Shown here piece by piece: positions 1-33,415 of a stretch of DNA of 33,415 nt; position 1 is the first letter of the stretch, and the number at the start of each line of letters is the position of its first letter. The notes below the pieces were generated by a model. The model was not told where the DNA came from, did no database searches, and saw only the letters and a list, made by a program, of their open reading frames with translations. The stretch lies in NCBI GenBank assembly GCA_903928075.1, contig CAIYPD010000118.1:1-33415 (forward strand), written 5' to 3'. The DNA comes from Candidatus Firestoneibacteriota bacterium (GTDB lineage Bacteria; Oederibacteriota; D2-FULL-39-29). Position numbers and translations under genes: made by a program.

Positions 1-90
1 AACTACTTTAAGTCCAAATTAAAAATCTAAACTTGCAACTTGAAATATATCAATTACTTAGTGCTTTGACTCCCGATCTGCTCTTATGTT

Positions 91-140
91 CCTTCCACGC
101 TTTTCTTTCGAATTTCGAGTTTAGTGCTTCAAGTTTGCCC
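91..140. repeat. AT-rich dispersed repeat, copy 1
   Basis: This copy closely resembles positions 511-559 in the same orientation; both contain the core CGCTTTTCTTTCGAATTT followed by a GTGCTTCAA/GAGCTTCAA segment. The two copies bracket the small gene at 146-367. Looser relatives lie near 1-60, 380-425, 11079-11105 and 32015-32050. The function is unknown. Confidence 0.6.
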
Positions 141-145
141 TTACC

Positions 146-367
146 TTATCTCATCCTCCAGGTCATATTCGTCACTTCAGAGTTCCTAAAAGTAAATTTC
201 TTAGACCAGTCAGAATGCTCCCCGCCTATAGAGACCGTACAATCTACGGAAAGAACCCCATTTCCGTCTTTGACTGCGTTCCCGGTTATATCCATGCTGA
301 TGGTATCCTCACCATACGCACTCTTCAAATACTTTATACACTTATCTTTCAGTTGTTTTTCATCCAT
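146..367 (-). CDS. Small hypothetical protein (73 aa)
   Basis: I do not recognise the family. The product is small, hydrophilic and soluble, with no signal peptide or membrane segment. It has a helical start (residues 1-17, rich in K/E) followed by alternating hydrophobic and polar residues that suggest beta strands, including SWKKFTF-like and NMTWRM segments near the end. The start is well supported: a GGGGGG Shine-Dalgarno-like run sits about 6 nt before the ATG. Overlapping plus-strand frames have no such signal. The gene lies downstream of, and in the same direction as, the WD40 protein at 559-2187, and is bracketed by two copies of an AT-rich direct repeat (91-140, 511-559). It may be a late addition to that transcription unit. 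Confidence 0.6.
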   Translation of the reverse strand: MDEKQLKDKCIKYLKSAYGEDTISMDITGNAVKDGNGVLSVDCTVSIGGEHSDWSKKFTFRNSEVTNMTWRMR

Positions 368-455
368 AAAAACCCCCCATTTAAGTACAAATTAGAAATT
401 CTAAACTCGAAATTCAAAACAATATCTTTGAAACTATTTCTTTAAAAGTTTTTGT

Positions 456-484
456 TTAGTCTGCCTTTCTTTTGGGCGGACTAA
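456..484. repeat. Dispersed hairpin element (TCCGCC family)
   Basis: A 10-bp stem (456-465 with 475-484, one G-U pair) around a 9-nt loop. The stem carries the GGCGGACTAA / TTAGTCTGCC sequence of the hairpin family found at other loci in this window. No T-run follows on either strand, so it is not a typical rho-independent terminator. Confidence 0.55.
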
Positions 485-510
485 TATTAGAATTTGCCAT
501 TAATATATCT

Positions 511-559
511 CTTCAACGCTTTTCTTTCGAATTTAGAATTTAGAGCTTCAAATTTGCTC
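511..559. repeat. AT-rich dispersed repeat, copy 2
   Basis: Direct repeat of 91-140, sharing the CGCTTTTCTTTCGAATTT core. It ends at the stop codon of the WD40 gene. Confidence 0.6.
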
Positions 560-2187
560 TATTGGTATCCCCACACAATAACTTTATTATCTTCACCCGA
601 GGAAACCAGATAATTTCCTGCGGGCGAGAAAGACAGCCCTATTACGCTTCCGGTATGCCCTTTCAGAAGATCAAGTTTTCTGCCGGTGGAAGTATTCCAC
701 AGGTGTATTTTCCCGTCGCTTTTACCTATCGCAAATACTTTCCCGTCAGCGGAAAAACGCACCAGTACAACAGCCGAGTTCCCGGAAGAAAGAACATACT
801 TATTAGTGAAATTTTCCATATCGGTGAGCCCGACACTTCCGTCTTTGTAACCTGTCAGGACATAGCGGCCGTTTGGGCTTATAGCTATGGCTGTTGTGGT
901 GATGCCGGAGGTAATACCGGAGACAAGAAAAGGACTGCCTTTTCCCGTCCTTAGGTCCCACAAAACAAACATACTATTAGTTGTGGAGACCGCAAAGTAG
1001 GGAGCCGCCCGTGAAAAATCTATTCCGGTAATCTGCACCGGCAATTCTGTCTTCATTATTTTGACTTTTTCCGGATAGGCCCAGAAAGAGAGCATTTTTT
1101 GCAAAGAGCCCGTCGCTATCATCATAGAATTGCCGCTTACGGCAACTTTGAGTGCTCCGCCTAAATCTACGCTAAAACCAACGATATTACCGGGGCCTTT
1201 CTCTGTAAGAGGAATAATGGTCCCGTGTTCGTAGGTGTCTCCGAGGATGAAAGCGCTGCCGTCCGGCGCTGCGACCGCGCTCTCCGCGCGAAACTCCGGG
1301 TCAAATTCCTTCACCACCGTCCAGTCGGCCGTTTTAAATATTTTTACTTTACTCTCCAGGGTGCTGGCCGCCAGCAGGTACCTGCCGTCAGCCGAGAAGA
1401 CCACTTTCGCGTTATTGATTCCGGAAATTGTACTTATTATTTTCAGCCTGCCTTCATCTTTATAGAAGGGGTGTATAAGTTTTCTGTTAACATTTTCGGT
1501 CTCTCTCAAAAAATTCACGGGAACCGGTTGAATGTTGAGATTTTCGGCGTTCTTCTCGTCGAGCACCCGGGAGAGCAGGCTATTCATATTATAGGCCGGC
1601 AATACAACAAAACCGCCCTCCATCTTGTCCCATTCCTGCCCGGCGACCTTAAGTAGGACGCCCTCGTAAGTTAAAAATATTTTCCCTGTCGAACCTTCTG
1701 CAGGCCCTTTGCCTTTGAGGCTGACGATGGGATTCTTGCCTTTATAGGAGACCGAGATTATCTCGTAGGACTCAGGAATCAACTCGTTAAAAAACTTCAG
1801 CGTATCTGCGGATAACGGCCCGTATTTTTCGACACTTCTCAGCCCGCCGGCGTTGGTAAGCTGGCGGATCTTTTCCTGATCGGAATTTTTAACTGCCAGG
1901 ATAAAATCCTCGGCGGTCTGCCGTTCGAAACCCGGGAGGGCCGGCCTTACAAAGAACCAGACCAGCAGAGCTACAAGTAACCCCAAAACAGAAAATCCTA
2001 TTATCCTGAAATGTTTTTTATCCTCTTCTTTTCTAAATTCGTGGCGGGCCGCTTCTATTTCTTTGTCAACTTCTTTATGGTCAACGGGCTTATTTTTCTC
2101 TTCCCATTTCGCAAAAACGAGCCCGCAGTACTCGCAGGAAGCAGTTTCTACTTCTATCGGTTTCTTACAAGCAGGGCATTCTTTCAT
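559..2187 (-). CDS. Membrane-anchored WD40 protein with N-terminal zinc ribbon
   Basis: The 542-residue protein has three visible parts. Residues 4-22 form a CxxC...CxxC zinc ribbon (C4, C7, C18, C21). A charged linker and a single membrane span follow (about 61-80, preceded by KKHFR, which suggests N-in/C-out topology). From about 250 to the end there are degenerate WD40 repeats, recognisable by repeated F-S-A-D-G-R-Y/F-L and V-x-x-W-D/N units (for example ENKVIVWGY at the end). Residues 88-200 may be a separate small domain. The likely role is a periplasmic beta-propeller scaffold or interaction protein; no enzymatic residues are evident. An AGGAGAG ribosome site precedes the ATG. It lies 34 nt downstream of the HAD phosphatase and is probably co-transcribed with it. 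Confidence 0.8.
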   Translation of the reverse strand: MKECPACKKPIEVETASCEYCGLVFAKWEEKNKPVDHKEVDKEIEAARHEFRKEEDKKHFRIIGFSVLGLLVALLVWFFVRPALPGFERQTAEDFILAVKNSDQEKIRQLTNAGGLRSVEKYGPLSADTLKFFNELIPESYEIISVSYKGKNPIVSLKGKGPAEGSTGKIFLTYEGVLLKVAGQEWDKMEGGFVVLPAYNMNSLLSRVLDEKNAENLNIQPVPVNFLRETENVNRKLIHPFYKDEGRLKIISTISGINNAKVVFSADGRYLLAASTLESKVKIFKTADWTVVKEFDPEFRAESAVAAPDGSAFILGDTYEHGTIIPLTEKGPGNIVGFSVDLGGALKVAVSGNSMMIATGSLQKMLSFWAYPEKVKIMKTELPVQITGIDFSRAAPYFAVSTTNSMFVLWDLRTGKGSPFLVSGITSGITTTAIAISPNGRYVLTGYKDGSVGLTDMENFTNKYVLSSGNSAVVLVRFSADGKVFAIGKSDGKIHLWNTSTGRKLDLLKGHTGSVIGLSFSPAGNYLVSSGEDNKVIVWGYQ

Positions 2188-2221
2188 GGCTCTCTCCTGT
2201 ATTGTCCGGAAAACAAAGTTT

Positions 2222-2899
2222 TCAACCGCGTAATATTATTTTAGCGAGACCTTTAACATCTTTTACGAGAAAAGCAGGCGCGGCTTTCTTCAGCGCGGCC
2301 TTTGCTGTATAGCCATAGGTAACGGCAATGGTCCTGATACCGTTGACCCGGGCACTTTTTATATCCGGCACGGAATCGCCGATATAGACCGCGGATTCCG
2401 GGTTAAGCCCTTCCTTTTTTAAGAGCAGGGCCAGCATTTCAGCTTTACTCAGGGACCTTCCCTGCTGTATATCAGGCGAGATAACTGCCTTGAACATTTT
2501 CAGGCCCTTTTGTTTAAGTATCCTCAGTGTAGGCGCCAGCCGCTTATTTGTTACGAGGTAAGCAGGAATTTTTTTTGCCTTCAGGCCCAGAAATAATTCC
2601 TTTATATCCGGATAGAGCGAGGTATTAGGGTAGGTCGATTTATCATAGACCCCCCGGTAGTTATCTGCAACACTCTCCAGGAGTTTTGGGTTTGCTTTTG
2701 GCGTTATATTCCTTAAACATTCCGGCAGGGCAGGCCCTATATGCTTTTTCGCGGGTTTTGCGTCATAAATCCCCTGCTTTTCGTAGGCCGCTTTCATGCA
2801 AATTAGCATATCCTGCATCGAATCTATTACCGTACCGTCAAGATCAAAAATGGCAGCCGAAAAAGCTGACTTTTTCATCTTTATTTCTTTTGTTTTCAT
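2222..2899 (-). CDS. HAD-superfamily hydrolase (phosphoglycolate phosphatase-like)
   Basis: The four HAD motifs are in order. Motif I is DLDGT with D19 as nucleophile and D21 as acid/base. A Thr-containing motif II lies in LVTNK, a Lys motif III in SKAEML, and the motif IV acidic pair in YIGDSVPDIKSA. The helical cap between motif I and motif II matches Gph/PGMB-type phosphatases acting on small phosphorylated metabolites; the exact substrate cannot be read. There is no Shine-Dalgarno sequence. Instead TTGCAA-17-TATAAT lies immediately upstream, with 5 nt between the -10 box and the ATG, so the mRNA is probably leaderless. The alternative start at M8 (2878) would leave a short leader with a poor ribosome site. 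It is the first gene of a likely HAD-WD40 unit. Confidence 0.85.
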   Translation of the reverse strand: MKTKEIKMKKSAFSAAIFDLDGTVIDSMQDMLICMKAAYEKQGIYDAKPAKKHIGPALPECLRNITPKANPKLLESVADNYRGVYDKSTYPNTSLYPDIKELFLGLKAKKIPAYLVTNKRLAPTLRILKQKGLKMFKAVISPDIQQGRSLSKAEMLALLLKKEGLNPESAVYIGDSVPDIKSARVNGIRTIAVTYGYTAKAALKKAAPAFLVKDVKGLAKIILRG

Positions 2900-2904
2900 A
2901 TAAT

Positions 2905-2933
2905 ATTATATACTCTAGGCGATATTCTTGCAA
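2905..2933 (-). promoter_or_regulatory. Promoter of HAD phosphatase, leaderless type
   Basis: On the minus strand, TTGCAA (2928-2933), a 17-nt spacer and TATAAT (2905-2910). The -10 box ends 5 nt before the ATG, placing the expected +1 at or next to the A of the start codon. Confidence 0.65.
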
Positions 2934-3063
2934 GAATAAAACCAGCCCGGCCGGCGACTATGATAAAAATCATCTATTTAATTTACTGATTCAAGGTACC
3001 ATATAGTTAAAGAATGTCTAATAGCGGTTAAGTCAAGCAGGATATGAAAAAATGAAGAAAAAT

Positions 3064-3092
3064 TTGCAAGGAAATATTTTCTGCTTTAACTA
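3064..3092 (+). promoter_or_regulatory. Candidate ferritin promoter
   Basis: TTGCAA (3064-3069), a 17-nt spacer and TAACTA (3087-3092). The -10 box is weak. It would give a leader of about 130 nt containing the two hairpin repeats at 3124-3208. The remainder of the 2900-3232 gap shows no ORF with coding character. Confidence 0.35.
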
Positions 3093-3123
3093 TTTTATTG
3101 CTCTAGTTTAAATATTTAATCAG

Positions 3124-3156
3124 CCCACCTACGGTGAGATCTCGCCTTAAGGCGGA
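3124..3156. repeat. Dispersed hairpin element (TCCGCC family)
   Basis: Contains the family core AGATCTCGCC-TTAA-GGCGGA preceded by a short CCACC-TAC-GGTG hairpin. The same two-hairpin arrangement is seen in the 25355-25579 array and at 32451-32501. Confidence 0.65.
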
Positions 3157-3186
3157 CAATCAGTAATTTTGAGCGAAGTAGCGAAA

Positions 3187-3208
3187 TCCGCCTACGCTTT
3201 GTGGCGGA
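3187..3208. repeat. Hairpin TCCGCC/GGCGGA in the ferritin leader
   Basis: Perfect 6-bp arms (3187-3192 and 3203-3208) around a 10-nt loop, ending 24 nt before the ferritin ATG and about 16 nt before its AAAGGAGG site. It could affect translation, but it is most simply another copy of the dispersed hairpin family. Confidence 0.55.
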
Positions 3209-3232
3209 AGTAATTAGATCAAAGGAGGATTT

Positions 3233-3721
3233 ATGGATAAGAAGCTTGCAAAGGAGTTAAATCAGCAGATAAACGAAGAAATATCTTCAGCCTACATGTA
3301 TCAGGCAATGGCGGCCTGGCTGGAAAACAAAAACTACGCCGGCTTTACCGGCTGGATGAAAGTTCAGGCCAAAGAAGAGCAGGCACACGCCGATAAGTTC
3401 TATAATTTTCTCCTGGACCGCGGCGAGAAAATAGAATTTCTAGCCATAGCAAAACCGGAGAATGATTTTAGCTCCGTCCAGGAAATTTTCGAGAAGACGC
3501 TGAAACATGAAAAATATATTACCGGCAGGATAAATCTCCTTGCCGATTTTGCCGAAAAAGCAAAAGACAACCCGACCCGGGTTATGCTCCAGTGGTTCAT
3601 TACCGAGCAGGTCGAGGAAGAAAAAAATCCTGCCGTACTGCTGGAAAAATTAAAGATGATAAAAGAAGGAACCGGTGGGTTCTTCTACCTGGACAAAGAG
3701 GCCGGCAAAAGAGGCAAATAA
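3233..3721 (+). CDS. ftnA: Bacterial ferritin (non-haem)
   Basis: A cytosolic iron-storage protein that oxidises Fe(II) and stores the mineral in a 24-subunit cage. The 162-residue length matches FtnA-type ferritins. The di-iron ferroxidase ligands are in place: E16 in the first helix, E49 and H52 (an ExxH pair), E93, and Q126/E129 in the fourth helix (TEQVEEE). The haem-binding Met of bacterioferritin is not evident. The start has a strong AAAGGAGG site. It is monocistronic and is followed by a bidirectional terminator. No Fur-box-like palindrome was recognised upstream, although the leader carries two hairpin repeats that might affect expression. Confidence 0.93.
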   Translation: MDKKLAKELNQQINEEISSAYMYQAMAAWLENKNYAGFTGWMKVQAKEEQAHADKFYNFLLDRGEKIEFLAIAKPENDFSSVQEIFEKTLKHEKYITGRINLLADFAEKAKDNPTRVMLQWFITEQVEEEKNPAVLLEKLKMIKEGTGGFFYLDKEAGKRGK

Positions 3722-3754
3722 GTTGTTCACCGGAAAATATTAAGTTTCTTAATA

Positions 3755-3786
3755 AAAAATCCGCGTTCAAAAGAACGCGGATTTTT
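3755..3786. terminator. Bidirectional rho-independent terminator
   Basis: A perfect stem (AAAAATCCGCGTTC paired with GAACGCGGATTTTT) with an AAAA tetraloop and T/A runs on both sides. It lies between the convergent ends of ferritin and the transporter and can serve both. Confidence 0.9.
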
Positions 3787-3811
3787 ATTTTGCAAAATTC
3801 CTCAAAGATGC

Positions 3812-5815
3812 TTACAGTCTTATAGGCAAAAGTATTATGGGAATACCCTGGTAATAGAATCTGCGCTGGATGGCAAAGACCGTATAATTATGCAGCCAGC
3901 GGGTAAAGACAATCTCTTCGGGAAATACCAGCTGGCCGCCGAAGAAATTTGCGTTGGGATATTTTTTCAATATTTCCTGCGCCCCGTCGGAGATTTCCTG
4001 CACCACATCCACACCGATAAGGCAGAGGCCCTCGGCGTAATGGCCCCGGCTTTGAATATAATGTACATATTTATCAACATCGGACTTTACATGTTCTTTC
4101 AACTGTTCGATGGCCTCGACACCCTTGAAAGCCCCCGCATCCACCACACCCACCTGGACAATTACAAAATTCTTATAAATATCAGGAAAGATCCTGAAGA
4201 TGTTTAAAAGTGTATGCAGGCCGACTCCGTTAAAACCCGAAACCAGTACCACGGCGGTTTTTCCTCTCTTATTATATTTAGGTTTTTCTTCTTCTTTCAT
4301 TTCCGTAATGGTCTTAGGCATTACGGAAAGTACCAGGCTGTCAAGTCTTTTCAAAATTACGCTGGTTTTTTTGTAATGATGCTTTATGGTCATAACAACA
4401 GCTATCAGGCTGCCGGTTATTAAAATTGTTATCCAGCCGCCTTCCCCGAACTTAAGCCAGACCACCGAAACCAGGATAGATAAAGTAAGGATAAAGGCGA
4501 TACCGTTAACGCCCAGCTTTCGCTTCCATTTCTTCTCGGTCTTTCTTTCTCTCCACCAGTGAATTACCATACCCAGCTGTGAAAGCACAAAAGTGATAAA
4601 AACATTTATTGAATAGAGCACGACCAGATAACTGACTTTTCCTCTGGTAACAATCAGAAGTATTATCGCCGCCGCACCCATAAGTAAAACACCATTTTGC
4701 GTTACCAGCCGGTCGCTTAATATCTGGAACTTGGTAGGCAGCCATTTGTCTGCGGCCATATTGGACATTACTCTCGGCCCATCAAGAAAGCCTGTTTGCG
4801 CCGCAACAAATAAAAGAGCGGCCTCAGAAAGGAGCGTAATAAGAAGAAGTGTTTTTCCTGGAGTTCCGGTGCCAAATACTTTCGTGAAAAGTACGGCGTT
4901 TAAGGTCAAGCCTTCGGTAATCTTTACCTCATAAAGAAGATAGGCAAACATTATCCCGAAAACTATCAAGGCAAGTGAAATAGCCATGTACGACATAACA
5001 CGCTTGGCAGTTCTGGCTTTGGGCTCGCGCAAGATTGACATACCGTTACTAACGGCTTCCAGCCCTGTATAGGTGCCGGCACCCAGACTGTATGATCTCA
5101 TAATTAGGGCAAAAACAGCCAGGACACCCATCCCTGCGACAGAGTCTTTAACATCCGCGACAGTGTTTACAACTACTCCCCCGAGATTTCCCAAATGAGT
5201 GAATAAAATATAGAATATCGTTCCTACATGCATAATTATAAAAACAACAAATATTGGTAACAAAAGCTTTACGGATTCTTTTACACCCCTTAGATTTAAA
5301 ACGATCAGAACAAATAAAGCAAAAACCGCAAACCAAAGTGTATACTGTCCGTATGCCGGAAAAAAGCTGAATAGGGCCTCTGCGCCTGCGGCTACGGAAA
5401 GAGTAATAGTAAGTACATAATCAATCAAAAGCGCCGAACCGGAGATCATACCGAGAGTGGGATTTAAAAGTTTTGTAGCCACAACATAACCACCGCCGCC
5501 GGAGGGAAAAAGTTCAATTATCTGGGAATAGGAAGCACTAATAATAAATATTGTTATTGCCGTAATACAAGCAACTATGAGCGCCAGATAAGTGTGGCTG
5601 CCCAGGGCAAAAAAAGCTTCGGCGGGACCGTAACAGGACGAAGACAGCCCGTCTGATCCAAGGCCGACCCAGGCAAGGATAGCCGCAAGAGCAAGACTGT
5701 GAAAAATCTTGGAATCCTGGGGATCTTTCGCCTTCCCGATTACCATATGCTTTATTTTTGTTAGCATTCCGTTATTGTCTTCCGGATTATCCTGCGGTAT
5801 TAACATCTTTGCCAT
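3812..5815 (-). CDS. APC-superfamily transporter, KUP/KimA-like (potassium or amino acid)
   Basis: A 667-residue inner-membrane transporter with about 12 hydrophobic segments (residues 40-510). A soluble C-terminal domain of about 150 residues begins near KRGKTAVVLVSGFNG. The first membrane segment carries LGSDGLSSSCYGPAEA (52-67), resembling the SSDALSSVAYG substrate-site motif of KimA/YdaO potassium importers. A K+ substrate is therefore favoured, but amino acids remain possible. The start at 5815 is preferred over the upstream in-frame ATG at 5914. It has an AAGGAAAAAA site, and a TTGCTC-16-TATAAT promoter (5883-5910) would begin transcription inside the longer frame. It is divergent from an MscS channel, which suggests a shared osmotic or turgor role. 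Confidence 0.8.
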   Translation of the reverse strand: MAKMLIPQDNPEDNNGMLTKIKHMVIGKAKDPQDSKIFHSLALAAILAWVGLGSDGLSSSCYGPAEAFFALGSHTYLALIVACITAITIFIISASYSQIIELFPSGGGGYVVATKLLNPTLGMISGSALLIDYVLTITLSVAAGAEALFSFFPAYGQYTLWFAVFALFVLIVLNLRGVKESVKLLLPIFVVFIIMHVGTIFYILFTHLGNLGGVVVNTVADVKDSVAGMGVLAVFALIMRSYSLGAGTYTGLEAVSNGMSILREPKARTAKRVMSYMAISLALIVFGIMFAYLLYEVKITEGLTLNAVLFTKVFGTGTPGKTLLLITLLSEAALLFVAAQTGFLDGPRVMSNMAADKWLPTKFQILSDRLVTQNGVLLMGAAAIILLIVTRGKVSYLVVLYSINVFITFVLSQLGMVIHWWRERKTEKKWKRKLGVNGIAFILTLSILVSVVWLKFGEGGWITILITGSLIAVVMTIKHHYKKTSVILKRLDSLVLSVMPKTITEMKEEEKPKYNKRGKTAVVLVSGFNGVGLHTLLNIFRIFPDIYKNFVIVQVGVVDAGAFKGVEAIEQLKEHVKSDVDKYVHYIQSRGHYAEGLCLIGVDVVQEISDGAQEILKKYPNANFFGGQLVFPEEIVFTRWLHNYTVFAIQRRFYYQGIPIILLPIRL

Positions 5816-5882
5816 TTTTTTTCCTTTTTTCCTATGGGTGCTTTTTCCAAATCCCTTCTGAGCCAATATGCGGTTGAGTGAA

Positions 5883-5910
5883 ATTATAGCTTTTTTGAAA
5901 CATAGAGCAA
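5883..5910 (-). promoter_or_regulatory. Promoter of the KUP/KimA-like transporter
   Basis: Minus strand TTGCTC (5905-5910), 16-nt spacer, TATAAT (5883-5888). The predicted +1 near 5876 gives a leader of about 60 nt and excludes the ATG at 5914. Confidence 0.5.
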
Positions 5911-5952
5911 GCAAACAATTCGAAAAAAATCAACTGCTGTATATTGTATATA

Positions 5953-5969
5953 GAAAACAAGGTGTTTTC
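5953..5969. promoter_or_regulatory. Palindrome in the divergent transporter/mscS region
   Basis: A perfect inverted repeat GAAAACA-AGG-TGTTTTC lies between the two divergent promoters. It has the size and symmetry of an operator for a dimeric regulator. No regulator can be named. Confidence 0.4.
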
Positions 5970-5994
5970 AACCTCTGAAAGAGAGCCAAAATAC

Positions 5995-6023
5995 TTGCTT
6001 TTTAGGGACAATAATGATATTAT
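5995..6023 (+). promoter_or_regulatory. mscS promoter
   Basis: TTGCTT (5995-6000), 17-nt spacer, TATTAT (6018-6023), 42 nt before the mscS ATG. Confidence 0.5.
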
Positions 6024-6065
6024 CTACCCGTTTAGCCAAATTAAAAAAAGAGAGGGAAGAACAAT

Positions 6066-7103
6066 ATGCCGGTCTTTACAAACGAGCAGTTACTCCAATA
6101 TCTAAAAGCTTTAGGAATAGTATTAAGTTTCCTTGGAGCAGGCTTCATCTTTGAAAAGATACTTTTGGGCAGGTTAAAAAAACTGGCGGAGAAAACAACC
6201 TGGGAAGGCGATGACATTATTATCGCGGCTCTTAATAAATGGTTAACCTATATGATTCTTTTGGCGGGCATCTATCTCGCAAACCTTTATCTCCCCCTTT
6301 CCGAAAAAACAGAAAACAACATAACCCGGCTCCTTGTCGTACTTGCAATACTCTTTGGGACTATCATACTTTCAAAGATAGCCGTAGGCTTTGTCGGGCT
6401 TTATACGAAAAAAGCTGACGGGCAGATGCCCTCAACTTCGATTTTTTCCAATATAACCAAGGTATTGGTCTTTGGCCTCGGCTTGCTGGTAATACTCCAG
6501 TCTCTTGGCATCTCGATAACACCGATTTTAACGGCTTTAGGCGTAGGCGGTTTGGCGGTCGCGCTGGCACTCCAGGATACACTCTCGAATCTTTTCTCCG
6601 GCGTCCAGGTTCTGGCCTCCGGGCAGATAAAACCCGGCAACTATATAAAGATAGGAAGCGGCGAAGAGGGCTATGTGGTGGATATAACCTGGAGGAACAC
6701 GACCCTAAAAGCCCTGCAGAACAATTTAATAGTTATTCCCAATTCCAAGATTGCGCAGTCTATCATTACCAACTACGACGGACCGACTAAAGAAATGGCC
6801 CTGGGGGTCTCCTTCACTGTGGCTTACGGCACCGACCTGGAAAAACTGAAAAAAGCCGTTTTAGAAACCGGCGATTATGTAATGCAAAATACGGCCGGCG
6901 GCGTGCCCGAACATAAAACCGTCCTGCGCCTTACCGGTATGGGGAATTACGGGCTGGAATTTGTCGCGGCTTTAAAAGTAAAAGAATTTCCGGAACAGTA
7001 CACGGTCAAACATGAATATCTTGAACGGCTGTATCTGCGCTTTATGAAAGACGGGATAGAGATTCCTTATCCGACCCAAACAGTCAGGCTAAAGAAAGAT
7101 TAA
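6066..7103 (+). CDS. mscS: Small-conductance mechanosensitive channel, MscS family
   Basis: The 345-residue protein has about four N-terminal membrane segments. The pore helix reads ITPILTALGVGGLAVALALQ (about 152-171), with the Gly/Ala pattern typical of MscS TM3. It runs into TLSNLFSGV and the beta domain (GQIKPGNYIKIG, then VVDITWRNTTL and IVIPNSKI). A C-terminal alpha/beta domain completes the heptamer cage. MscS releases solutes on hypo-osmotic shock. An AGAGGGAAG-type ribosome site precedes the ATG. It is divergent from a KUP/KimA-like transporter; the two could balance uptake and emergency release of osmolytes. Confidence 0.93.
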   Translation: MPVFTNEQLLQYLKALGIVLSFLGAGFIFEKILLGRLKKLAEKTTWEGDDIIIAALNKWLTYMILLAGIYLANLYLPLSEKTENNITRLLVVLAILFGTIILSKIAVGFVGLYTKKADGQMPSTSIFSNITKVLVFGLGLLVILQSLGISITPILTALGVGGLAVALALQDTLSNLFSGVQVLASGQIKPGNYIKIGSGEEGYVVDITWRNTTLKALQNNLIVIPNSKIAQSIITNYDGPTKEMALGVSFTVAYGTDLEKLKKAVLETGDYVMQNTAGGVPEHKTVLRLTGMGNYGLEFVAALKVKEFPEQYTVKHEYLERLYLRFMKDGIEIPYPTQTVRLKKD

Positions 7104-7121
7104 AGAAGCGGTTTTTTGAAA

Positions 7122-8111
7122 TTACACCACTGCCTTAGCGCAATACTCCTTAAGCAATTTTACATATAATTTATAATCCTCGAAAGAAACCGCGGGCGGA
7201 GTCTGGTGATCAACACTCGGGATAAAACCGCCCTGTCTCATAACCGGAAGAATTCTTTCGAACTCCTCGCGGAGCTTCTTTTCGCCCATATGCATTATCA
7301 TTTTATCAAAGCCGCCGATGAATCTAATCTTAGGATAGGCCTTCCTTAAACTGACAATATCCACGCCCGCTTGTTTTTCCAGAGGTAAAAACCCGTCCAC
7401 ACCGACATTCAAAAACCAGGGGACCAGGTCTTTAATATTTCCGTCGGTATCGACGATGGTAACTATATTATTCTTTTTTAATTCAGGAACTATCTGTTTA
7501 TAGAACGGAGCTATAAACTCGTTGAACATATCCTCTGAAATCATCGGGCCTTTATTGTAGGACATATCTTCGGCAAAAGTCATAAAATCCGGCTCACAGA
7601 CATTCATCATTTGTTTAATAACTTTTTTGTGATGAAGAAGGAGATCATTATTTATCTCGTTCATTAACTCCGGATTATCATAGAACGCGCAAAGGTGGTT
7701 TTCTATCCCCAGTAAAATACGCGGCCACCAGAAGAAACCCTCCAGGGTCAGCCAGATAGAAAGTTCTCCTTTTTTCTGTTCCTTTCCCCAACTTTCCAAA
7801 AGCTTTACATCAAAAGATACTTCAGGATAAAGATAAGCTTTATATTTTTTATAATCCTCCCGGGTAATTATGGCCGGTTCTCCTTCCTTGGGGCGGGGAT
7901 AGTCTTTCGTCCTGGGCCGAACCCAGCATTGATTTAACCTGTCAAGTCCAAAATAGTCTCTTATCTCCCATTCAGTAACGCAATTCCCGGGCAAGCCTTC
8001 GGTCTTCCATCTATCAGTGGTTTTTTCCCACCAGGATGCCCATTCCACAACCGGAACACGGTCCACGGGTTTAAAATTGAGCGCATTGACTATCCTTTCT
8101 CTGTTATTCAT
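7122..8111 (-). CDS. Uroporphyrinogen decarboxylase (URO-D) superfamily protein
   Basis: The 329-residue protein starts with NNRERIVNALNFKPVDRVPV, the usual opening of URO-D/MtaA-type TIM barrels. The position where corrinoid methyltransferases of the MtaA/CmuA type carry a zinc-binding HxC reads VDTDGN, and the later part reads FIPSVDHQTPP, so the classic zinc ligands are missing. This VDxDG form is a large uncharacterised subgroup; haem synthesis is unlikely because no other haem gene is nearby. A GGAAAGAGGAAAAG ribosome site supports the start. Its end lies only 18 nt from the convergent mscS stop. The substrate is unknown. Confidence 0.8.
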   Translation of the reverse strand: MNNRERIVNALNFKPVDRVPVVEWASWWEKTTDRWKTEGLPGNCVTEWEIRDYFGLDRLNQCWVRPRTKDYPRPKEGEPAIITREDYKKYKAYLYPEVSFDVKLLESWGKEQKKGELSIWLTLEGFFWWPRILLGIENHLCAFYDNPELMNEINNDLLLHHKKVIKQMMNVCEPDFMTFAEDMSYNKGPMISEDMFNEFIAPFYKQIVPELKKNNIVTIVDTDGNIKDLVPWFLNVGVDGFLPLEKQAGVDIVSLRKAYPKIRFIGGFDKMIMHMGEKKLREEFERILPVMRQGGFIPSVDHQTPPAVSFEDYKLYVKLLKEYCAKAVV

Positions 8112-8240
8112 CTTTTCCTCTTTCCTTTGAAGTATTAAGTCTATTCGTCAGGTGGAATTTAACCCGCAAATTGTGTATAATTGTAGCATAGATTCTGAAC
8201 TTTTTCATTTAAAAAGCTACTAAGTCAATAGGTTCCTTTT

Positions 8241-8330
8241 GTGCTATAGTTCTAATTTTTCAATCAGTAATTATCAATTTTTCAATTGTTTGTGCTTTGG
8301 TTTTTCAATCAGCAATTAGCAATTGCATCC
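8241..8330. repeat. Short AT-rich direct repeats upstream of the secreted protein
   Basis: TTTTTCAATCAGTAATTA and TTTTTCAATCAGCAATTA occur about 50 bp apart, each preceded by GTGCTWT. They look like a local duplication in the leader of the gene at 8342. Confidence 0.45.
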
Positions 8331-8341
8331 CGGAGGTTTAC

Positions 8342-9022
8342 ATGAAAAAGTTATTGCTTTTGACCGTATTGACTGTGCTTTTTTCGGGGACGGCTTTTGG
8401 CCTGACCTACCCGCAGGCGCAGGCTAACGCCATGAACTGTGTGGAACTGGTGAAATTTTCGGCAGAACTTTCTTCGCCCACTATGAATGACTTTTTACTT
8501 AAGTCAAATAAAGTCGTCTTCGACAAAAACGGTTCCATCTATATAATTGAAAAATCCCTGGGTGATATAAAATTCAGATATTTTGATAAAAATAAAAAAG
8601 CCATCTCGGGTAAGAATCTGCGTGAAGCTTACGATAACGCCGCCAAAAATGCGGCTTTTGTGGAGGTGGAACTCACCCATCGCCTGCTTTACTCCGCCAA
8701 ACTCACCGTGGCCTATACAAATCCCGCGGAAAAACACAAAGATCTTACGATAGAAGGAACCGTTATGGTCAAGAGCGGAAAAGACGAGATTCCCTACAGG
8801 ATTTCCGAAAAGATTCTGGTCAAGGAAATCACACCATCAGGCACCCTGCTGGTCGGAGGCGTACTTAAAAGCGAAGGGAAATTATTTAAGGACATAATCA
8901 CCATAGATTTTTCGAAAAATGTATTAAACTCGACGGTCGACAAAGCCAAACCTATAGACGCTTTCAACTCTCAAAAGCGCAGTCAAAAAATAGATAATCT
9001 AAAATTCATGCTGGCCCGCTAA
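8342..9022 (+). CDS. Secreted protein of unknown function (226 aa)
   Basis: I do not recognise the family. A clear signal peptide (MKKLLLLTVLTVLFSGTAFG, residues 1-20) is followed by a mature domain of about 200 residues. That domain has alternating hydrophobic/polar strands (KFRYFDKN, VEVELTHRLL, LTIEGTVMVK, GTLLVGGVL) and basic residues near the C-terminus, so it is probably beta-rich and periplasmic or surface located. No lipobox is seen. The start at 8342 is chosen over the in-frame ATG at 8297 because it has a CGGAGG site 7 nt upstream and begins directly with the signal peptide. A terminator follows immediately at 9026. Confidence 0.75.
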   Translation: MKKLLLLTVLTVLFSGTAFGLTYPQAQANAMNCVELVKFSAELSSPTMNDFLLKSNKVVFDKNGSIYIIEKSLGDIKFRYFDKNKKAISGKNLREAYDNAAKNAAFVEVELTHRLLYSAKLTVAYTNPAEKHKDLTIEGTVMVKSGKDEIPYRISEKILVKEITPSGTLLVGGVLKSEGKLFKDIITIDFSKNVLNSTVDKAKPIDAFNSQKRSQKIDNLKFMLAR

Positions 9023-9025
9023 AAC

Positions 9026-9062
9026 AAAAAAGGGAAAGGCGTTTTTGGCCTCTCCCTTTTTT
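9026..9062. terminator. Bidirectional terminator between secreted protein and aldolase
   Basis: The stem AAAAAGGGAAAGGC / GCCTCTCCCTTTTT has one A-C mismatch, with a T-run on the plus strand and the reciprocal T-run on the minus strand. It lies between convergent genes. Confidence 0.8.
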
Positions 9063-9074
9063 TATTCTTTAATA

Positions 9075-9740
9075 CTATTGTTTTTTCAACAAAGACCTTC
9101 TGTATTTTTCAAAATCAGAAGTATCCAGTTCTTTTATCTGTTTTTCATCAAAATATTTTATAGCCCCGAGTATCTTCGCACCCACAACCGTTTTAACCGA
9201 ATCTTCCACCAGAAGGGTTCTATAGTAGGCTTCTTTCAGGTTCTTCCCCACGCAAAGTATGCCGTGATTTTCCAGAAAGACGGCATTATGAGTTTTTATC
9301 GCTTCCATTATTTTATTTGCGATAGCTTCGCCGGCCGGCAGCATATATTTTACGACGGGTACGGGTGAACCGATTATCGCTACAAAATCCGGGGTAAAGG
9401 GAATGAGTGTCTCCCCCAGCCAGGAGTAAGAAACAGATAAAGCTGGGTGCGTATGAATAACCGCGCCGATATCCGGCCGGGCTTTATAGCAGTTCAAATG
9501 CGCCAGTTTTTCACAGGTGGGCTTCTTCTTGCCGTCCACAAGTTCTCCGGTCTTGAGAGAAACACCCACATAATCCGCCGCCGTGGCTTCTTCAAAGCAG
9601 ACGCCTGACGCCTTCATATATATGATGTCGCCCAGACGCGCGCTGGTGTTTCCGCCGGGACCTATTACCTGGCCTTTGCTTTCAAGCTTTTTACCTATCT
9701 CAATAAGCTCTTTTCTTATCGCTTTTGCGCTTGCGGTCAT
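9075..9740 (-). CDS. Class II aldolase (fuculose/ribulose-phosphate aldolase family)
   Basis: A zinc-dependent aldolase of the FucA/AraD/MtnB fold, 221 residues. The expected metal site is visible: E77 (PTCEKLAH), H96 and H98 (VIHTHPA) and H159 (ENHG). The phosphate-binding GPGGNTSAR segment lies at 27-35. Such enzymes cleave sugar 1-phosphates to DHAP and an aldehyde, or isomerise/dehydrate related sugars; the precise substrate is not readable. It is the last gene of the minus-strand operon, with its ATG 1 nt after the stop of the PHP-domain gene, so it is probably translationally coupled. It fits as the carbon-cleavage step after the two dehydrogenases upstream. Confidence 0.88.
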   Translation of the reverse strand: MTASAKAIRKELIEIGKKLESKGQVIGPGGNTSARLGDIIYMKASGVCFEEATAADYVGVSLKTGELVDGKKKPTCEKLAHLNCYKARPDIGAVIHTHPALSVSYSWLGETLIPFTPDFVAIIGSPVPVVKYMLPAGEAIANKIMEAIKTHNAVFLENHGILCVGKNLKEAYYRTLLVEDSVKTVVGAKILGAIKYFDEKQIKELDTSDFEKYRRSLLKKQ

Positions 9741-9741
9741 T

Positions 9742-11034
9742 TTAACTCTCCAGTGTTTGAATTAATTCTTCTTTTGTTATTCCCGGCTCAAATTTTCTTC
9801 CGGCCCCGGTAAAGAATTCAAGCCGTTTTTGGATAACCGGGAATTTTTCTTTTGCCCAGACGGAATAAAAACCTTTCCCCGCCAGCCGGGCCAGTAAGGT
9901 ATGCCCGTAAAAAAAGCAGGCGCCCTCGATAAAAGCCGGCAGGTATTCCTTCAGCTCCGGGACATTAAAATCATCGGTAATGCTTTGACCGTATTTGTTC
10001 ATCTCGGTGCCCGCAATCAGCGGCATTCCGAGTTCTTTGGCGGCGCTTACAAAGGCCTTGAGATTTTTCACCTTGAGCTCTTTTTCCGCAGGATCTTTAA
10101 AATTCCAATTCCTATCCGGAATTATATTTGCCGCTACAACACCCTTCTTCTGCATAAGTTTAAGCAGAGCTTCCGGGTCGCTCTCCCCTCCGCTCGTACC
10201 ATCCAGCCAGGTAAAGACAGGAATTCCGCCCAGTTCAATTATAGCTTTTATAACTTCCGTAAGTCCCGGGTAAGAGGCTGCCGCACCGGACTGTTTAAAT
10301 AAACGGCTCCTGATAAGCGCTTGTAAGTCGGGGCTTTTTCCGAGCAGGCTCTGGATTTTGCCTTCTTTCTCTCCCAGCTTTTTTGCCCAAAAATCAATTA
10401 ACTCTATTCCTTTGTACTTTTTTCTAGCTTTCCGGTCGAGCGCCTCGAGGATATGCCTTTCTGTCGCATTTTTTTCCGGTGTCAAAGTGAGCACATCCGC
10501 TGCGTAATCTACCGCTTCGAGTTTATCCTGCAAAATAAGATTAACGGCGGCAAGCCGGGAAATATTCCGCTCTTTTGAAATCTCTCTGAACCGGTTGATT
10601 ACCTTCTCGCCGGCTGAGCCTTTCTTTTCCTTGGATATAAAACCCGCGCCCATGAAATAAGCCACCCCCGGTTCTCCCGGTGAATTTATTACCTTGGCCG
10701 CATACTCCGGCACAAAAACCCTGGACTCAATCCCGGCGGTTGCTCTTATACCAAGTATCTCCCCTGCCTCGAGTATTTCAGAAACGCCGTCCAGTGTGTC
10801 AAAATCCACAAGCCCGACGGAAAATAAACCTTTCTTGTAGGCCTCAAAAGCAACACGGCAGGGCGAAAAACCGTATGCGTTGAAAGAATAAAAAGTATGG
10901 GCATGCTGATTTACAAATCCGTTTTTTTCGGCAGGAACAGGACAAAGTCCTTTCAGTTTTTTAAGCGCCGCAATTCTTTCGTCCCTGTTAAAACTATTAA
11001 GCTCTTCCTCAAGTTTCAATATTTCTTCTTTCAT
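9742..11034 (-). CDS. PHP-domain metal-dependent hydrolase
   Basis: The 430-residue protein has a helical N-terminal segment (1-30) and a PHP-type metal motif QHAHTF (H44, H46). Downstream pieces typical of the TIM-like PHP fold follow: GLVDFDTLDG (about 75), the acidic/His-containing middle, and IAGTEMNKYGQ (about 340). PHP proteins hydrolyse phosphoesters, for example histidinol phosphate or nucleotides. The C-terminal half is longer than in simple PHP phosphatases. The start has only a weak AAAGG-like site. It sits between the SDR gene (after a 175-bp repeat-containing gap) and the aldolase. A phosphate-removal or regulatory role in the same sugar pathway is inferred, not shown. Confidence 0.75.
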   Translation of the reverse strand: MKEEILKLEEELNSFNRDERIAALKKLKGLCPVPAEKNGFVNQHAHTFYSFNAYGFSPCRVAFEAYKKGLFSVGLVDFDTLDGVSEILEAGEILGIRATAGIESRVFVPEYAAKVINSPGEPGVAYFMGAGFISKEKKGSAGEKVINRFREISKERNISRLAAVNLILQDKLEAVDYAADVLTLTPEKNATERHILEALDRKARKKYKGIELIDFWAKKLGEKEGKIQSLLGKSPDLQALIRSRLFKQSGAAASYPGLTEVIKAIIELGGIPVFTWLDGTSGGESDPEALLKLMQKKGVVAANIIPDRNWNFKDPAEKELKVKNLKAFVSAAKELGMPLIAGTEMNKYGQSITDDFNVPELKEYLPAFIEGACFFYGHTLLARLAGKGFYSVWAKEKFPVIQKRLEFFTGAGRKFEPGITKEELIQTLES

Positions 11035-11105
11035 ATATATCTGCCTTTTTGGTCTAGAGTTTTCCGCTTATATTTCCCTCAACGCTTTTGTTTCTAATTC
11101 GACTT

Positions 11106-11208
11106 ACCTAAGTGTATTTAATATTTGTCGTCCGCCAGTCTCTTTGGCGGATAGACATACCTTAGTGTATTTGATATTTGTCGTCCGCCAGTCTTTTTGG
11201 AGGATGTT
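11106..11208. repeat. Tandem 53-bp repeat carrying TCCGCC hairpins
   Basis: Two units (11106-11158 and 11159-11208) share CTAAGTGTATTTAATATTTG-like sequence followed by GTCGTCCGCCAGTCT. Unit 1 forms a perfect 7-bp hairpin, TCCGCCA/TGGCGGA (11131-11151). Unit 2 has one mismatch (11184-11204). It separates the SDR and PHP genes inside the operon and begins just after the SDR stop codon. Confidence 0.7.
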
Positions 11209-11209
11209 T

Positions 11210-11995
11210 TTACCTCATCTCCTGCCCGCCGGTCACATTTATCGCCTGCCCGGTCATATAGGAAGCCTCACTGCTGGCGAGAAAAGAGACGACATTGCAG
11301 ACATCCTCATAGGTACAGCCTCTTTTCAAAGGCACCTGGTCAATATACTTCTTTCTTACTTCTTCTTTCGTAATACCCCATTTTTTCGCATACTGCTCGT
11401 ACAAACTATTGACCCAAAGAGGTGAATCCAGAAGGTTCCCCGGACAGATCGAGTTAACCCTTACATTAAAGGGCGCCAGATCCAGGGCAATAGACTGAGT
11501 CAGTCCGATTCCGCCAAACTTGGAGGCGGCGTAGGCTGAACTCTTAAAACTGCCCTTCTTGCCGGATTTAGAATTTATCTGAATTATCGCGCCGCTGTTT
11601 TGAGTTTTCATTATTTTTGCGGCTTCTTTCGCGGTTATAAAATAGCCGACCAGATTGACATCAATAACTTTTCTCCATTTATCCACCGGAAAATCCGTTA
11701 TGTCCTCGGCTACAAGTATCCCCGCGTTGGAAACCAGGACATCCAGGCTTTTAAAATTAGCCATGCAAACCTGCACCATTGCCTGAACGCTTTTCTCGTC
11801 GGTGACATCGACTTTTACGCCGAGTGTTTTTACTTTAGCCGCTTCTGCTATTTTTTTTGCGGTGGCCTGCGAGTTTTCAAGATTAATATCTGCCACCACA
11901 ACCTGCGCCCCGTCAAGGGCCAACCGTAAAGAGATGGCCTCACCCAATCCCTGCCCGCCGCCCGTTACTATTGCCGTTTTTCCTTTTAAGCGCAT
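11210..11995 (-). CDS. Short-chain dehydrogenase/reductase
   Basis: A cytosolic NAD(P)-dependent oxidoreductase, 261 residues, classical SDR length. It has the cofactor motif TGGGQGLG (11-18), an acidic residue after strand 2 (VVVADIN, D36, favouring NAD), NAG (90-92) and the catalytic S142-Y155-K159 (YAASK). The sequence is of the sorbitol-6-phosphate/3-oxoacyl reductase type; with a polyol-type ADH before it, sugar or polyol oxidation is the best guess. Only 3 nt separate it from the ADH stop, and a GGAG site overlaps that stop. A repeat block (11106-11208) begins right after its own stop codon. Confidence 0.9.
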   Translation of the reverse strand: MRLKGKTAIVTGGGQGLGEAISLRLALDGAQVVVADINLENSQATAKKIAEAAKVKTLGVKVDVTDEKSVQAMVQVCMANFKSLDVLVSNAGILVAEDITDFPVDKWRKVIDVNLVGYFITAKEAAKIMKTQNSGAIIQINSKSGKKGSFKSSAYAASKFGGIGLTQSIALDLAPFNVRVNSICPGNLLDSPLWVNSLYEQYAKKWGITKEEVRKKYIDQVPLKRGCTYEDVCNVVSFLASSEASYMTGQAINVTGGQEMR

Positions 11996-11998
11996 GGC

Positions 11999-13039
11999 CT
12001 ACTCCATAGTCACAACGGTCTTTAAACCGGTGCCTTTTTTTGAAGTTTCAAACGCCGTCACGATATCTTTTAACGGATAAATGTGGGTAATAAACTTCTC
12101 CGCCTGGATCTTCTTCTCGGCTATAAGAGAAACGGCTTTTTCATACTGTTTCTTATAGGAAGCAAAAGCCCCGTAAAGAGAGACTTCTTTGTAATGCACA
12201 ATATTGGCGTCTAATTTTATAAACGGATTATCTTTGGGCAGGCTGGCAAACAAACTTATGCGGGCAAGTTTAGCGGCCATGGCCACTGCCTGTTCCTGCG
12301 CGGCATTTACCCCGCAAGCCACGACAATAACATCCGCGCCGCAGCCGCCCGTCATATCCATAACTTTTTTAACGGGTTCTTCTTTAATGCTGTTTATGAG
12401 GACCAGCCCGTCAAATCTTTTTGCAAGTTCAAGTCTTGATTCCGAAACATCAAAGAGGACCACCGTCTTCGCTCCGGAGGCCTTGGCTATCTCGGCATGC
12501 ATACAGCCGATGGGGTCCGCGCCTATAACCACCGCAAAATCCCCCTTTTGCACCTTGAGGTAATCCTGTCCGTTAATAACGCAGGAGAGCGGCTCGACCA
12601 TAGTGATAGCCGGGAAACTTAAACTGTCGGGAGCTTTTATCAGGTTCCCGCCCTGAATGGCTTCTTTAGGTATAATCATATACTCCGCAAAAGCGCCGGG
12701 ATAATAGTAACCCAGATAACGCGGGGTGTCACAAAGGTTATAAAGTCCTTTTTTACAATAAAGGCATTTTTGACAGCCGACACAGGTTACCGAAGTTACC
12801 TTATCTCCTTTTTTAAAACCGGTTACGCCGGCTCCAATTTCCGCTATAGAACCTGCAAATTCGTGGCCCGTAATGTGCGGCGGTACTACATTCTTCTGCC
12901 CGTGGTAAAATATTCTCACATCCGTACCGCAGACCGCGCAGGCGTGTATCTTTAAAAGCACCTCTCCCGCTTTAGGTTTGGGTGTTTCTACTTCCTTAAC
13001 TTCTATCTTTCCGGGGCCCATATAGACAGCTGCTTTCAT
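11999..13039 (-). CDS. Zinc-dependent alcohol/polyol dehydrogenase (MDR family)
   Basis: The 346-residue MDR protein is of the sorbitol/threonine dehydrogenase type. Catalytic zinc ligands are C37 and H59-E60 (GHE). Structural zinc Cys are C89, C92, C95 and C103. The Rossmann motif reads VIGADPIG, with Asp where GAGPIG is usual, followed by an acidic residue (LFD) that favours NAD. It is the first gene of the minus-strand operon ADH-SDR-PHP-aldolase. A GAGG site precedes the ATG and a TTGTAA-17-TATATT promoter is found at 13076-13104. The likely role is oxidation of a secondary alcohol in a sugar or polyol. Confidence 0.9.
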   Translation of the reverse strand: MKAAVYMGPGKIEVKEVETPKPKAGEVLLKIHACAVCGTDVRIFYHGQKNVVPPHITGHEFAGSIAEIGAGVTGFKKGDKVTSVTCVGCQKCLYCKKGLYNLCDTPRYLGYYYPGAFAEYMIIPKEAIQGGNLIKAPDSLSFPAITMVEPLSCVINGQDYLKVQKGDFAVVIGADPIGCMHAEIAKASGAKTVVLFDVSESRLELAKRFDGLVLINSIKEEPVKKVMDMTGGCGADVIVVACGVNAAQEQAVAMAAKLARISLFASLPKDNPFIKLDANIVHYKEVSLYGAFASYKKQYEKAVSLIAEKKIQAEKFITHIYPLKDIVTAFETSKKGTGLKTVVTME

Positions 13040-13075
13040 AGTTTTACCTCGCTTCCATAAATTTTGTTATGGTCA

Positions 13076-13104
13076 AATATACCACAAATGTACTGCTATT
13101 ACAA
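13076..13104 (-). promoter_or_regulatory. Promoter of the ADH-SDR-PHP-aldolase operon
   Basis: Minus strand TTGTAA (13099-13104), 17-nt spacer, TATATT (13076-13081). The +1 is expected near 13069, about 30 nt before the ATG. Confidence 0.55.
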
Positions 13105-13223
13105 TATCTCCCGCCAGAACCCTTACAGAATCTTTGAATTCAGGGGAAGGGTATACGGGCTAAGTCATCTTAAATAAGGATTTTTAGCGCCTTATTATTA
13201 ATTACCTATCTGTAATATTTTCA

Positions 13224-13252
13224 TTGACCAAATGGAAATTTTTTGTTATGAT
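13224..13252 (+). promoter_or_regulatory. Strong promoter of the structured RNA
   Basis: TTGACC (13224-13229), 17-nt spacer, TATGAT (13247-13252), with no coding gene downstream on the plus strand. Expected +1 is about 13258. Confidence 0.7.
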
Positions 13253-13256
13253 ACTT

Positions 13257-13450
13257 ATGGTGTTAAGCACGGTTCCCCAAATAGGGAATGAAAGCATTAG
13301 CAGGGGTGGAAGTTTAAAAAATCAATTCTGTTCTTTGAACTTGTTAACTTGTTTGGATTAAGAAATAAGATATCGGGGCCGACGCTATTCCCTATCTGGC
13401 GTTCCGTTTCACCCCTTGAGTACCGAATAGGAACGCCTATCGGCCCCATA
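13257..13450 (+). ncRNA. Candidate structured non-coding RNA, family unrecognised
   Basis: About 190 nt lie between a good promoter and a strong terminator without a coding frame. Four long complementary pairs are visible: 13375-13382 with 13440-13447 (8 bp), 13398-13405 with 13430-13437 (8 bp), 13281-13289 with 13387-13395 (9 bp), and 13302-13311 with 13407-13416 (10 pairs, one G-U). The last partner lies in the loop of the second stem, so a pseudoknot is implied. A short end pairing, 13255-13260 with 13446-13451, is possible. The landmarks of tmRNA, RNase P RNA and SRP RNA are missing. A 6S-like regulator is possible from size, but the pseudoknot topology does not fit it. The next plus-strand gene is over 4 kb away, so it is not a cis riboswitch for a plus-strand gene. 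Confidence 0.65.
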
Positions 13451-13484
13451 AAAAACCCCCGGAGAATTTTCCGGGGGTTTTTTT
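13451..13484. terminator. Terminator of the structured RNA, shared with the MATE gene
   Basis: Stem AAAAACCCCCGGA / TCCGGGGGTTTTT with a 6-nt loop and a long T-run. The reciprocal T-run on the minus strand suits the convergent MATE gene ending at 13507. Confidence 0.9.
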
Positions 13485-13506
13485 ATTTGCGCTATTTATA
13501 CTTCTA

Positions 13507-14889
13507 TTACATTTCCATTAATTTTTTTTTGTCTTTCCATTTACCGCTCCTATAGTACAGATAGTAAAGGAACGCGCCAACAAAAGCACCCACGGTAAGT
13601 CCCAGCCAGAGGCCTTTTTCTTTCAACGGTGTCCACTCGGAGAGCGCGTAGCAAACCGGCGTTCTCACGATTATCATATTTATTGCCACCATAACGAGCG
13701 CGCCGAAAGTATCTCCCGCACCCCGCACCACTCCAAGAAAAGAAAACATCATACCCAGGCCCGCGAAAGAAATGCCCGCGTACCGGAAGTAACTTGTTAC
13801 CGCGGCAATTACCTCCGGATCCCTGGTATACATCCCGGCAATCTGCCCCGGCAGGAGATTTACTATGGCCGCGTATAAAAGTCCTATACAGACGCTGAAA
13901 AAGAGGCCGTACCTTAACGCCTCTTTTACCCGGTCGAATTTTTTTGCGCCGGTATTTTGGGCGACGATAGCAGTCAGTGCCATGCCGACGGAGAAAATCG
14001 CCATCGCCCCGAACTGATCGGTTCTGAAGGCCACACCGTAAGCGGCCGTGATATTCGTTCCGAACCTGTTTGCCAAAGATACAATTATAAGGCCGCTGCC
14101 GGAAACAATTATCATCTGTAAGGAGGCCGGCCAGGCAAGTGAAATTATTTTTTTTATCATTGCCGCCTCCGGTTTAAAATGAAACCGGGCTTTTTGAAAT
14201 ATATGCAGATGCCTTAAACTAAAGTAATAGATTACCGTGCCGATCGCGCTCGCTATTACGGTAGACAACGCCGAACCGGCAACACCCAGAGCGCCAAAAA
14301 GCCGGAGGTCAACGCCCGTATGGGGAATATAGAGCCTGCCCGTAATAAGAACGGGTGCCAGAATAATATTCAGCAGAATATTCAAACACATTATGCGAAA
14401 CGGGGTTTTTGAGTCCCCCACGCCGTTAAGCACACCCGAAAACCAGTTTGTAATAAGTGAAAATATAAGACCGCCCAGGATTACCTTCATAAAGCTTTGC
14501 GCCATGGGCCGGATATTTAGCGGAGTATTTGTGAGTTCAAGTATTTGCGCCGAGAGCGCTATACCAAAAACGGCAAGCACCAGTGCCAGAGCAGAAGACA
14601 GCATAAAAGAGTTGGAGAGGACTTTGGATAAAAATTCATAGTTTTTAGAACCGTAAGACTGGCCCACAAGTATGGTAGTGGCCATACCCAGGCCCATTAA
14701 AAGCGCAACCAGAAAAAAAATTGCGGGCATGGCGGCTGAAACCGCGGCCAAAGCGTCTTTGCCTATAAGGTGTCCGACCCACATCGCGTCAATGACCCCG
14801 AAGACCGCCTGGAGCATGCCGGTCCCCATAAGAGGCAGACTAAAAAGAATAAGATGTTTAAGAATACTGCCCTGCGTAAAATCTCTCAA
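13507..14889 (-). CDS. MATE-family efflux transporter
   Basis: An inner-membrane multidrug/toxin extrusion protein of 460 residues with about 12 hydrophobic segments in two homologous halves. The N-terminal half begins GSILKHLILFSLPLMGTGMLQ and contains DAMWVGHLIG, a typical MATE start. It exchanges cationic drugs or metabolites for H+ or Na+; the substrate is unknown. Translation appears to begin at a TTG codon with an AAAGGAA site 6 nt upstream; no in-frame ATG with a ribosome site lies near. It is monocistronic and converges on the structured-RNA terminator. The 115-bp gap upstream of it holds the terminator of the secreted-protein operon. Confidence 0.9.
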   Translation of the reverse strand: MRDFTQGSILKHLILFSLPLMGTGMLQAVFGVIDAMWVGHLIGKDALAAVSAAMPAIFFLVALLMGLGMATTILVGQSYGSKNYEFLSKVLSNSFMLSSALALVLAVFGIALSAQILELTNTPLNIRPMAQSFMKVILGGLIFSLITNWFSGVLNGVGDSKTPFRIMCLNILLNIILAPVLITGRLYIPHTGVDLRLFGALGVAGSALSTVIASAIGTVIYYFSLRHLHIFQKARFHFKPEAAMIKKIISLAWPASLQMIIVSGSGLIIVSLANRFGTNITAAYGVAFRTDQFGAMAIFSVGMALTAIVAQNTGAKKFDRVKEALRYGLFFSVCIGLLYAAIVNLLPGQIAGMYTRDPEVIAAVTSYFRYAGISFAGLGMMFSFLGVVRGAGDTFGALVMVAINMIIVRTPVCYALSEWTPLKEKGLWLGLTVGAFVGAFLYYLYYRSGKWKDKKKLMEM

Positions 14890-14949
14890 GTAGTTTCCTT
14901 TTGACTAATAAATTTTCGAGTTAACCTGATATTTTCTCCGGCGGAAAGT

Positions 14950-14987
14950 AAAAAACAAGGCTCCGTTTTTTTAGGAACGAAGCCTTG
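14950..14987 (-). terminator. Terminator of the secreted paralogue operon
   Basis: On the minus strand, CAAGGCTTCGTT pairs with AACGGAGCCTTG (one mismatch), followed by TTTTTT. It lies just downstream of the stop codon at 15005. Confidence 0.85.
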
Positions 14988-15004
14988 CGGTTAGACCAAT
15001 CTCT

Positions 15005-16240
15005 CTATTTTCTTACGACTTTGTAATTATGCGTCTCCCATTTCTTAAACTCATCCGTAAATTTTCCGGAGGCGTCAATATCCAGCGTTCTATTTTCGCC
15101 GATAACCTCTACTTTTCCCGCCGCGTTCACGCCTTTTACCTGAAAGCTCCCTGTAGCCGGGTCACCCATCTTCATAGCCGCCGAGAAAATATAGATCTCC
15201 TCTTTATATTTTTTCACCATAATATCTATGGGTACCAGCTCGTTGCTTGAAGCCACCGTTGCCCCGTCAAAATCAGGCCCGTTAATAACCGGTGCCAGCG
15301 CCGTTATTTCGGCATTTATCTTAGTTACATTAGCCATCTGTTTTGGATCCCGGGCCAGAGCGTCTTCCATAAACGGCTTTATATTGTGGGCAAAATAAGC
15401 AATACTCTTTGTCCCGTGAATTATCGAAATCCAGATTTCTGCTTTAGTTTCTTCGGGCATCGGCGCGCGGCCGTCACCGGTGAAGTTGGTCCCTATGCAA
15501 TTATATAGCGGCTTGCCTGCCTCTACCCAGCCCTTCATACGGTCCAGGCCTTTTGCCTGCCACCAGAGTATCTTCCCGCTCTTCCCGTTTGCGCTGGCCG
15601 TCGGATAGACATCGTACCCGGCCATATCGCAGGACTTCATATAATCAGCATACATACTGTCCTTCCAGCCGCCGCCTCTGCCGCCATAGGTGGTATTTGC
15701 CACGCCGCAGCTGAAAGTAACCCAGATAGGCCGCGTTGCGTCTACTTTTTTTATAGTTTCATACATTTCAGCCAGGTCTTTCGCGGCTACCCTGGAAGTT
15801 TCAGGTCCGTATTTCCATGTCTTGCCCGCTACCTCAAGATCTTTCTTAAACTGGAAGTTGTCGGGCTCATCCATCATCATCCAGGCTATTATGGTTTTGT
15901 CATCTTTATGTTTAAGGGCTTCCTCATTCATCTCACTGATAAGATACATACCTGCTTTTTTCAGTTCTTCTATCTGCCCCGGTTTTGGGCCGCCCCAGAG
16001 GGCAAAATAGGTATTTATTCCCGCGGCCTTGTATTTCGGGATATTTTCTATACTCTGCACCCAGACCGAGATAGGAAAGAAACCCGGATCCTGCGGGTAA
16101 TTGCTGAATTTCTCCCGGAACTTACCCGTGTTAGTTTGGTCTTTTATTACCTCCGCAACCGCGGAAAAAGACAAAACAAAAACGCCGGCCAGGCAGAACA
16201 AAAGACACCTTTTCAAAATTCCTTTTACTCTCTCCTGCAT
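15005..16240 (-). CDS. Secreted TIM-barrel, glycoside-hydrolase-like protein (paralogue B)
   Basis: The 411-residue protein has a signal peptide (about residues 1-30, likely cut after FSAVA). The mature part has the look of a glycosidase-type TIM barrel: IPKYKAAGINTYFALWGG, then IIAWMMMDEPDNF, where the DEP Glu resembles the acid/base of clan A glycosidases. GYDVYP and EIWISIIHGTKSIAYFAHN follow, with a small C-terminal beta domain (VKGVNAAGKVEVIGENRTLDID). The substrate is unknown. The start at 16240 has an AAAGGAGG site; the in-frame ATG at 16267 has none. It lies 37 nt downstream of its paralogue and in the same operon. Catalytic residues are inferred from pattern, not alignment. Confidence 0.7.
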   Translation of the reverse strand: MQERVKGILKRCLLFCLAGVFVLSFSAVAEVIKDQTNTGKFREKFSNYPQDPGFFPISVWVQSIENIPKYKAAGINTYFALWGGPKPGQIEELKKAGMYLISEMNEEALKHKDDKTIIAWMMMDEPDNFQFKKDLEVAGKTWKYGPETSRVAAKDLAEMYETIKKVDATRPIWVTFSCGVANTTYGGRGGGWKDSMYADYMKSCDMAGYDVYPTASANGKSGKILWWQAKGLDRMKGWVEAGKPLYNCIGTNFTGDGRAPMPEETKAEIWISIIHGTKSIAYFAHNIKPFMEDALARDPKQMANVTKINAEITALAPVINGPDFDGATVASSNELVPIDIMVKKYKEEIYIFSAAMKMGDPATGSFQVKGVNAAGKVEVIGENRTLDIDASGKFTDEFKKWETHNYKVVRK

Positions 16241-16277
16241 CTCTCCTCCTTTTAAAAAGTATTCCAATTTTGAAGCT

Positions 16278-17519
16278 TTAATTTTTTACAACTTTGTAAA
16301 CATGCGAACCCCAGGTCTTAAATTCATCTTTAAATTTTCCCGTGGCATCTATATCCAATGTCCGGTCTTCCCCGAGCACCTGTACTTTTCCCGCGGCTGT
16401 TACGCCTTTTACCTGAAAACTTACGGCAGCCGTCTCCGCTTGTTTCATAGCCGCCGAAAATATATAAGTTTCTTCTTTATATTTTTTTATGAGAATATCC
16501 ACGGGCACCGCTTCTTTTTCCACGGTAACCGCCACCCCGTCGCTGTCCGGACCATTTATGACCGGCGCGAGCTCTGTGACCTGGGTGTTTATCTTTGTAA
16601 CCGCCGCGAGCATTTCCGCATCCGCCAGTAAAGCCGCTTCCTGGAACTTCGGCTTAAAATTATGTGCAAAATAGGCGAGGCCTTTGGTCCCGTGAATTAT
16701 GGAGATCCAAACTTCAGTCCTAAATTCTTCGGTTGTCGGCTTCCGGCCTTTTCCGGTAAAAGTCGGGCCAAAAAAATTAAATCTGGGTTTTTCCGGGCCG
16801 GCCCATTCCTTCATTCTGTCCAGGCCTCTTGCATGGAGCCAGTGGGTATTCTCTCCCACAGATGAAGTCGGGTAGACATCAAAGCCCACAACATCCGCAG
16901 CTTTCATATAGTCGGGATACATAGAATTTTTCCAGCCGCTCCCCCTGCCGTGATACTTATCATTTGCCACGCCGCAGCTGAAGTTGAGCCAAACAGGCCG
17001 GGTAGAATCTTCTTTTTTTATCACTTCATACATTTCCCCGATATCTTTTGCCGAAATCCTTGAGGTCGCAGGCCCGTAATTCCAGGTTTTGCCGTTGACT
17101 TCGAGAGGCGCTTTGGTCGCAAAATTCTCGGGTTCGTCAAAGGTCATCCAGCCAATAATTGTTTTATCGTCTCTATGCTTCAAGGCCTCTTCGTTCATCT
17201 CGCAGACTAAATACATCCCGGCGGCCTTTAAGGTTTCTATCTGCCCCGCAGAGGGCCCTTTGTGTAACCCGAAATAAGTATTAAAGCCCGCGGCTTTGTA
17301 TTTGACCGCGTTTGAAGGACTCTGCAGCCAGACAAGAATAGGAAAAAAATTGGGATCCGCAGGCGGCCCGTTCTTATATTTTTCCCAGGCTCTGGTTACC
17401 GTCCAACCGTCAGTTTTGGTTTCGGCAGATGCGCTGCAAAAAGATACAACCAGCGAGCAAATCAAGAGCAGGAGCAAATATCCGCTAAGTCTTCCGGTTT
17501 CCTTTTGTCCTTTATTCAT
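16278..17519 (-). CDS. Secreted TIM-barrel, glycoside-hydrolase-like protein (paralogue A)
   Basis: The 413-residue protein has a signal peptide (hydrophobic core LLLLLICSLVVSF, likely cut after CSASA). It is collinear with the protein at 15005-16240: VKYKAAGFNTYFGLHKG, EMNEEALKHRDDKTIIGWM, TFDEPENF, GFDVYP, IHGTKGLAYFAHN and a matching C-terminal beta domain. By eye the two are roughly 60 % identical, so they arose by tandem duplication. The function is probably carbohydrate hydrolysis or binding outside the inner membrane. A GGGAGAAGG site precedes the ATG and a TTGAAA-17-TATAAT promoter lies at 17558-17586. It is the first gene of a two-gene operon. Confidence 0.72.
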   Translation of the reverse strand: MNKGQKETGRLSGYLLLLLICSLVVSFCSASAETKTDGWTVTRAWEKYKNGPPADPNFFPILVWLQSPSNAVKYKAAGFNTYFGLHKGPSAGQIETLKAAGMYLVCEMNEEALKHRDDKTIIGWMTFDEPENFATKAPLEVNGKTWNYGPATSRISAKDIGEMYEVIKKEDSTRPVWLNFSCGVANDKYHGRGSGWKNSMYPDYMKAADVVGFDVYPTSSVGENTHWLHARGLDRMKEWAGPEKPRFNFFGPTFTGKGRKPTTEEFRTEVWISIIHGTKGLAYFAHNFKPKFQEAALLADAEMLAAVTKINTQVTELAPVINGPDSDGVAVTVEKEAVPVDILIKKYKEETYIFSAAMKQAETAAVSFQVKGVTAAGKVQVLGEDRTLDIDATGKFKDEFKTWGSHVYKVVKN

Positions 17520-17557
17520 ATTGACCTTCTCCCTGTTATTTTTTACTATACTTTGCT

Positions 17558-17586
17558 ATTATAGACGAGAGTTTACTTATTTTCAA
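17558..17586 (-). promoter_or_regulatory. Promoter of the secreted paralogue operon
   Basis: Minus strand TTGAAA (17581-17586), 17-nt spacer, TATAAT (17558-17563). Confidence 0.7.
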
Positions 17587-17637
17587 AACAATTGTGGGCT
17601 GCTTACACTTTTTTTGAACCACCCGCCGAGAAAATGT

Positions 17638-17666
17638 TTGACAAAATAACGGTATTTTTGTATAAT
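17638..17666 (+). promoter_or_regulatory. Consensus promoter of the 2-oxoacid dehydrogenase operon
   Basis: TTGACA (17638-17643), exactly 17 nt, TATAAT (17661-17666): a perfect match to the sigma-70 consensus. It lies downstream of the ATG codons at 17592 and 17634, so those cannot be the start of E1alpha on this transcript. Confidence 0.85.
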
Positions 17667-17702
17667 AATACCAGAGATAATACCAATATACAAGGAGGCA
17701 CT

Positions 17703-18668
17703 TTGAGTCCACTTAAAGATAAAGGAACTGCCATATTCTATCTGCAAAAGATGATGGAAATAAGGCAGTTCGAAGACAAGATTATGGATCTACTGGCCCA
17801 AAATATCGCTGAGGGCGGTTCACATCTATATGCCGGTGAAGAAGCGGTTGCGGTGGGCGCCATGGCGGCGCTTAGGCCCGACGACTTTATTACCAGCACG
17901 CATAGAGGCCATGGCCACGCAATAGCCAAGGGCGGTAAATTAAACGAACTTATGGCCGAAATCCTCGGTAAAGCAACCGGCTGCTGCAAAGGCAAAGGCG
18001 GTTCGCTCCATCTTGCAGATGTCTCGACCGGTAACCTGGGCGCAAACGGAATAGTCGGAGGCGGTCTGGCGATGGCGGCCGGCGCCGGACTTTCCATTAA
18101 ACTCAGAAAAACAGATCAGGTCACGCTTTGCTTTATCGGCGACGGCGCGACCAACCAGGGCGTCTTCCACGAATCTTTAAATATGGTGGGGACCTGGCGG
18201 CTGCCGGTTATATATATAGTAGAGAATAATCTCTACGGTATGTCCGTCTCGGTGAAGAGGGCTTCCGCGGTCACCGACCTGGCCAAGAAAGCAGTGCCTT
18301 ACAATATGCCGGCCGTTACGGTCTTTGGCCAGGATGTGCTTGCAGTTAAGGACGCAGTCGAAGCTTATGTAAAAAGCGCGCGCGCCGGAAACGGGCCCGC
18401 GATGGTTGTCTGCGATACTTACAGGTACTATGGCCACTCCAGAAGCGATCCGAGAGTTTACCGGACTAAAGAGGAAGAAAAATACTGGGCCGAACAGGAC
18501 CCGATTAAATTATTCTCCGTAAAATGCGTAAAGGAAGGTTTGCTTTCCCAAAAGGATGTCGAAGAACTTGATAAGTTCGTCGAGAACGAAATAGAAGAAG
18601 CAACCAAATTTGCCATAGACAGTCCGCTTCCCAACGACGCAGAACTTTTTACCGATCTATTCGCTTAA
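17703..18668 (+). CDS. pdhA: 2-oxoacid (pyruvate-type) dehydrogenase E1 alpha subunit
   Basis: The 321-residue subunit is the ThDP-binding half of an alpha2beta2 E1, which decarboxylates pyruvate (or acetoin or a related oxoacid) and passes the acyl group to lipoyl-E2. The ThDP/Mg motif runs from GDGATNQ (146-152) to VENN (173-176). HRGHGHAIAKGG (67-78) and YRYYGHSRSDP near the C-terminus match the conserved catalytic and phosphorylation-loop regions of the family. A TTG start is assigned because AAGGAGG lies 4 nt upstream of it and the promoter lies inside the longer frame. It is first in the operon E1alpha-E1beta-E2-E3-lipB. Pyruvate versus acetoin specificity cannot be settled from sequence. 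Confidence 0.9.
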   Translation: MSPLKDKGTAIFYLQKMMEIRQFEDKIMDLLAQNIAEGGSHLYAGEEAVAVGAMAALRPDDFITSTHRGHGHAIAKGGKLNELMAEILGKATGCCKGKGGSLHLADVSTGNLGANGIVGGGLAMAAGAGLSIKLRKTDQVTLCFIGDGATNQGVFHESLNMVGTWRLPVIYIVENNLYGMSVSVKRASAVTDLAKKAVPYNMPAVTVFGQDVLAVKDAVEAYVKSARAGNGPAMVVCDTYRYYGHSRSDPRVYRTKEEEKYWAEQDPIKLFSVKCVKEGLLSQKDVEELDKFVENEIEEATKFAIDSPLPNDAELFTDLFA

Positions 18669-18681
18669 GGAGAGAAAACAA

Positions 18682-18792
18682 ATGAGAGAGATAGCATACT
18701 GGCAGGTCCGCCCTGAAGGCGAGACCTTGACTATACAAAATATTAGTCTGCATTCTAAATATTTACTCAAGGAGACACTATGCGCGAGATAA
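18682..18792 (+). CDS. Leader ORF 1, duplicated E1beta start (36 codons)
   Basis: Begins with the E1beta N-terminus MREIAYWQ, then diverges into a hairpin-repeat-derived tail (VRPEGETLTIQ...) and stops at TAA 18790-18792. That stop lies 10 nt past the next ATG (18780), so the two overlap. It has its own AAGGAGA site 13 nt after the E1alpha stop, the spacing expected for the original E1beta start. Whether it is translated is unknown; no function is recognisable. Confidence 0.5.
   Translation: MREIAYWQVRPEGETLTIQNISLHSKYLLKETLCAR
18705..18726. repeat. Dispersed hairpin element in E1beta leader, unit 1
   Basis: GGTCCGCC-CTGAA-GGCGAGACC pairs over 8 bp with one bulge. In reverse complement it matches the TCTCGCC...GGCGGA half of the dispersed hairpin family. 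Confidence 0.6.
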
Positions 18793-18890
18793 CATATTGG
18801 CAGGTCCGCCCTGATGGTGAGACTTTGACTATACCAAATATTAGTCTACATTCTAAATATTTATTCAAGGAGACACTATGCGCGAGATAG
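18780..18890 (+). CDS. Leader ORF 2, duplicated E1beta start (36 codons)
   Basis: Begins MREITYWQ, continues VRPDGETLTIP... and stops at TAG 18888-18890, again overlapping the following ATG (18878). It has a good AAGGAGACACT site. It differs from leader ORF 1 at about ten bases, roughly half of them silent. It may be only a by-product of duplication, or a translated element coupling ribosomes to the true E1beta start. Confidence 0.5.
   Translation: MREITYWQVRPDGETLTIPNISLHSKYLFKETLCAR
18803..18824. repeat. Dispersed hairpin element in E1beta leader, unit 2
   Basis: A degenerate copy of 18705-18726: GGTCCGCC-CTGAT-GGTGAGACT, with G-U pairing replacing two Watson-Crick pairs. Confidence 0.5.
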
Positions 18891-19852
18891 CATATTGGCA
18901 AGCAATAAATGAAGCCTTATCCGAAGAAATGACCAAAGATCCCGGGGTCTTTATAATGGGTGAGGATGTCGCCATTTACGGCGGTGCATACGCCGTGACC
19001 CGCGGGCTCCATGCAAAATTCGGTGATGAAAGAGTGCGGGATACCGCCATCTCCGAAGCCGCCATAGTCGGCGCCGGTCTCGGGGCCGCCATCACCGGCA
19101 TGCGCCCGGTCGTGGAGATTATGTATGTAGATTTTATGGGCATCGCTATGGACCAGCTTAATAATCAAATAGCCAAAATCCGTTATATGTTTGGCGGTAA
19201 GACCAAAGTGCCTTTGGTTATCCGCACCGAAGGCGGCGCCGGCCGGACTCTGGGCGCGCACCATTCCCAGTCGCTTGAGGCCTGGTTTACACATATTCCC
19301 GGCATCAAAGTTGTAATGCCTTCAACGCCTTACGACGCAAAAGGCCTCCTAAAGGCAGCTATTCGCGAAGATAACCCGGTAGTATATATAGAACACAAGA
19401 TGCTCTACAACACCAAAGGTCAGGTCCCCGAGGAAGAGTACCTTCTTCCCATCGGCAAAGCAGATGTTAAAAAACAGGGTAAAGATGTAACCCTTTTAAG
19501 CTGGTCTTTAACCCTTCTTCATTGTCTTAAAGCCGCAGAAGAACTTGAAAAGGAGGGCGTCTCTGTCGAAGTGATAGACCTTCGTACACTCGCGCCTCTT
19601 GATATAGATACCATAGTTAACTCAGTTAAAAAAACCCACAGGCTTGTAATTGCGCATGAAGCCTGGAAAACCGGCGGTTTTGCCGGAGAAATTGCCGCGC
19701 AGGTAATGGAAAAAGCCTTTGACTACCTCGACGCCCCCGTCTGCCGGGTCTGCGGCGCGGATGTCCCGATGCCCAAGGCGCCCAACCTGGAAAAACTGGC
19801 CATTCCAAATAAAGACACCATTAAAAAGGCCGTCAAGGAGCTGCTCGTATGA
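18878..19852 (+). CDS. pdhB: 2-oxoacid (pyruvate-type) dehydrogenase E1 beta subunit
   Basis: The 324-residue partner of E1alpha matches the family length. Typical segments are MGEDVAIYGGAYAVTRGL, TAISEAAIVGAGLGAA (E60 is the expected ThDP-contacting Glu), TEGGAGRTLGAHHSQSLEAWF and MPSTPYDAKGLL, followed by a C-terminal transketolase domain (HEAWKTGGFAGEIAAQV). The third ATG is the only one opening the full frame; it has AAGGAGACACT upstream. Two decoy copies of this start precede it at 98-bp spacing, which expands the E1alpha-E1beta gap from an inferred 13 nt to 209 nt. The last codons overlap the E2 start (ATGA), indicating coupling. Confidence 0.93.
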   Translation: MREIAYWQAINEALSEEMTKDPGVFIMGEDVAIYGGAYAVTRGLHAKFGDERVRDTAISEAAIVGAGLGAAITGMRPVVEIMYVDFMGIAMDQLNNQIAKIRYMFGGKTKVPLVIRTEGGAGRTLGAHHSQSLEAWFTHIPGIKVVMPSTPYDAKGLLKAAIREDNPVVYIEHKMLYNTKGQVPEEEYLLPIGKADVKKQGKDVTLLSWSLTLLHCLKAAEELEKEGVSVEVIDLRTLAPLDIDTIVNSVKKTHRLVIAHEAWKTGGFAGEIAAQVMEKAFDYLDAPVCRVCGADVPMPKAPNLEKLAIPNKDTIKKAVKELLV

Positions 19853-21114
19853 TAACAAAAGTTCTCCTCCCAAAACTCGGCGAAACTATGGAAGAAGGCG
19901 CTATAGGTAAATGGCGCGTAAAAGAAGGCGACAAAGTAAACAAAGGCGATGTTTTATTTGAGATAACCACGGACAAAGCCAACTTTGAATATGAAGCACT
20001 TAAAGGCGGCTACATCAGGAAGATTCTTTACAAGGAGGGGATAGTCGTGCCTGTTCTTGTGCCCGTGGCATATACTGCGGATAGTATGAGTGAACCTCTG
20101 CCAAAAGAAGAACCTCTTCCTCCGGCAAAACCCAAAGAAGAACAAATTTCAAGCCCGGCCCCGGTAAGCGCTCCCATTTCGGCCCCGGTTGTTGAGCCGG
20201 TTTTCACTCCCGCGCCGGTTGTTCAGGCAATCTTTACGGCGGACGGGCGTATTTTCGCAACTCCCATAGCAAAGCGCCTCGCAAAAGAAAAAGGCCTCGA
20301 CCTCTTGAATATTGCAGGCTCCGGTCCGAACGGCCGGATACTTGAAAGAGATATTTTAAATTATAAACCGGGAACAATGAAAGCCGCTCCTGCGGTAACA
20401 GCCGCAGCAAGCCTGAATATGGCAAAACTTAAGAGTAACGGCGGCAGTAAAACTTCAGACCTCTCGCAGATGCGTAAAATTATTGCGGACCGCCTGAAGA
20501 AATCCAAACAGGAAGCGCCTCATTTTTATCTCCAGCTGGATGTGGATATGACCGAGCTTCTTAAAAAACGGGCAGAACTGACGGCCAAAGGCGTTGCGGT
20601 TTCCGTTAACGACTTTGTTATCTTTGCCTCAGCCGTGGCCCTGCGCGAATTCCCGCTTATGAACTCCCACTTCGTAAATGAAAAAGTTGTGCAGTTTGAA
20701 GATGCCAATGTCGGGGTCGCGGTCGCGCTTGAGAACGGCCTGGTTGTTCCTGTAATAAAACAGGCCAACAATAAAACTGTCCGCGCCATCGCGGCGGAAG
20801 CCAAAATTCTGGCAGAAAAAGCCAAGACCGGGAAACTCACCGCGGAGGATTACAGCGGCGGAACCTTCACCATCTCCAATATGGGTATGCTCGGAGTCGA
20901 TAACTTCTCGGCGATAATCAACCCCCCGCAGGTCGGAATTCTCGCGGTCTCTGCTGCTAAAAAGCAGACGGTTGTTATAAATGATGCAATTGCAATAAGG
21001 TCAATAATGAAGGTAACCCTCTCTGCCGACCATAGAGTGATAGACGGCGCTTATGCCGCAAAGTTTCTGACAAGAGTCAAAGAAGTCCTGGAAAAGTATC
21101 TTTTTAACATCTAA
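19849..21114 (+). CDS. pdhC: Dihydrolipoamide acyltransferase (E2)
   Basis: The 421-residue core subunit takes the acyl group onto lipoyl-lysine and transfers it to CoA. Domain order: one lipoyl domain (1-80, with the lipoylated K43 in TDKAN), a Pro/Ala/Glu linker (about 85-128), a peripheral subunit-binding domain (about 133-172, ATPIAKRLAKEKGLDL...GRILERDIL) and an acetyltransferase catalytic domain (about 195-421). The active-site DHRVIDG lies at 394-400 (H395, D399). Having one lipoyl domain is at the short end for the family. It overlaps E1beta by 4 nt. Downstream are E3 and lipB, which supplies octanoyl groups for the lipoyl domain. Confidence 0.95.
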   Translation: MITKVLLPKLGETMEEGAIGKWRVKEGDKVNKGDVLFEITTDKANFEYEALKGGYIRKILYKEGIVVPVLVPVAYTADSMSEPLPKEEPLPPAKPKEEQISSPAPVSAPISAPVVEPVFTPAPVVQAIFTADGRIFATPIAKRLAKEKGLDLLNIAGSGPNGRILERDILNYKPGTMKAAPAVTAAASLNMAKLKSNGGSKTSDLSQMRKIIADRLKKSKQEAPHFYLQLDVDMTELLKKRAELTAKGVAVSVNDFVIFASAVALREFPLMNSHFVNEKVVQFEDANVGVAVALENGLVVPVIKQANNKTVRAIAAEAKILAEKAKTGKLTAEDYSGGTFTISNMGMLGVDNFSAIINPPQVGILAVSAAKKQTVVINDAIAIRSIMKVTLSADHRVIDGAYAAKFLTRVKEVLEKYLFNI

Positions 21115-21240
21115 ATAAGAGTTTATAACGTTTGTAAAGTTTTTAAAGTTTGTAATGTTATTGAGGTAAAAGCTCTAATTTCTCTGCTGTTCTTGCTTGT
21201 TTCTTGTACCTTGCACTTTGTACCTTGTACCTACTTGTCT
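21115..21240. repeat. Short-unit repetitive spacer between E2 and E3
   Basis: Contains AAAGTTT/GTTTGTAA-type iterations (about 21121-21160) and repeated TTGTACCTTG / TTGCACTTTG units (about 21200-21232). No coding character. It probably arose by slippage. Confidence 0.5.
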
Positions 21241-21260
21241 ATTTTCACCCGGAGGAATTC

Positions 21261-22631
21261 ATGACTTACGATCTCTTAGTTATAGGCGGGGGCCCGGCAG
21301 GTTACATTGCCGCCATCCGCGCGGCCCAACTCGGGGCAAAAGTTGCTCTTATTGAAAAAGAAGAACTCGGGGGTACCTGTTTAAATCACGGCTGCATTCC
21401 CACAAAGGCCCTGCTTGCAAGCGCTGATGTTTACCATAAAATCGCCGGCGCAAAGAGTTTTGGCATTACCGTAGACGGCTTTTCCATTGATTTTAGCGCG
21501 GTCATTGACAGAAAAGACCGTATTGTAAACCGCCTGCGCCTCGGCATAGGTTCTATCCTTAAAAGTTATAATATTGAAGTTATTAAAGGCACGGCTTCCT
21601 TTACGGGCGGTTCTTCGGTGATGGCCGGGGACAGGTTTATCGCCTTTAAAAAATGTATAATTGCTACCGGTTCGGTCTCGGTAAACATCCCCGGGCTCGA
21701 AACAAACGGTAAAGATATAATAACCAGCACAGAAATACTCAATATGAAAACACTTCCCGCTTCACTTTTGATAATCGGCGGCGGCGTTATCGGTATCGAA
21801 TTCGCCTCCCTCTTCTCCTGCCTCGGGGTTAAAGTAACGGTTGTTGAAGCGCTTAACAAGATACTTCCTTTTGAAGATCAGGAAATCGCCGCTTCGATGT
21901 CAGCTCTTCTTACAAAAAAAGGCGTGGAGCTGCATACCGGCGCGAAAGTTTTAAAAATTACCGGCACCACGGCGGAGATTGAAAAAGAAGGCAAGAAGTT
22001 TTCCGTCACGGCGGATAAAATACTTGTTTCCATCGGCAGAAAGCCTAACTACGAAGGCCTCGGTCTGGAAAAGGCCGGGCTGGCCCTGGAAAAAAACCGC
22101 CTCAAAGTTAATGAAAAACTCGAGACCAATGTCCGGGGTATTTACGCTGTCGGCGACGCAGCCAGCAAATACATGCTCGCCTATGTGGCTTCGGCAGAAG
22201 GCATTGTTGCGGCAGAAAATGCCTGCGGCAAAGACTCAAAGATAGACCACAAAATCATCCCCACCTGCGTTTTTACTTCTCCCGAGATTGCGCATGTCGG
22301 GCTTACGGAAGCAGAGGCCAAAGAAAAAGGCCTGAAGTACAGAGTCGGTAAATTTCCGTTTGCGGCCAGCGGGCGCGCGCACATCTTAAACGAAACAGAC
22401 GGTTTTATAAAAGTCCTTGTTGACGAAACCACCGACGGGTTCCTGGGCGTGCACATAATCGGCCCCGAAGCGACCGAAATTATTCATAGTGCTTCTATTG
22501 CAATGAAACTTGAGACCACGACCAAAGAAATGGAAAGGATAATATTCAACCATCCCACCCTTTCGGAAGGGCTTATGGAAGCGGCGCATGACGCGCATAA
22601 GGAAGCGATAGACCTTCCTAAACGCGTTTAA
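21261..22631 (+). CDS. lpdA: Dihydrolipoamide dehydrogenase (E3)
   Basis: The 456-residue flavoprotein reoxidises dihydrolipoyl-E2 with NAD+. FAD motif GGGPAG (9-14), redox disulfide C40/C45 in GGTCLNHGCIPTK, NAD motif IIGGGVIGIEFA, second FAD motif IYAVGDA, and the C-terminal H431/E436 dyad (HPTLSE) are all intact. The start at 21261 is chosen because CGGAGG lies 7 nt upstream and the protein then begins directly with the FAD strand; the in-frame ATG at 21204 lies in the repetitive spacer. It follows E2 by 146 nt of repetitive DNA and is followed by lipB after 3 nt. Confidence 0.96.
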   Translation: MTYDLLVIGGGPAGYIAAIRAAQLGAKVALIEKEELGGTCLNHGCIPTKALLASADVYHKIAGAKSFGITVDGFSIDFSAVIDRKDRIVNRLRLGIGSILKSYNIEVIKGTASFTGGSSVMAGDRFIAFKKCIIATGSVSVNIPGLETNGKDIITSTEILNMKTLPASLLIIGGGVIGIEFASLFSCLGVKVTVVEALNKILPFEDQEIAASMSALLTKKGVELHTGAKVLKITGTTAEIEKEGKKFSVTADKILVSIGRKPNYEGLGLEKAGLALEKNRLKVNEKLETNVRGIYAVGDAASKYMLAYVASAEGIVAAENACGKDSKIDHKIIPTCVFTSPEIAHVGLTEAEAKEKGLKYRVGKFPFAASGRAHILNETDGFIKVLVDETTDGFLGVHIIGPEATEIIHSASIAMKLETTTKEMERIIFNHPTLSEGLMEAAHDAHKEAIDLPKRV

Positions 22632-22634
22632 ATT

Positions 22635-23249
22635 ATGGATGTTTTACGGCTGGGTTTAGTCCCTTATAAAGAAGCCTTCGAAAAACAACTGCTATATCTT
22701 GAAAAGCGTATCAAAGGAGAAATCCCTGATACGCTTTTACTTTTGGAGCACCCGGCGGTTATAACCCTTGGCAGGTCTGGCAAAAGGGAGAATATACTTA
22801 ATTCTAAAAAAATAGAGATTATTGAAGTTACCCGCGGCGGGGATGTCACCTGCCATTTTCCCGGTCAAATAGTCGGCTACCCTATCCTGGACCTTTCTAA
22901 AAGAAAAAAAGACATACACAAATATCTGCGGGACCTGGAAGAGGTGCTGCTCAATTTTTTAGCCGTCTATGGACTCAAAGGTACGCGCATAGAAGGTAAA
23001 ACGGGTGTTTTTGCCGGCAAAGATAAAATAGCCTCTATAGGGGTTGCCGCCAAACAATGGGTCTCCTATCACGGCTTTGCCGTTAATATAAAAAAAGATA
23101 TTTCCGTCTTTGCTTCCGTCATCCCCTGCGGCCTCGCAGGCGTAAAAGCAACTTCACTGGAACTCCTGCTAAATAGACCGGTAGCTATGGAAGAGGCCTA
23201 CGAAAATGTGACCCGGGAATTCAAAAACATCTTTAACGGCAAAAACTAA
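22635..23249 (+). CDS. lipB: Octanoyl-[ACP]:protein octanoyltransferase
   Basis: The 204-residue protein has the LipB signature RGGDVTCHFPGQIVGYPI (67-84). Catalytic K140 (GVAAKQWV) and C165 (VIPCGLAGVKATSLE) are present. It moves octanoyl groups from acyl carrier protein to the lipoyl domain of E2, where LipA then inserts sulfur. No lipA is in this window. It starts 3 nt after the E3 stop with no ribosome site of its own, so translation is probably coupled. Its place at the end of the operon ties E2 maturation to synthesis of the complex. Confidence 0.95.
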   Translation: MDVLRLGLVPYKEAFEKQLLYLEKRIKGEIPDTLLLLEHPAVITLGRSGKRENILNSKKIEIIEVTRGGDVTCHFPGQIVGYPILDLSKRKKDIHKYLRDLEEVLLNFLAVYGLKGTRIEGKTGVFAGKDKIASIGVAAKQWVSYHGFAVNIKKDISVFASVIPCGLAGVKATSLELLLNRPVAMEEAYENVTREFKNIFNGKN

Positions 23250-23340
23250 AGTCAGATCACTCTGAGCTTTCGTTGCCGGAGTCTGCCATCAGACAGGGTT
23301 TCGACGAATACAGCTGACAACTACCCAATACCCTCCACCC

Positions 23341-23690
23341 AGCTGTCATTGCGAGGAATCGACCGATAAGCAAAGCTTGTTTTGATAGGAAATTATATAG
23401 TCTCCTTCAACAACCTAAATGCTAGCTATGAAGGTCTGCAAAATATGGGAGGGCTTATGACGAATATAGCTGACAGCTGCCTCAAATGTTTTTAGAAATC
23501 AGCTGTCATTGCGAGGAATCGACCGATAAGCAAAGCTTGTTTTGATAGGAAAATATATAGTCTCCTTCAATAGCCTAAATGCTGGCTATGAAGGTCTGCA
23601 AAATATGGGAGGGCTTATGACGAATATAGCTGACAGCTGCCTCAAATGTTTTTAGAAATCAGCTGTCATTGCGAGGAATCGACCGATAGG
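23341..23690. repeat. 160-bp tandem repeat, 2.2 copies
   Basis: Units start at AGCTGTCATTGCGAGGAATC at 23341, 23501 and (partial) 23661, exactly 160 bp apart and nearly identical. A degenerate fragment of the same unit end is seen at about 23300-23325. Each unit contains a CAGCTGTCA / TGACAGCTG inverted pair at the junction. The second unit also has CCTTCAATAGCC / GGCTATGAAGG (23564-23594). There are no spacers, so it is not a CRISPR array. The flanks 23250-23340 and 23837-23892 show no gene. Confidence 0.95.
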
Positions 23691-23836
23691 GAGGGCTTAT
23701 AACGAAGCAAACCCATTACGTTAATTCGCTCAATGCACCTTGCTTCGCAACTCCAAATACTGAGATTGCCGCGTCGTAATACTTGCCTATCGGCAAACTC
23801 CTCCCTCCAAAAAGACTGGCGGGCACGCGCAATGAC
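23664..23836. repeat. Foldback element with GTCATTGCG terminal inverted repeats
   Basis: Nested complementary pairs: GTCATTGCG (about 23664-23672) with CGCAATGAC (23828-23836), CCGATAGG (23683-23690) with CCTATCGG (23786-23793), and CGAAGCAA (23703-23710) with TTGCTTCG (23740-23747). A TCCGCC-family hairpin copy (23803-23823) lies inside its right end. There is no coding capacity; it looks like a MITE or BIME-like element. Confidence 0.7.
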
Positions 23837-23892
23837 ACGATATGCACTATCTTTTCTCCTTTCTCTTGGCAAAATGCTAAAAGTTTTTGCAA

Positions 23893-23921
23893 TTGAATAA
23901 AACCCATAAAAGTAATATACT
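23893..23921 (+). promoter_or_regulatory. Promoter of the membrane protein, leaderless type
   Basis: TTGAAT (23893-23898), 17 nt, TATACT (23916-23921), then 5 nt to the ATG at 23927. Confidence 0.65.
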
Positions 23922-23926
23922 ACATT

Positions 23927-25336
23927 ATGAAAATATTTCTCAGCGGGCTGAAAGAAGCTCTTATCAGACAAAAATCCTACTCAAGCACTCAAACCGTTTT
24001 CCGGATATTTTTTTTGATTTTTCTATTCTCTATTCTCTTTTCTCTCTGGGCCGGCTTTTTAAATCCTGCGATGATCTACAGAAACACGGACTGGCAGAAA
24101 GAATATGATTACTATTCCGTTATAAAGCAGGCTATTACCGGCGGCGTGACACCCTATCACATCTCAGCCCAATATCAGACTACCGACAGGTTTCTTGCGA
24201 TACCGGAGATTGATTTTTCCCCGCAAATTATCATCTTAAAGTGGCTGGATGTCCGGCAATATATGCTTTTCAACTTGCTTTTCTTATTCACTCTGGGTTT
24301 TATAGGCCTCGTCTTACTCGCAAACAAACTTAAACTCGGCTTTCTTTCTTTCTCTTTTCTGACCCTGATATTTTTTCTCAACGGGCATCTTGTTGCGCAT
24401 CTGGCCGCAGGGCATTATATGTGGGCCGGGTTTTTCCTCCTGCCGTTTTTTTTCTTTTTCCTCCTGGATTTTCCCAATAAACCATCCCTGAAAACTTCGG
24501 CAAAGATGGCCCTGAGCATTTTCTTCATATTCATAACCGGCGGTTTTCATATTGCCGTCTGGTGCATGCTATTCCTGCTCTTAACCGGGCTCTTCAATAA
24601 GACGGCGCTCAGGCCGGCCTTATTCTCACTTATAATTTTGGCTCTGCTCTTATCTTTCCGTTTGTTACCGGCCCTGATAACTTACTACGAAAAAGCCGGC
24701 TCCCATGTAAGAGGCTTTTATTCTGCCTATATTATGCTTGAATCCCTTATAGTTATGCATGGCCCGGATTTTATTCCCGCTTTCCCTAAATGGCAGGGAA
24801 ACTGGACCGAATATAATACCTATATTGACCTTGTCGGCTTGGGCGTTATTTTATTCTTTGGAATTTATCTTAGCTTTAGAAGTAGAGCCAAAGAGGACAG
24901 CTTCAGGCCGTTTTACTGGCCCATCGCAATAATTGCTATAATGGCCCTGAGTAAACTCGGCTGGATGCCCCTCCCTCCTTTTAATTCCGAAAAAGTCTCG
25001 ACCCGTCTCCTAATAATACCTGTTCTCTTTTTTGCAGTAGTTGCTGCGTCAAGGTTACAGGCCTTTTTGGACAAAAACCGGAATAAAATTCCGGTCGTTC
25101 TTCTTTCCCTGGTTCTTTTAGTCCTTCTCTTTTCTTCTCTCTATGTCAACCTGGAACTCTGGAAACCCATAGGAACAGTCATGGAAGGCTCCTTTACTTA
25201 TATCGGCTCTACTATCACCACCGTTAACGAACCGCATTACAAAACCGTCTTCAATATCTCCCTTTTTCTCTCCGCATTCTCCTTCCTAGGAACGCTTTCA
25301 ATAATTATTTTTAACAGAGATAAGTCCGGACGGTAG
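23927..25336 (+). CDS. Multi-pass membrane protein, GT-C/YfhO-like
   Basis: The 469-residue integral membrane protein has about 11-12 hydrophobic helices. After the first helix (about 25-45) comes an acidic, aromatic loop, RNTDWQKEYDYYSVIKQA (52-69), with D55, E59 and D61. This is the layout of GT-C-type lipid-linked glycosyltransferases and the YfhO group, where an acidic residue in the first outer loop is catalytic. No family could be named with confidence. It has no Shine-Dalgarno sequence; the promoter ends 5 nt before the ATG. It stands alone between two repeat islands. A hairpin (25320-25349) straddles its stop codon. Confidence 0.72.
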   Translation: MKIFLSGLKEALIRQKSYSSTQTVFRIFFLIFLFSILFSLWAGFLNPAMIYRNTDWQKEYDYYSVIKQAITGGVTPYHISAQYQTTDRFLAIPEIDFSPQIIILKWLDVRQYMLFNLLFLFTLGFIGLVLLANKLKLGFLSFSFLTLIFFLNGHLVAHLAAGHYMWAGFFLLPFFFFFLLDFPNKPSLKTSAKMALSIFFIFITGGFHIAVWCMLFLLLTGLFNKTALRPALFSLIILALLLSFRLLPALITYYEKAGSHVRGFYSAYIMLESLIVMHGPDFIPAFPKWQGNWTEYNTYIDLVGLGVILFFGIYLSFRSRAKEDSFRPFYWPIAIIAIMALSKLGWMPLPPFNSEKVSTRLLIIPVLFFAVVAASRLQAFLDKNRNKIPVVLLSLVLLVLLFSSLYVNLELWKPIGTVMEGSFTYIGSTITTVNEPHYKTVFNISLFLSAFSFLGTLSIIIFNRDKSGR

Positions 25337-25349
25337 TCTCCGGATTTAT
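25320..25349. repeat. Hairpin straddling the membrane-protein stop codon
   Basis: ATAAGTCCGGA (25320-25330) pairs with TCCGGATTTAT (25339-25349), one G-U, with the TAG stop inside the 8-nt loop. No T-run follows, so a terminator function is uncertain. Confidence 0.5.
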
Positions 25350-25354
25350 CTGTG

Positions 25355-25579
25355 TCCTCCAAAGACTTCTTTGGAGAGATCTCGCCAAAGGCGGACCCTC
25401 CAAAGGAATTTTTGAAAAGATCTCGCTAAAGACAGACCCTCTTACTTTCTTATCTGTGTCCTCCAAAGAAATCTTTGGAGAGATCTCGCTGAAGGCGGAT
25501 CCTCCAAAGGCTTTTTGGAGAGATCTCGCTGAAGGCGGATCCTCCAAAGGCTTTTTGGAGAGATCTCGCTGAAGGCGGA
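25355..25579. repeat. Array of five 40/41-bp hairpin elements
   Basis: Copies at 25355-25395, 25396-25436, 25459-25499, 25500-25539 and 25540-25579. Each has a TCCTCCAAAG...CTTTGGAGAGA hairpin directly followed by TCTCGC(C/T)nAAGGCGGA. The last two are near-perfect tandem copies; copy 2 is decayed. Copies 1 and 3 are preceded by TTATCTGTG. There are no unique spacers, so it is not CRISPR. The rest of the 25337-25693 gap is TCTGTGTC-rich and non-coding apart from the dcd promoter. Confidence 0.9.
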
Positions 25580-25659
25580 CCATCTCTTTTCCCATCTCTG
25601 TCATCTTCTTTCTTATCTGTGTCATCTCGTTTCTATCTGTGCCATCAAGCCCATTTTAC

Positions 25660-25688
25660 TTTACAAACTCTTACATTTCATATAAAAT
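25660..25688 (+). promoter_or_regulatory. Promoter of the dCTP deaminase-like gene, leaderless type
   Basis: TTTACA (25660-25665), 17 nt, TAAAAT (25683-25688), 5 nt, ATG (25694). Confidence 0.55.
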
Positions 25689-25693
25689 GGGCT

Positions 25694-26242
25694 ATGAAAC
25701 CCGATAAATGGATAATTAAAATGGCAAAGGAAAAGGCAATGATAACGCCTTTTGCGGAAGCCCAGGTCAGAAAAAATGTTATCTCTTACGGCGTAGGCTC
25801 TTATGGCTATGACTTCCGTATCGCGGATGAGTTTCAGATACCAAAAATACTCCCCCTCCTGGACCCAAAAAATATACTCCCCGGAATGTTTGGCACTAGA
25901 AAAGCAGATTTTTGTATCATTCCCCCTGGTTCTTTTATTCTCGGAAGATCAGTAGAGTATTTTAAGATTCCGAGAGAAATCGTCACTATTTGCAGCGGAA
26001 AATCCACCTATGCCCGGGTCGGGGTTATCGTAAATGTCACGCCTTTTGAGCCTGAATGGGAAGGGTATGCCACACTCTCGATAATAAACGCGGGAAGTTC
26101 GCCGGTAAAAATTTACGCAAACGAAGGAATCGGCCAATTAATATTTCTTGAGGCTGCCGCCGGGGATATATGCGACATTTCCTACGCGGATAAAAAAGGC
26201 AAATATCAGGCGCAAAAAACCATAACTCACTCCAAGCTTTAG
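25694..26242 (+). CDS. dcd: dCTP deaminase/dUTPase-family protein with altered active site
   Basis: The 182-residue protein is collinear with dCTP deaminases, which make dUTP for thymidylate synthesis: DKWIIKMA opening, [12 protein letters not shown] (31-42), [24 protein letters not shown] (101-110, R108), [11 protein letters not shown] (115-125) and [11 protein letters not shown]. In Dcd the general-base Glu (E138 in E. coli) lies in a WxGxxxLE segment; here the matching position reads ATLSII, with S129 (codon at 26078). Activity as a deaminase is therefore doubtful; a dUTPase-like or nucleotide-binding role is possible. The start at 25694 matches family length and a leaderless promoter. The longer frame from 25619 runs through repeats. 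Confidence 0.82.
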
Positions 26243-26248
26243 CTCTAT

Positions 26249-27841
26249 TTATTTTATTTCCATCCAGGAGACGACGCCTACTCCGACAGGTACTATCTTT
26301 GAGATATTATTATTCAGAAGAGGATCATATGCGACATTAAAGGTCCCCGGAACAATGCCTCCGCTCCGGAAGGTTTGTCCTCCGAAGGTTGTAAACTGAC
26401 CGATTGTAGAACTTCCACCGGAAGCATAGGATCTACTGCCTCCCGAAAGAGCTCCCGAATAGCCGTATAAAAATCCTGAGATTTTCATATCATTACTGTT
26501 TTGAAAAAATGCCGTATCCGTGTTCCTCCAGGGATTCACATAAATATTATCCGTACAGATAAGAGCCATGGCATCATTATTAGGATTGCTTGTTGACGGT
26601 ATCGGAGCAGGCGTAGATGCATTGTAAGAATCGTTTGTGGTTACGAAAGAATCTCCGGAATAAAGCACATCCCCGATTACTTCAATACTCTTTTGAGAAA
26701 CTATCATTACTTTTTTATTGGTATTTGCCGTTCCGGAAACCGCCGGTATTTGCCCGTATACCGCAACATCATCGGTACAATATATTATTATTCCGTAGGT
26801 GCTTTGCAAAGCAGCCATATAATTGGTTGAACCCTGGAAAATATCATCGCTTGAGCCTGTGCCAAAGGCATTTATATTTATTTTAAGTCTGTTAGTATAG
26901 CCGTTGACTCCGACATTTATCTGCAGATTAGTTGCATTAGTACAGGAAACATCCGCACCGTTAAGTTTAAAAGAAGGAAGATCTGACAAAGAGAGAATTA
27001 CCTGGGCGTAATTATAATAGGTGCCATAAGGTATTGGCCTGATATTGACCTTTACCCCTCCATGCGCAGCATCAAGCCAGGTTCCCCCTGGCCTGCTGGT
27101 CGTCGCACAGATTTCATAGGTACTATCTGAAGATAATCTGCCGAATTTTCCGTTTACAGTACGGAAGGTAGGAGAACCCCAACCTGAAGCCTGGACAAAA
27201 GAACCCGCACACATAGTGACATAAGTGTCGGAGTAGAAAGGATTTGCACCTCCGCCGGAAAGAGTTGAAGAATTCCAGGAAATTGAACCTCCAATTGACA
27301 CGCCTGATCCGTTGGAATGATAGGGTCCATTAAATATGGCGCTCGACGACGCCCAGACGTCGTTTCCTATTGTAAAAGCATTATATTTTGAAAGATTTAC
27401 GATCGAAAGGTTAGCCTGAATATGCCTCGTGACCGGAACTTTTACTCCGGCGCCGTAGGCGATAATTGGAGTTGCAATAGCGTCAACGACATATCTGTTG
27501 TTGCCTTCAAGGTCCAAAACCGGCGTACCACCAGATTTTAGAAAATCACAGGTAACCGGGACAGTGAGAGTGTTAACCCCTACAGCTACCGTATAATTTC
27601 TCGTTACAGGAAGTGTGGCGCCTATTATATTAATCTGCCTGTTGGACACATCGCTTATAAACTGATTAATACCGGCATCCGCGGCCTGTACTGCGATATT
27701 CCGGGCTTTATTACTTCCGGAGGCATTGGTGTTTATTTTACTTGCGACGAAATATACACCAATCATCATAACCGTGATAATTGATACTATGCCTACTATT
27801 AAAAAAGTTGATTGCCCGGAATTATTTTTATTTTTTTTCAT
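26249..27841 (-). CDS. Large PilX-like pilus-associated protein
   Basis: The 530-residue protein has a short basic N-terminus, SGQSTFLIVGIVSIITVMM (8-26) as a single membrane helix, and a long S/T/N/G-rich beta-type exterior domain. The classical G|FTLxE prepilin site is missing, as in many PilX/PilX-like minor pilins and tight-adherence-like proteins that begin KK...GQS/GxA. It is third in an operon with two prepilin-like proteins, so a role in pilus assembly or surface display is likely. A GAGG site precedes the ATG. No domain inside the exterior part was recognised. Confidence 0.65.
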   Translation of the reverse strand: MKKNKNNSGQSTFLIVGIVSIITVMMIGVYFVASKINTNASGSNKARNIAVQAADAGINQFISDVSNRQINIIGATLPVTRNYTVAVGVNTLTVPVTCDFLKSGGTPVLDLEGNNRYVVDAIATPIIAYGAGVKVPVTRHIQANLSIVNLSKYNAFTIGNDVWASSSAIFNGPYHSNGSGVSIGGSISWNSSTLSGGGANPFYSDTYVTMCAGSFVQASGWGSPTFRTVNGKFGRLSSDSTYEICATTSRPGGTWLDAAHGGVKVNIRPIPYGTYYNYAQVILSLSDLPSFKLNGADVSCTNATNLQINVGVNGYTNRLKININAFGTGSSDDIFQGSTNYMAALQSTYGIIIYCTDDVAVYGQIPAVSGTANTNKKVMIVSQKSIEVIGDVLYSGDSFVTTNDSYNASTPAPIPSTSNPNNDAMALICTDNIYVNPWRNTDTAFFQNSNDMKISGFLYGYSGALSGGSRSYASGGSSTIGQFTTFGGQTFRSGGIVPGTFNVAYDPLLNNNISKIVPVGVGVVSWMEIK

Positions 27842-27860
27842 AAGGTCCTCTTCCCTCTTA

Positions 27861-28499
27861 TCAGAAGGTATTTCTTATTGAGATAGCAGAAGTAAGGGAT
27901 AATTTTTCCCGAACCCCCGATTTTCCCCGATCGGCAACAGAAACAGTAACACCCACGCATATCATATAGTAAGTATCATCATAATAAAACGCCACATCGT
28001 CATATCTTAATGTCGCATCATTCAGGAAAGCGGTAATGCCGCCGCCCAGAGGAACAGTTGTTGGAGTTTTCCTGAAATTGTCAAAATCAAATATAACAGG
28101 AATTGCCGTGTAGGTCGTCACCCCTCTTGTCAGGCGTTGCAACATCACATTTTTACCGTTATAAGTTCCGAGGTAATAATCAATTCTATCATCGGAGGCC
28201 CGGGTAGTAGGATCAGTTAAACTCGGTATATAAAAACTTATAGGGCTCCCGGAGGTCGGGTGTAAGGTAGTATCAGGAGTACAGGTGGGGGCCTGGGATA
28301 TTTCTCTTATCTCCTTTTGAACGCTCCCCAGAGAAATAATCGCAACCTGAGTTACTTTTATCTCGGCATCAGTCTTTGAATGCAATCTGTAGATTTGAAG
28401 AAAAAAAACTGCGGTCAACGAGCCCAGCAAACCTACAAGAGATGCAGTTATTACTGCTTCAACAAGTGTAAAACCTTTTTTGCGCCGCAAGATAAGCAA
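27861..28499 (-). CDS. Prepilin-like minor pilin (PilW/GspJ-like)
   Basis: The 212-residue protein has a type IV prepilin signal, RRKKG|FTLVEAVITASLVG, with the cleavage Gly at 9 and E14 at +5. The hydrophobic helix continues to about residue 34. The exterior domain is beta-rich, as in PilW or GspJ. Translation appears to start at TTG, with AAGGAG 8 nt upstream; no ATG is available before the prepilin signal. It lies 15 nt after the 471-residue pilin and 19 nt before the PilX-like gene. Such minor pilins prime pilus or pseudopilus assembly and are cut by PilD peptidase, which is not encoded here. Confidence 0.8.
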   Translation of the reverse strand: MLILRRKKGFTLVEAVITASLVGLLGSLTAVFFLQIYRLHSKTDAEIKVTQVAIISLGSVQKEIREISQAPTCTPDTTLHPTSGSPISFYIPSLTDPTTRASDDRIDYYLGTYNGKNVMLQRLTRGVTTYTAIPVIFDFDNFRKTPTTVPLGGGITAFLNDATLRYDDVAFYYDDTYYMICVGVTVSVADRGKSGVREKLSLTSAISIRNTF

Positions 28500-28514
28500 T
28501 GAGCTGCTCCTTTA

Positions 28515-29930
28515 TTATCTGTTAATAGTATTGCTAATAACTGCAGGTCCGTATTTATCATTTACTTTTGAAACACTAACTGACACCGTCCATCCGATAG
28601 CTTGCCCGGCAGAAGTGTTTGTGGGGTCAAGCGAACTGGTAATAATATAACCGGGATGAGACGCCGTAGTCACCGGAGAGCCCGCTGTTGAATCAGGATC
28701 TGTGAAACCTTCAAGGGATTTAAGAGTTATTCTTGATAGAACAGCATTGGGATTTGTAGCCGTTGATGCAGCTTCTGTTGTCAATTCATTGACATAAACA
28801 GTAGCGGCATGGGACGAGGTGTTTTGTATATACTTTATGGAAATGGGGATATTGGCACCATCATCGGAAGCGGACATAATTTTTGTTAGTTGCTGCCAAT
28901 TAGTTATGGGGCCTGTGGCAGTATCGGAGTTACCGCTTGGCGTTGTAAACCACATTTTATCGCTTGTATCTACATGAACCCACAAACGGATATAATCTCC
29001 CGCCTGGTTAACGGAAGTATTGATAGTCCTGCTTAAACTTATCGTAGTAGTACTTGTGGCAGAATTTATTCTATAGCTTTTTTTGGTACTTTCTTCGGAA
29101 TAGGGTGTCGGAGTAGTCGGTGTATTTACTATTGTGCCGGTGCCGGCGGACAATGTCCAGCCTGAAGTAGCCGTAAAGTTATTTATTACAGTTACTGACG
29201 CGTTATTAACTACCCCGGTTTGTTCTATTTCAACTGTAATATGTCCCGAGGAAGTATCTGACGCAGAAAGCGGGATAGAACATAATTCCCCGCTTGGCGG
29301 AACAAGGTCACTGGCTATATAACTTGCCTTTGTAATTCCGTTAACCAACACTCTTTGCGTCCGTGATGCGGTCGCGTAATCTATCATTGTTAACTCAAGA
29401 ATTGAAGTAACTCCTGCAGGGCAGTCAAGCGTAAATCTTATACTTCCCGGAGTATTCTCATTGGCGACGGTTCGAGTAGAAGGTTCATACCAGCAGGTGG
29501 AGCTGCTCCCAAAGCCGGGATTGCCAAACGCACCCGAAGTAAGCGTACATGCATAACCGGTATTCTGAGTTACTGTCGAATTATTTGTGCAATCAATATC
29601 AAGTTCTGTCACAGCGGGAATAGTTACAGTGCGTACCGAGAATGATATTACTCCTGTGGAAGTATTAATGTTTGGAGTATACAGAGGAAAACTAACACCC
29701 GGTAAAAAATTCTCGCCTTTTATAGATTTCCATTCTTCGAGTCTCTCTGTTGCCAGAGCCATTTTAATACTCATCTGGTTTGTTCTGATATTTGCTCTGT
29801 AAAACTGGTAAAAGGCCCGGGTTGCGGACATAAGGATCAGGCTTATTATAAAAAAAGTAATAACTATCTCTATAAGAGTAAGTCCCTTACTTCCTTTTAG
29901 ATTTTTTTTAAATCTTTTTAAATTATTCAT
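28515..29930 (-). CDS. Large prepilin-like minor pilin (PilV/GspI-like N-terminus)
   Basis: The 471-residue protein has a prepilin signal, GSKG|LTLIEIVITFFIISL, with cleavage after G16 and E21 at +5 (Leu rather than Phe at +1). It is unusually long for a minor pilin. The exterior part is S/T-rich and beta-like, with a region near 270-350 (TISLSRTINTS...DYIRLWVHVDTS) that resembles a jelly-roll or carbohydrate-binding module, so it could be a tip adhesin. It is the first gene of the operon. Promoter TTGAAA-16-TATAAT lies at 29963-29990 and an AAGGAGAAAAGAAGG site precedes the ATG. Confidence 0.75.
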   Translation of the reverse strand: MNNLKRFKKNLKGSKGLTLIEIVITFFIISLILMSATRAFYQFYRANIRTNQMSIKMALATERLEEWKSIKGENFLPGVSFPLYTPNINTSTGVISFSVRTVTIPAVTELDIDCTNNSTVTQNTGYACTLTSGAFGNPGFGSSSTCWYEPSTRTVANENTPGSIRFTLDCPAGVTSILELTMIDYATASRTQRVLVNGITKASYIASDLVPPSGELCSIPLSASDTSSGHITVEIEQTGVVNNASVTVINNFTATSGWTLSAGTGTIVNTPTTPTPYSEESTKKSYRINSATSTTTISLSRTINTSVNQAGDYIRLWVHVDTSDKMWFTTPSGNSDTATGPITNWQQLTKIMSASDDGANIPISIKYIQNTSSHAATVYVNELTTEAASTATNPNAVLSRITLKSLEGFTDPDSTAGSPVTTASHPGYIITSSLDPTNTSAGQAIGWTVSVSVSKVNDKYGPAVISNTINR

Positions 29931-29962
29931 CCTTCTTTTCTCCTTACTTTACGATACACTTA

Positions 29963-29990
29963 ATTATAGCAAATTCTCAGAGATTTTCAA
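29963..29990 (-). promoter_or_regulatory. Promoter of the minor pilin operon
   Basis: Minus strand TTGAAA (29985-29990), 16-nt spacer, TATAAT (29963-29968). Confidence 0.65.
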
Positions 29991-30022
29991 TCTTTTTAAG
30001 GAGCTCAGGCTTGCGGTAAGAA

Positions 30023-30051
30023 TTGAAAGTTTTTGGATTAAATGTTATAAT
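30023..30051 (+). promoter_or_regulatory. Promoter of the nitroreductase, leaderless type
   Basis: TTGAAA (30023-30028), 17 nt, TATAAT (30046-30051), then 5 nt to the ATG. It shares an intergenic region with the divergent minor pilin promoter. Confidence 0.75.
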
Positions 30052-30056
30052 CTCTT

Positions 30057-30596
30057 ATGAATTTCCTTGAATTGGTAAAGACAAGATATAGCTGCAGAAA
30101 ATTTTCCGATAAGCCGGTCGAAAAGGAAAAACTTAGCCTGTGTCTCGAGGCGGCCCGTCTTGCGCCTTCGGCCTGCAACTCCCAACCCTGGAAATTCCTT
30201 ATAATTGATGACCCAATTCTTAAAGACAAGGTTTGCACTGCCGCTTTCGCAGGTCAGTATTCGTCAAATTCCTTTGGTAAAAACGCGCCTGTGCTTGTTG
30301 TTATAATTTCCGAAAAAGGGAATTTTTTAGCCCGGGTGGGGAACCTGGTCAGGGATACAAGATTTTATCTGATAGATATAGGTGTTGCCGTTGAGCATTT
30401 TATACTTCAAGCGGCTGAACTGGGTTTGGGCGCCTGCTGGATGGGCTGGTTTAACGAAACCCTGCTTAAAAAAGCCCTGGGGCTTCCTAAATCCGTAAAA
30501 GTCGATGTGATTTTTCCCTTGGGCTACCCTGCACAGCCAAACCGTGAGAAGATTCGTAAATCAACTGCTGAAATATCGAGTTTCAATAAAGCTTAG
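30057..30596 (+). CDS. Nitroreductase-family FMN oxidoreductase
   Basis: The 179-residue protein has the family landmarks: TRYSCRKFSDKPV (9-21), contacting the FMN phosphate; LAPSACNSQPWKF (about 35-47); and GLGACWMGWF, the flavin-binding loop. Such enzymes reduce nitro compounds, quinones or flavins with NAD(P)H as cytosolic dimers; the substrate is unknown. There is no ribosome site. A near-consensus promoter ends 5 nt before the ATG, so the transcript is probably leaderless. It is a single gene, divergent from the minor pilin operon. A weak CTGAAAAA/TTTTTCAG hairpin follows at 30604-30632. Confidence 0.9.
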   Translation: MNFLELVKTRYSCRKFSDKPVEKEKLSLCLEAARLAPSACNSQPWKFLIIDDPILKDKVCTAAFAGQYSSNSFGKNAPVLVVIISEKGNFLARVGNLVRDTRFYLIDIGVAVEHFILQAAELGLGACWMGWFNETLLKKALGLPKSVKVDVIFPLGYPAQPNREKIRKSTAEISSFNKA

Positions 30597-30703
30597 CAGA
30601 TTCCTGAAAAACTCTTTTTAAGACTTTTTCAGCTGCAATTCTGATATTTTTATTGTTTTATTGCTTAAATTCTTTCATCTGCTTATCAGGCCGAAAAACC
30701 TTA

Positions 30704-30731
30704 TTGACTTTAATACTTTTTATTGTATACT
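30704..30731 (+). promoter_or_regulatory. Promoter of pilin gene 1
   Basis: TTGACT (30704-30709), 16 nt ending in TTTTTATTG, TATACT (30726-30731). It resembles the promoter of pilin gene 2. Confidence 0.7.
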
Positions 30732-30768
30732 AGATAATAGATGAAGATTACCGGGAGGTGATATCTAA

Positions 30769-31185
30769 ATGTTAAAGAAAAAAGGTTTCACACTCATTGA
30801 ACTGATGATAGTAGTTGCTATCATCGGTATTCTGGCAGCTATAGCGATTCCCAAATTCGCGCAGATGCTGGAAAAATCAAGGGAAGGTGCCACCAAAGGC
30901 AACCTGGCAGCCATGCGTTCAGCAGTGACTATTTACTACTCTGAAAAAGAAGGCACCTGGCCGGGTGACTTGACGACATCTTTCACAAGCTATTTGTATC
31001 CGATTCCGCCTGCGAAAGCGACACCTCTGGGCAATGTAGCTACGATTAATGCTACCGGCGGTGTTCCGGCCGCTGCAGGAACGGGCTGGGCTTATGTAAC
31101 AGATACAACATCTACATTTGCAGGTAATGTATTTGCGAACAGCACAGGGACCGATACGAAGGGCAGTTCTTTCACAACATACTAA
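30769..31185 (+). CDS. pilA: Type IV major pilin, copy 1
   Basis: The 138-residue type IVa prepilin has leader MLKKKG, cleavage before [20 protein letters not shown] and E5 of the mature form. The long N-terminal helix is followed by a short globular domain ending [14 protein letters not shown]. It polymerises into the pilus fibre after PilD processing. A GGGAGGTGA ribosome site supports the ATG. The protein is nearly identical to copy 2 over the first 75 residues and the last 18; a stretch near residues 82-118 differs. It has its own promoter and terminator, so it is independently expressed. Confidence 0.93.
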
Positions 31186-31200
31186 TAGTTTTGGATTTCT

Positions 31201-31227
31201 CCCGCGAGGCCTTATGGGTTTCGCGGG
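31201..31227 (+). terminator. First hairpin after pilin gene 1
   Basis: CCCGCGA pairs with TCGCGGG (7 bp) but no T-run follows. Possibly an mRNA-stabilising hairpin upstream of the true terminator. Confidence 0.45.
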
Positions 31228-31259
31228 GGGAGTTCAGATGTTATTATATAATTTATCTC

Positions 31260-31297
31260 ATCCCCGCAGTTTAAAAAAACTGCGGGGATTTTTTTTG
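31260..31297 (+). terminator. Terminator of pilin gene 1
   Basis: ATCCCCGCAGTTT pairs with AAACTGCGGGGAT, followed by a run of T. The stem is shared with the terminator of pilin gene 2. The gap 31298-31416 shows nothing else recognisable. Confidence 0.9.
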
Positions 31298-31416
31298 AAA
31301 ATTTAAAAGGCCTCTATTAAGGAATACTCACGATTCGCTATTGTTTGCAGCGGATCCTGATAACTATATAATTTCTAAATCCGGATATTTCCGGGATCGT
31401 GTTCTTCTTTTCACTA

Positions 31417-31444
31417 TTGACTTATTTTAATTTTATTGTATAAT
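31417..31444 (+). promoter_or_regulatory. Promoter of pilin gene 2
   Basis: TTGACT (31417-31422), 16 nt ending in TTTTATTG, TATAAT (31439-31444). Confidence 0.8.
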
Positions 31445-31476
31445 AATCCTATATTAAAACTAATTGGAGGGTAAAA

Positions 31477-31896
31477 ATGCTCAAGAAAAAAGGGTTCACG
31501 CTCATTGAACTGATGATAGTAGTTGCTATCATCGGTATTCTGGCAGCTATAGCGATTCCCAAATTCGCGCAGATGCTGGAAAAATCAAGGGAAGGGGCCA
31601 CCAAAGGCAATCTGGCCGCAATTCGTTCAGCAGTGACTATTTACTACTCTGAAAAAGAAGGTACCTGGCCGGTTGACTTGACAACATCTTTCACAAGTTA
31701 TCTGTATCCGATTCCGCCTGCGAAAGCCACACCGCTGGGAAACTCCTCAGCAATAAGTATGATGACCGCACCTCCCACAGCCGTAGGAACCGGTTGGTGC
31801 TATGTAACTGATCCAACTTCTATGCCTTTTCAGGGTTATGTCTTTGCGAACAGCACAGGGACCGACACGAAGGGTAGTTCTTTCACAACATACTAA
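31477..31896 (+). CDS. pilA: Type IV major pilin, copy 2
   Basis: The 139-residue tandem paralogue of copy 1 has the same leader, cleavage site and N-terminal helix. The DNA is almost unchanged over the first 230 nt or so. The globular part differs between about residues 82 and 119 (SSAISMMTAPPTAVGTGWCY versus a different stretch in copy 1), and a unique Cys appears in GWCYV. The C-terminal [14 protein letters not shown] is identical. A GGAGGG site lies before the ATG. The promoter and terminator are also duplicates, so the whole transcription unit was copied. Alternative or mixed pilus subunits are plausible. Confidence 0.93.
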   Translation: MLKKKGFTLIELMIVVAIIGILAAIAIPKFAQMLEKSREGATKGNLAAIRSAVTIYYSEKEGTWPVDLTTSFTSYLYPIPPAKATPLGNSSAISMMTAPPTAVGTGWCYVTDPTSMPFQGYVFANSTGTDTKGSSFTTY

Positions 31897-31916
31897 TAGT
31901 TTTTATGGGTTTATCT

Positions 31917-31951
31917 AATCCCCGCAGTTTAAAAGCTGCGGGGATTTTTTT
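31917..31951 (+). terminator. Terminator of pilin gene 2
   Basis: AATCCCCGCAG pairs with CTGCGGGGATT around an 8-nt loop, followed by T residues. Confidence 0.9.
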
Positions 31952-32051
31952 GTAAACTCTCTCCGGGCTTATCTAAAAATATTAATAACCTCTTATTCTT
32001 TACGGCGAATCCATATATATATCTCAAAACACTTTTGTTTAGTGCTTGAAC

Positions 32052-32930
32052 CTAGTCTATCCTATTTCCTTTTACCCCGATGGTCGCTTCCTTCATCGCA
32101 ATATTTTTTCCCGAGAATTCTATCGCTTTTTCCACGGATTGGAGTATCCCGAAACAGCAGGGAACTTCCATGTGAGCCACAGTCACGGTCTTAATATCGT
32201 TCTCTTTAATTATCTGCCCGAGTTTTTCGGCATACAGGTCATTATCATCCAGTTTCGGACAACCAATCAGCAAAATCTTGCCTTTAAGCAGTTCTTGATG
32301 GAAATTCGGGTACGCAAAAGGCACGCAGTCCGCCGAAATCAAAAGATCCGCACCTTTAAAATAAGGGGCATGTACCGGCACCAGCATTATTTGCACCGGC
32401 CAGTTCTGAATCTCCGATTCAGTGTTTTCTGCCTTTTTTCCTTGCTGACCCTCTCCGCCAAGTTTGCTTGGCGAGATCTCGCCGAAGGCGGATAACCCTC
32501 CTTTTCTCAAGTCCTGCATCCTCGACCCCGGACACCCGCCGCCGTGACCGGCTTCCTCTCCGTGCACAAGTTCCGGCACATTAATCTCGGGATTATTTTT
32601 CGCCAGATACCCTATCGCTTCGCGAAGCAAGTCCATCTCCCCGTGACTTTTGAGATGCAGTAAATGAGCTTTTATGGTATTTTTCCCGTGGGTGACGATG
32701 TTCGCCATCACTTTGCTTTCGTCGTATTTTTCCGCTTCTCTTTCTTCGATTATTATAGCGCCTTCAGGGCAATGCCCGAGACAGGCTCCCAAACCGTCAC
32801 AAAAAAGATCCGAGATTAAGCGTGCTTTTTCATCAATTAGTTGTATAGCACCCTCAGGACAATTTGGAATACACAGTCCGCACCCGGTGCACTTCTCGTT
32901 GTCTATTTTAATTATTTTCCGTTTTGCCAT
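32052..32930 (-). CDS. 2x[4Fe-4S] ferredoxin-domain redox protein
   Basis: The 292-residue cytosolic protein has an N-terminal bacterial-ferredoxin domain with CTGCGLCIPNCPEG (14-27) and CDGLGACLGHCPEG (44-57). The second cluster motif is slightly irregular. A middle Gly/Cys segment (HGGGCPGSR) and a C-terminal alpha/beta domain with DCVPFAYPNF, IGCPKLDDND and EVPCCFG could bind a further cofactor or substrate. It resembles ferredoxin-like proteins encoded beside Rrf2 regulators and hybrid-cluster proteins. Residues 144-161 are encoded by a TCCGCC hairpin repeat (32451-32501) inserted in frame. It starts 4 nt after the Rrf2 stop, so it is co-transcribed and probably under its control. Confidence 0.82.
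   Translation of the reverse strand: MAKRKIIKIDNEKCTGCGLCIPNCPEGAIQLIDEKARLISDLFCDGLGACLGHCPEGAIIIEEREAEKYDESKVMANIVTHGKNTIKAHLLHLKSHGEMDLLREAIGYLAKNNPEINVPELVHGEEAGHGGGCPGSRMQDLRKGGLSAFGEISPSKLGGEGQQGKKAENTESEIQNWPVQIMLVPVHAPYFKGADLLISADCVPFAYPNFHQELLKGKILLIGCPKLDDNDLYAEKLGQIIKENDIKTVTVAHMEVPCCFGILQSVEKAIEFSGKNIAMKEATIGVKGNRID
32451..32501. repeat. Dispersed hairpin element translated inside the ferredoxin-like gene
   Basis: TCCGCCAAG-TTTG-CTTGGCGAGA followed by TCTCGCCGAAGGCGGA is the same two-hairpin unit as in the 25355-25579 array. It encodes residues 144-161 of the minus-strand protein without breaking the frame. Confidence 0.85.
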
Positions 32931-32934
32931 AATC

Positions 32935-33348
32935 CTACACTCCTTTAGCTCTACTTTGACTTATTATTTCCTTAAGCGTTATTTTTGAAAGCACAAGATA
33001 GGCGTGTTCTTCTATCTCCCCGAGCTTTTTGCTTAAGTAGCAGGTTTTCTTATGGGGACACACTTTCTTCTTAAAAATACATTCATTCAAACAAACCGGG
33101 CCCTGAAAGATATTTATCAGCTCCGTGAGTTTTATCTCGCCCGGGCTTTTTAATATTCTAAAACCGCCGCCGGGGCCTTTTCGGGAAGAAACCAGGCCTT
33201 TTTTGCCCAAAGACTGCATAATCTTTCTCATAAACGGCCACGGAATGCTCAATACCCGCGTAAGTTCCGCTGCAGAGGTTTCCTCTCTCTTCTCTGCCAG
33301 GTATTTTAAAGCCCTGACTGCATAATCGGTACTTCGTGCTATGAGCAT
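32935..33348 (-). CDS. Rrf2-family Fe-S-sensing transcription regulator
   Basis: The 137-residue winged-helix regulator starts MLIARSTDYAVRALKYLAE, has the recognition-helix region SIPWPFMRKIMQSLGKKGLV and the wing SSRKGPGGGFRIL, all standard for Rrf2/IscR/NsrR. Four Cys (C86, C90, C97, C103) lie in the C-terminal region; three of them give a C-x6-C-x5-C spacing typical of Fe-S ligands. It is a likely sensor of iron-sulfur status, NO or redox stress. A TAGGAGGG site precedes the ATG. Its promoter contains a 17-bp palindrome, suggesting autoregulation together with the ferredoxin-like gene downstream. Confidence 0.9.
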   Translation of the reverse strand: MLIARSTDYAVRALKYLAEKREETSAAELTRVLSIPWPFMRKIMQSLGKKGLVSSRKGPGGGFRILKSPGEIKLTELINIFQGPVCLNECIFKKKVCPHKKTCYLSKKLGEIEEHAYLVLSKITLKEIISQSRAKGV

Positions 33349-33367
33349 ATTTTTTCCCTCCTACAAT

Positions 33368-33396
33368 ATGATACTCATAGAGTATCTTATTGTCAA
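33368..33396 (-). promoter_or_regulatory. Promoter of the Rrf2-ferredoxin operon
   Basis: Minus strand TTGACA (33391-33396), 17-nt spacer, TATCAT (33368-33373). Confidence 0.75.
33370..33386. promoter_or_regulatory. Putative Rrf2 operator
   Basis: The perfect palindrome GATACTC-ATA-GAGTATC fills the spacer and overlaps the -10 box, the classical position for a repressor site. Assignment to the adjacent Rrf2 protein is inferred from position. Confidence 0.6.
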
Positions 33397-33415
33397 GGTA
33401 AATATCCTACCTCCG

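Follow-up and report, generated by a model that had tools for sequence, protein, structure and literature searches.

A structured small RNA family with a nearly invariant C-rich loop in Candidatus Firestonebacteria and its possible link to defence genes

Introduction

In Staphylococcus, the C-rich sRNAs of the RsaE/RoxS type bind Shine-Dalgarno regions via loops of the UCCC type. A different C-rich sRNA, sX13 of Xanthomonas (RF02232), represses mRNAs that contain a G-rich motif through its C-rich loops, and does not need Hfq (PMC3771888). In addition, comparative genomics has uncovered structured RNA motifs with covarying structure that occur in multiple genomes and belong to no known family (PMC2864571, PMC6429828). 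No relevant description of small RNAs in Firestonebacteria was found in the literature.

Here, we describe an RNA from a 33,415 nt stretch of DNA of a Candidatus Firestoneibacteriota bacterium (the whole stretch is called the window below). It resembles sX13 as a stand-alone sRNA with a C-rich apical loop and a proposed independence of Hfq (PMC3771888), and G-rich motifs near start codons, the targets of sX13 (PMC3771888), are proposed to be its targets as well. However, sX13 comprises three separate hairpins in 115 nt, whereas the window RNA has a nested stem pair, a 24-nt invariant loop and a loop-pairing 5' element. The covariance model of sX13 yielded 20.2 bits, compared to a gathering score of 50, over 13387-13485, which includes the terminator. 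For the staphylococcal sRNAs, neither a sequence relation nor a structural relation to the window RNA was found, nor was there an Rfam match. The window RNA shares covarying structure, presence in multiple genomes and the lack of a known family with the motifs from comparative genomics but, unlike these, it occurs in a single bacterial family and comes with a candidate target motif (PMC2864571, PMC6429828). It differs from the known C-rich-loop sRNAs in its nested stems, in a loop that is both long and invariant, and in a self-complementary 5' element.

Results

An earlier note, made from the sequence alone, had proposed a stand-alone structured RNA of unrecognised family at 13224-13484, with a promoter, a strong terminator and several complementary stretches, and had named an Rfam search and a covariance analysis of relatives as checks. 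All of the named complementary stretches are present, and so are both transcription signals (Table 1). The promoter matches the consensus at 10 of 12 positions and has an extended -10 element; only 1% of the random segments, and likewise 1% of the shuffled sequences, attained its score of 11, which includes bonuses for the 17-nt spacing and the TG. The terminator consists of CCCCCGGAGAATTTTCCGGGGG followed by TTTTTTT and ends at about 13484; its 15-bp hairpin is apparent in the fold and was not listed by a simple terminator scan. The region 13259-13484 folds with -79.7 kcal/mol (z -4.15). Without the terminator, z is only -2.0, so that the folding energy alone argues weakly for a structure and does not prove it. 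ARAGORN detected neither a tRNA nor a tmRNA. A promoter and a terminator of its own, independent of the neighbouring genes, are generally expected of a trans-acting sRNA and were found for the window copy and several others, and the consistent same-strand position before related genes that characterizes riboswitches and cis-acting leaders was not observed, the contexts being variable. Judged by its sequence, 13259-13484 is a stand-alone structured RNA gene with predicted transcription.

Table 1. Features of the RNA gene in the window and promoters of related copies.
Feature	Coordinates	Strand	Basis
Sigma70-type promoter TTGACC-17-TATGAT, TG before -10	13224..13252	+	promoter scan
Predicted transcript, about 226 nt with terminator; start deduced from promoter	13259..13484	+	fold and promoter
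5' G-rich element AGGGGTGGAA, complementary to core loop	13302..13311	+	shared between copies
Conserved core, two nested stems and invariant loop	13375..13447	+	covariance model match 13376-13446, 83.2 bits
Outer stem, 5' strand GGGGCCGA, partner 13440-13447	13375..13382	+	covariation
Asymmetric internal-loop motif ATTCCCTATC, variably conserved	13387..13396	+	structural alignment
Inner stem, 5' strand GGCGTTCC, partner 13430-13437	13398..13405	+	covariation
Loop GTTTCACCCCTTGAGTACCGAATA with C-rich seed TTTCACCCC	13406..13429	+	nearly invariant in 14/14 copies
Inner stem, 3' strand GGAACGCC	13430..13437	+	covariation
Outer stem, 3' strand TCGGCCCC	13440..13447	+	covariation
Intrinsic terminator hairpin and T run	13450..13484	+	15-bp hairpin in fold
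17-nt spaced promoters before copies G001:C33, G002:C22, G002:C43, G003:C21, G004:C192; weaker before G000:C9			

Using blastn, a second copy was found on contig C9 of the window's own genome, and all 4 other genomes of the host's family, which belongs to the uncultivated Candidatus Firestonebacteria, also hold copies. A covariance model, R1, was built from seven copies with the window excluded, and it nevertheless recovered the window copy (83.2 bits). Altogether, R1 matched 14 copies in the five genomes of this family. A further 93 genomes, which included 40 of the same phylum, gave no match. When the five genomes were examined with a sensitive model search alongside four from the sister family, which belongs to the same order, exactly 14 copies were again revealed, with none in the sister family. 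A fifteenth copy, spotted by eye in G002:C22 near 82422-82620, has a loop that is interrupted by a 137-nt insert. The first 60 inserted nt of this copy (L106 1556-1754) match a dispersed repeat of G004 (L055, L113) with 87% identity. A search for the loop in 85k species genomes led back to Firestonebacteria, with two stray matches in Firmicutes and Myxococcota that the covariance model rejected, and the loop was absent from the viral contigs searched. The number of copies per genome varies from 1 to 5. Three copies are at an apparently shared place in three genomes. The neighbouring genes differ between copies, and in several cases the next gene points towards the RNA gene. An empty-site comparison for mobility at the copy near rsfS revealed very different intergenic regions.

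None of the 4227 families of Rfam 15 matched the window at gathering score, and for the loci of the 13 relatives the only such match was a tRNA located elsewhere in these loci, in agreement with the absence of a recognisable family in the earlier note. The loose Rfam list contained only sub-threshold matches, mostly to the terminator and on both strands. Thus, the existence of a small multi-copy RNA family is nearly certain from these comparisons. It was found in one family of Candidatus Firestonebacteria and nowhere else among the sequences searched, and it appears to be new, being outside Rfam 15 and undescribed in the literature found.

In the core, an outer stem leads through an asymmetric internal loop, which has a TCCCTATC-like motif, to an inner stem. 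This is capped by the 24-nt loop GUUUCACCCCUUGAGUACCGAAUA, which contains UUUCACCCC and is nearly invariant across the 14 copies. In the structural alignment, which was fitted to the covariance model and hence favours the structure, 98.9% of the cells are standard pairs, and two-sided compensatory changes occur in 9 of the 15 pairs. The outer stem (7 modelled pairs, 100% paired) contributes three of these and the inner stem (8 pairs, 97.9% paired) six. The covariation score was not reached by any of 500 shuffles, and sliding the partners by 1-3 columns decreased the pairing to 26-57%. For the outer stem, the changes are legible in the raw sequences, where GGGCUGCC/GGCAGCCC is replaced by GGGCCGG/CCGGCCC and also by GGGCUACC/GGUAGCCC. 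Between two species of the genus (G000 and G001), the core is identical at 71 of 71 positions, and the 100 nt flanking it on each side are 55% and 68% alike, compared to an average of 53% and a maximum of 65% for pairs of random segments. The covariance check on relatives thus showed compensatory changes in both stems, which gives strong support to the two stem pairings of the earlier note (13375-13382 with 13440-13447 and 13398-13405 with 13430-13437), and, at the level of sequence comparison, two nested stems are demonstrably kept by compensatory change. The conserved core, together with the promoters and terminators that recur in other copies, also bears out the proposal of a stand-alone structured RNA.

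Promoter scores of at least 10 were obtained upstream of 7 of the 14 copies, compared to 5% of random segments, and all of these promoters have a spacing of exactly 17 nt. Terminators of differing sequence are found at the same place in the window copy, G001:C33 and G002:C22. Within the leader, the 5' G-rich element is the only stretch that was seen to be common to the copies. In promoter-bearing copies with a leader it reads AGGGGTGRAA, AGGGTGAAA or GGGGTGAAA, and GGGGATAAA in one; the RNA (AGGGGUGRAA or GGGUGAAA) is complementary to the loop. About half of the copies resemble complete transcription units, in which a promoter of 17-nt spacing is combined with the 5' element; about half have no such element, and for most of the latter no convincing promoter was found either.

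In the window, 13302-13311 (AGGGGTGGAA) pairs with 13407-13416 of the loop (TTTCACCCCT), as the earlier note had proposed. This pair is conserved, because in seven copies a sigma70-type promoter precedes a G-rich element with which the loop can pair. For these seven copies taken together, the pairing amounts to -101.8 kcal/mol, compared to -73.0 (sd 6.3) for shuffled leaders, none of 500 of which reached the real value. This figure is somewhat flattering because the copies were chosen for having a promoter and the element. The pseudoknot suggested in the earlier note thus stands in part: the pairing of the 5' element with the loop recurs in related copies, but the crossing helix (13281-13289 with 13387-13395) is real only in the window copy, and its ATAGGGA is found upstream of no other copy. 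The idea of two alternative states fared no better, since the local TTCCC/GGGAA hairpin is located in a stretch that fails to align between copies. Both the crossing pair and this hairpin are best treated as chance or copy-specific features.

The sequence GGGUGAAA is exactly complementary to UUUCACCC of the loop. It also occurs in sibling genomes, behind an extended -10 element and just before the ribosome-binding site of genes for HsdM, a type III methylase and SNF2/PLD helicases; from the motif, which is just upstream of the Shine-Dalgarno sequence, to the start codon there are 13-22 nt. The form GGGTGAAA precedes two helicase genes adjoining cores and a third gene farther off in a core-bearing locus. 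A strict pattern, GGTAAAAT-N15-30-GGGTGAAA, had 7 matches in the five RNA-bearing genomes, all 7 outside of ORFs and five of them 4-22 nt before the longest ORF start; four of the seven are independent, because the other three are the loci that originally drew attention to the motif. The remaining 40 genomes of the phylum also contained 7 matches, all 7 inside ORFs, and the window's own genome, with its two RNA copies, contained none. A relaxed pattern had 27 matches in the five RNA-bearing genomes (16 of them clearly outside of ORFs), compared to 1 in four genomes of the sister family. According to Pfam, the genes behind the motif encode HsdM (two), an N6_N4 methylase, SNF2/PLD helicases, a NOV-domain helicase and an alpha-CTD/sigma-4 protein.

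The duplex of loop and leader has an energy of about -12 kcal/mol. The match between seed and leader is usually limited to 8 bp; where a G in front of GGG would extend it, the leaders mostly have U. In an unbiased duplex scan of 175 start regions, the real loop was on average not separated from control loops. Covariation of the seed with its targets is not to be expected, because the seed is invariant. Hfq (PF17209) was absent from the nine genomes tested, and 5 of 14 control genomes were positive.

Several further observations were made in the neighbourhoods. A second nested hairpin with a C-rich loop, GGGCTATTCG...TAGCC(C), exists in three exact copies, two of them downstream of core copies (L043 1773-1830 and L052 8103-8160, approximate positions) and one alone in G004:C197 (L079, minus strand), where it has its own TTGCCC-17-TATAAT promoter directly before GGGTGAAAG. 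Three cores (L045, L047, L050) follow short reading frames or remnants that end in similar peptides (KINE, KVNE, RISE), and two of these cores precede helicase genes, as if in related defence islands. A sister-family genome without a core contains TAAAAT-N-CAGGGGTGAAA with no following ORF (G007:C169, L097 at about 1519, minus strand), which is perhaps a different RNA of the same regulon. In the window itself, 15008-17519 on the minus strand encodes two adjacent proteins of 420 and 413 aa that belong to no Pfam family; the latter is similar to a protein encoded close to the RNA copy in G001:C33 (L044 10508-11746).

Discussion

The comparisons described above document the RNA family together with its structure and promoters. 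Because the invariant C-rich loop matches a G-rich tag before restriction-modification and helicase genes, the RNA may regulate defence genes. The reading that we favour is a C-rich-loop sRNA that works like sX13, with an antisense loop, independently of Hfq and with defence genes among its candidate targets; we judge the odds of it to be about even. In this likeliest mechanism, the loop would act as an antisense seed that binds GGGUGAAA beside the ribosome-binding site and would thereby lower translation of the mRNAs for HsdM, the type III methylase and the SNF2/PLD helicases. The expressed RNA's own 5' element would pair with the loop as a pseudoknot in solution (UUUCACCCC of the loop with AGGGGUGGAA of the element), compete for the loop and thereby tune its availability. 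Hfq would not take part.

The conservation of the whole loop (24 of 24 bases nearly invariant) is beyond the needs of an 8-nt seed and therefore suggests a protein or a fold as the constraint. The structured RNA might thus mainly be a protein-bound particle or a decoy, with a protein that recognises the invariant loop in place of antisense pairing and with GGGUGAAA serving in the leaders either as a second ligand or as a translation enhancer that this protein also recognises. The presence of GGGUGAAA in the 5' end of the RNA as well as in mRNA leaders would be expected of a shared protein site, and G motifs of the sX13 type can act as translation enhancers (PMC3771888). However, the leader motif finds its exact complement in the loop, a match for which a shared protein site would give no reason, and we consider this explanation unlikely, albeit one to be reckoned with. 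It is less probable still that the RNA is primarily a cis-acting element, that is, that folding of a read-through transcript brings the loop into pairing with a nearby GGGUGAAA, which keeps the following gene from being translated, and that the stand-alone copies are derived from such elements. Two cores (G001:C27 and G002:C75) are indeed located about 110 nt before the GGGUGAAA of a helicase gene on the same strand, and the related hairpin in G004:C197 directly precedes GGGTGAAAG, but three copies, among them that of the window, have a terminator at their end and a convergent gene beyond it, the neighbouring genes vary between copies, and most leaders have no core upstream.

The changing places of the copies, several of them near mobile defence-type genes, would also fit a DNA hairpin of a mobile element, such as a transposon end or a recombination site, that just resembles an RNA. 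Against this, a genome has no more than 1-5 copies, three of the copies occupy the apparently shared place, promoters and terminators fit an RNA gene, no common adjacent transposase or integrase was seen and the flanks differ, so that we regard it as very improbable. Hardly any weight can be given to a divergent member of an existing Rfam family or an artefact of chance folding: sX13 and ncr1575 are on the weak sub-threshold list, but neither the window nor the 13 relatives reached a gathering score with their RNA copies, the sub-threshold matches are largely to the terminator and on both strands, and chance folding is excluded by the covariation.

The reading as an antisense sRNA can be extended tentatively, and with appreciably less confidence than the reading itself, to a regulon: a family-specific set of sRNAs would jointly restrain restriction-modification and other defence genes via the leader tag GGGUGAAA, and the same tag within the RNA would close the seed loop as a pseudoknot, making this a self-limiting, Hfq-free post-transcriptional defence regulon.

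Taken together, the results add a new RNA family, backed by real compensatory changes, from an uncultivated phylum for which no small RNA descriptions were found in the literature. If the link to the leaders holds, several restriction and helicase defence systems that are unrelated to each other would be under the simultaneous control of a single RNA motif, and post-transcriptional control of defence islands would become directly testable.
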